NCBI RefSeq assembly: GCF_000384135.1
Contig: NZ_KB913028.1
Span: forward strand, 1,019,351-1,083,350
DNA: 64,000 bases
Direction: 5' to 3'
Source: Succinispira mobilis DSM 6222
GTDB lineage: Bacteria > Bacillota > Negativicutes > Acidaminococcales > Succinispiraceae
Shown here: one piece after another, positions 1 through 64,000 of the stretch
Layout of the letters: each line of letters begins with the position of its first letter
Numbering within the stretch: position 1 is the stretch's first letter
Program-made: the position numbers and the translations under genes
The notes under the pieces: model-generated
Databases searched by the model: none
The model's input: the letters and a program-made list of their open reading frames with translations, nothing else
What the model was told of the DNA's origin: nothing

Positions 1-1
1 T

Positions 2-280
2 AGCGGAGAAAAGCGTTTGGAAATTTTGAAATTAGCTGACGTGTTTCGCGCGAATGTTATTGATGTTACAGGAACAATTTTAATTTTAGAAATTACTGGA
101 TCTGAAGACAAATTACGAGCTTTTTATGAAGTTATGGACCCATATGGAATTTTAGAGATGGTTCAAACTGGGACAATTGCTTTAGAACGAGGGGAACAAA
201 CTATCCGTATTGAGGAATCAAAATATGTTTGGCCACAACCAGATAATGAAAAAATTCGAGATGTTTGCATGGTTATCTAA
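2..280 (+). CDS. ilvN: acetolactate synthase small (regulatory) subunit, 3' part
   Basis: The frame is open from base 2, so only the last 92 residues are present and the start lies upstream of the window. The segment RLEILKLADVFRANVIDV, followed by PYGILEMVQTGTIAL, matches the second half of IlvN, the C-terminal domain after the ACT domain. The subunit binds the catalytic IlvB chain and confers valine feedback inhibition in branched-chain amino acid synthesis. It ends 42 bp before ilvC and is probably cotranscribed with it. A catalytic ilvB partner would be expected just upstream; a separate ilvB lies at 5824. The family call is firm; only the 5' end is missing. Confidence 0.9.
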   Translation, partial: SGEKRLEILKLADVFRANVIDVTGTILILEITGSEDKLRAFYEVMDPYGILEMVQTGTIALERGEQTIRIEESKYVWPQPDNEKIRDVCMVI

Positions 281-283
281 TAA

Positions 284-1315
<1,032 letters not shown>

Positions 1316-1345
1316 TAAAAATTTTAAGAGACAAAAATAACTAAA

Positions 1346-1385
1346 AAATAAACCCCTAAAACAGTATTGCGCTAGGGGTTTATTT
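1346..1385 (+). terminator. hairpin between ilvC and leuA
   Basis: A perfect 13-bp stem (1346-1358 with 1373-1385) carries a four-G/C core, A-rich on the left and U-rich on the right. It lies right after ilvC. No clear promoter is visible between it and leuA at 1441, so it may reduce rather than abolish read-through. Confidence 0.75.
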
Positions 1386-1440
1386 ATAAGAAAACGAAAA
1401 CAGAAAATTGCGTATTTTCAAAAAAGGAGGCTTGGTTTTA

Positions 1441-2967
1441 ATGAAAAAAATTCAAATTTTAGATACAACTCTTAGAGATGGCGAGCAAACACCTGGAGTA
1501 GCTTTGGGGGCTAGTGAAAAACTAGAAATCGCCCAATGTCTTGCAAAATTAAAAGTAGATGCGATTGAAGCAGGTTTTCCCGTAGCTTCAGCCGGTGATT
1601 TTAAAGCAGTTAGCGCTGTAGCAGAAAAAATAAAGGGTTGTGTAATTAGCGCTTTAGCTCGGGCCAGTGAGCATGATATTGACATTGCACGTGATGCTCT
1701 AAAAAAAGCAGAGCAAGCAAGAATACACACTTTTATTGCGACCAGTGATATTCATATGCAACATAAGTTGAAAATGACACCAGAAGAAGTGCTCCAGGCT
1801 ACGAAAAAAGCTGTCTGTTATGCACGTAACTTTGTTGAGCAAATTGAATTTTCTGCTGAAGATGCTTCGCGCTCTGATTGGGATTTTTTATGTCGAGTTT
1901 ATGAAACCGCTATTGCGGCTGGGGCGACAATTATAAATGTACCAGATACGGTTGGTTATGCAACACCAGAAGAGTTTGGCGGTATGATTAAATATTTGCA
2001 TGAAAACATTAGTAATATGGATAAAGCTATTATTAGTGTGCATTGCCATAATGATTTAGGGTTGGCAGTTGCTAATTCTTTAGCAGCCATCAGAAATGGT
2101 GCGACTCAAATAGAATGTACGATTAATGGTCTAGGGGAGCGCGCAGGAAATACCGCTTTAGAAGAATTGGTAATGGCTCTTAGAACTAAGCAAAGTGCAT
2201 ATCAAGCAGAGTGTAATATTGATAGTAAACAAATTTATCGAGCCAGTAGATTAGTAAGTACTTTAGCGGGAGTAGTAGTACAACCTAATAAAGCGGTTGT
2301 TGGTGATAATGCATTTGCACATGAATCAGGAATTCATCAACATGGAGTTTTGAATAATCCGCTTACCTATGAGATTATGAGTCCCGAAAGTATTGGAATT
2401 AGCAGAAACTCTATTGTATTGGGCAAACATTCCGGTAAACATGCATTTGAAGAAAAATTAGTTTCTTTGGGCTATGAGCTATCTAGTGAAGAGATTAATA
2501 AATTGTTTATTCGTTTTAAAGATTTAGCAGATAAGAAAAAAGTGATTTTTGACCGAGATATTGAAGCCTTAGTTGCTGAAAAAGCTTCATTTAAACCAGA
2601 ATGGTTTAGATTATTGTATCATCAAGTAAATAGTTCTAATAAAGCAAGAGCTACCGCTGTGGTAAGTTTAGAAAGCAGTTCGGGTGAATTGGAGGCAGTT
2701 AGTTTTGGTGATGGTCCAATTGATGCCGTATTTAAAGCGGTAGAAAAAGCAACGGGCCTGAAAATAACTTTAAAAGATTTTCAATTGAAAGCGGTAACTA
2801 GTGGGATGGATGCGTTAGGTGAAGCAACAATTTGGATTGAACACGAAGGTAAAGTTTTTAGCGGACGTGGGTTAAGCACCGATGTTATCGAAGCTAGCGT
2901 GCGTGGCTACGTTAGCGCAATAAATGGAATGCTTTCTGTGTGTGGGATGCCTGACAAAGAAGAATAG
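1441..2967 (+). CDS. leuA: 2-isopropylmalate synthase
   Basis: This enzyme condenses acetyl-CoA with 2-oxoisovalerate in the first committed step of leucine synthesis. The 508-residue protein opens with the HMGL-like signature DTTLRDGEQTPG (residues 8-19), has the metal-binding HCHNDLG at about 201 and GLGERAGNTALEE after it. The last ~120 residues form the LeuA dimer/leucine-feedback domain. AAAGGAGG at 1424-1431 selects ATG 1441 over an upstream in-frame start at 1408. It begins the leuA-leuC-leuD-leuB-ilvB run, with 16 bp to leuC. Confidence 0.97.
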   Translation: MKKIQILDTTLRDGEQTPGVALGASEKLEIAQCLAKLKVDAIEAGFPVASAGDFKAVSAVAEKIKGCVISALARASEHDIDIARDALKKAEQARIHTFIATSDIHMQHKLKMTPEEVLQATKKAVCYARNFVEQIEFSAEDASRSDWDFLCRVYETAIAAGATIINVPDTVGYATPEEFGGMIKYLHENISNMDKAIISVHCHNDLGLAVANSLAAIRNGATQIECTINGLGERAGNTALEELVMALRTKQSAYQAECNIDSKQIYRASRLVSTLAGVVVQPNKAVVGDNAFAHESGIHQHGVLNNPLTYEIMSPESIGISRNSIVLGKHSGKHAFEEKLVSLGYELSSEEINKLFIRFKDLADKKKVIFDRDIEALVAEKASFKPEWFRLLYHQVNSSNKARATAVVSLESSSGELEAVSFGDGPIDAVFKAVEKATGLKITLKDFQLKAVTSGMDALGEATIWIEHEGKVFSGRGLSTDVIEASVRGYVSAINGMLSVCGMPDKEE

Positions 2968-2983
2968 ATGGGGTGATTTGTAA

Positions 2984-4246
2984 ATGGGAATGACAATGAC
3001 ACAAAAAATATTAGCAAAACATGCGGGCGTAGAAAGTGTAGTTACGGGAGATCTAATAGTTTGTAATATTGATTTGGCGCTAGCTAATGATATTACAGCT
3101 CCGCCAGCGATTTTAGAGTTTGATAAAATTGGCAAGCCGGTATTTGACAAAAATAAAATAGCTTTAGTTCCGGATCATTTTGCGCCTAATAAAGATATAA
3201 AATCGGCTACGATGGCTAAAGCAATGCGCGAATTTGCCTATCAACATCAAATAAAAAATTATTTTGAAGTTGGCAGAATGGGCATAGAACATGTGATTTT
3301 GCCAGAGAAGGGTTTGGTAGCGCCAGGAGAAGTTATAATTGGGGCAGATTCACATACTTGTACTTATGGAGCTGTAGGAGCTTTTGCCACTGGAGTAGGC
3401 TCAACCGATTTGGGTGCGAGCATGGCCACTGGTAATACTTGGTTTAAAGTTCCCAGTGCCATACAAGTTAATATAACTGGTAAACCTAATGCTTTAGTAA
3501 AAGGCAAAGATGTTATTTTGACTTTAATAGGAATGATTGGTGTAGATGGAGCTCGATATGAGTCGTTAGAATTTGTGGGTTCAGGCATACAATACTTGGA
3601 TATGTCGGATCGGTTGACTATTTGCAACATGGCTATTGAAGCTGGAGCAAAAAATGGGATATTTCCTGTTGACGAACAAACTATCGCTTATTTGAAAAAT
3701 AAAGTTACAAGAGAATACTACCCTGTACAGGCTGATGCTGATGCTGAATATTCGCGGGTAGTAGAAATAAATTTAAGTGAATTAAAGCCCGTAGTAGCCT
3801 TGCCACATTTGCCAGAGAATATTAAAGCAGCTGAAGATTTGGGACATATTAAAATAAATCAAGCAGTTATTGGCTCTTGTACAAATGGTAGATTGGAAGA
3901 TCTAGCACAGGCAGCTAAAATAATGAAAGGGAAAAGTGTACACCCCGAGGTGCGGGCTATAATAATTCCTGGAAGTCAAGAAGTGTACTTAGAAGCGATG
4001 CGCTTAGGCTATATAGAAACCTTTATTGAAAGTGGAGCGGTAGTTAGTACTCCGACATGCGGACCTTGTTTAGGGGGTTATATGGGCATTTTAGCAGCAG
4101 GAGAACGAGCTATTGCGACAACAAATAGAAATTTTCGCGGGCGGATGGGTCATGTAGATAGCGAAGTTTATTTAAGTGGTCCATACGTAGCCGCGGCAAG
4201 TGCGATAGCCGGCTATATTACCACACCAACTGAGGAGGGAGTTTAA
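2984..4246 (+). CDS. leuC: 3-isopropylmalate dehydratase large subunit
   Basis: This is the large, [4Fe-4S]-carrying subunit of isopropylmalate isomerase (leucine pathway, with LeuD). The 420-residue length matches the shorter archaeal/anaerobe-type LeuC rather than the ~466-residue enterobacterial form. The iron-sulfur ligands are visible as GSCTNGR (Cys near 299) and CGPCLGG (Cys near 359 and 362). The substrate-loop motif [10 protein letters not shown] is also present. ATG 2984 follows a GGGGTG ribosome site. The gene ends 1 bp before leuD. Confidence 0.96.
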
Positions 4247-4247
4247 G

Positions 4248-4724
4248 ATGGCAAAAGTATGGCGATACCAAGATCATATAGATACAGATGTAATTATTCC
4301 AGCACGATATTTAAATATCAGCAATCCAGAAGAGTTAGCAGAGCATGCTATGGAAGATATTGATACTACTTTTGCAGGCAATGTGCAAGTGGGCGATATT
4401 ATCGTGGCCGGGAAAAATTTTGGCTGTGGTTCTAGTAGAGAACATGCGCCTTTAGTTTTGAAAGTCAAAGGTGTGCAATGTGTAATTGCCGAAGATTTTG
4501 CTAGGATTTTTTATCGCAATGCTATAAATATTGGCTTACCAGTTATAGAGATGCCTACAGCTGATTTTGCTAGTGGGGATGAGTTGGAAGTTAATTTAGC
4601 TGCGGGTTGGATAAAAAATAAAAGCAAGAATTTGGAGTATCAGATTAAACCCCTACCAGAGTTTATTCAAAAAATTGTACAAGCTGGGGGCTTAGTAGAA
4701 CATATTAAAGGAAGTGCGAATTAA
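4248..4724 (+). CDS. leuD: 3-isopropylmalate dehydratase small subunit
   Basis: This is the small swivelling subunit that completes isopropylmalate isomerase with LeuC. The 158-residue protein starts with [18 protein letters not shown] and has the signature [12 protein letters not shown] near residues 57-68, which binds substrate carboxylates. The start lies 1 bp after leuC, with its ribosome site (GGAGGGAG) inside the leuC end. Its stop overlaps the leuB start as TAATG, which points to translational coupling. Confidence 0.96.
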
Positions 4725-5803
4725 TGAACAAAGAATACAAAATTGTTTTAATAAATGGCGACGGAATAGGCGAAGAAATTGTAGCGGCAGCAAAAGTAGT
4801 ATTAGAAAAAGTTGCGAATAAATATCAAGTTAAATTTGATTTCACCAGAGCTTTAGCTGGAGGGGAAGCAATTGATGCGGTGGGTGTCCCTTTGCCAGAT
4901 ACGACTATCGAAGCATGTAAAAAGGCGGATGCAGTTTTGCTAGGAGCTGTGGGTGGCCCTAAATGGGATCATGTTGCGCCCAAACTTCGTCCAGAGCAAG
5001 CCATTTTAGGCTTGCGCAAAGCGCTAAGTTTGTATGTTAATTTGCGGCCTATAAAAGTATTTGATGCGCTTTTAGAATTTTCGCCATTAAAACCAGAAAA
5101 TGTTGCGGATACAGATTTGTTAATTGTACGAGAATTAAATGGTGGAATATACTATGGTGAAAAAAAAGAGGCCTATATTGATACTGATGGCGTAGAAAAA
5201 GCTTCAGATTTAGAAATATATAGTCGACCAGAAATTGAGCGGTTGATGAATTTTACAAAAAATATTGCTAAACTAAGAAATAAAAAAGTTACTTCGGTAG
5301 ATAAAGCCAATGTTTTAGCCTCATCTAGATTGTGGCGCAAGATTACAAATGATATAATAGGCCAAGACTCGGAATTAGAATTAGAACATTTATATGTAGA
5401 TAATTGTGCAATGCAAATGGTTTTGAAGCCAAAACAATTTGATGTTGTTGTAACTAATAATATTTTTGGTGATATATTAAGTGATGAGGCGGCAGTAATT
5501 GCTGGTTCAATCGGGATGCTACCTTCGGCAAGTTTAGGTGATGGTACGGCATTATATGAGCCAATACACGGATCGGCACCAGATATTGCTGGGCAAAATA
5601 TTGCTAATCCATTGGGCACAATTTTATCAGCAGCAATGATGCTAAAATATTCACTTAATATGTCCGAAGCTGCTGAAGATATTGAGCAGGCGGTTAAATG
5701 TTTTCTACAAGCTGGCTATCGTACAGCTGATTTATATCGCCCAGGCTTGAAAAAAGTTGGCACAAATGAAGTTGGCGAACTTATAAGTCAATACATAAAA
5801 TAG
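4724..5803 (+). CDS. leuB: 3-isopropylmalate dehydrogenase
   Basis: This enzyme is the NAD-dependent oxidative decarboxylase that converts 3-isopropylmalate to 2-oxoisocaproate. It has 359 residues, typical of LeuB. Visible motifs are NGDGIGEEIV near the N terminus, the substrate-binding loop RELNGGIYYG with LRPEQAILGLRK, and the conserved block NIFGDILSDEAAVIAGSIGM, which holds the metal-binding aspartates. GSAPDIAGQNIANP near the C terminus is the cofactor region. The start overlaps the leuD stop by one base. Confidence 0.97.
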   Translation: MNKEYKIVLINGDGIGEEIVAAAKVVLEKVANKYQVKFDFTRALAGGEAIDAVGVPLPDTTIEACKKADAVLLGAVGGPKWDHVAPKLRPEQAILGLRKALSLYVNLRPIKVFDALLEFSPLKPENVADTDLLIVRELNGGIYYGEKKEAYIDTDGVEKASDLEIYSRPEIERLMNFTKNIAKLRNKKVTSVDKANVLASSRLWRKITNDIIGQDSELELEHLYVDNCAMQMVLKPKQFDVVVTNNIFGDILSDEAAVIAGSIGMLPSASLGDGTALYEPIHGSAPDIAGQNIANPLGTILSAAMMLKYSLNMSEAAEDIEQAVKCFLQAGYRTADLYRPGLKKVGTNEVGELISQYIK

Positions 5804-5823
5804 AATTAAAAGAGGTAATGGTT

Positions 5824-7467
5824 ATGCAAAAAATTGGCGCAGAAGTAATTTTAGAATGTTTAATAGAACAACAGGTAGAAAAAGTATTTGGTTACCCAGG
5901 TGGGGCCATACTACCGTTTTATGATGCCCTATTAAAATATCCACAAATAGAACATATTTTAACAGTACACGAACAAGGAGCAGCTCATGCGGCTGATGCT
6001 TATGCCCGCGTTTCTGGAAAAGTAGGCGTCTGTGTGGCTACCAGTGGTCCTGGGGCAACAAATCTAATTACAGGCATTGCCAATGCTTTTTTGGATTCTG
6101 TGCCAATGATTGTTATAACCGGTCAAGTACCTACACAGATGATTGGCGGTGATGTTTTTCAAGAAGTTGATATTACCGGCATAAGTATGCCGATAACCAA
6201 ACATAATTTTTTGATAAAACATCCTAATCAGCTAGCTGATACGATACGTTTAGCTTTTAATATTGCTCAAAGTGGTAGACCAGGACCAGTTTTGATCGAT
6301 ATTCCTCGTGATGTGCAGACGTCATTTATGGATTACCAGCAACAACAGCCAATTGAAATTAAAGTTGTTCAACCAGACTTAGTTAAGCTAGAAACTGCAC
6401 TAGGTATTATTCAAGCAGCTAAGCGTCCCGTAGTCCTAATAGGCGGTGGCGTAATAAATGCTGGAGCTAAAAATATTTTACAAAAACTCATAGAAAAAAC
6501 TAAGTTACCAGTAGTTAGTTCTTTGATGGGCTTAAGTGGTATTGATGGCGATAATCCGTGCTTTTTAGGAATGAGTGGTTTACATGGACAAGAAGCAGCT
6601 AACCGGGCGGTTGCGGCTTCAGATGTTTTATTGGCAGTTGGGTGTCGCTTTAATGATCGAGTTACTGGTAATAAACATATCTATGCGCAAGATAAGCAAG
6701 TTATTCATTTTGATATTGATTATGCGGAAGTAGATAAAAACATAAATACCTGTCTGGGAATTATAGGGGATTTAGCAGCTTCTTTAACTTATTTAAATGA
6801 TAATCTTGAGTATCAGCCGAAGGAAATTTGGTGGGAATGTATTCGGAATTGGGAAGCTACAAAAACACAACAAGTAAATAGTACGCAATTATATTTTATG
6901 TTGTTGTCCGAAATTATTTACGACAAAAATATTATTGTTTGTACAGACGTAGGCCAACATCAAATGTGGGCAGCTCAGAATATAAAACTCAAAGGGGAGA
7001 GAACATTTATTACCTCCGGAGGGTTAGGCAGTATGGGCTTTGGAATACCAGCGGCTATGGGAGCAGCGTTTGCCAAACCAGAAAAGCCAACAATTTGTAT
7101 TTCTGGTGACGGTGGCTTTAAAATGACAAGCCACGAACTATATACAATTGCACGTTATAATTTGCCAGTAATAAGTATAGTTATGAATAATCAAGCTTTG
7201 GGGATGATTAAGCAACTGCAAACAGTACAATTTGAAGAGCGCTTTTCACAATGTTGCTTGCCAGCAAAGTTTAATTATCAAAAGTATGCCGAAGCTTTTG
7301 GGATTAGCGGTTATCAGGTTAAAAATCACCAAGAATTTGAGCAAGTGTTAAAGAATGCTCTACAAGAAGCAAAACCTTGTATTATAGAAGTTGTGCTATC
7401 AACTCAAGATATGGTGATGCCGATGGTAAAGCCAGGCTTAGCAATTAATGAATTTGTAAAATTTTAA
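5824..7467 (+). CDS. ilvB: acetolactate synthase large (catalytic) subunit
   Basis: This ThDP- and FAD-dependent enzyme makes acetolactate and acetohydroxybutyrate. It has 547 residues with three domains. The catalytic glutamate sits in HEQGAAHAADAYAR (Glu50), SGPGATNLITGIANA follows, and the ThDP/Mg motif GDGGFKMTSHEL begins near 427. ATG 5824 fits AGAGGT at 5811-5816; an in-frame ATG at 5818 is too close. The ilvN fragment lies 5.5 kb upstream, so a second, ilvN-adjacent ilvB may exist outside the window. It is the last gene of the leu run and is closed by a terminator. Confidence 0.95.
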   Translation: MQKIGAEVILECLIEQQVEKVFGYPGGAILPFYDALLKYPQIEHILTVHEQGAAHAADAYARVSGKVGVCVATSGPGATNLITGIANAFLDSVPMIVITGQVPTQMIGGDVFQEVDITGISMPITKHNFLIKHPNQLADTIRLAFNIAQSGRPGPVLIDIPRDVQTSFMDYQQQQPIEIKVVQPDLVKLETALGIIQAAKRPVVLIGGGVINAGAKNILQKLIEKTKLPVVSSLMGLSGIDGDNPCFLGMSGLHGQEAANRAVAASDVLLAVGCRFNDRVTGNKHIYAQDKQVIHFDIDYAEVDKNINTCLGIIGDLAASLTYLNDNLEYQPKEIWWECIRNWEATKTQQVNSTQLYFMLLSEIIYDKNIIVCTDVGQHQMWAAQNIKLKGERTFITSGGLGSMGFGIPAAMGAAFAKPEKPTICISGDGGFKMTSHELYTIARYNLPVISIVMNNQALGMIKQLQTVQFEERFSQCCLPAKFNYQKYAEAFGISGYQVKNHQEFEQVLKNALQEAKPCIIEVVLSTQDMVMPMVKPGLAINEFVKF

Positions 7468-7477
7468 TAATGATACA

Positions 7478-7532
7478 AAAAAGTTCTTCAGAACCCTGTA
7501 GATATTGAGTGGGGCAATCTGAAGAACTTTTT
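7478..7532 (+). terminator. terminator after ilvB
   Basis: A 15-bp perfect stem (7478-7492 with 7518-7532), AAAAAGTTCTTCAGA and its complement, ends in a T run and closes the ilv-leu transcript. Confidence 0.85.
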
Positions 7533-7583
7533 AACTTCTAGATGATAGTTTGAATCAAAAACTTCTTTTCAAAAAACAGTTGT

Positions 7584-7611
7584 TTGCAAAGTAGATTTTT
7601 TTGTGTATAAT
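7584..7611 (+). promoter_or_regulatory. promoter for the DUF808 gene
   Basis: TTGCAA (7584-7589) and TATAAT (7606-7611) are separated by 16 bp, 41 bp upstream of the chosen start. Confidence 0.55.
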
Positions 7612-7652
7612 CAAAAAGGCAAGCAAAAATAAAGAAAATATACGAGGTGTAC

Positions 7653-8693
7653 ATGGCAGGCGGAAGTTTTTTAGCTTTACTAGATGATATAACAACGGTA
7701 TTAGATGATGTGGCAACTATGACTAAGGTTGCAGCAAAAAAAACAGCAGGAGTGGTCGGGGATGATTTAGCTTTAAATGCACAGCAAGTTACAGGGGTGA
7801 ATGCCGAAAGAGAATTACCGATAGTATGGGCTGTAGCTAAAGGCTCTTTTTGGAATAAAGTTAAAATAATACCGCTGGCATTAGGCTTAAGCACAATTTC
7901 AACAGTTTTGGTGACAGGTGCCCTAATGATAGGCGGAACTTATTTGTGCTATGAGGGTGCAGAGAAAATTTTTGAAAAATTCATGCACTCGAAAAATGAG
8001 AAAACAACAAACATACAATCTGTAAGCGAGGAAAGTACTAACCTCTCGGAAGCAGATAAAATACAAGGTGCAATTAAAACTGATTTTATTTTAAGTGGAG
8101 AAATTATGGTAATTTCATTAGGCTCAGCAGCAACACTTAATTTTTGGGGGCAAGTCGGAGTATTATCAACTATTGGTTTGTTAATGACAGTAGGGGTATA
8201 TGGTTTAGTAGCTGCAATAGTAAAAGCAGATGATATTGGCTATTTTTTAATGCAATTAAAAAAAGACAATTTTAGCGAAAAATTTGCAGCTTTAAAAACT
8301 GAACGAGAAAAAGCAGAACAAACTTTTTTGAGAAAAACTTGGCAAACTATCTGCCAAATTGCAACTCAAATTATAACAATGTTTTTCTATAATAATTTAG
8401 GAATAAAAATTCTTAACTATATTGGCAAAACTACGGTAATTTTAATGCCGCGTTTTATGAAATTTTTGACAGTATTAGGTACTTTAGCGATGTTTATGGT
8501 TGGTGGGGGAATTTTCACCCATGCCTTACATGATTGGGCGGTAATGAATTATATTTTTAAGGTTATTGAAAATACAGGCGTCTTAGTTGCGGTGGCTAAT
8601 GTTTTAGTAGATGCAATAGTGGGTTTAGTAATCGGAGCTTTAACAGTAGGAATAATGGAATTTGGTAAAAAAATATTTTTTGTAAATAAGTAA
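7653..8693 (+). CDS. YedI/DUF808 family inner-membrane protein
   Basis: This 346-residue integral membrane protein belongs to the DUF808/YedI family, recognised from the N terminus MAGGSFLALLDDITTVLDD, then KVAAKKTAGVVGDDLALNAQQV and ELPIVWAVAKGS. Several hydrophobic segments follow, at roughly residues 75-100, 145-190, 240-285 and 295-335. The molecular function of the family is not established. ATG 7653 fits GAGGTG at 7644-7649; an in-frame GTG at 7647 lies inside that site. It is monocistronic, with its own promoter and terminator. Confidence 0.85.
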   Translation: MAGGSFLALLDDITTVLDDVATMTKVAAKKTAGVVGDDLALNAQQVTGVNAERELPIVWAVAKGSFWNKVKIIPLALGLSTISTVLVTGALMIGGTYLCYEGAEKIFEKFMHSKNEKTTNIQSVSEESTNLSEADKIQGAIKTDFILSGEIMVISLGSAATLNFWGQVGVLSTIGLLMTVGVYGLVAAIVKADDIGYFLMQLKKDNFSEKFAALKTEREKAEQTFLRKTWQTICQIATQIITMFFYNNLGIKILNYIGKTTVILMPRFMKFLTVLGTLAMFMVGGGIFTHALHDWAVMNYIFKVIENTGVLVAVANVLVDAIVGLVIGALTVGIMEFGKKIFFVNK

Positions 8694-8697
8694 AAAT

Positions 8698-8745
8698 AAC
8701 TGGTCAAAACAGATGGAAAATACAACTGTTTTGACCAGTTTTCTT
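8698..8745 (+). terminator. terminator after DUF808 gene
   Basis: A long stem, AACTGGTCAAAACAG with its complement (8698-8712 and 8726-8740), is followed by TTCTTTTT. Confidence 0.85.
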
Positions 8746-8821
8746 TTTAAAACATTATTGACATATGTTCATAACGTAGTATAATTAAATTATAAAAAAC
8801 ATATGTCAATAATGTTTTAAA
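8746..8821 (+). promoter_or_regulatory. promoter inside a perfect 24-bp inverted repeat
   Basis: Arms 8746-8769 and 8798-8821 are exact reverse complements separated by 28 bp. The left arm holds the -35 box TTGACA (8758-8763) and the spacer holds the -10 box TATAAT (8780-8785, 16-bp gap). The expected start is near 8792, just before the right arm. Each arm contains the 8-bp palindrome ACATATGT. The layout suggests a two-site operator around the promoter of the NifX-MinD operon. Confidence 0.7.
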
Positions 8822-8839
8822 TAAAGGGAGTGTATAATA

Positions 8840-9208
8840 ATGAAAATAGCAATTCCGGCAACTGCAAACAATATCGATTCTGAGGTGTGTCCATCATTTG
8901 GTCGCACAGAATTTTTTTTTATTTATAATACTAACGATCAATCAAAATTTTTTTTAGATAATAGTGCTGCAACCAGTCAAGGTGGCGCAGGGATAAAGGC
9001 GGCACAAATTTTGGTAGATGAGCACGTTGATGTGCTCATAACTCCACGTTGTGGTGAAAATGCAGCGAGTGTGTTACTTGAGGCTAATATTGCGATATAC
9101 AAAGCGGCTGGGAATAATCTTAAAGACAATATTAGTGCTTGTGAACAAGGTAAACTAGAAATGCTAAACGAGATACATCCAGGATTACATAACCATGGAG
9201 GAAAGTAG
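8840..9208 (+). CDS. NifX/NifB-family (dinitrogenase Fe-Mo cofactor type) protein
   Basis: This 122-residue protein belongs to the family with the RNase H-like fold of NifX, NafY and archaeal MTH1175. Evidence is the N terminus MKIAIPATANN, the CPSFGRTEFF segment and the block VDVLITPRCGENAASVL. Relatives bind metal-cofactor precursors. Without nif genes nearby, a general iron-sulfur or metal-cluster role is more likely than nitrogen fixation. A short HNHGGK tail could bind metal. It starts the operon and its stop lies 1 bp before the first MinD-type ATPase. Confidence 0.85.
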   Translation: MKIAIPATANNIDSEVCPSFGRTEFFFIYNTNDQSKFFLDNSAATSQGGAGIKAAQILVDEHVDVLITPRCGENAASVLLEANIAIYKAAGNNLKDNISACEQGKLEMLNEIHPGLHNHGGK

Positions 9209-9209
9209 T

Positions 9210-10076
9210 ATGAAGCTTGCTGTATTAAGTGGCAAAGGTGGTACAGGAAAGACCTTAGTTGCAGTTAATTTGGCAAATGTTGCTACTGAAGCTATTTATT
9301 TAGATTGTGATGTAGAAGAACCAAATGGACATTTGTTTTTTAAAAGTTCACAAGTGCAAACCCAAGAAGTAAAAGTAAAAATACCGCAAATTAAGCAAGA
9401 GCTGTGTAGTGGCTGTAGGCGATGTGTAAATTTTTGTAAATTTAATGCGTTGGCATTTATAGGTAAAAAAGTAAAAGTATTTGAAAGCATTTGTCATTCT
9501 TGTGGGGGCTGTAGTTTGTTTTGTCCTAGTCAAGCGATAATAGAGGTTGATAAGACTATTGGGCGAATAGAAACAGGCAAATATAAAAATGTAGAAGTCA
9601 ATTCGGGATTTTTAAATATCGGTGAGGCTTCAGGGGTGCCAATAATTAAACAGCTATTACGTAAAAATCTGAAAAAAAATAAGGTAGTAATTATTGATTG
9701 TCCGCCGGGTAGCGCTTGTGTAGTTATGGAAAGTATTCGCGAGGCAGATTACTGCATTTTAGTTGCTGAGCCAACAATTTTTGGGGTACATAATCTGGCT
9801 ATGGTTCATGAACTTGTAGAGGTTTTTCAGAAGAAGTTTGCAGTGGTACTGAATAAATGCTTAGTAGGTATAAATCCCGCCGAAGAGTATTGTGTACAAA
9901 ATAATTTAAAAATATTGGCTAAAATTCCTTTTGATAAAATTTTAGGAAAAGCTAATTCAGAAGGTGAAATTATTAGTAATGACAATAGTAGCTACCAAGA
10001 ACTGTTTAAAAATCTCTTAAATAGCATAAAACAGGAGGTGGGAAGGCTTGAAGATGAAAGAACTATTAGTTCTTAG
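9210..10076 (+). CDS. MinD/ParA-type ATPase with inserted 2[4Fe-4S] ferredoxin domain (first copy)
   Basis: This 288-residue P-loop ATPase of the MinD/Mrp superfamily has the deviant Walker A motif SGKGGTGKT at residues 7-15. A bacterial-type ferredoxin insertion follows, with CSGCRRCVNFC (about 65-75) and CHSCGGCSLFC (about 97-107). The switch region DCPPGSACVVMES comes next. Such proteins occur with NifX-like partners in anaerobes and are thought to handle iron-sulfur clusters; the exact job is unknown. ATG 9210 is set by GGAGGAAAG. The 3' end overlaps the second copy by 29 bp. Confidence 0.88.
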   Translation: MKLAVLSGKGGTGKTLVAVNLANVATEAIYLDCDVEEPNGHLFFKSSQVQTQEVKVKIPQIKQELCSGCRRCVNFCKFNALAFIGKKVKVFESICHSCGGCSLFCPSQAIIEVDKTIGRIETGKYKNVEVNSGFLNIGEASGVPIIKQLLRKNLKKNKVVIIDCPPGSACVVMESIREADYCILVAEPTIFGVHNLAMVHELVEVFQKKFAVVLNKCLVGINPAEEYCVQNNLKILAKIPFDKILGKANSEGEIISNDNSSYQELFKNLLNSIKQEVGRLEDERTISS

Positions 10077-10917
10077 TGGTAAGGGCGGAACTGGTAAAAC
10101 TACTATTGCTACTGCATTTATAAAGTTAGGTAGAATTAGAGCCTATGCCGATTGTGATGTTGATGCACCGAATTTACATTTAGTTGTAAAGCCGAAAACT
10201 CCAAAAAATGAACAAAATTACTACGGCATGGCTAAAGGGGTAATTAATCCGATTGCTTGTACTAATTGTGGCTTGTGTATGGAAAATTGTCGCTTCGAAG
10301 CAATTGCTTTGCGTGAGAAAAAATATATTATAGATGCTGTTGCTTGTGAGGGGTGCGGCGTGTGTGAATTAATTTGCCCGACAGGTGCTATAGAATTAAA
10401 GTTATTTAAGGCAGGCGATTTGATTTTATATAAAGGCGAAGAAGTGTTTTCGACAGCTAAACTAAAAATGGGAAGCGGAACATCGGGGTTATTAGTGACA
10501 GAGGTGAAAAATAACTTAAAAAATCATGCAAGTGCTGTTCCTTTGGCAATAATTGATGGTTCTCCAGGTATCGGTTGTCCGGTTATCGCCTCTATAAGTG
10601 GCGTTGATTTAGTTCTTATAGTTGCCGAACCCTCCATATCTGGAATTAGTGATATGAAAAGAATTATTGAAACGGCTAGAAAATTTCAGACTAAAGTAGT
10701 TGTTTGTATTAATAAATATGATACCAACATTAAAAAAACAGAGGAAATAGAAAAAATTTGTTTACAAGAAAAAATTGCTGTTGTTGGTAAAATACCATTT
10801 GATTCAAATGTGGTCTTAACTTTAAATCAAGGGAGATGTATTAGTGAAATTGATTGTGTTGCTACAAAAGCTATTATAAAAATTTATGATTATATAATTA
10901 AAAATTTGTGCAACTAA
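10048..10917 (+). CDS. MinD/ParA-type ATPase with inserted 2[4Fe-4S] ferredoxin domain (second copy)
   Basis: This 289-residue paralogue of the preceding gene has Walker A SGKGGTGKT at residues 9-17, ferredoxin motifs CTNCGLCMENC (about 71-81) and CEGCGVCELIC (about 100-110), and switch segment DGSPGIGCPVIAS. TTG 10048 lies 9 bp after AGGAGG (10033-10038); ATG 10054 is an alternative. Overlap with the first copy suggests coupled translation, and the two ATPases may form a heterodimer acting with the NifX-like protein. The function is inferred only from family and context. Confidence 0.88.
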   Translation: MKMKELLVLSGKGGTGKTTIATAFIKLGRIRAYADCDVDAPNLHLVVKPKTPKNEQNYYGMAKGVINPIACTNCGLCMENCRFEAIALREKKYIIDAVACEGCGVCELICPTGAIELKLFKAGDLILYKGEEVFSTAKLKMGSGTSGLLVTEVKNNLKNHASAVPLAIIDGSPGIGCPVIASISGVDLVLIVAEPSISGISDMKRIIETARKFQTKVVVCINKYDTNIKKTEEIEKICLQEKIAVVGKIPFDSNVVLTLNQGRCISEIDCVATKAIIKIYDYIIKNLCN

Positions 10918-10964
10918 GTTGATAATTGCTAAATTAAATAATTTAGGCGATATGTGCTTTATGG

Positions 10965-10994
10965 CGAGGTGGATTATCCACTTCGTTTTTTTAT
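10965..10994 (+). terminator. terminator of the NifX-MinD operon
   Basis: CGAGGTGGA (10965-10973) pairs with TCCACTTCG (10977-10985) and is followed by seven or more T residues. Confidence 0.8.
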
Positions 10995-11011
10995 TTTCAA
11001 AGAAAAGAAAA

Positions 11012-11041
11012 TTGTAAAAGTAGTTGAAATTGTATTATAAT
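11012..11041 (+). promoter_or_regulatory. putative promoter of the GGDEF-EAL gene
   Basis: TTGTAA (11012-11017) and TATAAT (11036-11041) are spaced by 18 bp, 64 bp before the start codon. Confidence 0.5.
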
Positions 11042-11105
11042 TAAATGAGACTTAACAGGGCAGATATTTTGAACAGAAATTTAGTCAATTGAGAGGAATA
11101 CTAAT

Positions 11106-13145
11106 ATGAAAAGAAAAAGTATAGCGGAATTTGAAGCCCTATTAAATGATGAAATTCAAGAACCTAAATTTAATCCATGGTATATTGTTGGAACATATAC
11201 TATGTTTGGTTTTATTTGGATCTTGTTTTCAGATCAGATTTTAATTTATTTAGTTAAAGATACTGAACTTCTGTTGAAGATACAGATGTTCAAAGGCTGG
11301 TTTTATGTTTTTGTTACGGCTAGTTTGCTCTATATATTGGTAAAGAAAGAACATTTTAAGTTTGCCTATTTAATAAAAAAAATAATTGGTAAAAATCAAG
11401 ATTTAACTGGTTATTCGGAAGAGTTAATTGCTACTGAAGAAGAACTGCAAGAAAAAATAATTTATTTAAAAGAGACTTTGGACGATTTACAAGAACACAA
11501 GCAATATATTGAAGATATATTTGACAATAGTAATACGGCGATTATATTGTGGGATTTTAGTGGTTTAATTATTGATGTTAATCAGCATTTCTTGAAAATC
11601 TCAGGCTATAAAAAGGAAGAACTTATTGGCAAAAAATGGATAGAAATAATTGCTGAAAACAACGATAACGAGAAAAACTTGGACATGATTTCCGAATTGA
11701 AAAATAAGGGGTTTGTCAAAAATTTTCAAAATAGAATTTTGGCTACCAATAAAACAATGTTAGAAATGATTTGGAATAGTTCACTCGTAACTAATCCTAA
11801 AACGAAAAAATTAATTATTGTATCTTTTGGTAGTGATATAACTGCTGAAAAAGAAAATGAACGATTAATTTATAACTTAGCTTACCATGACCAGCTAACA
11901 GGACTGAAAAACAGGGTTATGTTTGAGAAAGAGTTAGAGGAATGTATTGCGGATAAAGATTCCTTTAATCTTTATTATTTAGACTTTGATGATTTTAAAT
12001 TACTAAATGATATTCACGGTCATAGAATTGGCGATGCTTTTTTAAAGGTATATGCCCAGCAACTTGAAAAGAATTTTAGTGATAATAAGGTTTATCGCTG
12101 GTCGGGAGATGAATTTATTATTATAGAACATGTGAATTCAGAAACTCAAATAGCGAAAACTGCAATGTCTATATTAGAGTTTAGTAATAAAAAGTGGGAA
12201 ATTGAATATCTAGAGTATTTGCCATCGATTAGTATTGGCGTAACAACTTATCCAGAAGATGGAATAGAGACTTATGAATTACTTAAAAATATTGATATGG
12301 CTTTGCATCGAGCAAAGCAAGATGGGAAAAAGCGCTATTTTAAGTATAATAAAAATCTTCAGATGGAGTTAGAACGTTTAATGAAAATCGAGGAAAAAAT
12401 AAACCAGGCTTTGTTAAGAGATGATTTTGTAATATATTTTCAACCTATATACAATTTACAGAACAAAAAAATAATAAAGATAGAGGCTTTACTAAGATGG
12501 AATTCCTCGGAATTACAATTAACAACATCAGAGCTTATAGCTGTTGCTGAAAAAACAGGGCAGATAATAGAAATTGATCGCTGGGTATTACGTAACGTAT
12601 TCAAATTTGCATATGAAAATTTGCGGGAAATCCCTTGTGGAGTTTCGATAAATATCTCGGTTCAGTCATTGAATTCGGGAGTGATAATTAAATTTCTTCA
12701 GGAAGCTTTATGTGAATTTCCAATAAACCCAGCTCAAATAGCTTTAGAAATTACAGAGCATTCTCTTATAGACAATTTTGAAAATTCACAAAATCTTATT
12801 CGGAATTTGAAAACTTTAGGGTTTAATATTTCTTTAGATGATTTTGGAACGCGTTATTCTTCACTGAATTATTTAAGTAAAATGGCTTTTGATTGTTTGA
12901 AAATAGACAAGTCTTACGTAGACAATATTGCTACAGTTGATAAAGATAGTCTAATAATCGAACAAATAATTAAATTAGCAGCTAAACTAGGCATTAAAAC
13001 TGTAGCAGAAGGTATCGAAACAGAAATGCAAGAACGGATTTTACAGAAACTAGGTTGTGATTATGGTCAAGGTTATTATTTCGCGCGTCCTATGGATAAA
13101 ACTGATATTTTATCAATGGTTACTCGGGATATAGAGTTTTTATAA
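11106..13145 (+). CDS. membrane PAS-GGDEF-EAL cyclic-di-GMP signalling protein
   Basis: This 679-residue protein has two N-terminal membrane segments (about 25-50 and 60-80), a coiled coil, a PAS domain (about 135-250), a GGDEF domain (about 258-415) and an EAL domain (about 425-675). The GGDEF signature reads SGDEF at 333, a conservative first-glycine change, so cyclase activity is uncertain. No RxxD inhibitory site is seen at the usual position. The EAL domain looks complete: EALLRW (460), NISVQSL, LEITEH, LDDFGTRYSS, VAEGIETE and GCDYGQGYYFARP. Net activity is therefore more likely cyclic-di-GMP hydrolysis. It stands alone, just ahead of mscL. Confidence 0.92.
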   Translation: MKRKSIAEFEALLNDEIQEPKFNPWYIVGTYTMFGFIWILFSDQILIYLVKDTELLLKIQMFKGWFYVFVTASLLYILVKKEHFKFAYLIKKIIGKNQDLTGYSEELIATEEELQEKIIYLKETLDDLQEHKQYIEDIFDNSNTAIILWDFSGLIIDVNQHFLKISGYKKEELIGKKWIEIIAENNDNEKNLDMISELKNKGFVKNFQNRILATNKTMLEMIWNSSLVTNPKTKKLIIVSFGSDITAEKENERLIYNLAYHDQLTGLKNRVMFEKELEECIADKDSFNLYYLDFDDFKLLNDIHGHRIGDAFLKVYAQQLEKNFSDNKVYRWSGDEFIIIEHVNSETQIAKTAMSILEFSNKKWEIEYLEYLPSISIGVTTYPEDGIETYELLKNIDMALHRAKQDGKKRYFKYNKNLQMELERLMKIEEKINQALLRDDFVIYFQPIYNLQNKKIIKIEALLRWNSSELQLTTSELIAVAEKTGQIIEIDRWVLRNVFKFAYENLREIPCGVSINISVQSLNSGVIIKFLQEALCEFPINPAQIALEITEHSLIDNFENSQNLIRNLKTLGFNISLDDFGTRYSSLNYLSKMAFDCLKIDKSYVDNIATVDKDSLIIEQIIKLAAKLGIKTVAEGIETEMQERILQKLGCDYGQGYYFARPMDKTDILSMVTRDIEFL

Positions 13146-13180
13146 CTAGCTATGTTTGCTAGAAAATGGAGGAATGAAAA

Positions 13181-13606
13181 ATGTTGAAAGAGTTTAAAAA
13201 ATTTGCAATGCGGGGTAATGTTATAGATTTAGCTGTTGGTATCATAATAGGTGCTGCATTTGGGAAAATAGTTTCTTCTTTTGTTAATGACATTCTTATG
13301 CCACTTATGGGGGTATTGCTTGGTAAAGTTGATTTTTCTAATCTTTTTATTAATTTGTCGGGAAAAAATTATAGTACAATCGCCGCTGCAAAAGCTGCTG
13401 GCGCTGCAACTTTAAATTATGGTCTATTCATTAATGCTGTGGTTGATTTTGTGATTATTGCTTTTGCTATATTTTTGCTAATCAAACAAATAAATAAATT
13501 ATCACCTAAAGCCAAAGAGCCTGTTTTACAAAAAGAGTGTCCTTACTGTTTATCAATGATTAATATTAATGCCCAAAAGTGCCCGCACTGTACTTCTGAA
13601 TTATAA
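13181..13606 (+). CDS. mscL: large-conductance mechanosensitive channel with C-terminal zinc ribbon
   Basis: This 141-residue homopentameric tension-gated channel releases solutes on osmotic downshock. The N terminus [21 protein letters not shown] is the classic MscL amphipathic helix and TM1, and TM2 spans about 80-103. Instead of the usual charged C-terminal helix bundle, the protein ends in a zinc-ribbon-like motif with CPYC (120-123) and CPHC (134-137). GGAGG precedes the ATG. The gene follows the GGDEF-EAL gene by 35 bp. Confidence 0.95.
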
Positions 13607-13625
13607 AAAATAGATCTACTAGTTT

Positions 13626-13674
13626 AAAATACAAAGAGCTAATAGGAGTTTTATTAGCTCCTTGTATTTTTTTT
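13626..13674 (+). terminator. terminator after mscL
   Basis: AAAATACAAAGAGCTAATA pairs with TATTAGCTCCTTGTATTTT (one C bulge or mismatch region) and is followed by T residues. Confidence 0.85.
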
Positions 13675-13736
13675 ACAATAGTTGTATTATATACAATGTC
13701 GGTTTAAGTGCTTAATGTTAAAGAGGTTTTGATGAA

Positions 13737-15290
13737 ATGACTAATAATTATAAGAGTGTTTTAAATTCTAAATTTAAAAGCTTTTCAGGAGTTGTAAAAA
13801 GTAGCGTAATAGGAACTACTGTAGGTATTGTAGTTGTTGCATATCGTTTGATGCTAATTTGGGCAGAAGAAATATCAATAAGTATATATGCATATGTGAA
13901 TGAACATATAAGTTATTTACCAGTGCTTTTTTTAGTTTTAACAATAAGTGGTTATTTTGTAGGTAACCTTGTTGCTAAATTTAAAATGATTGCTGGAAGT
14001 GGCATTCCTCAAGTAAAAGGAATTATAATGGGGTATTTTAAAGATTGTTGGTATACAACTTTACTGAGCAAATTTATAGGCGGAAGTATTTCGATTTTAG
14101 CAGGTCTATCTTTAGGACGCGAAGGACCGTCTATTCAGTTAGGGGCTTGTGTAGCTCAGGGTCTTAGTTATAATTTTGCTAAAACAAGAGCAGAGCGGAA
14201 AATATTGATTGCTAGTGGTGCTAGTGCGGGTTTAGCAGCAGCATTTAATGCTCCTTTAGCAGGGGTAATGTTTGTTATGGAAGAGATTTTTAAGTATTTT
14301 TCCCCAACAATCTTACTAACGACGATAATATCAGCCGTAGCAGCAGATGTAGTGTCGAAAAGTATTTTTGGTTTGGAGCCTGTTTTTCATTTTGATATCA
14401 AAGATAGTGTAGCGTTGACGGATTATTGGCTACTAATTTTATTAGGATTAATTCTAGGTGTTTCTGGATATATCTATAATTATTTACTAATAAAAATAAA
14501 AAGAGGTTACTCTAGTTTATATTTTTTAAATACTAAAACGAAACCCATTATCCCATTTATTTTAGCTGGAGTTTTAGGTCTATGTTTTCCGATAGTTTTA
14601 GGTGGGGGACATAAGGTTATTGCTTGTTTGAGTTTAGATACTTCTATTGGTTTATTAGCTAGCATATTAATGATAAAGTTTGTTTTTTCGATGTTAAGCT
14701 TTGCTTCAGGAGCTCCAGGCGGCATTTTCTTTCCTCTACTTATTATGGGTGCCCTAATTGGGGCAATATTTGGCAATATAGCAATTTTCATTTTTGGTTA
14801 CGATCAGACTTTGTTTTATAATTTTGTAATATTAGCGATGGCTGGGTTATTTACAGCTATTGTAAGAGCTCCGATTACAGGTGTTATTTTATTGATGGAG
14901 ATGACAGGGTCCTTTAAACATTTGCTATCTTTAACAATAGTTTCTATAGTGGCATATATAGTAGCAGATTATTTAAAAAGTAAGCCTATTTATGATTCTT
15001 TATTAGAGCTACAGGTTGCAGAAATTGATAAATCGAAAGATATGCGAGAAGCAAATGCAAAAGTTAGTATAGAAATAGTTGTGCATCATGGTTCTAAAGG
15101 AGCAAATAGATTAGTTAAGGATATATTATTTATTGATAGATGTCTTTTAGTAGCAGTGCGCAGAGAATCTAATGAAATTATCCCGAATGGAAATACTAAA
15201 ATACTGGCTGAAGACTATTTATTGTTTTTGACAGATTTAAATAATGAAACGGCAGTAAGAGAGTTTTTAAAAAAACAGTTTAGTAATTAA
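13737..15290 (+). CDS. ClC-family chloride/proton antiporter with RCK C-terminal (TrkA_C) domain
   Basis: This 517-residue transporter has the ClC selectivity motifs GSGIPQ (near 88) and GREGPS (near 127), including the gating glutamate, and GGIFFP in the second half. About 10-12 membrane helices occupy residues 20-420. The final ~80 residues form a soluble TrkA_C-like domain that may sense a ligand. ClC exchangers move chloride against protons in acid resistance or osmotic balance; some close relatives export fluoride, but the motifs here fit the chloride type. AAGAGGT precedes ATG 13737. Confidence 0.92.
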   Translation: MTNNYKSVLNSKFKSFSGVVKSSVIGTTVGIVVVAYRLMLIWAEEISISIYAYVNEHISYLPVLFLVLTISGYFVGNLVAKFKMIAGSGIPQVKGIIMGYFKDCWYTTLLSKFIGGSISILAGLSLGREGPSIQLGACVAQGLSYNFAKTRAERKILIASGASAGLAAAFNAPLAGVMFVMEEIFKYFSPTILLTTIISAVAADVVSKSIFGLEPVFHFDIKDSVALTDYWLLILLGLILGVSGYIYNYLLIKIKRGYSSLYFLNTKTKPIIPFILAGVLGLCFPIVLGGGHKVIACLSLDTSIGLLASILMIKFVFSMLSFASGAPGGIFFPLLIMGALIGAIFGNIAIFIFGYDQTLFYNFVILAMAGLFTAIVRAPITGVILLMEMTGSFKHLLSLTIVSIVAYIVADYLKSKPIYDSLLELQVAEIDKSKDMREANAKVSIEIVVHHGSKGANRLVKDILFIDRCLLVAVRRESNEIIPNGNTKILAEDYLLFLTDLNNETAVREFLKKQFSN

Positions 15291-15452
15291 ATTAGCCAGC
15301 TTATTGAATAAGCTGAAATAATTCATTGATTTAATATTTAATTTTCTACAAATCTGAAAAATTAAATTCAATTGTCTATAATATGATTTAAAAAAATTAA
15401 ATGAAATATCTCATTTAAATAATAGGTAAGAGGGAAAGCTATTTAGAAAGAG

Positions 15453-15497
15453 AAAAGCAGATTCTATATACTTAAAAGTATGCAGAAGCTGCTTTTT
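15453..15497. terminator. convergent hairpin between the ClC gene and panD
   Basis: AAAAGCAG (15453-15460) pairs with CTGCTTTT (15489-15496), with an inner ATACTT/AAGTAT stem. A short T run on either strand lets it serve both converging transcripts. It is the only clear signal in the 297-bp gap 15291-15587; the rest is A+T-rich without a gene. Confidence 0.5.
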
Positions 15498-15587
15498 ACT
15501 AGTTTTTTAGTAAAATAAAATGTTAGAAACAATTGTCGCACGCTGTGAAGGAGTGCTTTGAATTATAAATAAAATAGTATTATCAGT

Positions 15588-15971
15588 TTAACCGATTTCT
15601 CCTGCTTGCTCGGTCCCACGAGTACAGATAAGTTTGTTTGTAGCATCTACCATAGCAACTTTAGGCTGAAAAGTTGTGGCTTGTTCTTCACTCATTAGCG
15701 CATAGGCAATTATTATTACTGTGTCACCTACATGAACTAAACGTGCGGCAGCACCGTTTAAGCAAATTACGCCTGAATTTCGTTCACCGGCAATAACATA
15801 TGTTTCTAAACGATTACCATTATTGTTATTAACTATTTGTACTTTTTCTCCAGGAAGTATCCCAGAAGCTTCGAGAAGGGTTTGGTCAATAGTAACACTG
15901 CCCATGTAGTTTAAATTTGCCTCAGTTACTGTGGCACGATGAATTTTACCTTTGAAAATAGTAAGTAGCAT
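15588..15971 (-). CDS. panD: aspartate 1-decarboxylase precursor
   Basis: This pyruvoyl enzyme makes beta-alanine from aspartate for pantothenate. The 127-residue precursor has the self-cleavage site Gly24-Ser25 in NYMGSVTID, which creates the pyruvoyl group on the alpha chain. [21 protein letters not shown] is the conserved C-terminal block. The start is 1 bp after the panC stop, and its GGAGG site lies within panC. It is the last gene of the pantothenate operon. Confidence 0.96.
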
Positions 15972-15972
15972 A

Positions 15973-16824
15973 TTAAGCCTCCAAAATTATATTATCGATT
16001 AATCGAGTTTTTCCAAAATACACAGCTACAGCTAAGAGATTGCTTGCTTGCATTGGATTTGTGCAGCAGGTTAAATCTGGTAATTGCCAAATTTCCACAT
16101 AATCTACTGTGGCCAGTTTTTCCGTGGCGATGTTATTCAACACAAGGGTTAAGATTTTTTCTGGATTACGTTCACCTTGAGAAAATGCGCTTTGAGCTAA
16201 TTGTAGGCTAGTAGATAAAACTAAGGCGGCAGCTCTTTCAGAAGTTGATAAATAAATATTTCTAGAACTTAGGGCTAAACCATCGCTTTCACGAATGATA
16301 GGTAAAACTATGAGTTCTAAATCAAACATTAGATCGCGCACCATTTTTTTTAGAACTTGAACTTGCTGTGCATCTTTTTGTCCAAAATAAGCGCGAGTAG
16401 GTTTAATAATATTAAAAAGTTTGCTAACTACAGTAGTGACGCCGCGAAAATGGATAGGACGTGATTTTCCACATAAAACTTTAGTGATATCACCAGTTAC
16501 TTCTACCCAAGTTGGCTCACCGTCAGGATAGAGCTCAGCAACATCAGGATAAAAAATAATTTGCGCCCCATGTGCTGAGGCCAGTTGTTTATCTGCCTCA
16601 AAGGTTCGAGGATATTTAGCAAGATCTTCATTAGGCGCAAATTGAGTAGGATTGACAAAAATGCTCACAACAGTTATGTCGTCTCTAGCGCTTGAAGCCG
16701 CAATTAAAGAGGCATGTCCAGCATGGAGAGCACCCATGGTTGGCACTAAGCCGATACTTTTTCCACTAGTACGAGCTTGGGTTAAAATAGCTCGTATTTC
16801 ATTAATCTTTGTGCAAACTTTCAT
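15973..16824 (-). CDS. panC: pantothenate synthetase
   Basis: This enzyme joins pantoate and beta-alanine with ATP. It has 283 residues, with the nucleotidyl-transferase HIGH-like motif [14 protein letters not shown] near the N terminus, [18 protein letters not shown], the central FGQKDAQQ and the KMSKS-like region with DGLALSSRN. Its start follows AAGAGG, 12 bp after panB, and its 3' end abuts panD. Confidence 0.96.
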
Positions 16825-16836
16825 AAAAAACCTCTT

Positions 16837-17670
16837 TTAATATAATTTTTCTAAAACTTCATCTTGCATACTAAAAGTATGTTCGGTAGCAGGAAAAGTT
16901 CTAGTTTGAACATCATTAATATATTCTTGAGTAGCTGTGAAAATTTCTTGTTGTAAATTTCGATATTTTTTTACAAATTTAGGGGTGAATTCAGTATTTA
17001 AGCCTAGAAGGTCATTACAAACTAAAACTTGACCATCACAATTATTCCCAGCACCAATGCCAATAGTAGGGATGTTAACACTTTCAGTTATTTTTAGAGC
17101 TAATTGGTGAGGAATACACTCTAAGACTAGAGCAAATACGCCTGCGGTTGCTAAAGCCTGTGCGTCTTGAAGTATTTTTTGCGCAGCGCTTAAGGTTTTG
17201 CCTTGGACTTTAAAGCCACCTAATTGATTTACAGATTGGGGAGTTAAGCCTAAATGTCCAATTACGGGAATGCCACTTTGAACGAGTTTTTCAATCGTGG
17301 CCGTGATTTCTGCACCGCCTTCAAGTTTAACGGCGTGTGCGCCAGCTTCTTTGACTAACCGTCCAGCGTTTATTAGAGCTTGTTCTGTGCTCACTTGATA
17401 ACTCATAAACGGCATATCGGCAACCACCAACGTGCGACTACAAGCTCTAGTAACAGCCTTGGTATGATGAATCATATCTTCCATTGTAACTGGTAAAGTG
17501 GAAGAATAGCCAAGGATAACATTACCTAGTGAATCACCGACTAGAATCATATCGATGCCAGCTTGGTCGAAAATTTTAGCAAAAGCATAATCATAGGCGG
17601 TTATCATAGTTAAGGGCTTTATTCCTTTAGAATTTTTTATTGTGCTAGTTGTAACAATTGAATTAGACAT
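16837..17670 (-). CDS. panB: 3-methyl-2-oxobutanoate hydroxymethyltransferase
   Basis: This enzyme makes ketopantoate from 2-oxoisovalerate with methylene-tetrahydrofolate. The 277-residue TIM-barrel protein has MITAYDYAFAKIFDQAGID, the metal-binding VGDSLGNVILGY, HLGLTPQSVNQLGGFKVQG and IGIGAGNNCDGQVLV. AAGGAG precedes ATG 17670. It is the second gene of the pan operon, 11 bp after the DUF2520 gene. Its substrate 2-oxoisovalerate is shared with the leucine genes at 1-7.5 kb. Confidence 0.96.
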   Translation of the reverse strand: MSNSIVTTSTIKNSKGIKPLTMITAYDYAFAKIFDQAGIDMILVGDSLGNVILGYSSTLPVTMEDMIHHTKAVTRACSRTLVVADMPFMSYQVSTEQALINAGRLVKEAGAHAVKLEGGAEITATIEKLVQSGIPVIGHLGLTPQSVNQLGGFKVQGKTLSAAQKILQDAQALATAGVFALVLECIPHQLALKITESVNIPTIGIGAGNNCDGQVLVCNDLLGLNTEFTPKFVKKYRNLQQEIFTATQEYINDVQTRTFPATEHTFSMQDEVLEKLY

Positions 17671-17681
17671 TAATAATCTCC

Positions 17682-18524
17682 TTAAATTTTATTGTTTAAT
17701 AAATTTCTGAGCTCTAGGTAGTTATTGTCAGTAATTGTACCATTTGCCTTAGCTATATCTAAGGTTTTTAAACCGAGTAAACAATACAGATGTTGATATT
17801 TATCTGGTAAAACTTCTAGGTGTTGGGAAATAGTACTACTATCACCGCGACTTAGAGGCCCAGTTAAAGCTGAGGCTGTGTTTTTAGCTCTTTCAATATT
17901 GTGGACAGTGCTTTGAAGCAGTCCAAATAAAGCTTCGCGAGGAATAGACCATTTCATAAAAATGTCTTCAGCGATACAAGTTAAACTAACTAAGTAGTTT
18001 GATAAAATGCAAGCCGCTGCGTGATAGAGAGGTTTGTCATTTGCCGGTACATGTATAGGGACAGCGTTTAAGGTGTGAGCTAGTTTGGTTGCGATATTTA
18101 AGCTACTTTGTTCACCATCAATAGCGACATAAGTATTTTCTAAGCTAGTAGTATTTTCAGTAAAAGCCTGCAGAGGATGAAAGCAGCCAATATTACTTGT
18201 ATGAAGAGGCTGTAAGGCATCTAGATTTTGGCTACCGCTACAGTGAAAAAAATATTGATTTTTGTTGTTATAATTTAATGTAGCAATTTTTTGGGCTAGA
18301 GTGGTTATTAAGTTATCAGGAACTGTTAAAAAGATAATATCTGCCTCGAATAATAAAGTTTCTAGATTATCATAATACCTTAGTTGAAGCGCTTGTACGA
18401 TATTTTTACCTTTGTCGCATTCTTTATCAAAAACACCAACCAAATTCCAAGTTGTATTTTTTAAGGCCTTTGCTAGAGTTTGTCCTAGTTTTCCAAAACC
18501 GATTATTGCGATTTTTTGGTTCAT
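17682..18524 (-). CDS. Rossmann-fold/DUF2520 oxidoreductase, candidate ketopantoate reductase
   Basis: This 280-residue protein has an N-terminal NAD(P)-binding GFGKLG motif (residues 9-14), then the two-domain layout of the Rossmann-like plus DUF2520 family (FHPLQAF, then PLYHAAACILSNYLVSL in the helical domain). As first gene of a panB-panC-panD operon that lacks panE, it is well placed to reduce ketopantoate to pantoate. DUF2520-type proteins have been linked to this step in other bacteria, but here the role is inferred from context. It is separated from the upstream terminator hairpin only by its own ribosome site (AAGGAG). Confidence 0.8.
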   Translation of the reverse strand: MNQKIAIIGFGKLGQTLAKALKNTTWNLVGVFDKECDKGKNIVQALQLRYYDNLETLLFEADIIFLTVPDNLITTLAQKIATLNYNNKNQYFFHCSGSQNLDALQPLHTSNIGCFHPLQAFTENTTSLENTYVAIDGEQSSLNIATKLAHTLNAVPIHVPANDKPLYHAAACILSNYLVSLTCIAEDIFMKWSIPREALFGLLQSTVHNIERAKNTASALTGPLSRGDSSTISQHLEVLPDKYQHLYCLLGLKTLDIAKANGTITDNNYLELRNLLNNKI

Positions 18525-18550
18525 TAAATTTTCTCCTTAGAAATTAAAAA

Positions 18551-18720
18551 TAAAAAAACGCCTCTCTAGAAAGAGAGGCGTGAATAATCACAGGAAAAAG
18601 AAACACTAAGATAAGTGTGCTTTATTGTGCCGTCTCGGTCTAGTCTGATCCAAGCGGTATTAAAATTTTCAAATAGAATACTAGCTAGTATGTAAACTTC
18701 TAAAAAGATAGCCTCACACA
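18551..18720 (-). promoter_or_regulatory. transcribed leader with attenuator in front of the pan operon
   Basis: On the minus strand an RNA of about 170 nt would run from ~18720 to the T tract at 18558-18551. It ends in a 10-bp hairpin (ACGCCTCTCT, 18581-18572, with 18567-18558). Only about 26 bp separate that terminator from the operon's start codon, and they are filled by the ribosome site, so the operon must be transcribed through it. Inside are a hairpin with a bulged A (18657-18630) and a 5' strand, GTGTGAGGC (18719-18711). That strand can pair either with CACAC (18619-18615) or with GCCTC of the terminator. This looks like a riboswitch or attenuator; no known class was recognised with certainty. 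Confidence 0.6.
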
Positions 18721-18726
18721 AGTAAG

Positions 18727-18755
18727 ATAATAGCATAAAAAAAAAATGAAGGCAA
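18727..18755 (-). promoter_or_regulatory. promoter of the pan leader
   Basis: On the minus strand, TTGCCT (18755-18750) and TATTAT (18732-18727) are separated by 17 bp, giving a start near 18720. Confidence 0.55.
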
Positions 18756-18832
18756 GTAGCAGTAATAAAAAAATATTGGGAGTAGAGTACTGCTTTGTAA
18801 TTGTTTTTTAATACTTCTAAAATTAAAATCAC

Positions 18833-18861
18833 TTGTTTGATAAAATAACTTATGGTATAAT
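18833..18861 (+). promoter_or_regulatory. promoter upstream of the cobalamin riboswitch
   Basis: TTGTTT (18833-18838) and TATAAT (18856-18861) have a 17-bp spacer; the start is near 18868, about 24 bp before riboswitch P1. Confidence 0.65.
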
Positions 18862-18891
18862 TTTGCGTATTATATGAAAATTAAATAAAAA

Positions 18892-19018
18892 AATAAACAG
18901 GAGCTAGAGATTTTAGCTAGAGAAAATTGGTGCAAAGCCAATGCGGTCCCGCCACTGTAAAGTTTTAAGTTTAAATAGCAGAAAAAACTTAAAACAGAGT
19001 CAGAACTAACTGTTTATT
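18892..19018 (+). promoter_or_regulatory. cobalamin (B12) riboswitch
   Basis: The conserved core is present: TTGGTGCAAAGCCAA (P4 region), GCGGTCCCGCCACTGTAA (P5/L5) and GAGTCAGAA near the 3' side. The closing stem AATAAACAG (18892-18900) pairs with CTGTTTATT (19010-19018). It lies ahead of a strong terminator, so the likely mode is transcription termination on cobalamin binding. Confidence 0.9.
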
Positions 19019-19075
19019 AAAACCTTGACTTGCGAGCGACAGGAAAAGAGGGTTTTTTAGTGCACATAAAAACTA

Positions 19076-19107
19076 AAACTCCCCTTTATAGCAAGGGGAG
19101 TTTTTTT
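19076..19107 (+). terminator. terminator of the cobalamin riboswitch
   Basis: AAACTCCCCTT (19076-19086) pairs with AAGGGGAGTTT (19093-19103), followed by T residues. It is the expression platform between the aptamer and the downstream genes. Confidence 0.85.
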
Positions 19108-19133
19108 CTGTCTAAAAATTGAGGAAGGTGGTG

Positions 19134-19226
19134 ATGTTTTTATTATCAACAAGATTTAGTGGAGCTAGAAATAAAAGTTTTATTTTTGAGAATTTTATCT
19201 TAGCTAAATTCAAGTCAGCAAAATGA
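19134..19226 (+). CDS. small ORF, possible coupled leader peptide (30 aa)
   Basis: ATG 19134 sits 6 bp after a strong GAGGAAGGTG site and opens 30 codons (MFLLSTRFSGARNKSFIFEN, then ten more) that end TGA at 19226. The stop overlaps an in-frame start for the next gene (ATGA, 19223). It was not recognised as a family. The ribosome site is better than that of the secreted protein, so it may be a leader peptide used for translational coupling. It could also be chance; coding evidence is limited to the site and the overlap. Confidence 0.35.
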   Translation: MFLLSTRFSGARNKSFIFENFILAKFKSAK

Positions 19227-19255
19227 TACATTTAATTAGATTAGGGGTGTTGATT

Positions 19256-19765
19256 ATGAAGAAAATATTGTTGTTAGGCGTATTATTGTTAGTATTAAGC
19301 TTAGGTAAAACAGTATCTGCAGCTACGGGTGTAGTTAATGGCGAAGGCTTAGATTGGGAAATGTCGATTTTACCCAAACCTACTCTAGAAGAAATTGAAA
19401 AAGAACGTTGGCAGCCAATTTTAGAAAATGATATAGGAATTTACACTTATGCTAATGACAGTATCGTTAAAGAGCATAAATTGGTGAGCGTATTAGTTAA
19501 AACGGTGTTTACGAATAAAGAAGTTCTAGAGCGTTTAAATAAGCAATATGCAAGTAAATTAGCAGGTGAAGATATAATAACCTATTGTCAGTTAACGATA
19601 AAATTTGATGTTGCGAAAAAAATGTATCTGGTGGAAAAAACGGAGATTTTTGCTGGACAAAATAATTTGATTGCTAGTAAAGAAGTAGTAGGCAATAACC
19701 GTCAATTTGCCACAGTTCCTAAAAATAGTTTTGCGGAAGCCATGTTAGAAATATTGTTAAAATAG
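19256..19765 (+). CDS. small secreted protein of unknown function under B12 riboswitch
   Basis: This 169-residue protein has a clear Sec signal peptide (MKKILLLGVLLLVLSLGKTV, cleavage likely after VSA). The mature part contains VKTVF, a YCQLTIKFD strand, a MYLVEKTEIF strand and a C-terminal VPKNSFAEAMLEILLK. That strand-strand-helix pattern loosely recalls surface-adhesin-E-like exported proteins, but the resemblance is weak. ATG 19256 follows AGGGGTG; a longer start at 19223 overlaps the small upstream ORF. Control by cobalamin is odd for such a gene and suggests a link to B12 uptake or a B12-independent alternative function. It is followed by a terminator. Confidence 0.7.
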   Translation: MKKILLLGVLLLVLSLGKTVSAATGVVNGEGLDWEMSILPKPTLEEIEKERWQPILENDIGIYTYANDSIVKEHKLVSVLVKTVFTNKEVLERLNKQYASKLAGEDIITYCQLTIKFDVAKKMYLVEKTEIFAGQNNLIASKEVVGNNRQFATVPKNSFAEAMLEILLK

Positions 19766-19766
19766 C

Positions 19767-19825
19767 AAAAATCACGTTTTCAGGAGAAGCTATCTAAAAG
19801 AAGTTCTCCGAAAACGTGGTTTTTA
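19767..19825. terminator. bidirectional terminator between convergent genes
   Basis: AAAAATCACGTTTTC (19767-19781) pairs with GAAAACGTGGTTTTT (19810-19824), with an inner GGAGAA/TTCTCC stem. Its A and T flanks let it serve both the secreted-protein gene and the minus-strand gene ending at 19823. Confidence 0.85.
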
Positions 19826-20221
19826 TTTTAACTGTGCAATTAAATCTTGAATTTCTGGTTCAAGGTAGACTGAATCTAGAAGCTCTTGCGCCCAAGGTAG
19901 AACTGGAGCAAGTTTTTGCACTTGTGCAATAGCCAAAGCTTTAACTATCGGGGTGTCATTCCAAATTGTAGTGCTAAGAAAGTGTAGTTGACTCGGATTG
20001 TGTTTGGGTGGGTGTTGTAATAAGGTTAGGCAATCTTCACAGATAAACAAGCAATGGTCGATATTTACAGTTTGCTTAGTTATAATTGCTTCATAAATAA
20101 TCAGTTTTTTACCAGCGCTATTACAAAATTCGCATTTGGATTTGGCTCTACGTGTTAGTTCTCTACCCAATGCATTAAGTTGCGCTAAGTGCTCTTGGTT
20201 ACGTTCAAAGCCTTTAGACAT
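19823..20221 (-). CDS. PhnA-like zinc-ribbon protein
   Basis: This 132-residue protein resembles proteins annotated PhnA in proteobacteria: the N terminus MSKGFERNQEHLAQLNALG, then LTRRAKSKCEFC, a second pair CEDC, and a C-terminal WAQELLDSVYLEPEIQDLI. The paired cysteines (CxxC near 30-33 and CEDC near 61-64) suggest one zinc site. The biochemical role of this family is not settled, and the old phosphonate label comes from gene location in E. coli. It lies 66 bp after the aminotransferase gene, possibly cotranscribed. Confidence 0.75.
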   Translation of the reverse strand: MSKGFERNQEHLAQLNALGRELTRRAKSKCEFCNSAGKKLIIYEAIITKQTVNIDHCLFICEDCLTLLQHPPKHNPSQLHFLSTTIWNDTPIVKALAIAQVQKLAPVLPWAQELLDSVYLEPEIQDLIAQLK

Positions 20222-20244
20222 TAAAGATCATCTCCAAATTATAG

Positions 20245-20275
20245 ACGCCGAACAGCAAAAAAATCTGTTCGGCGT
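20245..20275 (-). other. hairpin between aminotransferase and PhnA-like genes
   Basis: ACGCCGAACAG (20245-20255) pairs perfectly with CTGTTCGGCGT (20265-20275). In the minus-strand direction no T run follows, so it is a weak terminator at best and may instead protect or process the mRNA. Confidence 0.5.
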
Positions 20276-20287
20276 AAATTTTATTTG

Positions 20288-21475
20288 TTAATTAACAAAG
20301 TTTTTCAAAACGGTAGCAAGACGTTTAATGCCTTCGATAATGCGTTCTTCTGGCATGTTTGAGTAGTTGATCCGCATGCAGTTGAACTGTGGTGTGCTAG
20401 GGTAGAAAGAATCGCCTGGAACAAAAGCTACATTTTCAGCCACACATTCTAAAAATACATCTCTTGAATTTATATGTTTAGGCATAGTAACCCACAAAAA
20501 CAATCCGCCATTAGGGCGAGTATAAGAAATTTGCGGGGGCATATATTCATCCATGGCCTGTAAAATAGTATCACGACGTCTGCGGTATAAATTGCACAAA
20601 TTAGCAATATGCGCGTCAAAATCATAACTATCCATATAGGCATCGACAATTCTTTGGTCTAGGGTACTAGTGTGTAAATCGGCACTTTGTTTAATTGTGA
20701 TATAATTCTCAATTAAGCTATCAAAGCCTGCTACCCAACCAATGCGTAATCCCGGACAAAATGTTTTGGAAAAAGTTCCTAGAAACACCACTTGCTTATT
20801 TTTATCTAAAGACATTAAAGAAGGTAAAATCTCTCCCTCATACCGTAATTCGCCATAAGGATTGTCTTCGATAATTGGCAGGTTATGTCTGTTGCATATT
20901 TCTACAATTTTAATACGGCGTTCAAGGCTCCAAGTTATGCCGGTAGGATTTTGAAAATCCGGAATAGCATAGAGAAATTTTACTTTAGTGTTGTTAGCTA
21001 AAATTTCTTCTAAAGATTCAGGAATAAGACCTTGTTCATCAGTGGCAACTTCAATAAATTTAGGCGAATAGGCTTTGAAAGCGTTAATAGCTCCTAGATA
21101 AGAAGGGCTTTCGCACAAAACGATATCGCCTTCATCAAGAAATAATTTTCCAGTGAAATCTAACCCTTGTTGTGACCCAGTTGTAATTAAAATATTGTCA
21201 GCAACCACATTTGTATTTAATTTATTGTTCATGCGCGCGGCAATTTTTTTTCTTAATGGTGCCCAGCCTTCAGTTGTGGCATACTGCAGTACTTGAATTC
21301 CATCTTTGGCGATTATTTCTTGAGTTAATTTGGCTATTTCTTGAGTAGGAAATAGTTCGGGTGCTGGAAGTCCACCAGCAAAGGATATTACTTCTGGTTT
21401 TTGTGTTAATTTTAAAATCTCGCGTATTTCAGAAGCTTGCATATGCTTAATTCTGTTTGCAAATTCACATGACAT
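20288..21475 (-). CDS. PLP-dependent aminotransferase, LysN/MocR-like class I
   Basis: This 395-residue fold-type I aminotransferase has ISFAGGLPAPELFP at the N terminus, the YATTEGWAPLRKKIA substrate region, PDFQNPTGITWS, DNPYGELRY and the PLP-binding lysine in GTFSKTFCPGLRIGW. These features match the 2-aminoadipate/aromatic aminotransferase group (LysN-like), which includes branched-chain and aromatic enzymes, so the substrate cannot be fixed from sequence. No N-terminal GntR domain is present. ATG 21475 fits GGGGGAT; an in-frame TTG at 21481 is too close to that site. Confidence 0.85.
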   Translation of the reverse strand: MSCEFANRIKHMQASEIREILKLTQKPEVISFAGGLPAPELFPTQEIAKLTQEIIAKDGIQVLQYATTEGWAPLRKKIAARMNNKLNTNVVADNILITTGSQQGLDFTGKLFLDEGDIVLCESPSYLGAINAFKAYSPKFIEVATDEQGLIPESLEEILANNTKVKFLYAIPDFQNPTGITWSLERRIKIVEICNRHNLPIIEDNPYGELRYEGEILPSLMSLDKNKQVVFLGTFSKTFCPGLRIGWVAGFDSLIENYITIKQSADLHTSTLDQRIVDAYMDSYDFDAHIANLCNLYRRRRDTILQAMDEYMPPQISYTRPNGGLFLWVTMPKHINSRDVFLECVAENVAFVPGDSFYPSTPQFNCMRINYSNMPEERIIEGIKRLATVLKNFVN

Positions 21476-21545
21476 TTTCAAATCCCCCTATAAAATTGTT
21501 AAAGTATGTGTTTAATTCTATCATAGAGGACTTTTTTGGTCAAAT

Positions 21546-21566
21546 AAAAAGTCACTTAGACTTTTT
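21546..21566 (-). terminator. terminator at the end of the NhaC-type gene
   Basis: AAAAAGTC and GACTTTTT form an 8-bp stem whose loop contains the gene's stop codon. On the minus strand it is followed by TTTTTATTT. Confidence 0.65.
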
Positions 21567-23262
21567 TACCCCAGAAGTATAAAGTACTGATTACAGCAAT
21601 AATAGCAATTGGCAGAGTAATGTAAATTGATACACCAAAGCCTACTGGCAAAAAGCCGAAAATTACAGAAATAACTGCTACCGTTAGGGCGTAGGGCAAT
21701 TGAGTTTTGACATGGGCAAGGTGATCAGAACCAGCACCCATAGATGATAAAATCGTAGTATCAGATATTGGTGAACAGTGATCACCAAAAATTGCTCCTG
21801 TTAACACAGCGCCAACATTAGCAATCATGTAGCCATAATCAGGATTTAAAGCAAAAGCAAGTGGAATTGCAAGCGGCATAATAATACCCATGGTTCCATA
21901 GGCAGTTCCAGTGGAGAAAGAAATTATTGAACCGAGAATAAAAATAATAGAAGGTAGAAGGTAAGCTGGTAAATTAGAAGAAAGAATGCTTACTAGATAA
22001 CTAGCTGTTCCCATTTCTTTTATTACAGAGCTTAAAGACCATGCCAGCAGTAAAATTACGCCTGTTATACAAAGCCCAGAAACACCAGTTACCCAAGTGT
22101 TGACAGCTTCATTTAATGTAAAACATTTTTGGTACAGGCCTATGGCGAAGGCTACAATACAAGCAACTAAAGCGGCTTGAAACAAAACAATGCTTGCGTC
22201 AGAAGCTCCAAAAGCTTCTTGTAAGGAGCTTAGTGAATAAGGTTGTGCTTCAATAGCTGCGACTAAAGCTTTGTTTTCACCAGCTAATATAGCGGCAGTA
22301 CCATTTGTATAAAAACCAATAAAAGCAGAAACTATTAAGACAGCAATAGGGATTATGGCACTATAGATACTTATTTTTGCTTCAGGATTTGGCTTGATTT
22401 TATCATTGTCTTCACTAGACATAGGGGTATCACCATCAGCAATAACTTTGCCTGTGGTTAAGGCTCTTGTTTCAGCTACATGCATAGAGGCAAAATCTCT
22501 TAACATTATTGCTGACGAAAACACAAAAACCATGATTAAGATATTATAGAAACGATAAGGGATGGTATCTACGAAAATTGCATATGCATTAATTGGTTGG
22601 TTAATCACGGCATATGCATCACGAATTAGACTAAGTTCATAACCAATCCAAGTTGAAATTAGGGCTACGCCAGCAATAGGGGCCGCTGTAGCATCAACAA
22701 TAAAGGCTAACTTCTCACGTGAAATTTTAAATTTATCAAATACAGGTCGCATTATAGGACCGATTATTAGCGAATTTGCATAATCATCAAAAAATACTAG
22801 AATTCCAAGAAACCAAGTGATGATTTGAGTACTTCTACGACCAGATGCCTTGGCCGCCAGATATTCAGCAACAGCTTTAGCACCGCCCATTTTTGTTATA
22901 AGAGCTATTAAACCACCGATAGTTAAACATTGAAGAATAATGCCAGCATTCCAAGAATCACTCATTGCACCGAGAATATAAGCAATGACTTTTGAAAAAG
23001 CTTCTATTAAAGAAGGAATTAAACTATTGTTTTGTAATGTTAAAATGAGAGCACCAGAGAAAATACCTGTAAATAAAGAAAATACCACGTTTTTAGTAAT
23101 AAAAGCCAAAACGATAGACACCAGAGGTGGTGTAATAGTCCAAATACCTAAAGTCTCAGCATTTTTGGCGGCTGCATCTACTTCTTGAGCATGAGCAACC
23201 ACAAAATTAGACAGCAAAATAAGACTGAAAATAGGGGCAATTTTAAAGAATTTTTTATACAT
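21556..23262 (-). CDS. NhaC-family Na+/H+ antiporter
   Basis: This 568-residue membrane protein of the NhaC superfamily begins with a hydrophobic, signal-like segment ending AHAQEV. Many helices follow. It has the family blocks FFDDYANSLIIGPIMRPV, DATAAPIAGVALISTWIGYE and, near the C terminus, GDHCSPISDTTILSSMGAG. The family exchanges Na+ for H+ or for organic acids, so substrate remains open. ATG 23262 fits AAGGA; an in-frame ATG at 23274 overlaps that site. Transcription is divergent from the leuS T-box. Confidence 0.88.
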   Translation of the reverse strand: MYKKFFKIAPIFSLILLSNFVVAHAQEVDAAAKNAETLGIWTITPPLVSIVLAFITKNVVFSLFTGIFSGALILTLQNNSLIPSLIEAFSKVIAYILGAMSDSWNAGIILQCLTIGGLIALITKMGGAKAVAEYLAAKASGRRSTQIITWFLGILVFFDDYANSLIIGPIMRPVFDKFKISREKLAFIVDATAAPIAGVALISTWIGYELSLIRDAYAVINQPINAYAIFVDTIPYRFYNILIMVFVFSSAIMLRDFASMHVAETRALTTGKVIADGDTPMSSEDNDKIKPNPEAKISIYSAIIPIAVLIVSAFIGFYTNGTAAILAGENKALVAAIEAQPYSLSSLQEAFGASDASIVLFQAALVACIVAFAIGLYQKCFTLNEAVNTWVTGVSGLCITGVILLLAWSLSSVIKEMGTASYLVSILSSNLPAYLLPSIIFILGSIISFSTGTAYGTMGIIMPLAIPLAFALNPDYGYMIANVGAVLTGAIFGDHCSPISDTTILSSMGAGSDHLAHVKTQLPYALTVAVISVIFGFLPVGFGVSIYITLPIAIIAVISTLYFWGKKV

Positions 23263-23296
23263 TGAGAAACCCATCCTTTTAAAAAATTTACACTCT

Positions 23297-23326
23297 ATGA
23301 TACCAAATTCCAGAATGTCTAGTCAA
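23297..23326 (-). promoter_or_regulatory. putative promoter of the NhaC-type gene
   Basis: On the minus strand, TTGACT (23326-23321) and TATCAT (23302-23297) are spaced by 18 bp. An interrupted palindrome GTATAC-N11-GTATAC (23331-23353) lies between this and the divergent leuS promoter. Confidence 0.5.
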
Positions 23327-23366
23327 CAAGGTATACTTGCATATATAGTATACAAGGAGAATACAA

Positions 23367-23395
23367 TTGACAAAACAGGGCTTTTTAAGTATAAT
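23367..23395 (+). promoter_or_regulatory. promoter of the leuS T-box transcript
   Basis: Consensus TTGACA (23367-23372) and TATAAT (23390-23395) have a 17-bp spacer. Confidence 0.85.
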
Positions 23396-23401
23396 ACATG
23401 G

Positions 23402-23647
23402 TATTGAACTGTAAAATCTGAGGACTTAGAGTAGTAGGTGAGAAGTAGCTTTTAGAAAGTTAGCGGTTGATGCAAGCTAATACTACCAAAACTGAACTCG
23501 CTAAGGAAGAGCTAATATGAAAGAAAGTAGTTTTAGCCGTTAGCTAGCGTTAATAGCAATTGAGAGGATGGTTGTTTGCAACTGTCAATCAGGGTGGTAC
23601 CGCGATATAAAAATCGTCCCTGGCACATAGCCATGGGATTTTTTCTT
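23402..23647 (+). promoter_or_regulatory. T-box riboswitch of leuS
   Basis: The hallmark T-box AGGGTGGTACCGCG is at 23591-23604, followed by a terminator (TCCCTGGC, 23617-23624, with GCCATGGGA, 23629-23637, then T residues). The 5' half forms the long stem I, and the segment AACTGAACTCGC near 23492 offers CTC as specifier codon, matching leucine. Uncharged tRNA-Leu would pair with the specifier and the T-box bulge to prevent termination. It fills the 410-bp gap before leuS, together with the promoters. Confidence 0.92.
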
Positions 23648-23684
23648 TTTAAGAGAACTTATACATAAAGTAGGAGGAGAAGTA

Positions 23685-26171
23685 ATGTTAGTAGACAGAT
23701 ATGATCCCAAAAGTATTGAGGAAAAGTGGCAAAAATTTTGGGAAAAAAGCAATGCTTTTGATACGGTGATTAATAGGCAAAAACCAGAATACTATGTTTT
23801 GGAAATGTTCCCATATCCATCTGGTAATTTGCATATGGGGCATGTGCGCAACTATTCAATTGGTGATGTGGTGGCAAGATTTAAAAGCATGCAAGGCTAT
23901 AATGTGTTGCATCCTATGGGTTGGGATGCATTTGGAATGCCTGCCGAAAATGCAGCGATTAAACATGGAATTCATCCTGCTAAGTGGACGATGGAAAACA
24001 TTGATAATATGCGTAAACAGCAAAAAGAATTAGGGTTATCATATGATTGGGATCGCGAAGTTGCGACTTGTAAAGATGATTACTATCGCTGGACACAGGA
24101 ATTATTTTTATTGTTTTATAAAAGAGGTTTAGCAACACGCAAAAAAGCGGCTGTAAATTGGTGCAATGAATGTAATACAGTGCTAGCAAATGAACAAGTA
24201 ATTGATGGTTGTTGCTGGCGTTGTGATAGTGAAGTTGTAAAAAAAGATTTAGAACAATGGTTTTTTAAAATAACTGATTATGCAGATAGATTGTTAGAGG
24301 ATCTAAAAGAATTAAACGGTTGGCCAGAGCGGGTACGAACAATGCAAGAAAATTGGATTGGACGTAGTGAAGGTTTAGAATTTGCTTTTGATGTACCTAG
24401 TATTCAAGATAAAATTTCGGTATATACAACAAGACATGACACTGTTTATGGTGTATCTTATGTGGTTTTGGCTCCAGAACATCCGTTGGTGGAAAAATTA
24501 ATTGCTGGAAAAACACAGGCAAATGAAGTGCGTACTTTTGTAGAGCGTGTGAAAAATCAAACGGAATTGCAAAGAACTGCTAGTGATATGGAAAAAGAGG
24601 GTATTTTTACTGGTGAATATGCGGTTCACCCATTGACAGGCCAACAAATTCCAATATGGGTAGCTAACTATGTATTATTTGAATATGGTACTGGAGCTGT
24701 AATGGGTGTGCCAGCACATGATCAAAGGGATTGGTTATTTGCAACGAAATACAATTTAGCTAAAAAATTGGTTATAAATTCTCCTGCGGCTGATTTGGAT
24801 ATTGCAACTATGCAAGCAGCTTACGAAGAAGATGGGATTATGGTTAATTCCGATATTTGTAATGGTTTAAGCAACGAGCAAGGCAAAAAAGTTATTGCAG
24901 ATAAAATGGAAGAATTATCTATAGGCAGTAAAAAAGTTAATTATCGTTTACGCGATTGGCTAGTTAGTCGTCAAAGATATTGGGGTGCTCCAATTCCAAT
25001 GGTATATTGTCAAGACTGTGGGACTGTACCTGTTCCTAGCGAACAACTACCAGTTTTATTACCAGAGAATGTAAATTTTGCTAATGTTGCTGTATCACCA
25101 TTAGCACAGGTAGAAGATTTTGTTAACTGCACTTGTCCTACTTGTGGTAAACCAGCAAGACGAGAAACAGATACGATGGATACTTTTATTTGTTCTTCTT
25201 GGTATTATATGCGCTATACAGATCCTCATAACGACAAACAGCCTTTTGCTTGGGATAAGGTGAACTACTGGATGCCAGTTGACCAATATATTGGTGGGAT
25301 AGAACATGCGATTTTGCATCTATTGTATTCAAGGTTCTTCACTAAAGTTTTAAAAGATGCAGGCTTGGTTAATGTTAATGAACCTTTTAAAAATTTATTA
25401 ACTCAAGGTATGGTAATAAAAGATGGCGCTAAAATGTCAAAATCAAAAGGTAATGTTGTTTCTCCAGAAGAAATAATTGCTAAATATGGTGCAGATACAG
25501 CAAGATTATTTATCTTATTTGCAGCGCCGCCAGAGAGAGATTTAGAATGGAGTGAACAGGGGGTAGATGGTTCATTTAGATTTATTAATCGCTTATGGAG
25601 AATAGTAGAACATTATCAAGCTGATTTGAATAAAGGACAATGTAGTTATAACCCAGAAGAGTTGACAGCTAATGAGAAAAAGTTGCGTTATAAGGCACAT
25701 CATACAGTCAAACGTGTAACAGACGACATAACATTAAGATTTAACTTTAACACAGCAATAAGTGCGATAATGGAACTAGTAAATGCCTTGTACTTACATA
25801 AAGAACAGAATGAAACTATTAATGCAGGTTTGATTCATGAAGTTATATCACAGCTTATTAGATTGTTAGCACCATTTATTCCACATGTTACAGAAGAACT
25901 TTGGAATGGAACTATTGATTCTGATAGTAGTGTACATAAACAAAATTGGCCAGAGTATGCAGAAGATGCATTAGAGGTTTCTGAGGTAGAAATAGTAATA
26001 CAATTCAATGGTAAATTAAAAGAAAAAATTGTGATGGATGCTCAGCTTGATGCAAAACAATTGGAAGAAGCGGTATTAGCTTTGGAAAAAGTTCGTAATT
26101 TACTTGCGGGAAAGACGATTATAAAAATAATTAGCGTTCCTAAAAAATTAGTTAATATAGTAGTTAAATAA
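23685..26171 (+). CDS. leuS: leucyl-tRNA synthetase
   Basis: This class I aminoacyl-tRNA synthetase has 828 residues. The HIGH-equivalent is [14 protein letters not shown] (about 43-56), the CP1 editing domain follows with [10 protein letters not shown] and [15 protein letters not shown], and KMSKSKGNV is near 583. Cysteine pairs CNEC/CWRC and CQDC/CPTC suggest zinc knuckles. The C-terminal anticodon-binding and Leu-specific domains appear complete. GGAGGAG precedes ATG 23685. Expression is controlled by the T-box leader directly upstream. Confidence 0.98.
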
Positions 26172-26176
26172 AAAAA

Positions 26177-26226
26177 GTAGCCAAGTTAACAATTTTCATT
26201 AGAAATGAATAAGTTAACTTGGCTAC
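26177..26226. other. 14-bp hairpin after leuS
   Basis: GTAGCCAAGTTAAC (26177-26190) pairs with GTTAACTTGGCTAC (26213-26226). The A run lies on the left and no T run follows on the + strand. It therefore has terminator polarity for the minus strand, although it sits after a + strand gene. Confidence 0.55.
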
Positions 26227-26355
26227 AGAATCTTTAAAGGCAATTAAAAGTATTTTTACATAAGTAGAAAACATTAACTCAAAACCGCTATCAATACTAT
26301 AAATAAAAATGGACCACAGAGAGCATGTTCATTATACAAGGAGGATATATGCTAT

Positions 26356-26784
26356 ATGTATATAATAAGCGCTTGTCTAGTAGGAGTACGGTGTAGATAT
26401 AATGGTGTTATAACTATCAATGAAAAGCTACTTAAATTAGTTCAAGCTGGAAAAGCTTTGGCTATTTGTCCAGAACAATTAGCAGGTTTGAGTACGCCCC
26501 GTCTTCCTTGCGAGATAATTAAAAATAAAAATGGAATTTTAAGAGTTGTAAATTCTCAAAAAGAGGATTTAACCAAAGAATTTCAATTAGGAGCACAAAA
26601 AACTTTACAAATTGCACAAATAGTGGGTGCTAATACAGCGATATTAAAAGCACGGAGCCCTTCCTGCGGTAAAGGACAAATTTATAGTGGTAACTTTAAT
26701 GGAGAACTTATAGCTGGGGATGGTTTTACGACCTTGCTTTTACAAAAAAATGGCATTAAAGTATATACGGAAGAAGAATTCTAG
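26356..26784 (+). CDS. DUF523 / TudS-like protein
   Basis: This 142-residue DUF523 protein has conserved cysteines in SACLVGVRCRY (residues 5-15), ICPEQLAGL and RSPSCGKGQIY. Members of this family include the thiouracil desulfidase TudS, which uses a [4Fe-4S] cluster held by three cysteines; the pattern here is compatible with such a cluster. The physiological substrate is not predictable. The protein is about the usual core length, without the extra C-terminal domain seen in some members. It is a single gene with a weak hairpin after it. Confidence 0.85.
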   Translation: MYIISACLVGVRCRYNGVITINEKLLKLVQAGKALAICPEQLAGLSTPRLPCEIIKNKNGILRVVNSQKEDLTKEFQLGAQKTLQIAQIVGANTAILKARSPSCGKGQIYSGNFNGELIAGDGFTTLLLQKNGIKVYTEEEF

Positions 26785-26795
26785 CAAAATAAATA

Positions 26796-26823
26796 GAACC
26801 CAAAAGCATTAAGCTTTGGGTTC
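26796..26823 (+). terminator. hairpin after the DUF523 gene
   Basis: GAACCCAAA pairs with TTTGGGTTC around a 10-base centre (AGCATTAAGC, itself partly complementary). There is no T tract, so termination strength is uncertain. Confidence 0.45.
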
Positions 26824-26824
26824 G

Positions 26825-26857
26825 AAAAAAAAAACAACCAACTTTTAGTGGTTGTTT
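26825..26857 (-). terminator. terminator of rpsT
   Basis: On the minus strand AAACAACCA (26857-26849) pairs with TGGTTGTTT (26840-26832) and runs into about ten T residues. Confidence 0.8.
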
Positions 26858-26865
26858 CTAAAATC

Positions 26866-27132
26866 TTAAGCATTAACTTTGTTTAAACGTTTAGCTAAAC
26901 GAGATTTTTTGCGAGCAGCAGCATTTTTATGGATAATGCCTTTGCGAGCAGCTTTATCAACTGCACCAACTAAATTAACAAATAATTCTTGAGCTGCAGG
27001 TTGTTCGCCAGCCTCTATAGCTTCTACAACTTTACGAGTGCTTGTACGAAGTGTACTTTTAATTTGAAAGTTGTGTGATTTTCTTAGCGCATCAGTTTTT
27101 ACACTACGGATTGATGATTTAATGTTTGGCAA
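26866..27132 (-). CDS. rpsT: 30S ribosomal protein S20
   Basis: This 88-residue basic protein binds the 5' domain of 16S rRNA and stabilises helix 44. The start MPNIKSSIRSVKTDALR and the ending HKNAAARKKSRLAKRLNK are characteristic. GGGAGGTG precedes ATG 27132. The gene is monocistronic, with its own promoter and terminator, and lies opposite to its neighbours. Confidence 0.97.
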   Translation of the reverse strand: MPNIKSSIRSVKTDALRKSHNFQIKSTLRTSTRKVVEAIEAGEQPAAQELFVNLVGAVDKAARKGIIHKNAAARKKSRLAKRLNKVNA

Positions 27133-27165
27133 TTACTTCACCTCCCTAACTAGTTTATCTAGTGT

Positions 27166-27194
27166 ATTTTAGCATATATTTAGTTAATAAGCAA
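27166..27194 (-). promoter_or_regulatory. promoter of rpsT
   Basis: On the minus strand, TTGCTT (27194-27189) and TAAAAT (27171-27166) have a 17-bp spacer. Confidence 0.65.
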
Positions 27195-27235
27195 GAGTAT
27201 ATTCAAAAATTGAAAAGCAAAAATAACTGGAAAAG

Positions 27236-27264
27236 TTGACAAGCTTTTCGTAATACATTAACAT
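27236..27264 (+). promoter_or_regulatory. promoter of the phosphoesterase gene
   Basis: TTGACA (27236-27241) and TAACAT (27259-27264) are spaced by 17 bp. Confidence 0.6.
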
Positions 27265-27296
27265 TTATTTTAGCAAATAATAGTAGGAGAATATAT

Positions 27297-27995
27297 ATGA
27301 GAATTTTTGCAATTGGCGATTTGCATCTATCGGGAAACCCGCCGACTAAGCCGATGGATATTTTTGATTTGGCCTGGCATAATCACTGGCAAAAGATTAA
27401 GACTGATTGGAGCGAAAAAGTAGGTGAAAGTGATGTAGTACTATTAGCTGGAGATATATCTTGGGCAATGAATATTTTAGAAGTTAAGATGGATTTGGAA
27501 GAACTAATTACTTTGCCTGGAAGAAAAATTATGATTAGAGGTAATCATGATTATTGGTGGAGTACTGTTACAAAATTGAATAATACTTTTGCAAATAAGT
27601 TAGAATTCTTGCAAAATAATTTTTTTCAATATGAGAACTGGGCAATTTGTGGTAGTCGTGGCTGGGAGTTGCCCAACGAGTATTACACGGAAAAAGATGA
27701 ACAAATTTTTGCGAGAGAATTATTAAGGATAGAAAATTCCCTAATGCAAGCTGAAAAAATTGGCTTAGTGAACAAAATATTGTTATTACATTATCCGCCA
27801 CTTTTAAAGGGACAAGAAGTTTCTGAAATTAGCAAACTCTGTTGTAAATACAATGTAAAACAATGTATTTATGGACACTTACATGGTGAAGATGCTTTTA
27901 AACTGGCTTTTGAAGGCGAACTAGACGGAACAAATTACCAACTAGTTTCAGCAGATTATTTGGATTTTAAATTAAAAAAAATAACAGCTATTTAA
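27297..27995 (+). CDS. calcineurin-like metallophosphoesterase
   Basis: This 232-residue predicted phosphohydrolase has all five motifs of the dimetal calcineurin-like fold in order: GDLHLS (7-12), GDISW (about 57), GNHDYWW (about 82), HYPP (about 163) and GHLHG (about 195). It belongs to the small bacterial cytosolic group whose substrates are unknown. It lies 29 bp before lgt, probably in the same transcript. Confidence 0.88.
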   Translation: MRIFAIGDLHLSGNPPTKPMDIFDLAWHNHWQKIKTDWSEKVGESDVVLLAGDISWAMNILEVKMDLEELITLPGRKIMIRGNHDYWWSTVTKLNNTFANKLEFLQNNFFQYENWAICGSRGWELPNEYYTEKDEQIFARELLRIENSLMQAEKIGLVNKILLLHYPPLLKGQEVSEISKLCCKYNVKQCIYGHLHGEDAFKLAFEGELDGTNYQLVSADYLDFKLKKITAI

Positions 27996-28024
27996 ATTAA
28001 GAGTTGTTGGGAAAGTAGGTAGTT

Positions 28025-28828
28025 ATGCATCAATATTTATTTTTTATTGGCGATTTTCCTATAAGAGCGTATGGATTGATTTTATGTTTAAGTATTTTTT
28101 TAGGTTCAGGGGTTGCTTATTTTTTAGCAAAGCAAGATGGAAGATGGCATGAGCATATTTTTGATATGGGATTGTATTGTGGTTTGGCCGGGATTATTGG
28201 TGCTAGACTTTGGGATGTATTCTTTTTTGATTGGGAGTATTATCAAGACCATTTACTGGAAATTCCGTTTGTATGGCAAGGGGGAATGGCAATTCAAGGT
28301 GGGGTATTTTTGGGTGCTGTAGTAGGTATTTGGTATACCAAAAAGCATAAAATTGATACTTGGGCTTTAGCTGATATTATAGCTCCTGCAATAATTTTAG
28401 GGCAAGCAATTGGCCGTTCGGCTAATTTACTTAACGGAGATGCTTTTGGAGCGCCTACTGGTAGTGATTTTGGGATACTATATCCAGAAGGGACTTTAGC
28501 AAGAAAAGTTTATGGGGACGCTCCTTTGTGGCCAGCAGAAATCTGGGAATGTCAATTAGATATAGTAATTTTTGCACTGTTGCTTATATTTAGGACAACT
28601 AGACATGCTAAAGGGCAAGTTTTTGCCTTATACGCTTGTTTATACTCTTTGGCTAGATTTTTCTTAGAATATTTGCGAGGTGATTATACGGAGATAGTTT
28701 TTGCTGGGTTAAAGTCTGCACAAATTACCAGCTTAACATTTGCTTTAGTTTCCTTAGTAATATTTATAATTGTAGGTTGGAAAGAAAAACAGAGTTTGGC
28801 TGTAAAAAAAAGCAAAGTAAAAAAATAA
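28025..28828 (+). CDS. lgt: prolipoprotein diacylglyceryl transferase
   Basis: This integral inner-membrane enzyme transfers diacylglycerol from phosphatidylglycerol to the lipobox cysteine of prolipoproteins. The 267-residue protein has about seven helices, the N-terminal RAYGLIL segment, WQGGMAIQGG near 83-92 and the signature GRSANLLNGDAFGAPTG near 130. The signature differs from the enterobacterial form (GN to AN, E to D), and the histidine of the usual GGxxxHGG is a glutamine here. Both deviations may be clade features. The 3' end is a basic tail. Confidence 0.9.
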   Translation: MHQYLFFIGDFPIRAYGLILCLSIFLGSGVAYFLAKQDGRWHEHIFDMGLYCGLAGIIGARLWDVFFFDWEYYQDHLLEIPFVWQGGMAIQGGVFLGAVVGIWYTKKHKIDTWALADIIAPAIILGQAIGRSANLLNGDAFGAPTGSDFGILYPEGTLARKVYGDAPLWPAEIWECQLDIVIFALLLIFRTTRHAKGQVFALYACLYSLARFFLEYLRGDYTEIVFAGLKSAQITSLTFALVSLVIFIIVGWKEKQSLAVKKSKVKK

Positions 28829-28845
28829 TTTAAAATTTATAAAAG

Positions 28846-28874
28846 TTGCTAGTAATTGTATTATATGTTATAAT
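28846..28874 (+). promoter_or_regulatory. promoter of tRNA-Pro
   Basis: TTGCTA (28846-28851) and TATAAT (28869-28874) have a 17-bp spacer, 13 bp before the tRNA. Confidence 0.7.
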
Positions 28875-28887
28875 GTCAAAGTAAATT

Positions 28888-28964
28888 CGGGGCGTAGCTC
28901 AGTTTGGTAGAGCGCTATCTTGGGGTGGTAGAGGCCGTGGGTTCAAGTCCCGCCGTTCCGACCA
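28888..28964 (+). tRNA. tRNA-Pro (anticodon GGG)
   Basis: This 77-nt cloverleaf has acceptor CGGGGCG/CGTTCCG, a D arm GCTCAGTTTGGTAGAGC, an anticodon stem CTATC/GGTAG around the loop TTGGGGT (GGG at positions 34-36), a T arm with GTTCAAGTC, and an encoded CCA end. It reads CCC and CCU proline codons. Confidence 0.95.
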
Positions 28965-29008
28965 GTTAATTAATTATAATAAAAGTTAACTAGCTTAAGT
29001 TAACTTAG

Positions 29009-29062
29009 AAAGCTGCTTGTTTTTTTGCTAATAGCTAAAGAAATAAGTAGCTTTTATATTTT
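29009..29062 (+). terminator. possible terminator of tRNA-Pro
   Basis: AAAGCTGCTT (29009-29018) pairs, with one wobble, with AAGTAGCTTT (29045-29054), followed by TATATTTT. A palindromic AAGTTAACT/AGTTAACTT hairpin (28983-29006) precedes it. Nothing else is recognised in 28965-29198. Confidence 0.4.
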
Positions 29063-29198
29063 ACAGATAAATAAGCAATTGATAAAAATAGATAGTGAAA
29101 ATTGGAAAAACTAGCATGCTTAGTTAAAGGCAGATTTATATTTTAAAAATAATGTTTGTATAATTAACTTTTTAGGGTAAAAGAAACCCAAGAAAACG

Positions 29199-29227
29199 AA
29201 AAACATCTGCCTATGGCAGATGTTTTT
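29199..29227. terminator. terminator of the flavodoxin operon
   Basis: A perfect 13-bp stem, AAAAACATCTGCC with its complement and a TAT loop, is A/T-flanked on both sides. It lies 19 bp beyond the flavodoxin stop (minus strand). Confidence 0.85.
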
Positions 29228-29245
29228 CTGAGAGAGGTATTATAT

Positions 29246-29677
29246 TTAGAAAGAGGCAAGAGCAGCGCCAAGATTTTGGCATTGCTCAGTACCTTGTTCA
29301 TCAGGGGATTCATTTACAATTAGACCTTCTTGATTATATAAAATAGCATTGCTATCTATAACTTCCTGTTGCCAAGTTTGCATCCATTCACCAGTTCCCC
29401 AACCGTAAGAACCAAATAGGGCAATTTTTTTACCCGCTAGATGCGGTAACAATTCATCAAAAAATGGTTGAAATTCCATTTCTTCTAAAACTTCAGCTCC
29501 CATGGCTGGACAACCTAAAGCAAGTACGTCATAAGTTAAAGCTGTTGCACTAGCTATTTCATCAACAGAAAATAAGTCAACTTCAGCACCAGCAGTTTTA
29601 GCACCAGCTAAAATCTGTTCCGCCATCAACTTCGTGTTGCCAGTTTGGCTCCAATAAATTATTGCAATTTTATTCAT
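29246..29677 (-). CDS. flavodoxin
   Basis: This short-chain FMN flavodoxin of 143 residues is a low-potential electron carrier that replaces ferredoxin when iron is scarce. The phosphate-binding loop is SQTGNTKLMAE (residues 10-20), the 60s loop is GCPAMGAEVLEEMEF, and the 90s loop is GSYGWGTGEWMQTW, with aromatic residues stacking on the flavin. It follows the DUF3793 gene by 16 bp, downstream of operator-like palindromes shared with the feo genes, consistent with induction on iron limitation. Confidence 0.92.
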   Translation of the reverse strand: MNKIAIIYWSQTGNTKLMAEQILAGAKTAGAEVDLFSVDEIASATALTYDVLALGCPAMGAEVLEEMEFQPFFDELLPHLAGKKIALFGSYGWGTGEWMQTWQQEVIDSNAILYNQEGLIVNESPDEQGTEQCQNLGAALASF

Positions 29678-29693
29678 AAAAATCTCTCCTATT

Positions 29694-30251
29694 CTAAGCA
29701 GTTTTAAATAAATCCACCAGTGAAAACCCTTTTTCTAGCTTTTTGCAGATTGCTGTAGTACAGCGACTATAGCGATTAAATAAGTTGATAGTTTCTTGCT
29801 CGTTATCATAAACTTTCCAATAACCGCTGGCTTTGTAATTTTTTCCCTTGTGTGTTAAAAAGCCAATAACATCTGAAAGTGGATAACCTAAAAATACGCC
29901 TACTTCATGAGGAAAAGAACTACTAGAAGTAATTCTTTCGGCAAGTGTTGCTAAAATTAAATCTAAACTAGCATCAGCAGGATAACCACTGTCTAGTAGA
30001 TAATTTAATACTTGCTTAGTTTGTAAATGCCTTAGTAATAAACTTTTGCGATAAACTAAAACTAAGATTCTCTTTGGGCATTGACAAAGAATTTTAAAAT
30101 AAATTTGCTTAGAATTTAATTCAGAATTTAATTTATTGAGAATATTAAAAACCTGCTCTTTATCTTTGCGACAAAAAGAAACTAAATTACTCGGCTTGAT
30201 TCCTGCCAAAGCTGGGCTACAATGAAATGCCAAAACTTGTTCAACAGACAA
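29694..30251 (-). CDS. DUF3793 family protein
   Basis: This DUF3793 protein of about 185 residues is recognised from the N-terminal LAFHCSPALAGIKPSNLVSF and the segment FPHEVGVFLGYPLSDVIGFL, then KASGYWKVY near the C terminus. The family has no assigned function but often sits beside flavodoxin and ferrous iron transport genes, as here. TTG 30251 fits AGGAAGG; an in-frame GTG at 30260 abuts that site and would add three residues. It is first in a two-gene operon with flavodoxin, under iron-island palindromes. Confidence 0.82.
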   Translation of the reverse strand: MSVEQVLAFHCSPALAGIKPSNLVSFCRKDKEQVFNILNKLNSELNSKQIYFKILCQCPKRILVLVYRKSLLLRHLQTKQVLNYLLDSGYPADASLDLILATLAERITSSSSFPHEVGVFLGYPLSDVIGFLTHKGKNYKASGYWKVYDNEQETINLFNRYSRCTTAICKKLEKGFSLVDLFKTA

Positions 30252-30271
30252 ACGTCTCACCTTCCTCTTGG

Positions 30272-30289
30272 AGTTAGGATTACCTAACT
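30272..30289 (-). promoter_or_regulatory. iron-island operator 1 (proximal to the DUF3793 gene)
   Basis: AGTTAGG-ATTA-CCTAACT is a palindrome with 7-bp arms, in the 5' untranslated region of the DUF3793-flavodoxin operon. Its core GTTAGG/CCTAAC matches the pattern found at feoA and feoB. Confidence 0.6.
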
Positions 30290-30310
30290 AAACGGCAAAA
30301 AAATATTTCG

Positions 30311-30326
30311 GCTAGCAAGAACTAAC
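30311..30326 (-). promoter_or_regulatory. iron-island operator 2 (at the DUF3793 start site)
   Basis: GCTAGC-AAGA-ACTAAC is an imperfect copy of the GTTAGC-N4-GCTAAC palindrome. It sits at about +2 to +17 of the predicted minus-strand transcript. Confidence 0.45.
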
Positions 30327-30334
30327 TGAGTTAA

Positions 30335-30363
30335 AGATTAACAAAAAAAACAATAAATGTCAA
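30335..30363 (-). promoter_or_regulatory. promoter of the DUF3793-flavodoxin operon, embedded in the dtxR terminator
   Basis: On the minus strand TTGACA (30363-30358) and TAATCT (30340-30335) are spaced by 17 bp. The -35 box is part of the 3' arm of the upstream gene's terminator. Confidence 0.65.
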
Positions 30364-30399
30364 GACTATATTTTTACAGCCATTGACATTTATTGTTTT
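30341..30399 (-). terminator. terminator of the DtxR-family gene
   Basis: A perfect 17-bp stem pairs 30399-30383 with 30363-30347 on the minus strand, followed by a run of eight T residues. It begins at the gene's stop codon. Confidence 0.85.
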
Positions 30400-30778
30400 A
30401 GCTTTTAATACCATGATCCAACTTTAAATGAACTTTGATTTTGTCAAAGGATTCGTCACTGAGATCATGCTCAATTCTACAGGCATCTTCAAGTGCGGTG
30501 TGTTCATTAACGCCGATGGAAATTAGCCATTTAGTTAGAATTACATGGCGCTCATAAGTTTTTTCGGCTACCGTTTGCCCTTTAGGCGTTAAGGTTATAA
30601 AACCTTGTTTGTCAACGGTGATGTAGCCGTTTTCGCGAAACTGTTTCATAGCGTTGCTAACACTGGGTTTAGAAAATTTCATTTCATTTACAATATCTAT
30701 AGAACGAACGAGACCGATTCGTCTTTGAAGAATTAGTATTGTTTCTAAATAATTTTCTGCAGATTCTTGTATTTTCAC
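30398..30778 (-). CDS. DtxR/MntR-family metal-dependent repressor
   Basis: This 126-residue cytosolic regulator has an N-terminal winged helix (AENYLETILILQRR, DIVNEMKFSKPSVSNAMKQF, GYITVDKQGFITLTPKGQ) and a dimerisation/metal domain with HVILTKWLISIGV and CRIEHDLSDESFDKI. The conserved metal ligands Cys/Glu/His (CRIEHDLS) are present. There is no SH3-like C-terminal domain, so it resembles MntR or short IdeR forms. Position between the flavodoxin and feo operons argues for iron control. It starts with GTG 30778 after AAGGGGG. Confidence 0.88.
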   Translation of the reverse strand: MKIQESAENYLETILILQRRIGLVRSIDIVNEMKFSKPSVSNAMKQFRENGYITVDKQGFITLTPKGQTVAEKTYERHVILTKWLISIGVNEHTALEDACRIEHDLSDESFDKIKVHLKLDHGIKS

Positions 30779-30794
30779 AATAAAAACCCCCTTA

Positions 30795-30810
30795 TTGATA
30801 ATGGTATCAA
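30795..30810. promoter_or_regulatory. palindrome over the -10 box of the DtxR-family gene
   Basis: TTGATA-ATGG-TATCAA is a 16-bp palindrome overlapping the -10 box of the minus-strand promoter. It differs from the GTTAGC-type sites and loosely resembles half of a Fur-type box. Confidence 0.45.
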
Positions 30811-30829
30811 AAACAACTAATTAAGGCAA
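30801..30829 (-). promoter_or_regulatory. promoter of the DtxR-family gene
   Basis: On the minus strand, TTGCCT (30829-30824) and TACCAT (30806-30801) have a 17-bp spacer. Confidence 0.5.
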
Positions 30830-30848
30830 GAAAAATATTCCTTAATCA

Positions 30849-30877
30849 TTGACAAGCTAGAATTAAAGTGGTAAGCT
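30849..30877 (+). promoter_or_regulatory. promoter of the feo operon
   Basis: TTGACA (30849-30854) and TAAGCT (30872-30877) are spaced by 17 bp; the start is near 30884, just ahead of the first operator. Confidence 0.6.
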
Positions 30878-30890
30878 ATGAATAACTTGG

Positions 30891-30906
30891 GTTAGCAAAA
30901 GCTAAC
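30891..30906 (+). promoter_or_regulatory. iron-island operator 3 (feoA leader)
   Basis: GTTAGC-AAAA-GCTAAC is a perfect 6-bp-arm palindrome at about +8 to +23 of the feo transcript. It is a candidate binding site for the neighbouring DtxR-family protein. Confidence 0.65.
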
Positions 30907-30924
30907 TTTTTTTAAAATTTGAAA

Positions 30925-30940
30925 GTTAGGCAAAACTAAT
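30925..30940 (+). promoter_or_regulatory. iron-island operator 4 (feoA leader, imperfect)
   Basis: GTTAGG-CAAA-ACTAAT is a degenerate copy of the same palindrome, centred 34 bp downstream of operator 3. Confidence 0.4.
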
Positions 30941-30963
30941 GAAATATGAAGGAGTGATTCATC

Positions 30964-31173
30964 ATGCCATTGACTATGGTTAAAATTGGACAGACAAACA
31001 GCATAAAAAGAATTTCTGGACGGGATGAGCCAAGAAAGTTTTTGGCTAGTTTAGGTATTATCGAAGGATCAGAAGTTACAGTAGTAGCTGAATTTGCAGG
31101 CAATGTAATTTTAAGTATTCGTGATACGAGAATTGCTTTAGATAAATGCATGGCGAATAGAATTATGGTATAA
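30964..31173 (+). CDS. feoA: FeoA-like ferrous iron transport protein (first copy)
   Basis: This 69-residue SH3-like FeoA domain protein helps FeoB import Fe2+. IKRISGRDEPRKFLASLGI followed by EGSEVTVVAEFAGNVILSIRDTRIAL shows the usual beta-barrel pattern. GAAGGAGTG precedes the ATG. It is the first gene of the feo operon, 11 bp before a second, diverged feoA. Confidence 0.88.
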   Translation: MPLTMVKIGQTNSIKRISGRDEPRKFLASLGIIEGSEVTVVAEFAGNVILSIRDTRIALDKCMANRIMV

Positions 31174-31184
31174 GGGGTGGCAAA

Positions 31185-31412
31185 ATGGACACGTTAAAAC
31201 AAGTGAAAACAGGAGAAACCGTTCTAGTCTGTAAATTACATGGTGAAGGCGCTGTGAAACGTCGTATTATGGATATGGGTATTACTAAAGGGGTAGAAAT
31301 AATGGTGCGTAAAGTTGCACCATTAGGTGATCCTATAGAAATTAATGTACGAGGTTATGAGTTAAGCTTGCGGAAAGCAGATGCTGAAATGATTGAAGTT
31401 AAGTATCTTTAA
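31185..31412 (+). CDS. feoA: FeoA ferrous iron transport protein (second copy)
   Basis: This 75-residue FeoA domain protein has VCKLHGEGAVKRRIMDMGITKG, then VEIMVRKVAPLGDPIEINVRGYELSLR, the canonical FeoA signature, closer to consensus than the first copy. It probably docks on the cytosolic G domain of FeoB. An intrinsic terminator and a palindrome lie between this gene and feoB, which may set a lower or separately controlled feoB level. Confidence 0.93.
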   Translation: MDTLKQVKTGETVLVCKLHGEGAVKRRIMDMGITKGVEIMVRKVAPLGDPIEINVRGYELSLRKADAEMIEVKYL

Positions 31413-31419
31413 ATCTGGG

Positions 31420-31445
31420 GCAGCCAAACTGGCTGCAAATTTTTT
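31420..31445 (+). terminator. terminator/attenuator between feoA and feoB
   Basis: GCAGCC (31420-31425) pairs with GGCTGC (31431-31436), followed by AAATTTTTT. The short stem suggests partial read-through into feoB. Confidence 0.65.
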
Positions 31446-31454
31446 CATGGAGAG

Positions 31455-31470
31455 GTTAGCTTAAGCTAAC
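31455..31470 (+). promoter_or_regulatory. iron-island operator 5 (in front of feoB)
   Basis: GTTAGC-TTAA-GCTAAC is a perfect 16-bp palindrome 20 bp upstream of the feoB start. It has the same arms as operator 3. Confidence 0.6.
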
Positions 31471-31490
31471 AAATTGAGGGGGAGATTATA

Positions 31491-33635
31491 TTGGGAATTA
31501 AAATTGCTCTTGCAGGTAATCCAAACTGTGGGAAAACTACAATGTTTAATGAGTTGACAGGAAGTGCACAATATGTTGGTAACTGGCCTGGAGTAACGGT
31601 AGAGAAAAAAGTTGGCAAATTAAAAGGCCATAAAGATGTAGAAATTGTCGATTTGCCTGGTATATATTCGTTATCACCATATACTCTAGAAGAAGTAGTG
31701 GCTAGAGATTTTTTGTTGCAAGACAAACCAGAAGCAATTATTAATATTGTTGATGGAACTAATTTAGAAAGAAATTTATACCTTACAACACAATTGTTAG
31801 AAATTGGTGTGCCCGTAGTTATTGCTTTAAATATGGCGGATGTGCTCCATAAACAAGGCGATATTGTTAATGTGAAAATGCTTTCGGAAAAATTGGGTTG
31901 TGAAATCATCGAAACAGCTGCACTAAAGGGTGATGGCTGTTTAGAAGTAGCCGAGAAAGCTATAAAAATAGCTGAAGAAAAACGAAATGTAAAAGCTAAA
32001 CATTATTTTTCCAAGTCAGTTGAGTTAGCGTTGACAAAAATACAAGATATTTTGGCCACAGAAGGAATTCAGGGCAATAAAAGATGGTTAGCAATTAAAA
32101 TTTTTGAACGCGATGCCAAGGTTTTACAACAAATTAATTTTAGTGAACGTTTAGGCGAAGAGTTAGAAGAAGTTATTTGTGCTTTGGAAAATGAAATGGA
32201 TGATGATAGCGAAAGTATCATGACCAATGAACGTTATCAATATATTTCTCAAGTTTTGACAGTTTTTATAAAAAAAGCAAATACAACTAAAATTACAGTT
32301 TCTGACAAAATCGATCAAATTGTAACCAATAGAGTTTTGGCGTTGCCGATTTTTGCTGCAATTATGTTTTTGGTTTATTATTTATCAGTATCTACAGTTG
32401 GGACAATGATGACAGATTGGACGAATGATGTACTTTTTGGTGAGATAATTCCACCTGCGGTAGAAGAATTTTTAGTGGGCGCTGGTACTGCGGAATGGCT
32501 TAATTCATTGATTCTAGACGGAATTATTGGTGGGGTTGGTGCAGTTCTTGGATTTTTGCCACAAATGATGGTTTTATTTTTACTACTAGGAATTTTAGAA
32601 GATTGTGGCTACATGGCACGTATTGCTTTTATTATGGATAGAGTATTTAGACGTTTTGGCCTATCGGGAAAATCATTTATTCCAATGTTAATTGGGACTG
32701 GTTGCAGTGTTCCAGGAATTATGGCTTCAAGAACAATTGAAAATGAACGCGATCGAAAAATGACAATTATTACAACGAGCTTTATTCCTTGTGGAGCAAA
32801 ATTGCCGATTATCGCTTTGATAGCAGGGGCTTTATTTGAAGAATCACCTTGGGTGGCTCCGTCAGCTTATTTTATTGGGATTTTAGCAGTGATTATTTCC
32901 GGGATAATTTTAAAGAAAACGGATAGTTTTGCTGGAGAGCCAGCACCTTTTGTAATGGAATTACCACCTTATCATTTGCCAAGTGCTATAAGTGTACTTT
33001 TACACATGTGGAGCAGAGCCAGATCATTTATTGTAAAAGCTGGGACAATAATTTTCTTGTCAAGTGGAGTTATTTGGTTTTTAAGTAGCTTTAATGGAGC
33101 TTTTGAAATGGTTGAAATAGGGGAATCAATTTTGGCAACTTTAGGTCAAGCAGTTGCACCGATATTTGCACCTTTAGGCTTTGGCACTTGGGAGGCTACG
33201 GTGGCTACAGTTACTGGGTTGATTGCGAAAGAAAATGTTGTAGCTACTTTTGGGATTTTATTTGGTTTTGCTGAAGTGGCGGAAGATGGCACGGAAATTT
33301 GGCCGTTATTACAACAATCATTTACTGTCATATCAGCTTACTCGTTCTTGGTTTTCAATTTGTTGTGTGCACCATGCTTTGCTGCAATTGGGACAATCAG
33401 AAGAGAAATGGGCAATATGAAATGGACAATGTTTGCAATAAGCTATCAAACGCTATTTGCTTATGTTATGGCCTTTATCGTTTATCAAATCGGAACTTAT
33501 TTTACGGATGGACAACTTTCAATATTAACGGCTGTAGCAATCGCTTTTGTAGCAGGAATCTTATATTTATTGTTTAAACCGTACAGACAAAGTGAGAAAA
33601 ATCTTAAACTAGCGAAAAGAGCAGTAAATGCTTAG
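31491..33635 (+). CDS. feoB: ferrous iron transport protein B
   Basis: This 714-residue Fe2+ transporter has an N-terminal GTPase domain, with G1 GNPNCGKTT (9-17), G3 DLPGIYSLSPYTLEE and G4 NMAD, and a helical GDI-like spacer. The membrane domain from about 280 contains GTGCSVPGIMASRTI and FIPCGAKLPI, conserved cysteine motifs of the pore region. The start is TTG 31491 behind GAGGGGGAG. The short Cys-rich peptide and DUF2325 gene downstream complete the operon. Confidence 0.97.
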   Translation: MGIKIALAGNPNCGKTTMFNELTGSAQYVGNWPGVTVEKKVGKLKGHKDVEIVDLPGIYSLSPYTLEEVVARDFLLQDKPEAIINIVDGTNLERNLYLTTQLLEIGVPVVIALNMADVLHKQGDIVNVKMLSEKLGCEIIETAALKGDGCLEVAEKAIKIAEEKRNVKAKHYFSKSVELALTKIQDILATEGIQGNKRWLAIKIFERDAKVLQQINFSERLGEELEEVICALENEMDDDSESIMTNERYQYISQVLTVFIKKANTTKITVSDKIDQIVTNRVLALPIFAAIMFLVYYLSVSTVGTMMTDWTNDVLFGEIIPPAVEEFLVGAGTAEWLNSLILDGIIGGVGAVLGFLPQMMVLFLLLGILEDCGYMARIAFIMDRVFRRFGLSGKSFIPMLIGTGCSVPGIMASRTIENERDRKMTIITTSFIPCGAKLPIIALIAGALFEESPWVAPSAYFIGILAVIISGIILKKTDSFAGEPAPFVMELPPYHLPSAISVLLHMWSRARSFIVKAGTIIFLSSGVIWFLSSFNGAFEMVEIGESILATLGQAVAPIFAPLGFGTWEATVATVTGLIAKENVVATFGILFGFAEVAEDGTEIWPLLQQSFTVISAYSFLVFNLLCAPCFAAIGTIRREMGNMKWTMFAISYQTLFAYVMAFIVYQIGTYFTDGQLSILTAVAIAFVAGILYLLFKPYRQSEKNLKLAKRAVNA

Positions 33636-33651
33636 AAAGAAGGTGTTATAA

Positions 33652-33792
33652 ATGGGAACAGTTATTGTGGGAACAATTGTTTTAAGTGCATTTGTTGGTG
33701 TAGGTTATTATCTATATAGTCAAAAACATAAGGCTGGTTCTTGTTGCAGTGGTTGCTCGGGTTGTCCATCAACAAGTAATTGTCAGAAGTAG
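33652..33792 (+). CDS. FeoB-associated Cys-rich membrane peptide
   Basis: This 46-residue peptide, too short for most gene callers, has one membrane helix (GTVIVGTIVLSAFVGVGYYL) and a tail rich in cysteine (GSCCSGCSGCPSTSNC). This matches the small FeoB-associated Cys-rich family found after feoB in many Firmicutes; a FeoC-like or iron-delivery role is presumed, not shown. AAGGTG precedes ATG 33652. It lies 16 bp after feoB and 6 bp before the DUF2325 gene. Confidence 0.85.
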   Translation: MGTVIVGTIVLSAFVGVGYYLYSQKHKAGSCCSGCSGCPSTSNCQK

Positions 33793-33798
33793 GCACTT

Positions 33799-34131
33799 AT
33801 GAGCATTGTAATTATTGGTGGACATGAGCGGATGGCTTGTAAGTATAAAGAAATTTGCAAACAATATAGTTGTAAAGCAAAGGTCTTTACTGAAATGCCT
33901 GCTAATTTAAAAAGTACGATGGGAAATCCAGATGTAGTAGTGTTGTTTACAAGTACTGTATCTCATAATATGGTGCAAAAAGCAATTGCTAAAGGTGAAA
34001 AAACTGGTGCTAAAATAGTTCGCTCACATAGTAGTAGTGCTTGTGCATTAAAGGGTATATTAGCTGAGTGTGTACAAAGGAATTGCTCAATCTGTGGTAA
34101 AAATTGTGCTAATTGTAAAAACAAAAAATAA
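33799..34131 (+). CDS. DUF2325 family protein
   Basis: This 110-residue protein has the DUF2325 pattern: SIVIIGGHERMACKYKEIC at the start, PDVVVLFTSTVSHNMVQKA in the middle and IVRSHSSSACALKGIL afterwards. A Cys-rich C-terminal tail (CSICGKNCANCKNKK) could bind iron or zinc. No function is established. Its place as last gene of the feo operon suggests an iron-related task. Confidence 0.82.
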   Translation: MSIVIIGGHERMACKYKEICKQYSCKAKVFTEMPANLKSTMGNPDVVVLFTSTVSHNMVQKAIAKGEKTGAKIVRSHSSSACALKGILAECVQRNCSICGKNCANCKNKK

Positions 34132-34132
34132 C

Positions 34133-34178
34133 AAGAGAAGGCCGTGTTTAAAAAACGAGGCCTTCTCTTATACTTTTT
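34133..34178. terminator. bidirectional terminator after the feo operon
   Basis: AAGAGAAGGCC (34133-34143) pairs with GGCCTTCTCTT (34159-34169). T residues follow on + and an A-rich flank on the left serves the converging exporter operon. Confidence 0.85.
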
Positions 34179-34190
34179 TAACACTTTGTA

Positions 34191-35315
34191 TCAAGCAAGA
34201 GTTCTTTTAAAACGCTTAATACTGATGGTCAAAGTAATGATTGTAAAAAATAATAAAGAAAAAAAGGGAAACCAAAGATGCTGAAAAGAATTTCCTTTTA
34301 ATAATATACCACGAATAATTTCTAAATAGAAAGTCATCGGGAATAAATAGCCTAAATAATAAAAGAAGATATGCATTGATACCCGTGGAACAACAAACCC
34401 TGATAACAATACACTGGGTACAAGAACGAAAAAAGCCATTTGCATAGCCTGCATTTGATTTTGGGCAATGGTGGAAATCATAATACCTAAGCCCAATGAA
34501 GCTAATAAGAAAGATAAAGTCATAATATAAAGTAAGATCATACTGCCTTTGACGGGGATATCAAATAAATATAGACCTATTGATAATGTTAGGGCTACCT
34601 GGATGAAACCAACCAAAATATAAGGTATTATCTTACCAATTATTAATTCATAGGTTTTCAAAGGTGTAACCAATAATTGCTCTAAGGTTCCGAATTCTCT
34701 TTCTCTCACTAAGGCGATAGAAGTAAGCATAACCATTGTCATTGTAACGACAATACCAATTATTCCGGGAACCATATAGTAAGGACTAACAAAATCAGGG
34801 TTGTACCATGGGCGGATTCTAATATCATAAGCTGGTTGATAAATTTGCCCAGTCGCCATGCGGAGCTTTTTTATTAAAATTTTTTGGGAATTAACTTGAC
34901 CTACGAGTTGAGCGGTACTAATAGCTGAATTAGCGGTCATATTATCGCTGGCATCAACTAGGACTTGAATGGAAGCGCTACGTCCATGCTTGACATTTTC
35001 TGAAAAATCAGGAGGGAAAATTATTCCGACCTTTGCTTGACCAGAATCTATTATTTCTGTTACTTCTTGGAAATTATGAGCTATAAATTTTATGTCGTAG
35101 TAACTGGTTGAGCTAAAGGAATTAAGCATATCACGACTTTCATGGGTTAAAGATTGATCGAAAACCACTGTTGGTAAGTGTTTAACATCTGTGTTGATTC
35201 CATAGCCGAAAATTAACAGTTGAATTATTGGTAAAATAATTAACATAGCTAAAGTCATTCGATCGCGACTCATTTGCAGAAATTCTTTTATTAGCAATGC
35301 TCTTAGTCTAGTCAT
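34191..35315 (-). CDS. ABC-2 type exporter permease
   Basis: This 374-residue permease of the YhhJ/YbhS-like group has one N-terminal helix (about 20-38), a large extracytoplasmic loop (about 45-175) and five helices in the C-terminal half. The segment VREREFGTLEQLLVTPLKTYELIIGKI is typical of the family. It is last in the exporter operon and its start overlaps the end of the second ATPase gene by 8 bp. Only one permease gene is present, so a homodimer is implied. Confidence 0.9.
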   Translation of the reverse strand: MTRLRALLIKEFLQMSRDRMTLAMLIILPIIQLLIFGYGINTDVKHLPTVVFDQSLTHESRDMLNSFSSTSYYDIKFIAHNFQEVTEIIDSGQAKVGIIFPPDFSENVKHGRSASIQVLVDASDNMTANSAISTAQLVGQVNSQKILIKKLRMATGQIYQPAYDIRIRPWYNPDFVSPYYMVPGIIGIVVTMTMVMLTSIALVREREFGTLEQLLVTPLKTYELIIGKIIPYILVGFIQVALTLSIGLYLFDIPVKGSMILLYIMTLSFLLASLGLGIMISTIAQNQMQAMQMAFFVLVPSVLLSGFVVPRVSMHIFFYYLGYLFPMTFYLEIIRGILLKGNSFQHLWFPFFSLLFFTIITLTISIKRFKRTLA

Positions 35316-36210
35316 TATTTTTTTTCCTTTCTTGCTTAATTAAATAAACAAAAACATCTTCAAGGGAAGGTGTTATTTCGTTAACAGGAAAGTTATCGAT
35401 GAAAGTAGGGATTTTTTCTGGACTGCTTAAGATACGTAATTGTTTGCCACGAACATATATTTCGGGATAATTTTCTGTGCGGAGTTTTTCTTGTAAACTA
35501 AGAGGTTCGGGGACAGAAATTTGCCAAAGTTTATAAGGAATTAGATTTTTCAACTCTTTAGGACTCCCACTGGCAATTGTAATTCCTTGATGAATAAAAG
35601 TTATGTTGTCACAATGTTCAGCTTCATCCATAAAATGTGTGGTGATAAGAATTGTTGTTCCCATTTCTATTAAAGAGTGAATTATATCCCAAAACATTCT
35701 ACGTGAATTGGGATCAACACCGCTGGTTGGTTCATCTAGAAATAAAATATCAGGTTTGTGTAAAATTGCACAACCTAAAGCTAGACGTTGACGCCAACCA
35801 CCAGCGAGAGCACTAGTTAGTTCATTTTTAAAAGATTCTACTTGCGCTAAATTAATAATTTCTCTAATTCTTTGCTCAATAATATCTTTTGGCAAACTAT
35901 AAAGACCGGCATAAAAATTTAAGTTTTCCATAACTGTTAAATCGGGGTGTAAACTGAATTTTTGCGACATATAGCCAATTTTGCTTTTGAGGAAAGGGAG
36001 GTTTTTTGTTAAAGATTTACCAAAAATTTCAATGCTACCAGAAGTTGGCGTAAGCACGCCGCATAACATGCGAATAGTTGTAGATTTGCCAGAACCATTG
36101 GAACCTAAAAATCCATAAATACTGCCCTTGGTAATCTTTAAATTTAGATTATCTACAGCTGTAAAATCTGAAAATTTTTTTGTTAAAGCTTTGGTTTCTA
36201 AAACATACAT
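35308..36210 (-). CDS. ABC exporter ATP-binding protein (second)
   Basis: This 300-residue ATPase has Walker A GSNGSGKST (about 35-43), a Q loop MSQKFSLHPDLT, the signature LAGGWRQRLALG (degenerate relative to LSGGQ) and Walker B ILFLDEPTSGVDP. The reading frame is open further upstream, but ATG 36210 is chosen: it follows GAGGAG and overlaps the previous stop as TAATG. It corresponds to the C-terminal half of YbhF-type double ATPases. Confidence 0.92.
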   Translation of the reverse strand: MYVLETKALTKKFSDFTAVDNLNLKITKGSIYGFLGSNGSGKSTTIRMLCGVLTPTSGSIEIFGKSLTKNLPFLKSKIGYMSQKFSLHPDLTVMENLNFYAGLYSLPKDIIEQRIREIINLAQVESFKNELTSALAGGWRQRLALGCAILHKPDILFLDEPTSGVDPNSRRMFWDIIHSLIEMGTTILITTHFMDEAEHCDNITFIHQGITIASGSPKELKNLIPYKLWQISVPEPLSLQEKLRTENYPEIYVRGKQLRILSSPEKIPTFIDNFPVNEITPSLEDVFVYLIKQERKKNND

Positions 36211-37118
36211 TAATTTATACTCCTCGTCTTTTGTGTTAAGCTTATAAAAACATCTTCTAGATTTGGGGCTATTGGTTTTAGACAAACAATTTGACAATTA
36301 TTTTCTTTACAGGCTAAATGAATTTCTTCAATAGTAGAATCAGAATTATTGGAAACGGCGATATGGTAATCTTGTCCGAAAATAGAAATATCAATAATGT
36401 TGTTAATAGTAGATAAATTGGGGAAAACACCAATTATTTGTAAAGCTAATAATTGGTTAGGATAGTTTTTTACAAGGTTATCTGGAGTATCACACTCAAT
36501 TATTTTCCCATTATCAATAAAGGCAATTCTATGGCAAAATTCTGCTTCGTCCATGTAGGGAGTGGAGACTATGATTGTTGTCCCTTGGCGATTTATGTAA
36601 TGCAAAAGTTGCCAAAATTCTCGCCTGGAAACAGGGTCTACCCCTGTAGTAGGTTCATCAAGAAAAATAATTTCAGGGTTATGAATTAAGGCACTTGCAA
36701 GAGCAAGTTTTTGTTTCATTCCGCCAGAAAGTTTTTCGGCAAATCTATCTTTATATTCATACAGACTAGTGAATTCCAAGATTTCTTTCGTTTGATTTTG
36801 GATGTTTTTTTGTTTTAGACCATAACAACTTGCTATGAGATTAATGTTTTCTAAAACAGTAAGATTGTTGTATAAACTGAAAGTTTGCGGCACGTAAGCT
36901 ATTTTTTCTTTTATGCTATTTTCAAGATTGTTTTTTGCAAATTTTACAAAACCACTTTCTGGTTTTAATAAATCTAAAATTATTCTCAGCAATGTTGTTT
37001 TACCAGCCCCGTCGGCACCAACTAATCCAAAAATTTCTTGTTTTTTTATAAAGAGATTTATATCACTTAAAACTTTTTTTTGGGAAAAATTCTTATTCAA
37101 ATTTTTAATTTCGATCAT
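36210..37118 (-). CDS. ABC exporter ATP-binding protein (first)
   Basis: This 302-residue ATPase has Walker A GADGAGKTT (about 34-42), Q loop VPQTFSLYNNLT, a canonical LSGGMKQKLAL signature and Walker B IIFLDEPTTGVDP. It matches the N-terminal half of YbhF-type ATPases that work with HlyD-like YbhG proteins. The start overlaps the end of the HlyD gene by 4 bp, and the stop overlaps the next ATPase start, so the four genes are tightly coupled. Confidence 0.92.
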   Translation of the reverse strand: MIEIKNLNKNFSQKKVLSDINLFIKKQEIFGLVGADGAGKTTLLRIILDLLKPESGFVKFAKNNLENSIKEKIAYVPQTFSLYNNLTVLENINLIASCYGLKQKNIQNQTKEILEFTSLYEYKDRFAEKLSGGMKQKLALASALIHNPEIIFLDEPTTGVDPVSRREFWQLLHYINRQGTTIIVSTPYMDEAEFCHRIAFIDNGKIIECDTPDNLVKNYPNQLLALQIIGVFPNLSTINNIIDISIFGQDYHIAVSNNSDSTIEEIHLACKENNCQIVCLKPIAPNLEDVFISLTQKTRSIN

Positions 37119-38092
37119 TGGAAAATCACATCCGCAGGCATGCCGGGTTTCAACTTTTCGTCTGTGTTATCAAGCTTTACCTTCACGGCAAACACCATAT
37201 TTGCGCGTTCATTCTTGGTAATACTTTGTCGAGGAGTAAATTCGGCTTTATCAGAGATTTCCTTGACTATTGCTTGAAAACTTTCTTTCGGAAAAGAGTC
37301 AACATTTACAAGAACTTTTTGCCCTAGATAAATTTTACCTAGTTCGTTTGAGGCAATATATACTTTTATCCAGCAATCTTGGAGATTAGCGATTGTTAAA
37401 ACTGGCGAACCAGCAGTAACATACTCGTTGTTTTCAAAATTACGACTAAGAACAACCCCGTCAAGGTTACTTGTTAAAATAGAGTCTGCAAGAACACTTT
37501 TATTTGCAGCCAGGATTGCTTTTAGTTTTTCTGTCTCAGCTTTTTGAGCAGTGATTTGTTCAGGTCGAGCACCTTCCTGCAAAAGCTCTAATTGGGCACG
37601 AGCGTTGTTTGCATTATTTAAAGCGACATCATAATTTTTTTGGATAAGGTCTAATTGTTGCTTAGAAATAGCACGTTGCTCATAGAGTTGTCGATATCTT
37701 ATCAAATCAGTAGTAGCTACTTCTAATACAGCCAAATTACTATTTAATACAGAACTACTAGCTTTTATCTCTTGTGGACGGGGGCCGTTAAGTAAATCTT
37801 GTAGTTTAGCTTCACTTTGCTGTAACGCATAACGATCGGCCTTTAATTGTTCGGTTAAATCTTGACGTTCAATTTCAAATAGTATATCAGTAGTTTTAAC
37901 TCTAGAACCAGTATCGATACTTAAGTTGCGAATATAACCACTTAGGCGTGGAGTTACCTCTAACTTGGTAATTTCGACTGTACCAGTAGCCATAAGCGAG
38001 GCGCTGTCATTGTAGGTTGATTTAAAAAAAATAAAAAGTAAAATGCTACAAGCACAAAAAAAGATAATTATAATAGTTTTTTTTGTTGGCAT
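37115..38092 (-). CDS. HlyD/YbhG-type membrane fusion protein
   Basis: This 325-residue periplasmic adaptor has one N-terminal membrane anchor (TIIIIFFCACSILLFIFF), a lipoyl-like half motif (TKLEVTPRLSGYIRNLSID), a long coiled-coil hairpin (about 90-200), the second lipoyl half (SNLDGVVLSRNFENNEYV) and a beta-barrel domain. It links the ABC permease to the outer envelope, consistent with a diderm cell. ATG 38092 fits AAGGGTG; the frame is open to 38233 without a ribosome site. Efflux of drugs or lipids is probable; the substrate is unknown. Confidence 0.9.
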   Translation of the reverse strand: MPTKKTIIIIFFCACSILLFIFFKSTYNDSASLMATGTVEITKLEVTPRLSGYIRNLSIDTGSRVKTTDILFEIERQDLTEQLKADRYALQQSEAKLQDLLNGPRPQEIKASSSVLNSNLAVLEVATTDLIRYRQLYEQRAISKQQLDLIQKNYDVALNNANNARAQLELLQEGARPEQITAQKAETEKLKAILAANKSVLADSILTSNLDGVVLSRNFENNEYVTAGSPVLTIANLQDCWIKVYIASNELGKIYLGQKVLVNVDSFPKESFQAIVKEISDKAEFTPRQSITKNERANMVFAVKVKLDNTDEKLKPGMPADVIFQ

Positions 38093-38151
38093 AGAATAAC
38101 ACCCTTTCATATAAGGATATAGGCACAATTTTTTGATTTCTTTAAATAAAT

Positions 38152-38173
38152 AATATACCTTATATGGTATATT
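38152..38173. promoter_or_regulatory. 22-bp palindrome upstream of the exporter operon
   Basis: AATATACC-TTATAT-GGTATATT has 8-bp perfect arms. It is a candidate operator for a TetR- or MarR-type regulator of the exporter, but no such regulator gene is adjacent. Confidence 0.5.
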
Positions 38174-38226
38174 TGCAACACTAGAACATATATTGTTAAG
38201 CTGAAAAAATAAGCTACTTGAAATGC

Positions 38227-38255
38227 TTGACAAGTTTTCGTTTAGATAATAAAAT
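38227..38255 (+). promoter_or_regulatory. promoter of the DUF1904-kinase-ECF operon
   Basis: TTGACA (38227-38232) and TAAAAT (38250-38255) have a 17-bp spacer, about 40 bp before the first start codon. Confidence 0.7.
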
Positions 38256-38296
38256 AGCTAAACGTATGATGAGAAATAAAAAAGGGGGGTGTAAGT

Positions 38297-38608
38297 GTGC
38301 CACAGATAATAGTTAAAAATGTGAAAAAAGACGAATTAGAAAGTATTGCCGATTTAATGTTGTTTAATTTATCAAAAATAATTGGTTGTGAGCTAGATAC
38401 ACTCAGCTTGGAGTTAATAGAGAGTGCTTTCATAAATGTTAAGTACCCAATAATTCAAATTAATTGGTTTGCAAGACCAAAGAACATACAAGATGCGGTA
38501 GCTGAGGAAATTGATGGCTTTTTAAGAAGGTTAGGTTATAAACAACGAGATGTTTTTTTTATCGTTTTAGAGAAAGAAAGATACTACGACAATGGAGTTC
38601 ATTATTAA
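38297..38608 (+). CDS. DUF1904 family protein
   Basis: This 103-residue protein starts with GTG behind AAAGGGGGGTG. The pattern PQIIVKNVKKDELESIA, then YPIIQINWFARPKNIQDAVAEEI and DVFFIVLEKERYYDNGVHY, is that of the DUF1904 family, which looks related to the tautomerase fold (N-terminal proline after Met removal). No reaction is assigned. It is the first gene upstream of a pyridoxal kinase-like gene, 33 bp away, so a link with vitamin metabolism is possible. Confidence 0.8.
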   Translation: MPQIIVKNVKKDELESIADLMLFNLSKIIGCELDTLSLELIESAFINVKYPIIQINWFARPKNIQDAVAEEIDGFLRRLGYKQRDVFFIVLEKERYYDNGVHY

Positions 38609-38641
38609 AAAATAATTGGATATAAATATTAGGAGATTTGT

Positions 38642-39466
38642 ATGATAATACCAAAGGTAGTTGCTGTGCATGATTTATCATGTTATGGAAGGTGTTCATT
38701 GAGCGTTATAATACCAATATTGTCAAATTTGCAAGTGCAAGTATGCCCTTTGCCGACAACAATTTTGAGTTCGCATTTAGGGGGATATAAAAATATTGCG
38801 GCAGTAGATTTAACTGACAAACTGGAGGAAATAGACAGGAATTGGCAAAATGAAGGACTGGAGTTTGATTGTTTATACTCTGGCTATCTAGCATCGCCAG
38901 AGCAAATTGAAATTGTTGATACCATTTTTAAGAAAGCTAAGGGTAATGTTCTAAAAGTAATTGATCCAGTAATGGGTGATCACGGCAAGTTGTATTCTAA
39001 ATATACGGAAGAAATGCAGTTGGAAATGAGAAAATTTATTTTAAATGCCGATATAATTACTCCAAATTATACGGAAGCTTGTTTTTTATTGGGAGAACCA
39101 TATCAAGAAGTACAAGAAAATTTAGAAACCATTTATGAATATTTGTTGCGTTTAGCGGCATGGGGAATTAAAAACGTAATAATAACGGGAGTTAATTTAG
39201 CTAGTGGACAAATCGCCAATGTAGGATATAATAGTGATGAGGAGATATTTTTCGTGAACAAATCTCCGAAAATTCCTGTTCATTACCCAGGTACTGGCGA
39301 TGTATTTACAAGTGTTTTACTTGGTTATTTATTATTAGGCAATGATATTAGCATAGCGTTGCAGAAAGCGACAGATTTTGTTTATAAATGTATTGAAAAA
39401 ACATATGAACAGCAAACTCCTATACGTGAAGGGATACTATTGGAAGCATTAATAATGGAAATTTAA
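38642..39466 (+). CDS. pdxY: pyridoxal/pyridoxamine kinase
   Basis: This 274-residue ribokinase-fold enzyme of the PdxK/PdxY type phosphorylates vitamin B6 vitamers with ATP. Evidence: VAVHDLSCYGRCSLSVIIPIL at the N terminus, VIDPVMGDHGKLYSKY for phosphate and metal binding, TPNYTEACFLLG, and the anion-hole motif PGTGDVFTSVLLGY with the catalytic aspartate. It is followed in 32 bp by an ECF S component, suggesting uptake plus trapping of B6. The exact choice between pyridoxal and pyridoxamine is open. Confidence 0.9.
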   Translation: MIIPKVVAVHDLSCYGRCSLSVIIPILSNLQVQVCPLPTTILSSHLGGYKNIAAVDLTDKLEEIDRNWQNEGLEFDCLYSGYLASPEQIEIVDTIFKKAKGNVLKVIDPVMGDHGKLYSKYTEEMQLEMRKFILNADIITPNYTEACFLLGEPYQEVQENLETIYEYLLRLAAWGIKNVIITGVNLASGQIANVGYNSDEEIFFVNKSPKIPVHYPGTGDVFTSVLLGYLLLGNDISIALQKATDFVYKCIEKTYEQQTPIREGILLEALIMEI

Positions 39467-39498
39467 GTGCAATTATAACCAGAAGAAGAGGAATAAAT

Positions 39499-40017
39499 AT
39501 GTTAAGAACAAAAGACATTGTGTTAATTGGAATGCTAGCAGGTGTATGTGTTGTAGCAACTTTTATAAAGGTTCCTTTTGGAACAGGGGCAATGGTACAT
39601 TTGGGTACGGCCTTTATTTTTACTTGCGCAAGCCTTTTTGGAGGATTATATGCTGGTTTGGCGGCAGCTATAGGTACGGCAATGTTTGATTTGTTAATGG
39701 GGTTTTCACCTTATACGCTTTGGTCTTTTTTTATAAAAGGTGGAGCTGGATTTATTGCAGGTTATATAATAAAAGGTGTTTATCCTTGGAATATTCGTTA
39801 TAAAAATGGTTTAATTTTAAAAATTATGGCTTATCTAACTGCTTCAATCTGGACACTGTTTGGGTATATTCTTGCTTGGTGGCAGGTTATTGGAAGTCTT
39901 AATGTAGCTTTAGCAAATGTGCCAGCTAGCTTAATGAGCAGTACCGTAGGGATTATTGTCGCCTTGTTTTTGGTGCCAGTATTAGAAAGAGTGTTACCTA
40001 AAAATTTATATAAATAA
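39499..40017 (+). CDS. ECF transporter S component, probably for vitamin B6
   Basis: This 172-residue membrane protein has about six helices and the ECF S-component pattern: TKDIVLIGMLAGVCVVATFI, GTAFIFTCASLFGGLYAGLAAAIGTAMFDLL and a hydrophobic C-terminal half. It would bind a vitamin and use a shared energising module encoded elsewhere. Pairing with the kinase upstream suggests a pyridoxine-type substrate (PdxU-like). The TPP riboswitch lies downstream, not upstream, so thiamine or its precursor is less likely but not excluded. Confidence 0.82.
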   Translation: MLRTKDIVLIGMLAGVCVVATFIKVPFGTGAMVHLGTAFIFTCASLFGGLYAGLAAAIGTAMFDLLMGFSPYTLWSFFIKGGAGFIAGYIIKGVYPWNIRYKNGLILKIMAYLTASIWTLFGYILAWWQVIGSLNVALANVPASLMSSTVGIIVALFLVPVLERVLPKNLYK

Positions 40018-40022
40018 TGATT

Positions 40023-40102
40023 TAACTAGGGGTGCTTTATGCTGAGAGAGTAATTACTCAACCCTTGAACCTGATGTGGTTAGGACCACCGTAGGGAAGT
40101 TA
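40023..40102 (+). promoter_or_regulatory. TPP (THI-box) riboswitch
   Basis: Conserved elements are in order: TAGGGGTGCTTTATGCTGAGAGAG (core GGGGTGC and CTGAGAGAG), ACCCTTGAACCTGATGTGG and GGGAAGTTA. P1 is closed by TAACT (40023-40027) with AGTTA (40098-40102). It starts 6 bp after the ECF stop codon and controls thiC. Confidence 0.95.
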
Positions 40103-40132
40103 GCAATGATTTAAGTTTAACTTAGAGTCTAG

Positions 40133-40165
40133 CACCCTACTTTTTGTGAGTGGGGTGTTTTTTAT
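40133..40165 (+). terminator. terminator of the TPP riboswitch
   Basis: CACCCTAC (40133-40140) pairs with GTGGGGTG (40150-40157), followed by six T residues. It is the expression platform ahead of thiC. Confidence 0.85.
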
Positions 40166-40192
40166 TTTATATTTTATTAAAGGAGTGAGATT

Positions 40193-41488
40193 ATGACGCA
40201 ATTGCAAGCTGCCAAAAAAGGAATTATTACTAAGGAATTGAGCTATGTTGCTGAACAAGAAGGAATTAAAGTTGAAAACCTATTGTCTCTAGTGGCTAAA
40301 GGGAAGGTAGTTATACCGGCAAATATTAATCACAGTAATTTAAGAGCAAGTGGGATAGGTGAAGGGTTAAAGACAAAAGTAAATGTTAATTTAGGGATAT
40401 CTAATGATTGTGCCGATTGGGACTTGGAATTGGAAAAAGCTAAGGTGGCTATAACAATGCAGGCAAATGCGATTATGGATCTAAGTTGTTATGGTAAAAC
40501 GCAAGTTTTCAGAAAAAAACTATTAGAAATTTCTCCGGTGCCAATAGGTACAGTCCCTATGTATGATGCTATAGGTTTATTAGATAAGGATTTGCAAGAT
40601 ATAACGACAGATGAATTTTTTCAAGTAGTAGAGACACATGCTCAAGATGGTGTTGATTTCATGACAATTCATTGTGGGATAAATAAGGCTACTGCTCAAA
40701 AAGTAAAAGATAATAAGCGATTGACTAATATAGTTTCGCGGGGAGGGTCTATATTATTTGCTTGGATGGAATTAAATGATCGCGAAAACCCTTTTTTTGC
40801 TGAATATGATCGATTGCTTGATATTTGCGCAAAGTATGATGTGACTTTAAGTTTGGGGGATGCTTGTAGACCAGGAAGCATAGCTGATTCTACAGATGCC
40901 GCTCAAATAGAAGAATTAATTGTTTTGGGAGAATTAACTAAACGTGCATGGGAAAAAGGCGTTCAAGTGATGATAGAAGGCCCAGGACACATGGCTTTAA
41001 ATGAAGTGGCACCAAATATGCTTATTGCCAAAAAATTATGTCACGGAGCTCCCTTGTACGTTTTAGGACCAATAGTGACTGATGTTGCTCCCGGATATGA
41101 TCATATTACAAGTGCGATAGGCGGGGCTATAGCTGCTAGCAGTGGAGCTGATTTTTTATGTTTTGTTACGCCAGCAGAACATTTACGTTTACCTGACTTG
41201 CAAGATATGAAGGATGGAATTGTAGCTGCGAGAATTGCCGCTCATGCTGGTGATATTGCGAAAAATTTGCCAAATGCTAGAAACTGGGATAATGAGATGA
41301 GTAAGGCACGTGCGGATGTGGATTTTGAAAAAATGATTCAACTGGCGATGGATCCGGAAAAAGCCAAACGATATCGTGAAAGTTCTTTGCCAGGACATAA
41401 AGATACTTGTACAATGTGTGGGAAAATGTGTCCGATGCGCAATATGAAAAAAGTTTTAGGTGGAGAAAAATTAAATTTGCATAAATAA
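40193..41488 (+). CDS. thiC: phosphomethylpyrimidine synthase
   Basis: This radical SAM enzyme rearranges aminoimidazole ribotide to the HMP-phosphate moiety of thiamine. It has 431 residues, the short form without the N-terminal extension. Motifs are [37 protein letters not shown] and the C-terminal cluster-binding [11 protein letters not shown] (near 404), which is the CxxCxxxxC that holds the [4Fe-4S]. AAAGGAGTGAG precedes the ATG. It is under TPP riboswitch control. Confidence 0.98.
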
Positions 41489-41494
41489 AACTAG

Positions 41495-41548
41495 AAAAAC
41501 AGAAATAACCCTACTAAAGCAATTGTAGTAGGGTTATTTCTGTTTTTT
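41495..41548. terminator. bidirectional terminator after thiC
   Basis: A perfect stem of more than 20 bp (41495-41516 with 41526-41547) lies between convergent thiC and the HD-GYP gene, with A and T flanks. Confidence 0.9.
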
Positions 41549-41560
41549 GAACGGATAAAA

Positions 41561-43363
41561 TTAATTATGCGGCTTGTCAGACCACTCTTCTCGAATTTTA
41601 TTAATTTCAAGATTGTTTTCTAAGAATAAATCAACTAAATGGGGATCGAAGATTTTCCCGCGTTCGTTAACTAAGTAAATTAATGCATCTTCAGGAAGCC
41701 AAGCTTTTTTGTAAGGACGGTTGCTACAAAGCGCGTCATATACATCAGCAATAGCAGTAATGCGAGCAAAAATACTGATCTCATCACTTTTTTTTCCGTT
41801 GGGATAACCCGTGCCATCCCAACGTTCGTGATGTTCTAAAGCAACTAGGGAAGCATATTTCAGCATTTGTCTTTCCGCATTTTTAAAAATATCATATCCG
41901 ATTTGTGTATGTGTTTTCATGATTTCAAATTCTTTAGGACTGAGTTTTGCTGGTTTTTGCAAGATTGCTTCAGAAATTGCTATTTTACCAACATCGTGCA
42001 TTGGAGAAACTATTGTCAAAGCTTGCAGTTCTTCGTTGCTTAATCCATAGGCCTTGCCCAATACGGCAGAAATTTTGGCAACTCGACGCACGTGATTGGC
42101 TGTTTCATGAGAACGTGTTTCGATTACATCGCCTAAACGAGAAATTAAATCCTTTTGAGTTTCGATTATTTCGGTGCTTAAGTGGCTGATTTCTTGATTC
42201 TTTTTGTTAATATTTTGTTTTTGATTTATTATTATCAACAATAAGATTATTAAAAGTAATAGTACGCTAATTATACTTGAAAAAAACAGTATAATTTCTT
42301 TATTTTTTTGGAAATAAGTTTCAGGCTTATTAATAAATAGCGCATTGTTAGGAGTGTAATTAATATTATATTTTTGCATAATATTATAATCAAAAATATA
42401 ATGTTGGTTTTCGCCATTATCATAAATAATTGTTGGCAGATTTTTGCCAGCCCACAAATCTAGGACAGTTTGGGCGGCACTTTCACCATATTTACTAGAA
42501 GAAGCTAAGTATCCGCCGATTACTCCTGAACCAAGATAAAACTCCCAGAGGCTATAAACCGGGTTTTTTGAATTCTTGAGAATAAATCTAGGAACCTCAT
42601 CATAAAGAAAATTTCTGCCATCAGGAGAAGTAGAATAAAGAATAAAGAAAAAAATATTATGCTCATCAGCAGAATTTACAATATCACGCAGAGTCTCTGG
42701 AGTTTCTTGAAAATAATGATTGTGTTTTAGCGCTGGATAATTAGCACCAATAAGCTTGACAATATCGCGTTTTACTTCTCTACTTGTCGTGGTATTATCA
42801 TAAATAAAATTTAAGGTAGAGATATTTTTTCCCATATTTTGTTTTAAAGCAAGATCAATTGTTTTTTCATAATTTGGTCGTTCTTCAATTAAAATTAAAC
42901 CAGGGATACCATCAGGATATATATTAATAGAATTGATACCAGTGGCGACGACATGTTTTGTGGGACCCCAAATTTTTTGCCCATATATTTGATAAAAATT
43001 TAAGGCATCATCATCGCAGAGAATTATGGCATCAAAGTGTTCTTGTTTATATTTTTCGGCGAAAACTATAAACAGTGAATGGAAATACTCAGGGGTGAAG
43101 AACTTCTTTGTATCGAGAAATTCGTAGTTTATGCTTATATTCGCAGATGAGTTTTTGAAAATCTTTAAAATTCCTTCTTCTAAAGCACGTGTATGAATAT
43201 AGTCACGATTATAAGATTGTATCACAAGTACTTTGCGGTCATAAATTTTTAAAGAGGTAGAGTTAGCAGCAACAAGGTAACTTGAACAAGTGCAGATAAT
43301 GCTTGCAAATGTCAAAATCAGAAAAAAAACTAACACGATTTTTCTAAACCTATTGCCGAACAT
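41561..43363 (-). CDS. ABC-substrate-binding-like sensor with HD-GYP phosphodiesterase domain
   Basis: This 600-residue protein has an N-terminal membrane segment, a periplasmic domain of the ABC-substrate-binding sensor type (about 40-345, with VLVIQSYNRDYIHTRALEEGI and VIGGYLASSSKYGESAAQ), a second helix (about 362-385), a short coiled coil and a C-terminal HD-GYP domain (about 400-590). The catalytic HD is in MHDVGKIAI, and HHERWDGTGYPNGKK supplies GYP, so cyclic-di-GMP hydrolysis is expected on sensing a periplasmic ligand. ATG 43363 fits GAGGTG. It is cotranscribed with the DUF4127 gene 29 bp upstream. Confidence 0.9.
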   Translation of the reverse strand: MFGNRFRKIVLVFFLILTFASIICTCSSYLVAANSTSLKIYDRKVLVIQSYNRDYIHTRALEEGILKIFKNSSANISINYEFLDTKKFFTPEYFHSLFIVFAEKYKQEHFDAIILCDDDALNFYQIYGQKIWGPTKHVVATGINSINIYPDGIPGLILIEERPNYEKTIDLALKQNMGKNISTLNFIYDNTTTSREVKRDIVKLIGANYPALKHNHYFQETPETLRDIVNSADEHNIFFFILYSTSPDGRNFLYDEVPRFILKNSKNPVYSLWEFYLGSGVIGGYLASSSKYGESAAQTVLDLWAGKNLPTIIYDNGENQHYIFDYNIMQKYNINYTPNNALFINKPETYFQKNKEIILFFSSIISVLLLLIILLLIIINQKQNINKKNQEISHLSTEIIETQKDLISRLGDVIETRSHETANHVRRVAKISAVLGKAYGLSNEELQALTIVSPMHDVGKIAISEAILQKPAKLSPKEFEIMKTHTQIGYDIFKNAERQMLKYASLVALEHHERWDGTGYPNGKKSDEISIFARITAIADVYDALCSNRPYKKAWLPEDALIYLVNERGKIFDPHLVDLFLENNLEINKIREEWSDKPHN

Positions 43364-43392
43364 AACAATACACCTCAATTTCAAATATAAAT

Positions 43393-44955
43393 TTAAGCTA
43401 GCGGTTGGACATTAATTTCAAATAATCTTTGCCAAGGTAGAGCGGTTTTAAATTTAAAGTTTTGAAAAATGGAATAATCTTTGGTTTTGTAAATAAGATC
43501 GTCAGAAATCACAGAATTTATTTTGGTGGTTTCTGAACCTAAGTTATACTGTTCGTGAGGGGTGTTTTTAAAAAATCGGTTGACTATTTTGGGTCTAACA
43601 TTTGCTTGGTAAAGCCAGTCATCGACTAAGCGAATTTTTAAGAGCAGATTTTTCTGTTCGCTGCTCATATGATTGGCTAGTATTCCTTGGGCCAGAGCAT
43701 AGCCAATGGAGTTATCGGCGGTATTCCACCCAGAATAGGCATTTAAATTTTGACACAGCTGTGCTCGGTTTAGCTCGAAAATAAAGGAATTATCTGCACC
43801 ATTGGCAAAGGCAACATCAGCAATAGCGACTTTCTTTTGTAGCGTCATAAAATATTTAGTTTTATCGACCAATTTAAGTGTTGGTAATGAAGCAACTAGT
43901 GTATTTTTGAGGTTGGAAGCATCTAAAGTTACTCCATCAAAAGGTGTGTTAATTACTAAAACTAGATCTGCTTCTTCGAGAGCAAAGGTCTGCTGCGCAT
44001 TAACAAGATTTATTTGATCTTCGACAGAAGAATAAAGATGTTGATCGGAATATGCTGGCAAAGTAGTTGCACCAGCACCATCAGTATACTGAACAAAAAC
44101 TGCTGGCGAAAACTTTTTGTTTTGATTTATTGCGCGGGTTATTAACATTAGACCGAGTTGATCTACGCCAGCTATAATTTTAAAATTAGCGGGAATATTT
44201 TGCGGTAAGGTTTTTAGCAATTGTTTAGCTTCGAAGTGTGTTTGCGAATAAGGTGCATTGTCATCTTTACCAATAGTATAAAAATGAAAAGCTTTATTTG
44301 TATATAAATCTAGCAAATAGTTATGTATGGTCAGATTTTTTTTTCGCCGCGAGAACCAGTCACTAAGAAATTCTTCTGGAATTATAAGTAAAAGATTATT
44401 CTTTTCGGCTATTTCTAGTGCTGTTAGAGCTAGAGTAGTTTCTTTATCAAGTAATGCAGTTAGGCGAAAAATATCAGGACCATAGTATTCATAATAAGGT
44501 GGCTCAATGAATTTATTGCTTTTACGCGGTGTGCGCATTAAAGTGGAAAAAGCGTATATTTTTAAATTTGGATTAGTTTGTCTAATAATATTTAACGCTT
44601 GGGCTCTTTTCAGTAAAACATTTAAAGGTTCGTTATGAGTTCTAGAAGCAACTAATCCGCCATAAATAAGACTATCTGTTGAGATTACAGCATAATCTGC
44701 ACGAGTACAGTTTTTTATTAACCAATGCATTAGTTCATCGGGGTTGCCTAAGTGATTATTATTTGCCAACAATGTCTCGGGAGGGATAATTAAATTTTCA
44801 CCCGCAAAGTTAATTGTTTGGACAACATAGTCTAGAGAAACTGGTCGGTTATCTAGTGGGATATATATAATTTTTTTGTTTGTTTCGGCAAAAACTACAT
44901 TGGAACAACTGAAAAAGGTATAAAAAAATAGGGCGAAAAAAATTTTTTTTAACAA
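43393..44955 (-). CDS. DUF4127 family exported protein (first copy)
   Basis: This 520-residue protein has an N-terminal signal sequence (LKKIFFALFFYTFFSCSNVV, then FAET). The family signature IIYIPLDNRPVSLDYVVQT comes next, followed by YAVISTDSLIYGGLVASR and AYSGWNTADNSIGYALAQG. The function of DUF4127 is unknown; the conserved acidic and aromatic blocks could form a hydrolase-like site. It starts with TTG after GGGAG. A paralogue lies at 48813, and this copy leads an operon with the HD-GYP sensor. Confidence 0.85.
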   Translation of the reverse strand: MLKKIFFALFFYTFFSCSNVVFAETNKKIIYIPLDNRPVSLDYVVQTINFAGENLIIPPETLLANNNHLGNPDELMHWLIKNCTRADYAVISTDSLIYGGLVASRTHNEPLNVLLKRAQALNIIRQTNPNLKIYAFSTLMRTPRKSNKFIEPPYYEYYGPDIFRLTALLDKETTLALTALEIAEKNNLLLIIPEEFLSDWFSRRKKNLTIHNYLLDLYTNKAFHFYTIGKDDNAPYSQTHFEAKQLLKTLPQNIPANFKIIAGVDQLGLMLITRAINQNKKFSPAVFVQYTDGAGATTLPAYSDQHLYSSVEDQINLVNAQQTFALEEADLVLVINTPFDGVTLDASNLKNTLVASLPTLKLVDKTKYFMTLQKKVAIADVAFANGADNSFIFELNRAQLCQNLNAYSGWNTADNSIGYALAQGILANHMSSEQKNLLLKIRLVDDWLYQANVRPKIVNRFFKNTPHEQYNLGSETTKINSVISDDLIYKTKDYSIFQNFKFKTALPWQRLFEINVQPLA

Positions 44956-45075
44956 TTACAACACTCCCGCTCGTATATCATGTATAATAGTATAATGCAA
45001 ATGGAAATAAAAATAAATCTCTAAATTTGCGCAAAGGGTTATTTTATTGAAAAATCTTTTCCAAGGGAACTTATC

Positions 45076-45105
45076 TTGACAAAAACGCTTTTGTCAGTGT
45101 ATAAT
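45076..45105 (+). promoter_or_regulatory. promoter of rpsU-yqeY with overlapping palindrome
   Basis: TTGACA (45076-45081) and TATAAT (45100-45105) have an 18-bp spacer. TGACAAAA-ACGC-TTTTGTCA (45077-45096) is a perfect-armed palindrome covering the -35 box and spacer, a possible operator. Confidence 0.75.
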
Positions 45106-45163
45106 TATGGGGTGTATAAAAGGATACACTTCCCTAAGGATCATGTGGAGGGAGGGAGATCAG

Positions 45164-45340
45164 ATGGCAGAGATTAAAGTTGGTAAAAATGAGACGCTAG
45201 ACAGTGCGCTTCGTCGTTTTAAACGCGCTACACAAAAGGCTGGTGTTCTTTCTGAAGTTAGAAAGCGTGAACACTACGAAAAACCAAGCGTTAAACGTAA
45301 GAAAAAATCCGAAGCGGCAAGAAAGCGTAAGACAAAATAA
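45164..45340 (+). CDS. rpsU: 30S ribosomal protein S21
   Basis: This 58-residue basic protein has [20 protein letters not shown] at the start and [20 protein letters not shown] at the end, the expected S21 form. It acts in initiation on the 30S platform. ATG 45164 follows GGAGGGAGGGAG; the frame is open farther upstream but lacks a site. yqeY follows by 21 bp, a common pairing in Firmicutes. Confidence 0.97.
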
Positions 45341-45361
45341 AGCTGACAAGGAATGAGTTTA

Positions 45362-45808
45362 ATGTCTATAAAAGTTCGTTTAACAGAAGATATGAAGCAA
45401 GCGATGCGTGACCGTGAGGCAGGCAAGTTTAGGCTTTCAGTGATTCGTATGGTTTTATCGAGCATTAAGAATGTAGAAATTAACGAACGGCGTGAGCTTT
45501 CAGAAGATGATATGTTAGGTATTTTGAGTAAAGAAGTTAAAATGCGACGTGATTCTTATGAAGAGTTTAAAAAAGCTGGTAGAGACGATTTGGCGGAACC
45601 AGCTTTGGCAGAAATAGAAATATTGACTGCTTATTTGCCGGAACAACTTACAGCTGAACAGTTGCGTGAAATTATTCAAGAAGCGATTACAAGCACTGGT
45701 GCGTCTACGCAAAAAGAAATGGGTAAAGTTATGGCTGCGATTATGCCAAAAACTAAAGGACGAGCAGATGGTAAGTTGGTAAATCAAATAGTTCGTGAGC
45801 TTTTAAGT
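45362..45808 (+). CDS. yqeY: YqeY/GatB-like domain protein
   Basis: This protein of about 148 residues belongs to the YqeY family, related to the tRNA-binding tail domain of GatB. It shows RLTEDMKQAMRDREAGKFRLSV, then ILTAYLPEQLTAEQLREII and GKVMAAIMPKTKGRADGKLV, the conserved C-terminal block. It may touch tRNA, but its cellular role is unclear. ATG 45362 fits AAGGA at 45348-45352; ATG 45353 is too close. The stop codon ends at about 45811, just before a terminator. The pair with rpsU is conserved. Confidence 0.92.
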
Positions 45809-45818
45809 TAGTTTCTGG

Positions 45819-45848
45819 GGAGGAAGTGAGATGCTTCCTCCTTTTTTT
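45819..45848 (+). terminator. terminator after yqeY
   Basis: GGAGGAAG (45819-45826) pairs with CTTCCTCC (45834-45841), followed by seven T residues. Confidence 0.9.
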
Positions 45849-45963
45849 ATTACTTGACTATGCTTAACTGGAATAGTAGAATGACTAATAATAAATGATG
45901 TTTGAGTTTTTATTATTGAAGTAACTGTTAGCTAAATATAGAAAAATGTAAGGAGGTAATATC

Positions 45964-47244
45964 TTGCGTTTAGGAATATGTGTGTTGCTAATAATTATGA
46001 ATTTATTTGGGGGGGGAGGACTTAAGTCTGAAGCTGCTGAAAAAAATATAGTTGTTTTCAATATTGAAGGAGAGATTGACCCTAGTAGCGTGGCTGTTTT
46101 AAAAAAAGCTTATGACAAAGCAGAACAACTTCAAGCAAGTTTAATTATTATGCAAATGGATACATTTGGTGGGCGGGTTGATTCTGCAACACAAATGCGT
46201 GATATCATAATTGAAAGTAAAATACCTACAGTGTGTTTAATAAAAAATAGAGCTTGGTCGGCAGGCGCGTTAATAGCGCTTGCACATAATAAAATTGCAA
46301 TGACAAGTAGTGCTAGTATCGGCGCTGCTGAACCGATTCCTAATACTGAAAAAAACATCTCTGCTTTGAAGGCGGAATTTGCAAGCACCGCAAAACATAG
46401 CAAACGTAATGAAGCAATAGCGGAGGCAATGGTTGATAAAAGTTTAGGCTATGGAAACTATGCGAAACCGGGACAAATTTTGTCTTTGACGCAAGAGCAA
46501 GCGTTGCGAGAAAAATTTGCAGATTTTGGAGCGGATGACATTGATGCGGTTGTAAAAGAATTAAAGATTGAGCAAGGGAACAAAGTAATTGTTGAAAAAA
46601 CATATAGGGAAAGTTTGATTGGGTTTTTTGATAATCCTGCAGTTAAATCAATTTTAATTACAGTAATAATATTGGGTTTGATAACGGAAATTAAAACGGC
46701 GGGAACTGGGATTGCTGGATTAATGGCAATTATTGCTGGAATTGCTGTTTTTGGAAGTAGCATAGTTACTACTTCAGGTGGAATGTTGCCTGCGTTAGTT
46801 TTTTTGGCAGGCGTAGCCTTGTTAATTTTAGAGGTTTTTATTCCTGGATTTGGAATTAGTGGAATGTTAGGAATAGTATTTTTAATGGGGAGTTTCTTTT
46901 TGGTTTTAGGTGGTGGCACTGAAGCTGTGAGATGGCTGTTATTAAGTCTAGGTTTGGCTGTTGCTGGAGTGTATGTCTTAAGTAAATATATAACTAGTAC
47001 CAGTATCTACAATAGGCTTATTTTAAAAGAAGGAAATGCAGATTTAGGTGTAACCAAAAAAAATGTCAATGAGAATTTATTGCGACAAGTAGGAGTAACA
47101 ATAACTCAAATGCGCCCAACTGGGAAAATTAAAATTGAAGAAAAACAATATGATGCATTAACTAGTGGGGAGTTTTTAGAAGTAGGTGAGTCCATTGTAA
47201 TTGTTAAGATTCAAGGTGGTCAAATATATGTTGAAAAACAGTAA
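45964..47244 (+). CDS. NfeD family membrane protease-like protein (long form)
   Basis: This 426-residue long-form NfeD has a signal/anchor segment, then a ClpP-like serine protease domain (about 28-200) with the nucleophile Ser99 in RAWSAGALIALA and the segment DTFGGRVDSATQM. About four membrane helices follow (220-350), then a C-terminal OB-fold domain (about 355-426). The family partners with flotillins and stomatins, as here with FloA 15 bp downstream. It starts with TTG after AAGGAGG. Confidence 0.9.
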   Translation: MRLGICVLLIIMNLFGGGGLKSEAAEKNIVVFNIEGEIDPSSVAVLKKAYDKAEQLQASLIIMQMDTFGGRVDSATQMRDIIIESKIPTVCLIKNRAWSAGALIALAHNKIAMTSSASIGAAEPIPNTEKNISALKAEFASTAKHSKRNEAIAEAMVDKSLGYGNYAKPGQILSLTQEQALREKFADFGADDIDAVVKELKIEQGNKVIVEKTYRESLIGFFDNPAVKSILITVIILGLITEIKTAGTGIAGLMAIIAGIAVFGSSIVTTSGGMLPALVFLAGVALLILEVFIPGFGISGMLGIVFLMGSFFLVLGGGTEAVRWLLLSLGLAVAGVYVLSKYITSTSIYNRLILKEGNADLGVTKKNVNENLLRQVGVTITQMRPTGKIKIEEKQYDALTSGEFLEVGESIVIVKIQGGQIYVEKQ

Positions 47245-47259
47245 GAGGAGGATTTTGTT

Positions 47260-48249
47260 ATGGCAGAATTGTTTGGTGGAGGCTTCATTATAGTTTTAAT
47301 TGTAATAGGTATTAGCCTGTTTTTAAATTTGGTACCAATCGGGCTTTGGATTTCGGCTTTAGCTGCTGGTGTGAATGTTGGCATATTTAACTTGGTGGGG
47401 ATGCGTTTGCGCAGAGTTTCTCCTTCGAAAATAGTAATGCCTTTGATTAAGGCTAATAAGGCCGGTTTGCCAGTTAGTGTTAACCAATTAGAAGCACATT
47501 ACTTAGCTGGTGGGGATGTTGATAAAGTTGTTGATGCTCTGATTGCGGCACATAGAGCCGATATTCCTTTAACATTTGAACGGGCTTGTGCTATCGATTT
47601 GGCAGGCAGAAATGTTTTAGAAGCCGTGCAAATGAGTGTTAATCCTAAAGTGATTGAAACACCGGTTGTTTCGGCAGTGGCAAAAAACGGAATAGAATTA
47701 CGAGTTAAAGCACGAGTAACGGTTAGAGCTAACATCGATCGCTTGGTAGGTGGCGCTGGTGAAGGTACAATAATTGCTCGGGTTGGAGAAGGGATTGTAA
47801 CTAGTGTCGGTTCAGCACTTGATCATAAGGCAGTATTGGAAAATCCAGATCATATATCTCGAACTGTTTTAGCAAAAGGGTTAGATTCGGGGACAGCTTT
47901 TGAAATATTGTCGATAGATATTGCGGATGTTGATGTAGGTAGAAATATTGGAGCAGAGTTAATGACTGATCAGGCAGAAGCTGATAAACGCATTGCTCAA
48001 GCTCGCGCAGAAGAACGCAGAGCGATGGCTGTTGCCAAAGAACAAGAAATGCGTGCTTATACGCAAGAGATGCAAGCTAAAGTAGTTGAAGCGCAAGCAA
48101 AAGTGCCACTCGCTCTTTCAGTGGCCTTAGAAAAAGGTAATTTAGGTGTTATGGATTATTATCAAATGAATAATATAATTGCGGATACTGATATGCGTAA
48201 GAATATTGCAGGGTTAGAAGAGTTTGACAAAAACAACGACCCTAAATAA
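47260..48249 (+). CDS. floA: flotillin-like protein FloA
   Basis: This 329-residue membrane-microdomain scaffold has an N-terminal membrane hairpin ([20 protein letters not shown], then LWISALAAG), an SPFH/PHB core with [10 protein letters not shown] and [20 protein letters not shown], and a C-terminal coiled coil rich in EA repeats ([20 protein letters not shown]). Length and motifs fit YqfA/FloA. It clusters with NfeD as in other Firmicutes, and with an unknown third gene 12 bp downstream. Confidence 0.96.
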
Positions 48250-48261
48250 GGGGGGATATAT

Positions 48262-48714
48262 ATGGATGGCTTTGGTGTAGTTTTACTGCTACTGGCAATA
48301 TTTGTCCTTCCAGAGATTAATAATATATTTAAAAAAAAGAAAAAATACCAATATCCAGATGAGACTCAATCGCAACAAGACGACACGTTGGCTGGAACAG
48401 AAAAACAAAAGCGGGAATTAAATATTAATTGGGATGAAATATTTGGTATTGAGGAACCCATACAGTTAGAAACTAAAACGCTAGATAAAGAGGAAGCGGT
48501 ACCGGAGATAGTGCCAGTTACTGAAGAAATTTCTAGAGTTCGGGTTAAAGAAAAAGATCAGCAAACAAATCACGAACATGAAAAACAGACTAAAATAACT
48601 GCAAGGCAAGCTTTGCAAGGAATGATTATGGCAGAAATCATTTCGAAACCGCGAGCAATGCGTCCAGTAGAAAAATTAGGTTTCTATTCCAATAGAAAAA
48701 ATAAAATTAGCTGA
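48262..48714 (+). CDS. unknown single-pass membrane protein in the NfeD-FloA operon
   Basis: No family was recognised in this 150-residue protein. It has one N-terminal hydrophobic segment (GFGVVLLLLAIFVLPEI), a basic stop (KKKKKYQY), a long acidic, probably disordered middle rich in Glu and Gln, and a short conserved-looking C-terminal helix (ARQALQGMIMAEIISKPRAM). Position 12 bp after floA suggests it joins the FloA/NfeD complex, with the C-terminal helix facing the cytosol. GGGGG precedes the ATG. Confidence 0.65.
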   Translation: MDGFGVVLLLLAIFVLPEINNIFKKKKKYQYPDETQSQQDDTLAGTEKQKRELNINWDEIFGIEEPIQLETKTLDKEEAVPEIVPVTEEISRVRVKEKDQQTNHEHEKQTKITARQALQGMIMAEIISKPRAMRPVEKLGFYSNRKNKIS

Positions 48715-48720
48715 GATTTA

Positions 48721-48809
48721 AAAAGAGCCACTAGAAATTGATAGTCAAATTTCAGGTTTAGTTTAAAAATCTAAACAGAAGTATCGACTACAAGCTGAGT
48801 GGCTCTTTT
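48721..48809. terminator. long-loop terminator between convergent genes
   Basis: AAAAGAGCCACT (48721-48732) pairs with AGTGGCTCTTTT (48798-48809), enclosing smaller stems. It serves both the NfeD-FloA operon and the minus-strand DUF4127 gene. Confidence 0.75.
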
Positions 48810-48812
48810 AGT

Positions 48813-50513
48813 TTATTTTTTGGCGTTAGAGTTATTTGTTTTGGAAATAGTAGTTTCTAGCTTTAAATTGATTTCAAAGGTTCTATCCCAAGGTAAATTT
48901 ACAGTAGTTTTAACAGAATTAAAGAAGAAACATGTGTTTTCTAGTTGATAAAAAGGATATCTAGAAAAATTTTGGTATAGTAGATTATTTGCCAAAAACT
49001 GAACTTTGTTTTGGATTAAACTTTCGGTATAGTGTTTATTGCTATTTAATTTATAATTATCAATCCCGAATAATTTTAAATTTTTATTGGTTTGGGGTAA
49101 AATTATTTTGAGGTAGCCCCAATCCTCAATTATGCGTGATAAAGTAAAATTGGAATTGAGATAGTAAAGTTGAAGATGTTCGGAAACTGGTAAATGTTTT
49201 TTGCGAGTCGTAAAGATGCTGGCTTGACTAACGGCAGTACCGATAGAATTACTAGTGGTATTCCAACCGGCATAAGCTATCAATTTGCTAAGCGGGACAT
49301 TATTCTTGATTAAACTATCAAGTAGAGTTTCTTGGGCCTCAAAATTTTCACTCAAATCTACTAGAGCAATATTTTTATTGCTTGCTAATAATTCGTTTAA
49401 ATTCTGACTAATTTTGGTTAAACTAAAAAAATCTGAGTTTTTTTGATCACCGCAATGGATAAATAAAATAAAGTCGGCAGTGTTTTTATCATTGACTACA
49501 TTGCCTTTTATAATTTTAATTTTTTCTCTGGCTGTTTCATCTACAGAACTCGGCATGTAAGGCATAATTTTATTTTTGGTTTGTGCGTCTGAATATTGAA
49601 TATAAATTTTAGGTGATGTTGAATATATTTCATTTGTATATTGAGCGATGAAAAGCTGAGCAATTTCATCGGCTCCTCTGGTTGTATAGGCGTTTGTTTT
49701 TTGGTTAGAATTTAAATGCTCAAGGTATAGTTCTGCCTTGTGCCGATTGGTGTTAGGCAAGCCAAATGCTTCGCCATCGTCTTGCCCGACTATGATTTTT
49801 TGTACTAAATCGTTTTGGATAGCTTTAAACAGATTTTTGTTGAAACTATCATTGGTGAGGTAGATATTGTTATATTTATTTACTAATTTTTCAGGAAGAC
49901 GTAATTGTATTTTTTGCAACTCTTGAAAATCCAAGGGGTTTTCAAAGGTGTTAACTTTATCTTTTAAAATAGCGTATTGCATCATATGATATTGCCAAGT
50001 TTTAGTATCATCATTTTCTGAAATTAAGAGGCGTGGAATTATAGTGAAGGCGGCTAAAGATGTGTTTGGACTTTTGCTTTTCAAAATTTCTAATAATTCA
50101 ATAAAGGTTTGTTCGCGCCCCTCTAAACTATGAACATCACGTGAAGCGATTAGTCCTCCGTGCATAAGCATGTCTGTTGAAAGAATTGCAAAATCTGGAG
50201 AGGATGCTATACTATTGTATAGCCATTGTCGCAAGGCGTTGCTTTGGGCTGGTGTTTGATAATCGTCTAGTAAATATTTAGGTGGCACGGTTAAATTGAT
50301 GCCTGCAATTTTTGCTAAATTTTGTGTGAATTCTTTGCAGGGCGGGCGGCTATCTAGCGGGATTAGAAGTCCAGTATAATTGCTATTCTTAGAAATTACG
50401 GGTGTATTTATCTTATCGGTTTTAATTATTAAGGGAGCTGCTCCTAACAAATAAACAACTAATAATATCTGAGTTGATAATAAAAATAGAGTAAATAAAA
50501 GTTTTTTTAACAT
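48813..50513 (-). CDS. DUF4127 family exported protein (second copy)
   Basis: This 566-residue paralogue of the gene at 43393 has an uncleaved anchor or signal (KKLLFTLFLLSTQILLVVYL), then GLLIPLDSRPPCKEFTQNL, FAILSTDMLMHGGLIASRD and AYAGWNTTSNSIGTAVSQ. The two copies share order and motifs but are well diverged. It is a single gene, divergent from rsmD with a 43-bp gap. ATG 50513 follows AGGAG. The function is unknown; extracytoplasmic location is inferred from the N terminus. Confidence 0.85.
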   Translation of the reverse strand: MLKKLLFTLFLLSTQILLVVYLLGAAPLIIKTDKINTPVISKNSNYTGLLIPLDSRPPCKEFTQNLAKIAGINLTVPPKYLLDDYQTPAQSNALRQWLYNSIASSPDFAILSTDMLMHGGLIASRDVHSLEGREQTFIELLEILKSKSPNTSLAAFTIIPRLLISENDDTKTWQYHMMQYAILKDKVNTFENPLDFQELQKIQLRLPEKLVNKYNNIYLTNDSFNKNLFKAIQNDLVQKIIVGQDDGEAFGLPNTNRHKAELYLEHLNSNQKTNAYTTRGADEIAQLFIAQYTNEIYSTSPKIYIQYSDAQTKNKIMPYMPSSVDETAREKIKIIKGNVVNDKNTADFILFIHCGDQKNSDFFSLTKISQNLNELLASNKNIALVDLSENFEAQETLLDSLIKNNVPLSKLIAYAGWNTTSNSIGTAVSQASIFTTRKKHLPVSEHLQLYYLNSNFTLSRIIEDWGYLKIILPQTNKNLKLFGIDNYKLNSNKHYTESLIQNKVQFLANNLLYQNFSRYPFYQLENTCFFFNSVKTTVNLPWDRTFEINLKLETTISKTNNSNAKK

Positions 50514-50556
50514 GTCTAACTCCTAAAAAATATATGGTTTAATTACGAGGTGGGAA

Positions 50557-51120
50557 ATGCGCATTATAACTGGCAAAATCAAGGGGATGAATTTATTTTC
50601 ACCTCAAAATATGAATATCCGTCCTACGGCGGATCGAGTTAAAGAATCCGTTTTTAATATTTTGGGGAATAATTTTTGGGACAGCATAGTTCTTGATTTA
50701 TTTGCTGGCAGTGGGAATTTGGGTTTGGAGTCATGGAGCCGTGGGGCGGAAGCAGTTCATTTTGTAGAATGTAATCCACAAAGCTTAGCTTTGCTTAATA
50801 AAAATATTCAAAAGGCCAAAGTTCAAGACTATGTAAAAGTTTATCGCAATGATGCTATAAGGTCAATTGCTTATTTTGCCAGTCAAGAAATAAAATTTGA
50901 CTATATATTTGCAGATCCACCTTATAACAAAGATTTTGTAACAAAGATTTTGGTGCAAATAGATGAATTTGATATTGTAAAAGAAAATGGAATTATTATA
51001 ATTGAGCATAGTACTCAAGAACTGATTGACTTAACAAGCTTGAATAAGTTATCATTAGTGAGAAAAGAACGTTATGGTGATACCGTGGTTTCCTTTTTGA
51101 AAAAAACTATTGGGAGGTAG
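50557..51120 (+). CDS. rsmD: 16S rRNA (guanine966-N2)-methyltransferase
   Basis: This 187-residue SAM-dependent methyltransferase has MRIITGKIKGMNLFSP, RPTADRVKESVFNIL, the SAM-binding VLDLFAGSGNLGLES and the catalytic DPPYNK. This order identifies RsmD. It ends 4 bp before the coaD start codon, whose ribosome site lies inside its last codons. The pair rsmD-coaD is widely conserved. Confidence 0.95.
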   Translation: MRIITGKIKGMNLFSPQNMNIRPTADRVKESVFNILGNNFWDSIVLDLFAGSGNLGLESWSRGAEAVHFVECNPQSLALLNKNIQKAKVQDYVKVYRNDAIRSIAYFASQEIKFDYIFADPPYNKDFVTKILVQIDEFDIVKENGIIIIEHSTQELIDLTSLNKLSLVRKERYGDTVVSFLKKTIGR

Positions 51121-51124
51121 TATT

Positions 51125-51616
51125 TTGCGTATAGCGATTTGTCCAGGAAGTTTTGATCCTGTAACTAATGGTCATATTGATATTTTTAAACGGGCGAGTT
51201 TGATGTTTGATGAGGTAATTGTTGGAGTTTTTTTTAATCCTAATAAGGGAAACCCAATGTTTACGGTTGAACAGCGAGTGGCAATGTTGAAAGAGGCAAC
51301 AAAGGATATCCCAAATATTAGAATTGAAGCTTTTTCGGGCTTGCTAAATGAATATGTCAAAAATGAAGGAGCTCAGGTAATAGTTAGAGGACTACGAACT
51401 TTATCTGATTTTGAATATGAGTTTCAGCGCGCGTTGCTGATAAAGAAAATAGATGAAAGTATTGAAACGGTTTTTATGATGACTAGTGTAGAACATTCTT
51501 ATTTAAGTTCTTCGGGGATGCGCGAATTGTTGAATTTTGGTGGAGATATTGCGCAGTTTGTACCTTGTAGTGTTAAAAAGATGATTTACACTTACCTAAA
51601 TGATAAAAAACAATAA
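51125..51616 (+). CDS. coaD: phosphopantetheine adenylyltransferase
   Basis: This enzyme makes dephospho-CoA from 4'-phosphopantetheine and ATP, downstream of the pantothenate made by the pan operon. The 163-residue protein has CPGSFDPVTNGHIDIFKRA with the T/HxGH motif, VRGLRTLSDFEYEFQ and the ending MTSVEHSYLSSSGMREL. TTG 51125 is selected by GGGAGG at 51112-51117. It is cotranscribed with rsmD and the coiled-coil gene. Confidence 0.96.
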   Translation: MRIAICPGSFDPVTNGHIDIFKRASLMFDEVIVGVFFNPNKGNPMFTVEQRVAMLKEATKDIPNIRIEAFSGLLNEYVKNEGAQVIVRGLRTLSDFEYEFQRALLIKKIDESIETVFMMTSVEHSYLSSSGMRELLNFGGDIAQFVPCSVKKMIYTYLNDKKQ

Positions 51617-51639
51617 ACTGGCGAACGGGGTGGTTAAAG

Positions 51640-52200
51640 ATGAGTTTAGAGGATGTCTTAAATGAACTGGAAAATCTCATTATTGATGCACAGAGAGTTC
51701 CTTTTAGCAGTAAAAGACTTATTGAAGAAGATGAGTTGGCAGATATTGTAGATGCCTTGAAAAGTGTAATTCCGGAAGAAATAAAGAAAGCTAAAAGTCT
51801 TTTGGTAGAACGAAACAAAATGTTGGCTGATGCGAAACTGGAATCCGAGGATATCATTGAAAAGACGAAGGATTATGCACGCACATTGGTTAAAGATCAA
51901 GAGATCTATTTAATGGCTAAAAAAGAAGCGGAAGAATTAATAGAAAATACGAATTCCCAAGCAGAAGAGATTCTCTTGCAGGCAAGAGAAGAAGCGATGC
52001 AAATTGTTGCTAATGCAAAAGAAGAAGCGGAAGAGCGCTTATTATCGGCGGAAGCACATAGTGATAAAATGAAAAACGAAGCGCGAGAATATGTATTCGA
52101 AATGTTAGAATATATGCAAAAAACTACAGAACTAGCAAGAGAGAATAATCAACAAATTCTAGAAGCGTTGGCTGCGACACAAGAAAAATATATAAAATAA
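51640..52200 (+). CDS. coiled-coil protein of unknown function
   Basis: This 186-residue, highly charged, almost wholly helical protein has long Glu/Ala/Lys heptads from about 50 to 165 (for example AEEILLQAREEAMQIVANAK). It resembles proteins loosely annotated as ATPase-stalk or DivIVA-like coiled coils that follow coaD in Clostridia and Negativicutes. No enzymatic motif is visible. It is the third gene of the rsmD-coaD transcript and is closed by a terminator. Confidence 0.7.
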   Translation: MSLEDVLNELENLIIDAQRVPFSSKRLIEEDELADIVDALKSVIPEEIKKAKSLLVERNKMLADAKLESEDIIEKTKDYARTLVKDQEIYLMAKKEAEELIENTNSQAEEILLQAREEAMQIVANAKEEAEERLLSAEAHSDKMKNEAREYVFEMLEYMQKTTELARENNQQILEALAATQEKYIK

Positions 52201-52232
52201 AACAAGAGGCTTAGCCTCTTGTTTTATTTTAT
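52199..52232. terminator. terminator between convergent genes
   Basis: AAAACAAGAGGC (52199-52210) pairs with GCCTCTTGTTTT (52214-52225), A/T-flanked on both sides. Confidence 0.85.
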
Positions 52233-53429
52233 ATATTTTGGCGTTGTTAAAAAATCTAGATTATGTATACCATTGTTTTCAGGATAAAGCAGTTGATAAA
52301 TGTTTGTGGCGGCAATATCTGTTTTCAAATTAGCGCATTTGGCTAATTCAGCAGGAATATTTTTAAAGTTTTTTCCTAATTTAGTTATTATAGGCAGAGA
52401 CGCGTTATTTTTAATTTTATTTAGGAATGTTACTCCGGTTTTATCAAAAGCCAAAGGGCGAATATAAGTAGGATTAGCGGTTTTTTCTAGCCCGATAAGA
52501 ATTTGCGTTAAAAGTCGATTAATGCGGCTTTGTGGGTAACGCTTGTTAGTTAGTGCTGCTAAAAGGCTAGGATAATCATTGTAGATTTCAGAGTATTTAC
52601 AAATGCTGTATTCAAGACCCTCGCTGACATCGCTATGTTGGCGTATGTATTCTAAAGAAGTGGTGCGTAATTTATAAATTAATAAATTGGAAAAAATATT
52701 TTCTGCATAAATTAGCTGTTTATTAGTACTTAGTTGTTTTAGCATCTCAAAGGAGTTTTTGGGCATTGTGCTAGCAAGAAGTGGCGTTAACCCATTTCCT
52801 TTTAATTCTTCTCTAATAGCGGTTGCACTAGCGATAGAAGAATGGATAGAAATTTCGCGGTATTGAGAAACTTCTCTTGGGATTAGTAAGGGTTTTATGT
52901 TGCTGTTTAAATTTTTTAAGGCTTTTAAGTACTCTATAGCCAAAATGTTATTTGCTTGTCGGACGGTGTCGATAGGTAAATATTGTGACATTATATTATC
53001 TACCGCTTGAGGATAAGACAGGCCTTTTTTCATTAATTGTTTTAGATTTTCTCTGAAATTGTTTGAACTAAACAAAGATGCTGCAGTTTTTAAGTCATCT
53101 AAATTTTTCGTTTCCGCTCCAAAAGCTAAATAGTCCACTTTTTTTAAAGCAGTTAATAAAAAAACTCCGCCAAATGCAAAAGTTTCAGCGCTACGACAAG
53201 CGAAATTGAAGGGAAGCTCTAAAACTAAGTTGACACCATTGCTGATAGCTAATTCAGCACGATGCCACTTGTCGAATAAAGCGATTTGACCACGTTGCAA
53301 GAAGAAACCGCTCATAACAACAACAATGTTACAATTAGGAAAAAGATTGCGAATTTTTCTTATTTGCAAAGCGTGTCCATTATGAAATGGGTTGTATTCT
53401 GTAATAATTCCGATAGTTTTATTATCCAT
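52224..53429 (-). CDS. tmcAL: tRNA(Met) cytidine acetate ligase
   Basis: This 401-residue nucleotidyltransferase-fold enzyme (YlbM type) forms N4-acetylcytidine at the wobble base of elongator tRNA-Met from acetate and ATP. It has GIITEYNPFHNGHALQIR with the HxGH motif, VVMSGFFLQRGQIALFDKWHRAE, LELPFNFACRSAETFAFGGV and the helical C-terminal half. GGAGG lies 14 bp before ATG 53429, an unusually long spacing. It lies divergent from ackA, whose pathway links to the acetate it uses. Confidence 0.92.
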   Translation of the reverse strand: MDNKTIGIITEYNPFHNGHALQIRKIRNLFPNCNIVVVMSGFFLQRGQIALFDKWHRAELAISNGVNLVLELPFNFACRSAETFAFGGVFLLTALKKVDYLAFGAETKNLDDLKTAASLFSSNNFRENLKQLMKKGLSYPQAVDNIMSQYLPIDTVRQANNILAIEYLKALKNLNSNIKPLLIPREVSQYREISIHSSIASATAIREELKGNGLTPLLASTMPKNSFEMLKQLSTNKQLIYAENIFSNLLIYKLRTTSLEYIRQHSDVSEGLEYSICKYSEIYNDYPSLLAALTNKRYPQSRINRLLTQILIGLEKTANPTYIRPLAFDKTGVTFLNKIKNNASLPIITKLGKNFKNIPAELAKCANLKTDIAATNIYQLLYPENNGIHNLDFLTTPKYIK

Positions 53430-53514
53430 AAAGTAAAATATCGCCTCCGGTCTAAGTTAGTTGAGGTTTGAAACTTATAAAAATAAGCTAATAGGGATAT
53501 ACTAAAATAAATAT

Positions 53515-53543
53515 TTGCAATTTACTAAACTAACTGTTAAAAT
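53515..53543 (+). promoter_or_regulatory. putative promoter of ackA
   Basis: TTGCAA (53515-53520) and TAAAAT (53538-53543) have a 17-bp spacer, about 100 bp before the start codon. Confidence 0.45.
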
Positions 53544-53641
53544 TTTCTATGGGAATATACAGTTTTCTTTTTTGGAATTATAGTATCTTGATTATTGATA
53601 ACTGCAGTCCCGTGATTTAATTATAAACTAGGAGGCGGAAA

Positions 53642-54850
53642 ATGAAAATATTTGTAGTAAATTGTGGTAGTTCTTCTCTTAAATATCAGTTAATAAACAT
53701 GGTGGATGAAAGTGTTCTAGCTAAAGGGTTGGTAGAGAGAATTGGCATCGATGGATCTACGTTAAAACATGTTCCAACCGGCAAGGAAAGTGTCACTTTA
53801 AATGAAGTTATTGCTAACCATTCCGTTGGAATAAAAATGGTTTTAGATATTTTAACGGATTCAAATCACGGTGTAATCGAATCGCTAGAAGAAATAGCTG
53901 CGATTGGTCACAGAGTAGTTCATGGTGGCGAAAAATTTTCGGATTCTGTTCTAATTGGTTTAGACGTATTGAAAAATATCGAACTTTGTTCGGTTATGGC
54001 GCCTTTGCATAATCCTGCGAATTTGCTTGGGATTGAGGCTTGTGAGAAACTTATGCCTAGTACACCACAGGTTGCTGTTTTTGATACAGCATTTCATCAG
54101 ACTATGCCTAAACAAGCATATTTATATGGGTTGCCATATGAACTATATGAAAAATATGCTTTAAGACGTTATGGATTTCATGGTACATCGCATAAATATG
54201 TTGCGCAGCGGGCTGCAGATATCATGGATGAACATATGACTAATCTGCGTATTATAACTTGTCATTTAGGTAATGGTGCTAGTATTGCTGCGGTAAAATA
54301 TGGTAAATGTATTGATACAAGTATGGGCTATACTCCTTTAGAAGGATTGGTTATGGGAACACGTTCGGGGGAGATAGATCCAGCAATTATCCCATTTCTG
54401 ATGGAAAAAGAAAAGCTAAATGCTAAGGAAATAGATGAATATCTTAATAAAAAATCAGGAATTTTAGGTATCACGGGACTTTCAAGTGATTTTCGAGATG
54501 TTGAACAAGCGGCTGAAGAAGGAAATGAAAGAGCTCAACTGGCTATAGATATATTTGCCTATAAGGTTAAAAAATACATAGGTGGCTATGTAGCGGCAAT
54601 GGGTGGGGTTGATGCTATTGTATTTACAGCAGGATTAGGCGAAAATTCAGCATTTATGCGCGATAAAATTTGTAATGGTCTTGAATATTTAGGAACAAGG
54701 ATCGATAAAGAACGGAATATGGTGCGCGGTAAAGAACAAGAAATAAGCGTAAAAAGAGCCCCAGTGAAGATATTTGTAATTCCTACAAATGAAGAATTGG
54801 TTATAGCAAGAGACACGGCAAATGTCTGCAAGGAATTAATTAAATTTTAA
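53642..54850 (+). CDS. ackA: acetate kinase
   Basis: This enzyme converts acetyl phosphate plus ADP to acetate plus ATP, the usual last step of anaerobic acetate formation. The 402-residue protein has the start [42 protein letters not shown], the ACETATE_KINASE block [23 protein letters not shown] and [11 protein letters not shown]. pta is not adjacent. GGAGGCGG precedes the ATG. Confidence 0.97.
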
Positions 54851-54876
54851 TATAGCTGTATTGTAAACTTCTCGGC

Positions 54877-54905
54877 TTGACAAAACTAATAAGTATGTAT
54901 ATAAT
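54877..54905 (+). promoter_or_regulatory. promoter of yceD-rpmF
   Basis: TTGACA (54877-54882) and TATAAT (54900-54905) have a 17-bp spacer. The predicted leader before ATG 54927 is only about 15 nt. Confidence 0.8.
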
Positions 54906-54926
54906 TGATACGATTGGTGGTACTAA

Positions 54927-55427
54927 ATGAAAGTAAATATAGCGAAAATAAAAAAACAAAATGGTTTACAGGAAGAAATTTTTGTAAAAGTTTTGCCTAA
55001 AGAGTTGTGCATAACTAAGCAGGACGCTTTAATTAAAGGTGATATTGCTCTGGATTTTAGAATTGCCAATGTGGGTGATGTAATATTTGTTGAAGGAACT
55101 GCCAAAGCTGTTTTTATAAGAGTCTGTGGTAGATGTATGAACGAATATGAATTGATTTGTACAGGTGATTTTAAAGAAAAGTTTTATCCTAGAGATACAG
55201 AAGGCATCGGCGAAGAAGAGTTAACTTTTGATGATGATCTTATTGATATCACCTATATCGCTAGGGAAAGTTTGTTGTTAGCAGAGCCAATTCAGTCTGT
55301 TTGCAAAGAAGACTGCTTAGGATTGTGTTTATCTTGTGGTATAAATAAGAATGAACAATCTTGCTCTTGTGAGGATACTTATATTGATCCTCGCTTGCGA
55401 GCTTTACAACAGCTTTTAAAAAAGTAA
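54927..55427 (+). CDS. yceD: YceD/DUF177 family protein
   Basis: This 166-residue DUF177 protein has the cysteine motif RVCGRCMNEYE near residue 70 and a C-terminal CKEDCLGLCLSCGINKNEQS with CSCE. The second motif is the typical LCxxCG zinc-like tail. The family is found upstream of rpmF in most bacteria and has been tied to 23S rRNA processing or L32 assembly. It has a consensus promoter and is 38 bp from rpmF. Confidence 0.92.
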   Translation: MKVNIAKIKKQNGLQEEIFVKVLPKELCITKQDALIKGDIALDFRIANVGDVIFVEGTAKAVFIRVCGRCMNEYELICTGDFKEKFYPRDTEGIGEEELTFDDDLIDITYIARESLLLAEPIQSVCKEDCLGLCLSCGINKNEQSCSCEDTYIDPRLRALQQLLKK

Positions 55428-55465
55428 TTTAGTTTAGTCTATTAGCTTGAGGAGGTGTGATTTAA

Positions 55466-55645
55466 ATGGCAGTACCAAAGAGAAAAATGTCCAAAGCTCG
55501 TCGTGATAAACGTCGTGCAAACTGGAAACTAACAGCTCCAGGCTTAGTAGAATGTCCACAGTGTCATGAGCCTAAAATGCCACATCGAGTTTGTGCGGCT
55601 TGCGGAACTTATAAAGGCGTACAAGTTATTAAGGTTGCAGAGTAA
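55466..55645 (+). CDS. rpmF: 50S ribosomal protein L32 (zinc form)
   Basis: This 59-residue protein has [20 protein letters not shown] at the start and the zinc ribbon [18 protein letters not shown], which supplies two CxxC pairs. Thus it is the C+ form that needs zinc. GAGGAGGTG precedes ATG 55466. It is cotranscribed with yceD and followed by a strong terminator ahead of the fatty acid operon. Confidence 0.97.
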
Positions 55646-55660
55646 AATATTAAGATTTTC

Positions 55661-55698
55661 AATAACAAGACTTTTATAGTCTTGTTATTTTTTTTTCT
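55661..55698 (+). terminator. terminator after rpmF
   Basis: AATAACAAGAC (55661-55671) pairs with GTCTTGTTATT (55679-55689), followed by seven or more T residues. Its tail runs directly into the fapR -35 box. Confidence 0.9.
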
Positions 55699-55726
55699 TG
55701 CTTTTTTTATTTATTCTTAGTATAAT
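55698..55726 (+). promoter_or_regulatory. promoter of the fapR-plsX-fab operon
   Basis: TTGCTT (55698-55703) and TATAAT (55721-55726) have a 17-bp spacer; the start is near 55733. Confidence 0.75.
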
Positions 55727-55742
55727 ACCCTATGGGTAGATT

Positions 55743-55759
55743 TTAGTACCTGATAATAA
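55743..55759 (+). promoter_or_regulatory. FapR operator
   Basis: TTAGTACCTGATAATAA matches the FapR box known from Bacillus (TTAGTACCWGWTACTAA) at all but one position. It sits about 10 bp after the start site, so FapR released by malonyl-CoA would autoregulate the operon. Confidence 0.85.
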
Positions 55760-55774
55760 AGCTAGGTGAGAAAG

Positions 55775-56350
55775 ATGGAAAAAAGAAAAGCGAAACGCCA
55801 TGAAAAATTAAAAGAATATTTAACTGAAAATGCTTTTTTTACTGATGAACAGCTAGCGGAAAAGTTAGGTGTTAGTGTTCAAACAATTAGGCTAGATAGA
55901 ATTCGCTTAAATATTCCTGAATTACGAGAACGAATGAAGAGTATGGCTAGAAATGCTAGCACTAAGTTAAAGGCTATTGCCAGTAATGACATTGTTGGCG
56001 ATTTAATAGATTTGGATTTAGGAATAAGTGGAGTTTCTGTTTTGACTATTACTAGTGATATGGTAAATAATAATATGGGTATAGCTCGTGGAAACTATAT
56101 GTTTGCTCAAGCAAATAGTTTAGCATTAGCTCTTGTGGATGCTCCAGCAGCTTTGACGGGAGTTGCGAATATAAAATATAAAAAACCAGTATATCTAGGC
56201 GAACGTTTAATAGCTAAGGCAAAAATCAATCGCATACGTGGTAACAAGTATTTTGTGGCCGTGAACATTAGAAATGATGAAAGTGAAGTTTTTCGTGCTA
56301 AATTTATCATTGTTTCATTGGAAAAAGACGAGGAGCGTGGGCTTAAATGA
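55775..56350 (+). CDS. fapR: transcription factor FapR
   Basis: This malonyl-CoA-responsive repressor of fatty acid and phospholipid genes has 191 residues, with an N-terminal helix-turn-helix (DEQLAEKLGVSVQTIRLDRIRL) and a C-terminal hot-dog domain with VDAPAALTGVANIKYKKPVYLGE. ATG 55775 fits AGGTGAG; an in-frame GTG at 55766 lies within that site. The stop overlaps the plsX start (ATGA), and a FapR box lies in the leader, so autoregulation is expected. Confidence 0.95.
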   Translation: MEKRKAKRHEKLKEYLTENAFFTDEQLAEKLGVSVQTIRLDRIRLNIPELRERMKSMARNASTKLKAIASNDIVGDLIDLDLGISGVSVLTITSDMVNNNMGIARGNYMFAQANSLALALVDAPAALTGVANIKYKKPVYLGERLIAKAKINRIRGNKYFVAVNIRNDESEVFRAKFIIVSLEKDEERGLK

Positions 56351-57357
56351 GGATTGCAGTAGATGTGATGGGCACTGATTATGGCCCAGAGCAGATAATA
56401 TTAGGGGCGACACAGGCCGCTGATGAATACAATTGCACGGTATTGTTAGTTGGTAATGAACGAGAAATAGAGAATATTTTACATAAAAATAAAAAAAATA
56501 TATCAGATAAGATTCAAATTAGACAAGCAAGTCAAGTTATAGAAATGTGTGAGCACCCAGGAAGCGCAGTTCGTAAAAAGAAAGATGCGTCGATTGTCGT
56601 AGCAACAAAATTACTAAAAGATGGTGAGTGTGATGCTGTTGTTTCCGCAGGAAGCACAGGAGCAGCGGTTGCCGCGGCATTATTCGGGTTAGGTAGGATA
56701 AGTGGAATTGAAAGACCAACAATAGCTACGCCGATTCCTAATATATCAGGTACAACAGTTGTTTTAGATTCGGGAGCTAATGTTGATTCTAAACCGCAAC
56801 ACTTAAATCAAAGTGCGTTGATGGGTTCTATTTATGCTGAACAGGTTTTGGGGATTAATAATCCTAGAGTAGGTTTATTAAATATAGGCGAAGAAGAAAC
56901 TAAAGGTAACGAACAAGCTACTAGTACTTATCCATTGTTAATGAATAATAAATTTATCAACTTTATTGGCAATGTTGAGGGGCGAGATATAAGCAAAGGT
57001 ACTGTTGATGTGGTTGTTTGTGATGGTTTTGTTGGAAATATAGTTTTGAAATTTGCAGAAGGGCTATCGAAATCAATAATGGCTTTAATAAAAGATGCCA
57101 TTAAAAATTCTGGAATTTTAGGCAAAATTGCTGCCTTATTTGTACTGCCAGCATTTAAAGGATTAAAGAAAAAATTAGATCCTTCGGAGTACGGTGGCGC
57201 GCCCTTACTAGGAGTTAATGGTGAATTTATAATTTGTCATGGTAGTTCTAGAGCAAAAGCTATAAAAAATGCTGTGAGAGTGGCTATGGAATTTAAACGC
57301 AATGGCGTAATTAATTGTATAAAAGAAAAGTTACAAGCAGAGGAGGTTCGATATTAA
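56347..57357 (+). CDS. plsX: phosphate acyltransferase PlsX
   Basis: This enzyme makes acyl-phosphate from acyl-ACP for phosphatidic acid synthesis. The 336-residue protein has MRIAVDVMGTDYGPEQIILG, which carries TD instead of the usual GGD, then EMCEHPGSAVRKKKDASIVV, SAGSTGAAVAAA and YGGAPLLGVNG. It overlaps fapR by 4 bp and the fabH start by one base (TAATG), so translation is coupled through the first three genes. Confidence 0.95.
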   Translation: MRIAVDVMGTDYGPEQIILGATQAADEYNCTVLLVGNEREIENILHKNKKNISDKIQIRQASQVIEMCEHPGSAVRKKKDASIVVATKLLKDGECDAVVSAGSTGAAVAAALFGLGRISGIERPTIATPIPNISGTTVVLDSGANVDSKPQHLNQSALMGSIYAEQVLGINNPRVGLLNIGEEETKGNEQATSTYPLLMNNKFINFIGNVEGRDISKGTVDVVVCDGFVGNIVLKFAEGLSKSIMALIKDAIKNSGILGKIAALFVLPAFKGLKKKLDPSEYGGAPLLGVNGEFIICHGSSRAKAIKNAVRVAMEFKRNGVINCIKEKLQAEEVRY

Positions 57358-58355
57358 TGTCAAAAATATATGCGGCGGGAATTTTAGGGATAGGTTGTTA
57401 TGTGCCAGAGAAGATTTTAACTAATCATGATTTAGAAAAAATGGTGGATACAAGTAATGAGTGGATTATAGAACGAACTGGGATAAAAACTAGACATATC
57501 GCTGCTCCGGAGCAGGCAACTTCTGATTTAGCAACTATTGCCGCTCAACGAGCTTTGCAGTCAGCAAATGTTAAAGCTGAAGATTTAGATTTGATAATTG
57601 TGGCAACGGCTTCTCCAGATATGGCCTTTCCTTCAACAGCGTGCCTAGTGCAAGAAAATATAAAAGCTACTAAAGCGGCAGCATTTGATCTTTCAGCAGG
57701 ATGTTCAGGATTTGTGTATAGTTTGACCGTGGCAAGTCAAATGATTGTATCTGGTTTATACAAAAATATTTTAATCATTGGTGCTGAAGCGCTTTCAAAA
57801 ATTATGAACTGGAAAGATCGCAATACTTGTATTTTATTTGGTGATGGCGCTGGTGCAGCAGTTATTGGTAGAGTTGAAGATGGTTATGGAACTTTAGGTT
57901 TTAACTTAGGGGCCGATGGTTCTGGTGGACACACTCTTTGTCAGCCAGCAGGTGGTTCTAGAATTCCTGCTAGCTTGGAGACTGTAGAGAAAGATATGCA
58001 CTATATTCATATGAGTGGTAATGAAGTATTTAAATTTGCAATTAAAGTCATGGGCGAGGCTGCAAATGCGGCTTTACAAGCTGCAAATATTAGCGCAAAT
58101 GAAGTAGATTTATTTGTACCACACCAAGCTAATATTCGTATTATAAACTCAGCGGCGAAACGCTTAGGATTGTCTATGGACAAAGTGGTAGTTAACTTAG
58201 AAAAATATGGTAATACATCAGCTGCATCAATACCAATTGCTCTTTGTGAGGCTTTAGAGCAAGGTAGAATTAAAAAAGGTGATAATGTAGCTTTAGTTGG
58301 GTTTGGTGCTGGACTTACATGGGCAGCTTGTGTTTTAAAATGGAGCATGGAATAA
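57357..58355 (+). CDS. fabH: 3-oxoacyl-ACP synthase III
   Basis: FabH condenses acetyl-CoA with malonyl-ACP to start fatty acid chains. The 332-residue thiolase-fold protein has GIGCYVPEKILTN, the catalytic Cys116 in DLSAGCSGFVY, His in FVPHQANIRI and Asn in EKYGNTSAASIP. ATG 57357 overlaps the plsX stop; the GAGGAGG site lies within plsX. The frame is open upstream to 57315 but that start lacks a site. Confidence 0.96.
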   Translation: MSKIYAAGILGIGCYVPEKILTNHDLEKMVDTSNEWIIERTGIKTRHIAAPEQATSDLATIAAQRALQSANVKAEDLDLIIVATASPDMAFPSTACLVQENIKATKAAAFDLSAGCSGFVYSLTVASQMIVSGLYKNILIIGAEALSKIMNWKDRNTCILFGDGAGAAVIGRVEDGYGTLGFNLGADGSGGHTLCQPAGGSRIPASLETVEKDMHYIHMSGNEVFKFAIKVMGEAANAALQAANISANEVDLFVPHQANIRIINSAAKRLGLSMDKVVVNLEKYGNTSAASIPIALCEALEQGRIKKGDNVALVGFGAGLTWAACVLKWSME

Positions 58356-58366
58356 GGGGAGTTTAA

Positions 58367-59314
58367 ATGACAACAGAAAATTCGATTTGTTCAGTGTTAG
58401 GGATAAAATATCCAATTTTGCAGGGTGGTATGGCTTGGGTAGCTACGGCAGAACTTGCAGCCGCAGTTTCTAATGCCGGTGGACTAGGAATAATTGGTGC
58501 TGGACATATGCCAGCAGAAGCTCTAAAAGTTGAAGTACTTAAAGCAAAACAACTTACTAAAAAACCTTTTGGTGTAAATGTTATGTTAATGTCTCCACAT
58601 GTTAAAGAAGTCATTAATTTATTGTTAGAAGAAAAAGTAGCAGTGATAACAACAGGGGCAGGAAATCCAGGGGAATATATACCTGCATTTAAGGCCATTG
58701 GAACAAAAGTAATTCCAGTAGTAGCATCAGTTGCTTTGGCTAAGCGTCTTGCTAGATTGGGAGTAGATGCACTAATTGCTGAAGGTACAGAAAGTGGTGG
58801 ACATGTTGGCGAACTAACAACAATGTGCTTATTACCGCAAATTGTTGATGCTGTAGATATCCCCGTGATTGCGGCAGGTGGTATTGCTGATGGTCGTGGT
58901 ATGGCTGCTGCACTTGCCTTGGGTGCTCAAGCGGTACAAATAGGTACTCGCTTTGTGGTTTCCAATGAATGTACAGCGCATGAAGAGTATAAAAAAGCGA
59001 TAATAAAAGCGAAAGATAGATCAGCAGTAATGACTGGTGCAAGCACTGGACATCCAGTAAGGGTGTTGGAAAATCAATTGGCACGAGAATTTATGACTAT
59101 GGAGCGTAATGGCGCGACAGTAGAAGAACTAGATGCATTTGGGGCAGGAAAACTAAAGCTTGCAGCGCGTGATGGTGAAGTTCGCTTAGGCAGTGTTATG
59201 GCTGGACAATGTTCGGGTATGTTAAATGAAATTAAGCCAGTTGCAGAAATCATTGAAGATTTGATGACTGGGTTAGTTAATACTATAGATAGACTAAAAA
59301 AAATACACTTTTAG
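58367..59314 (+). CDS. fabK: enoyl-ACP reductase II
   Basis: This FMN-dependent enoyl-ACP reductase replaces FabI in many Firmicutes. It has 315 residues with a TIM barrel. Visible are KYPILQGGMAWVATAELAAA, VNVMLMSP, EGTESGGHVGE with the conserved His, AAGGIADGRGMAAALALGAQ and MAGQCSGM. It sits between fabH and fabD as in streptococcal-type clusters. AAGGGGAG precedes ATG 58367. A related but Cys-rich paralogue follows acpP. Confidence 0.94.
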   Translation: MTTENSICSVLGIKYPILQGGMAWVATAELAAAVSNAGGLGIIGAGHMPAEALKVEVLKAKQLTKKPFGVNVMLMSPHVKEVINLLLEEKVAVITTGAGNPGEYIPAFKAIGTKVIPVVASVALAKRLARLGVDALIAEGTESGGHVGELTTMCLLPQIVDAVDIPVIAAGGIADGRGMAAALALGAQAVQIGTRFVVSNECTAHEEYKKAIIKAKDRSAVMTGASTGHPVRVLENQLAREFMTMERNGATVEELDAFGAGKLKLAARDGEVRLGSVMAGQCSGMLNEIKPVAEIIEDLMTGLVNTIDRLKKIHF

Positions 59315-59335
59315 ATTGTGTAAGGAGGAAATTAC

Positions 59336-60274
59336 ATGATAGGTTTTATTTTTCCAGGACAAGGTTCACAAGTTGTAGGAATGTGTAAAGATGTTTGTAA
59401 TTCTTTCCCCGTTGCTAAAAAAACTTTTATGGAAGCGGATGAAGCGTTGGGCTTTTCTATTTCCAAAATGTGTTTTGAAGGACCTGAAGATGATTTGAGA
59501 TTGACTTACAATACTCAACCAGCAATATTAACAGTAAGCGTAGCTTTGACACGTGTTTTGGCTGAACAAGGTATTAAACCAGAAATAGTTGCGGGACATA
59601 GTTTAGGCGAATACTCAGCTCTTGTAGCAGCAGAAGCCATGGATTTTATGGATGCGGTGCGAGTAGTACGCAAACGTGGCCAGTTCATGCAAGAAGCGGT
59701 TCCAGTGGGGCAAGGTAGCATGGCGGCAATTATGGGGTTGGAAGACGAACAAATAATTGCAATTTGTAATCAAGTCGAACAAGACGGTGGCATAGTTCAA
59801 GCTGTTAATTTTAATTGCCCAGGTCAAGTTGTAATTGCAGGTGAAACTGCATCTGTTGACAAAGCTGTGGAATTATTAAAAGCAGCTGGAGCTCGCAGAG
59901 CCGTATTGTTACCAGTAAGTGCTCCTTTTCACAGCACATTAATGAAACCAGCAGGAGAACGATTAAAAGAGGTACTTGATGGTATCACAATTAAAAATGC
60001 TATTATCCCAGTGGTTGCCAATGTAACTGCTGATAAAGTACAAGATGCTAGTGAGATTAAAAGACTGTTAGTGGAACAAGCGGCAAAGCCAGTTCGTTGG
60101 GTTGAAAGTATACAAAAAATGCAAGCAGAAAATGTAAGCGTATTTGCTGAAGTAGGCCCAGGAAAAGTTTTGACAGGTTTTTCTAAAAAAATAGCAAAAA
60201 CTATTCCAGTAGTAAATGTGGAAGATTTAGTTAGTTTAGAAAAAACACTTGAACATTTTAAAGGAGGCCTGTAA
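59336..60274 (+). CDS. fabD: malonyl-CoA:ACP transacylase
   Basis: This enzyme loads malonyl groups onto ACP. The 312-residue protein has FIFPGQGSQVVGMC at the N terminus, the nucleophile Ser89 in AGHSLGEYSAL, VSAPFHSTLMKPA with the catalytic His, and a closing VGPGKVLTGFSKKI. AAGGAGG precedes ATG 59336. Its 3' end is 1 bp from the fabG start codon, whose GGAGG site is inside fabD. Confidence 0.96.
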   Translation: MIGFIFPGQGSQVVGMCKDVCNSFPVAKKTFMEADEALGFSISKMCFEGPEDDLRLTYNTQPAILTVSVALTRVLAEQGIKPEIVAGHSLGEYSALVAAEAMDFMDAVRVVRKRGQFMQEAVPVGQGSMAAIMGLEDEQIIAICNQVEQDGGIVQAVNFNCPGQVVIAGETASVDKAVELLKAAGARRAVLLPVSAPFHSTLMKPAGERLKEVLDGITIKNAIIPVVANVTADKVQDASEIKRLLVEQAAKPVRWVESIQKMQAENVSVFAEVGPGKVLTGFSKKIAKTIPVVNVEDLVSLEKTLEHFKGGL

Positions 60275-60275
60275 A

Positions 60276-61019
60276 ATGATTTTAGAGAACAAAGTTGCTT
60301 TAATTACAGGAGCATCAAGAGGTATTGGTCGTGAAGTTGCGATTGAAATGGCAAAAGCTGGCGCAGATATTATAATAAATTATATTGGCGATAAAGCCTT
60401 AGCTGAAGAAGTACAAACACAGGTGCAATCTTTAGGGCGCAAGGCAATTATATTAGAGGCTGATGTTTCTAATTTACAAGCTATCGAACAGATGTTAGAA
60501 CAGGCAGTAGCAGAGTTTTCGCGTGTTGATATTTTGGTAAATAATGCAGGCATTACTAAAGATAATCTTTTGGCAAGAATGAAAGAAGAAGATTGGGATG
60601 CAGTTTTAAATATTAACCTAAAAGGAATATTTAATTGCACAAAATCAACCTTAAAATATATGATGAAACAAAAATATGGTAGAATAGTTAATGTTAGCTC
60701 GGTGGTTGGCGTTATGGGAAATGCAGGGCAAGCAAATTATGCAGCTTCTAAAGCAGGGGCTATTGGTTTTACAAAATCTATAGCGAAAGAAGTTGCTAGC
60801 CGCAATATTACTGTAAATGCGGTTGCACCTGGATTTATTGAAACAGATATGACTGCTAAATTACCAGAAAAGGTAAAAGAAGAAATGAGCAATAGCATTC
60901 CAGCGAAAAAATTCGGTTTACCAGCTGATGTTGCTAAAGCAATTATTTTCTTAGCTTCTGATAATGCAAGTTATATTACAGGACAAACTTTACATATTGA
61001 TGGCGGTATGGTAATGTAA
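60276..61019 (+). CDS. fabG: 3-oxoacyl-ACP reductase
   Basis: This NADPH-dependent short-chain dehydrogenase has 247 residues, the cofactor motif TGASRGIGREVA, NNAGITKDNLLARM, the catalytic SSVVGVMGNAGQANYAASKA (Ser, Tyr, Lys) and the ending ASYITGQTLHIDGGMVM. It performs the first reduction in each elongation cycle. ATG 60276 fits AAAGGAGG. It is followed after 46 bp by acpP. Confidence 0.96.
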   Translation: MILENKVALITGASRGIGREVAIEMAKAGADIIINYIGDKALAEEVQTQVQSLGRKAIILEADVSNLQAIEQMLEQAVAEFSRVDILVNNAGITKDNLLARMKEEDWDAVLNINLKGIFNCTKSTLKYMMKQKYGRIVNVSSVVGVMGNAGQANYAASKAGAIGFTKSIAKEVASRNITVNAVAPGFIETDMTAKLPEKVKEEMSNSIPAKKFGLPADVAKAIIFLASDNASYITGQTLHIDGGMVM

Positions 61020-61065
61020 TATAGTGCTTTATTATAGCTCTTTTTATTGAAAGGAGGTGAACGGG

Positions 61066-61299
61066 ATGGACGTTTTTGAAAAGGTACAAGAAATTACGGT
61101 TGAGCAATTAGGCGTTGATGCAGCAGAAGTTACTATAGACTCTACATTCGTAGATGATTTAGGTGCTGATTCACTAGATATCGTAGAATTAATCATGGCT
61201 TTTGAAGAAGAGTTTGAGATTGAGATTCCAGATGAACTTGCTGAAAAAATTCGTACTGTTAAAGATGCAGTGGATTTAATCAAAGAAAAAAAAGGCTAG
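61066..61299 (+). CDS. acpP: acyl carrier protein
   Basis: This 77-residue acidic four-helix protein carries growing acyl chains on a 4'-phosphopantetheine arm attached at Ser36 in [21 protein letters not shown] precedes ATG 61066; an in-frame GTG at 61057 lies in the site. Its CoA-derived arm depends on the pan and coaD genes in this window. Confidence 0.97.
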
Positions 61300-61379
61300 T
61301 TGTAATTTTAATGGGAAGTTAGGCAAATGATTGAGCTATATGCTTGGTCATTTGCCTAAAATGAATGGAGGAGTGTTTG

Positions 61380-62339
61380 TTGAAACTGCCAGCGCTTAAA
61401 ATAGGCCATTTAGTAGCTGAAGTACCAATTGTACAAGGTGGTATGGCCATTCGCCTTTCTACTGCTCGTTTAGCGGCTGCAGTTGCTCTGGAAGGTGGAA
61501 TAGGGATAATTGCTGCATCCGGCATGACTTTTGATGAATTGAGAAGAGAAATACGTTTAGCTCGAGAATTAACAAATAATAAAGGCATTATAGGAATTAA
61601 TGCTATGGTAGCAGCAAGGGAGTTCTTAGGATTAGTTAAGACTGCAATTGATGAGGGTATAGATTTGGTTATTGCTGGAGCAGGGTTTTCAAGGGATATT
61701 TTTGCTTTAGGTAAAGAAGCGAATGTTCCAATTGTGCCAATTGTATCTTCTGTAAAATTAGCTAAAATATCTCAATCTTTAGGAGCTTCAGCGATAGTGG
61801 TTGAAGGTAAGGAAGCAGGGGGACATCTTGGAACAGATTTACCAATGCTTGAGATATTTCCAGATATAAAAAAAGCTGTAAATATTCCTGTAATTGTTGC
61901 AGGAGGAATTGTAGATGGGAAAGATGTTGCACGGGCGATTTCTTTAGGTGCAGATGGTGTACAAATGGGTAGCAGATTTGCAGCTAGCGTGGAATCAAAT
62001 GGAGCACCAAATTTGAAGGCAATGTATCTTAATGTAAAAGAAGAAGATATTGTATTAATAGATAGTCCTGTAGGGTATAAAGGCAGAGCGGTAAGAAATC
62101 CGTTTGCACAATTATCTCTAGAGGGAAATACCCCGAGACCAACAGAATGCAGATCCTGTTTGAAACATTGCGAACAGAATTTTTGTATTATTAATGCTCT
62201 GATTAGAGCGCAACAAGGTGATGTAGAAACAGGTTTAGTATTTAGTGGCGAAAGTATGACACGTATAAATGAAATTTTATCTGTAAAAGAAATTTTTGCC
62301 AGAATTAAAAAAGAAGCCGAAGAATACAATAGGGAGTGA
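61380..62339 (+). CDS. FabK/nitronate-monooxygenase-like flavoprotein with cysteine cluster
   Basis: This FMN TIM-barrel protein of 319 residues is related to FabK and 2-nitropropane dioxygenase: VPIVQGGMAIRLSTARLAAA, VEGKEAGGHLGTD, VAGGIVDGKDVARAISLGAD and VQMGSRFAAS. Unlike FabK at 58367, it carries CRSCLKHCEQNFC (Cys 257, 260, 264, 269) in the C-terminal part, which could bind an iron-sulfur cluster or zinc. Position between acpP and fabF suggests a lipid redox role, for example an alternative enoyl reductase or isomerase. TTG 61380 fits GGAGGAG at 61367-61373. Confidence 0.8.
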   Translation: MKLPALKIGHLVAEVPIVQGGMAIRLSTARLAAAVALEGGIGIIAASGMTFDELRREIRLARELTNNKGIIGINAMVAAREFLGLVKTAIDEGIDLVIAGAGFSRDIFALGKEANVPIVPIVSSVKLAKISQSLGASAIVVEGKEAGGHLGTDLPMLEIFPDIKKAVNIPVIVAGGIVDGKDVARAISLGADGVQMGSRFAASVESNGAPNLKAMYLNVKEEDIVLIDSPVGYKGRAVRNPFAQLSLEGNTPRPTECRSCLKHCEQNFCIINALIRAQQGDVETGLVFSGESMTRINEILSVKEIFARIKKEAEEYNRE

Positions 62340-62344
62340 TATAA

Positions 62345-63586
62345 GTGAGCAAGCGCGTAGTTATAACTGGAGTTGGAGCGGTAACTCCAATCGGAATAGG
62401 TAAAGATGAGTTTTGGAATAATTTAATAGCAGGAAAATCCGGTATTGGATTGATTACTCGTTTCGATACGACTGATTTTACCAGTAAAATAGCTGGTGAA
62501 GTTAAAGATTTTGATTACACTCAATATGTAGATAAAAAAGAAGGCAAGAGAATGGATCGCTTTGTTCATTATGCAATAGCTGCTAGTAAAATGGCCATTG
62601 CAGATGCTGAGTTAGACTTAGACAAAGTAGATAGAGACCGCATTGGTACTTGTATAGGCACAGGTATTGGTGGTGTGGAAACTTTACATGATCAATATAA
62701 GGCATTATTCGATAAAGGTCCTAATCGTGTTAGTCCGTTTTTTGTGCCAATGATGATTGCTAATATGGCTGCTGGACAAGCTTCTATAACATTAGGTTTG
62801 AATGGACCAAGTACATCTATTGTCACAGCTTGTGCAAGTGGTACAAATTGCATTGGTGATGCTTTTAAAACAATTCAAAGAGGGGATGCGGAAGTAATGC
62901 TTGCTGGAGGAACAGAAGCAGCTATTTCTCCGATTGCAGTTGCTGGATTTTGCTCTATGAAAGCTCTTTCTACTAGAAATGACGCACCAGAGCAGGCATC
63001 AAGACCATTTGATAAAGAACGTGACGGCTTTGTTATGGGTGAAGGATCCGGCATTGTTGTCTTAGAAAGTTTGGAACATGCACTTGCCCGCAATGCGACT
63101 ATTTATGCCGAAGTGGTTGGCTATGGTACTAATGCAGATGCTTATCACATGACAGCACCTGCTCCAGAAGGTGCTAAAGCTTCAGAGTGCATGAAATTAG
63201 CGTTGAAAGATGCAGGTGTAGCACCAGAAGCGGTGGATTATATTAATGCGCACGGGACATCAACGCCGATGAATGATAAGAACGAAACATTAGCTATCAA
63301 AAGTTTGTTTGGTGAACATGCTAAAAAACTAGCAATCAGTTCAATCAAATCAATGACAGGTCATTTGCTGGGGGCAGCAGGTGGAATAGAGGTTATAGCT
63401 ACTGCGTTGACAATAAAGAATTCTGTTATTCCGCCAACAATTAATTACACAACACCTGAAGATGGCATGGATCTAGATTATGTTCCAAATACATCAAGAA
63501 AAGCTGAAGTTAATATGGCACTATCTAACTCTTTTGGCTTTGGTGGGCATAATGCGGCTATCTTATTAAAGAAATACACTATCTAG
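62345..63586 (+). CDS. fabF: 3-oxoacyl-ACP synthase II
   Basis: FabF elongates acyl-ACP with malonyl-ACP. The 413-residue thiolase-fold protein starts with GTG ([16 protein letters not shown]). It has the catalytic Cys163 in [11 protein letters not shown], His in [11 protein letters not shown] and His in [12 protein letters not shown]. The start is 5 bp after the upstream stop. It is the last fatty acid gene before rnc. No fabZ or acetyl-CoA carboxylase genes appear in the window. Confidence 0.96.
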
Positions 63587-63597
63587 TAGGTGTTTGA

Positions 63598-64000
63598 ATG
63601 CACATTCAAAGAAAAAAAGAATTATTAAACTTGTGTGCCACATTAGGGGAAAAGATTAATAATTTGAGTTTGCTAAATACTGCACTTACACATTCCTCAT
63701 ATGCCTATGAAAATCGTAACCATGGGATGACTATGGATAACGAGAGAATTGAATTTCTAGGAGATTCTGTATTAGGCTTGATAGTGAGTACTTTCTTGTA
63801 TAAGAATTTTCCTGAAATGAACGAAGGGGAAATGACGAAGATAAGGGCGAGGTATGTCTGTGAACATGCGTTAGCTAATTATGCGCGCAAGATATATTTA
63901 GGTAAATATATCTTGTTAGGTAAAGGCGAGTTAATGAATGGCGGCAGAGATAGGAACTCTATTTTAGCAGATACATTTGAATCTGTTATAGGTGCCTACT
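63598..64000 (+). CDS. rnc: ribonuclease III, 5' part
   Basis: The first 134 residues of the double-strand-specific endoribonuclease are present and the rest runs off the window. The catalytic signature NERIEFLGDSVLG is at 48-60, with LTHSSYAYEN before it and GGRDRNSILADTFESVIGAY at the edge. ATG 63598 follows AGGTG, 11 bp after fabF. Cotranscription with the fab operon is the common arrangement in Firmicutes. Confidence 0.95.
   Translation, partial: MHIQRKKELLNLCATLGEKINNLSLLNTALTHSSYAYENRNHGMTMDNERIEFLGDSVLGLIVSTFLYKNFPEMNEGEMTKIRARYVCEHALANYARKIYLGKYILLGKGELMNGGRDRNSILADTFESVIGAY

Follow-up and report, generated by a model that had tools for sequence, protein, structure and literature searches.

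Locus and operon organisation

The locus lies in a 64,000-nucleotide stretch of the Succinispira mobilis DSM 6222 genome (hereafter, the window) and holds, on the minus strand, a pantothenate operon in the order DUF2520-panB-panC-panD, preceded by a leader of ~170 nt that runs from a sigma-70-type promoter to an intrinsic terminator (Table 1). Transcription is expected to start at ~18720 and the ATG of the first gene occupies 18524–18522. The gap between the T tract of the terminator and the ribosome site is ~13 nt, and no promoter-like site was found within it. The leader as a whole folds more stably than its dinucleotide shuffles (z = −4.45; none of 200 as good), and terminator-like sites occur in shuffled sequence at a mean of 0.2. 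Among relatives, a −10-like hexamer (≥5 of 6 positions) was present within 40 nt upstream of the RNA motif described below at 54 of 72 loci, compared to 61 of 236 background windows.

Most of this architecture had been anticipated by a sequence-only reading of the same DNA. The promoter that it proposed holds, with the addition of a TG ahead of the −10 element, as do the ~170-nt leader with its strong intrinsic terminator and the lack of room for a second promoter behind it. All of the coordinates that it gave were correct (GTGTG, 18719–18715; CACAC, 18619–18615; a bulged-A hairpin, 18657–18630; GAGGC, 18715–18711; GCCTC, 18579–18575). Its central claim, a transcription attenuator before the pantothenate operon with the terminator as control point, is also supported, with an intrinsic terminator located between the promoter and the first gene and kept in relatives.

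The DUF2520 Rossmann-fold protein encoded by the first gene is, judged from its context, a good candidate for a ketopantoate reductase, because a profile search of this genome returned no PanE above cut-off and the corresponding motifs in Bacilli precede panE (locus L326) or DUF2520-like proteins (L333, L336), as assigned by sequence resemblance.

Table 1. Features of the pantothenate operon and its leader, in window coordinates.
Feature	Position	Strand	Basis
Promoter TTGCCT-17-TATTAT, sigma-70-type, TG before −10	18727–18755	minus	Sequence scan
pan motif RF01749, whole match	18626–18717	minus	Covariance model, 42.5 bits
pan hairpin 1: GTGAGGCTATC / loop / GAAGTTTACAT, bulged A18709 and A18693	18690–18717	minus	Rfam alignment
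Alternative antiterminator strand GAGGC (hairpin 1 5' strand)	18711–18715	minus	Pairs with GCCTC 18579–18575
pan hairpin 2: CCGCTTGGATC / loop / GACCGAGACGG, bulged A18649 and A18633	18630–18657	minus	Rfam alignment, −10.3 kcal/mol
Conserved candidate antiterminator strand (hairpin 2 3' strand and first tail base)	18629–18641	minus	Pairs with 18579–18568
Intrinsic terminator ACGCCTCTCTTTCTAGAGAGGCGT then TTTTTTATTT	18558–18581, T tract 18557–18552	minus	−17.2 kcal/mol
Ribosome binding site AAGGAG	18533–18538	minus	Sequence
DUF2520 Rossmann-fold protein, candidate ketopantoate reductase	17682–18524	minus	Pfam PF10728, 2.8e-31
panB	16837–17670	minus	TIGR00222
panC	15973–16824	minus	TIGR00018
panD	15588–15971	minus	TIGR00223

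The leader is a member of the pan motif class

The leader is a new member of RF01749, the pan motif, an orphan regulatory RNA class. The match extends over the entire model (positions 1–92 of 92) and exceeds the gathering score of 36.2 bits (E = 5.4e-4 for the whole window), and it is the only copy of the motif in this genome. In its 2010 description by Weinberg et al., the motif is marked by bulged As, a tandem arrangement and an association with pan genes, and the passage of that paper devoted to it suggests a dimeric protein as the binder (PMC2864571). Likewise, the present leader has two tandem hairpins, both inside 18717–18630 and each with two bulged As (Table 1), and pan genes follow downstream. 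It departs from the typical motif, which has two conserved bulged As in each hairpin and precedes a panB/panC/panD operon (PMC2864571), in that unit 1 is AT-rich with several G-U or A-U pairs and the first gene is DUF2520.

Both hairpins covary among relatives. In hairpin 1, all 10 pairs are standard in this leader, and across the Negativicutes 93.1% of pairs are standard compared to 73.8% when the strands are dealt anew (0 of 500 shuffles), as counted by a sequence anchor that fits the divergent hairpin 1 of the Desulfuromonadia poorly; the anchor took the place of a MAFFT alignment in which the row of this leader was shifted. For hairpin 2, standard pairs make up 96.9% in relatives, with a covariation score of 0.390 compared to 0.214 for shuffled strands (0 of 500).

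Whether the leader belongs to the pan motif had been left as a question by the sequence-only reading, which proposed a covariance-model search; with RF01749 above its gathering score in that search and both hairpins covarying, the answer is yes. The hairpin that it placed at 18657–18630 is real, but contains two bulged As in place of one, and hairpin 1 had been missed. The resting fold that it suggested, in which the 5' end GTGTG pairs with CACAC, gives way to the local hairpin 1; at a single intermediate length the GTGTG/CACAC pairing does no more than equal the minimum free energy and, as a closing helix, it is borderline in relatives (z = −1.8, 194 of 5000).

Other Rfam families retrieved at a relaxed threshold (suhB, JA04, GcvB, PyrR and others) all scored below gathering, and mostly matched the terminator.

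Conservation of the terminator

The motif and the terminator were compared at 140 loci from the Negativicutes, 32 from the Desulfuromonadia and 31 from the Bacilli. A terminator followed within 133 nt of the motif at 130, 32 and 26 of these loci, respectively, against 20.7, 5.3 and 1.0 expected from shuffles. This order of motif, terminator and gene, kept in three classes, argues against a constitutive partial terminator with hairpins that merely protect or insulate the RNA and do not switch, as does the covariation of the antiterminator complementarity in the Negativicutes (described below), and such an arrangement is very unlikely. A terminator within the leader of a biosynthetic operon could also point to leader-peptide or tRNA-type attenuation; that explanation is extremely improbable, as the stretch from 18720 to the terminator contains no ATG and no candidate start codon with a ribosome site, and neither a T-box nor an amino-acid leader reaches threshold in the pan leader.

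A conserved candidate antiterminator strand in hairpin 2

At each locus, it was determined which upstream segment pairs best with the 5' arm and loop of the terminator. An exact-pattern scan of genome contigs for hairpin 2 is noisy, and only matches upstream of pan genes were used. Among 71 non-redundant leaders from the Negativicutes, the best partner was the 3' strand of hairpin 2 with its tail in 54 (~11 expected); it was likewise the 3' strand of hairpin 2 in the Desulfuromonadia (11 of 16; 2.7 expected) and the Bacilli (17 of 21; 3.9 expected). A typical pairing in the Bacilli joins GGGACGGARGA to CCUUCUGUCC, while outside the Bacilli GACGGAAGG pairs with CCUUUCGUC-like arms, and long complementary stretches occur in some loci (e.g., L285 and L287).

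Terminator arms were swapped between loci to tell co-variation from shared composition. In the Negativicutes, the 3' strand of hairpin 2 paired more stably with its own arm (−11.78 kcal/mol) than with swapped arms (−10.30 kcal/mol; z = −5.1, 0 of 2000). The two strands are purine-rich and pyrimidine-rich, so that their complementarity is partly compositional, an effect for which swapping is a partial control only. The signal also held within arm classes, inside the order of this organism (z = −3.0) and with one locus per genus (mean z = −4.6, 55 genera). In the Bacilli, where both strands barely vary, the swap test gave no signal, and in the Desulfuromonadia it reached only z = −1.4. Other candidate partners (the 5' and 3' strands of hairpin 1, the linker, the 5' strand of hairpin 2 and the region after the motif) were rejected, with no class-wide swap signal.

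In the present leader, the conserved strand can pair with the terminator arm (18641–18629 with 18579–18568, AGA..GAGA.GGC) at −11.6 kcal/mol (p = 0.024 vs shuffled strand). Alternatively, the switching strand here could be the GAGGC of hairpin 1 (18715–18711), in which case the ON state would cost hairpin 1 and spare hairpin 2. The GAGGC/GCCTC pairing is worth −9.8 kcal/mol (p = 0.013 vs shuffled strand) and gives this leader its intermediate of lowest free energy, with hairpin 2 left intact; in the predicted ensemble just before the 3' arm of the terminator is made, the 5' arm pairs with the hairpin 1 5' strand over an expected 5.5 nt and with hairpin 2 over an expected 0.06 nt, and forcing the hairpin 2 antiterminator pairing costs ~5 kcal/mol. 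The same strand of hairpin 1 is the dominant arm partner in 10 of the 71 Negativicutes leaders and gave a borderline swap result with one locus per genus (z = −1.85), but its swap test was z = −1.1 class-wide and z = −0.1 in the order of this organism, and the conserved partner lies in hairpin 2. A switch through hairpin 1 is possible in this leader, but unlikely.

Overall, of the two candidate strands for a mutually exclusive antiterminator that would overlap the sensor, that of hairpin 2 is conserved in the class and that of hairpin 1 is favoured by energy in this leader. The comparative and thermodynamic evidence disagree for this leader, and the comparative evidence was weighted more. Under either version, a folded pan motif means termination, because either antiterminator destroys one of the pan hairpins. 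The 5'-strand switch of the sequence-only reading (GAGGC with GCCTC) survives as a pairing that is better than chance and energetically favoured in this leader, and is not supported as a general mechanism. Of the helices for which it had proposed a covariation test in relatives, hairpin 2 covaries, and the GTGTG/CACAC and GAGGC/GCCTC pairings do not rise above the values given above.

Proposed mechanism

Membership in RF01749, both hairpins, the terminator, the order of motif and terminator in three classes and the complementarity of hairpin 2 to the terminator arm are computed results. The leader is probably a pan-motif transcription attenuator of the OFF type, with the 3' strand of hairpin 2 as the antiterminator; which way the control runs, whether there is an effector and what it is, and the use here of the same strand as in relatives are what we infer. 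Polymerase would start at ~18720 and make both bulged-A hairpins in tandem. An effector, metabolite or protein, that signals plentiful pantothenate or a later product would hold hairpin 2 closed, its 3' strand would remain occupied, the terminator would form and the operon would be OFF. With the effector scarce, hairpin 2 would open from its base, and its 3' strand and tail could invade the 5' arm of the terminator, so that the antiterminator forms and DUF2520-panB-panC-panD is transcribed.

The chances of a dimeric RNA-binding protein, and not a metabolite, as the effector are put at a little short of even. A protein was argued for from the simple tandem structure in the passage on the motif in PMC2864571, and is consistent with apical loops and a linker that vary in length and sequence among aligned motifs and with conservation at the bulged As and neighbouring pairs, a pattern that would be typical of protein sites. 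Conversely, the literature found names no protein, and the occurrence of the motif in the Bacilli, Negativicutes and Desulfuromonadia would need a widely shared binding protein.

An additional layer of translational control, in which hairpin 1 pairs with the ribosome site after read-through, is improbable. Hairpin 1 (18717–18690) can form 14 contiguous pairs with 18546–18533 (UCUUUUUAGAAGUU with AAUUUCUAAGGAGA); the pairing is part of the minimum-free-energy fold when this extends to the ribosome site, is worth −13.6 kcal/mol (p = 0.013 vs shuffled strand) and beats that of hairpin 1 from all 70 other loci. It is not conserved in relatives (z = −1.2), though, and the sequences are A/U-rich.

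In attenuation riboswitches of the OFF type, such as the TPP, FMN and SAM-I leaders, the 3' strand of the folded sensor otherwise pairs with the 5' arm of the terminator. The pan leader would share with these the use of the sensor 3' strand as antiterminator, but its sensor is a pair of small hairpins set apart by a variable linker, whereas those have one compact aptamer and a ligand. A choice between terminator and antiterminator would also be common to the pan leader and to the T-box leader of the window (23412–23624, plus strand), an ordinary one before leuS, though the pan leader itself has no T-box match.

Distribution and regulon

Of 300 genomes from the class of this organism, 168 carry the pan motif, as do 30 of 63 from its order, 57 of 117 from the class to which a Desulfuromonadales genome belongs and 119 of 200 from the class of Shouchella clausii. 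The first recognisable gene at the 140 Negativicutes loci was panC (n = 35), a PanS-like BASS transporter (n = 35), DUF2520 (n = 34), panB (n = 14), PanF with its DUF997 partner (n = 7), a birA-type gene (n = 5, a label from a short pattern that can be spurious), an ECF transporter S component (n = 5) or panD (n = 2), with three loci unassigned. Example identities were assigned by profile for PanS (NF047939) and PanF (TIGR02119), both below cut-off on fragments of 230 aa, and for DUF997, the ECF component (PF12822), BirA and type III pantothenate kinase. The motif and a terminator precede birA-coaX in two genomes, both from a single genus (L102/L344 and L122/L343).

Pantoate and pantothenate importers that are co-regulated with synthesis point to feedback from pantothenate or a later product. 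As pantothenate kinase consumes pantothenate, its presence in the regulon hints at a signal past pantothenate, towards CoA. Something downstream of pantothenate, possibly CoA, may thus be sensed, though this suggestion comes from a single genus. Coenzyme A was named in 2022 reviews as a conspicuously missing riboswitch ligand (PMC9971707, PMC10043782). It is quite a long shot that the missing natural riboswitch for coenzyme A, or for a late precursor of it, is the pan motif; if it were true, a CoA-type switch would shut down pantothenate synthesis and pantoate/pantothenate import at once, along with type III pantothenate kinase in one genus, and would act by withholding the antiterminator strand of hairpin 2.

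Divergent pan motifs occur before the ECF transporter S components at five loci. At these, the tail of the motif, GGAGG, is itself the ribosome site, 5–9 nt before the start codon, and there is no room for a terminator between the motif and the start, which suggests a translational variant of the pan motif. At one further locus, a pan match of 55 bits and a terminator precede a gene for a HAD-type acid phosphatase, outside the usual pantothenate set.

Relation to the literature

In itself, the leader adds one more case to an RNA class described in 2010. The relevant passage of PMC2864571 makes no mention of the antiterminator role proposed here, and the main texts of those open-access papers that were available yielded no ligand or mechanism for the pan motif. 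Transcriptome papers merely list the motif, and a study of CoA in B. subtilis (PMC11487621) does not mention a riboswitch. At the level of the class, the switching model is well supported and was not found in the accessible literature. The comparison adds this model to the pan class, with a hairpin 2 antiterminator that covaries in the Negativicutes and is present in the Bacilli and Desulfuromonadia, along with a wider regulon of PanS-like and PanF importers, an ECF transporter and birA-coaX. Together, the switching model and the wider regulon make the question of the ligand directly testable.

Neighbouring RNAs

Divergent from the pan leader, a Cobalamin riboswitch (RF00174) was identified at 18881–19028 on the plus strand (33.6 bits vs a gathering score of 31.5 bits). 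It is followed by an intrinsic-terminator-like sequence, CTCCCCTTTATAGCAAGGGGAGTTTTTTT, and then by an ORF (19223–19765) for which no Pfam match was found. An ordinary TPP riboswitch is located further along the window (40018–40114, plus strand).
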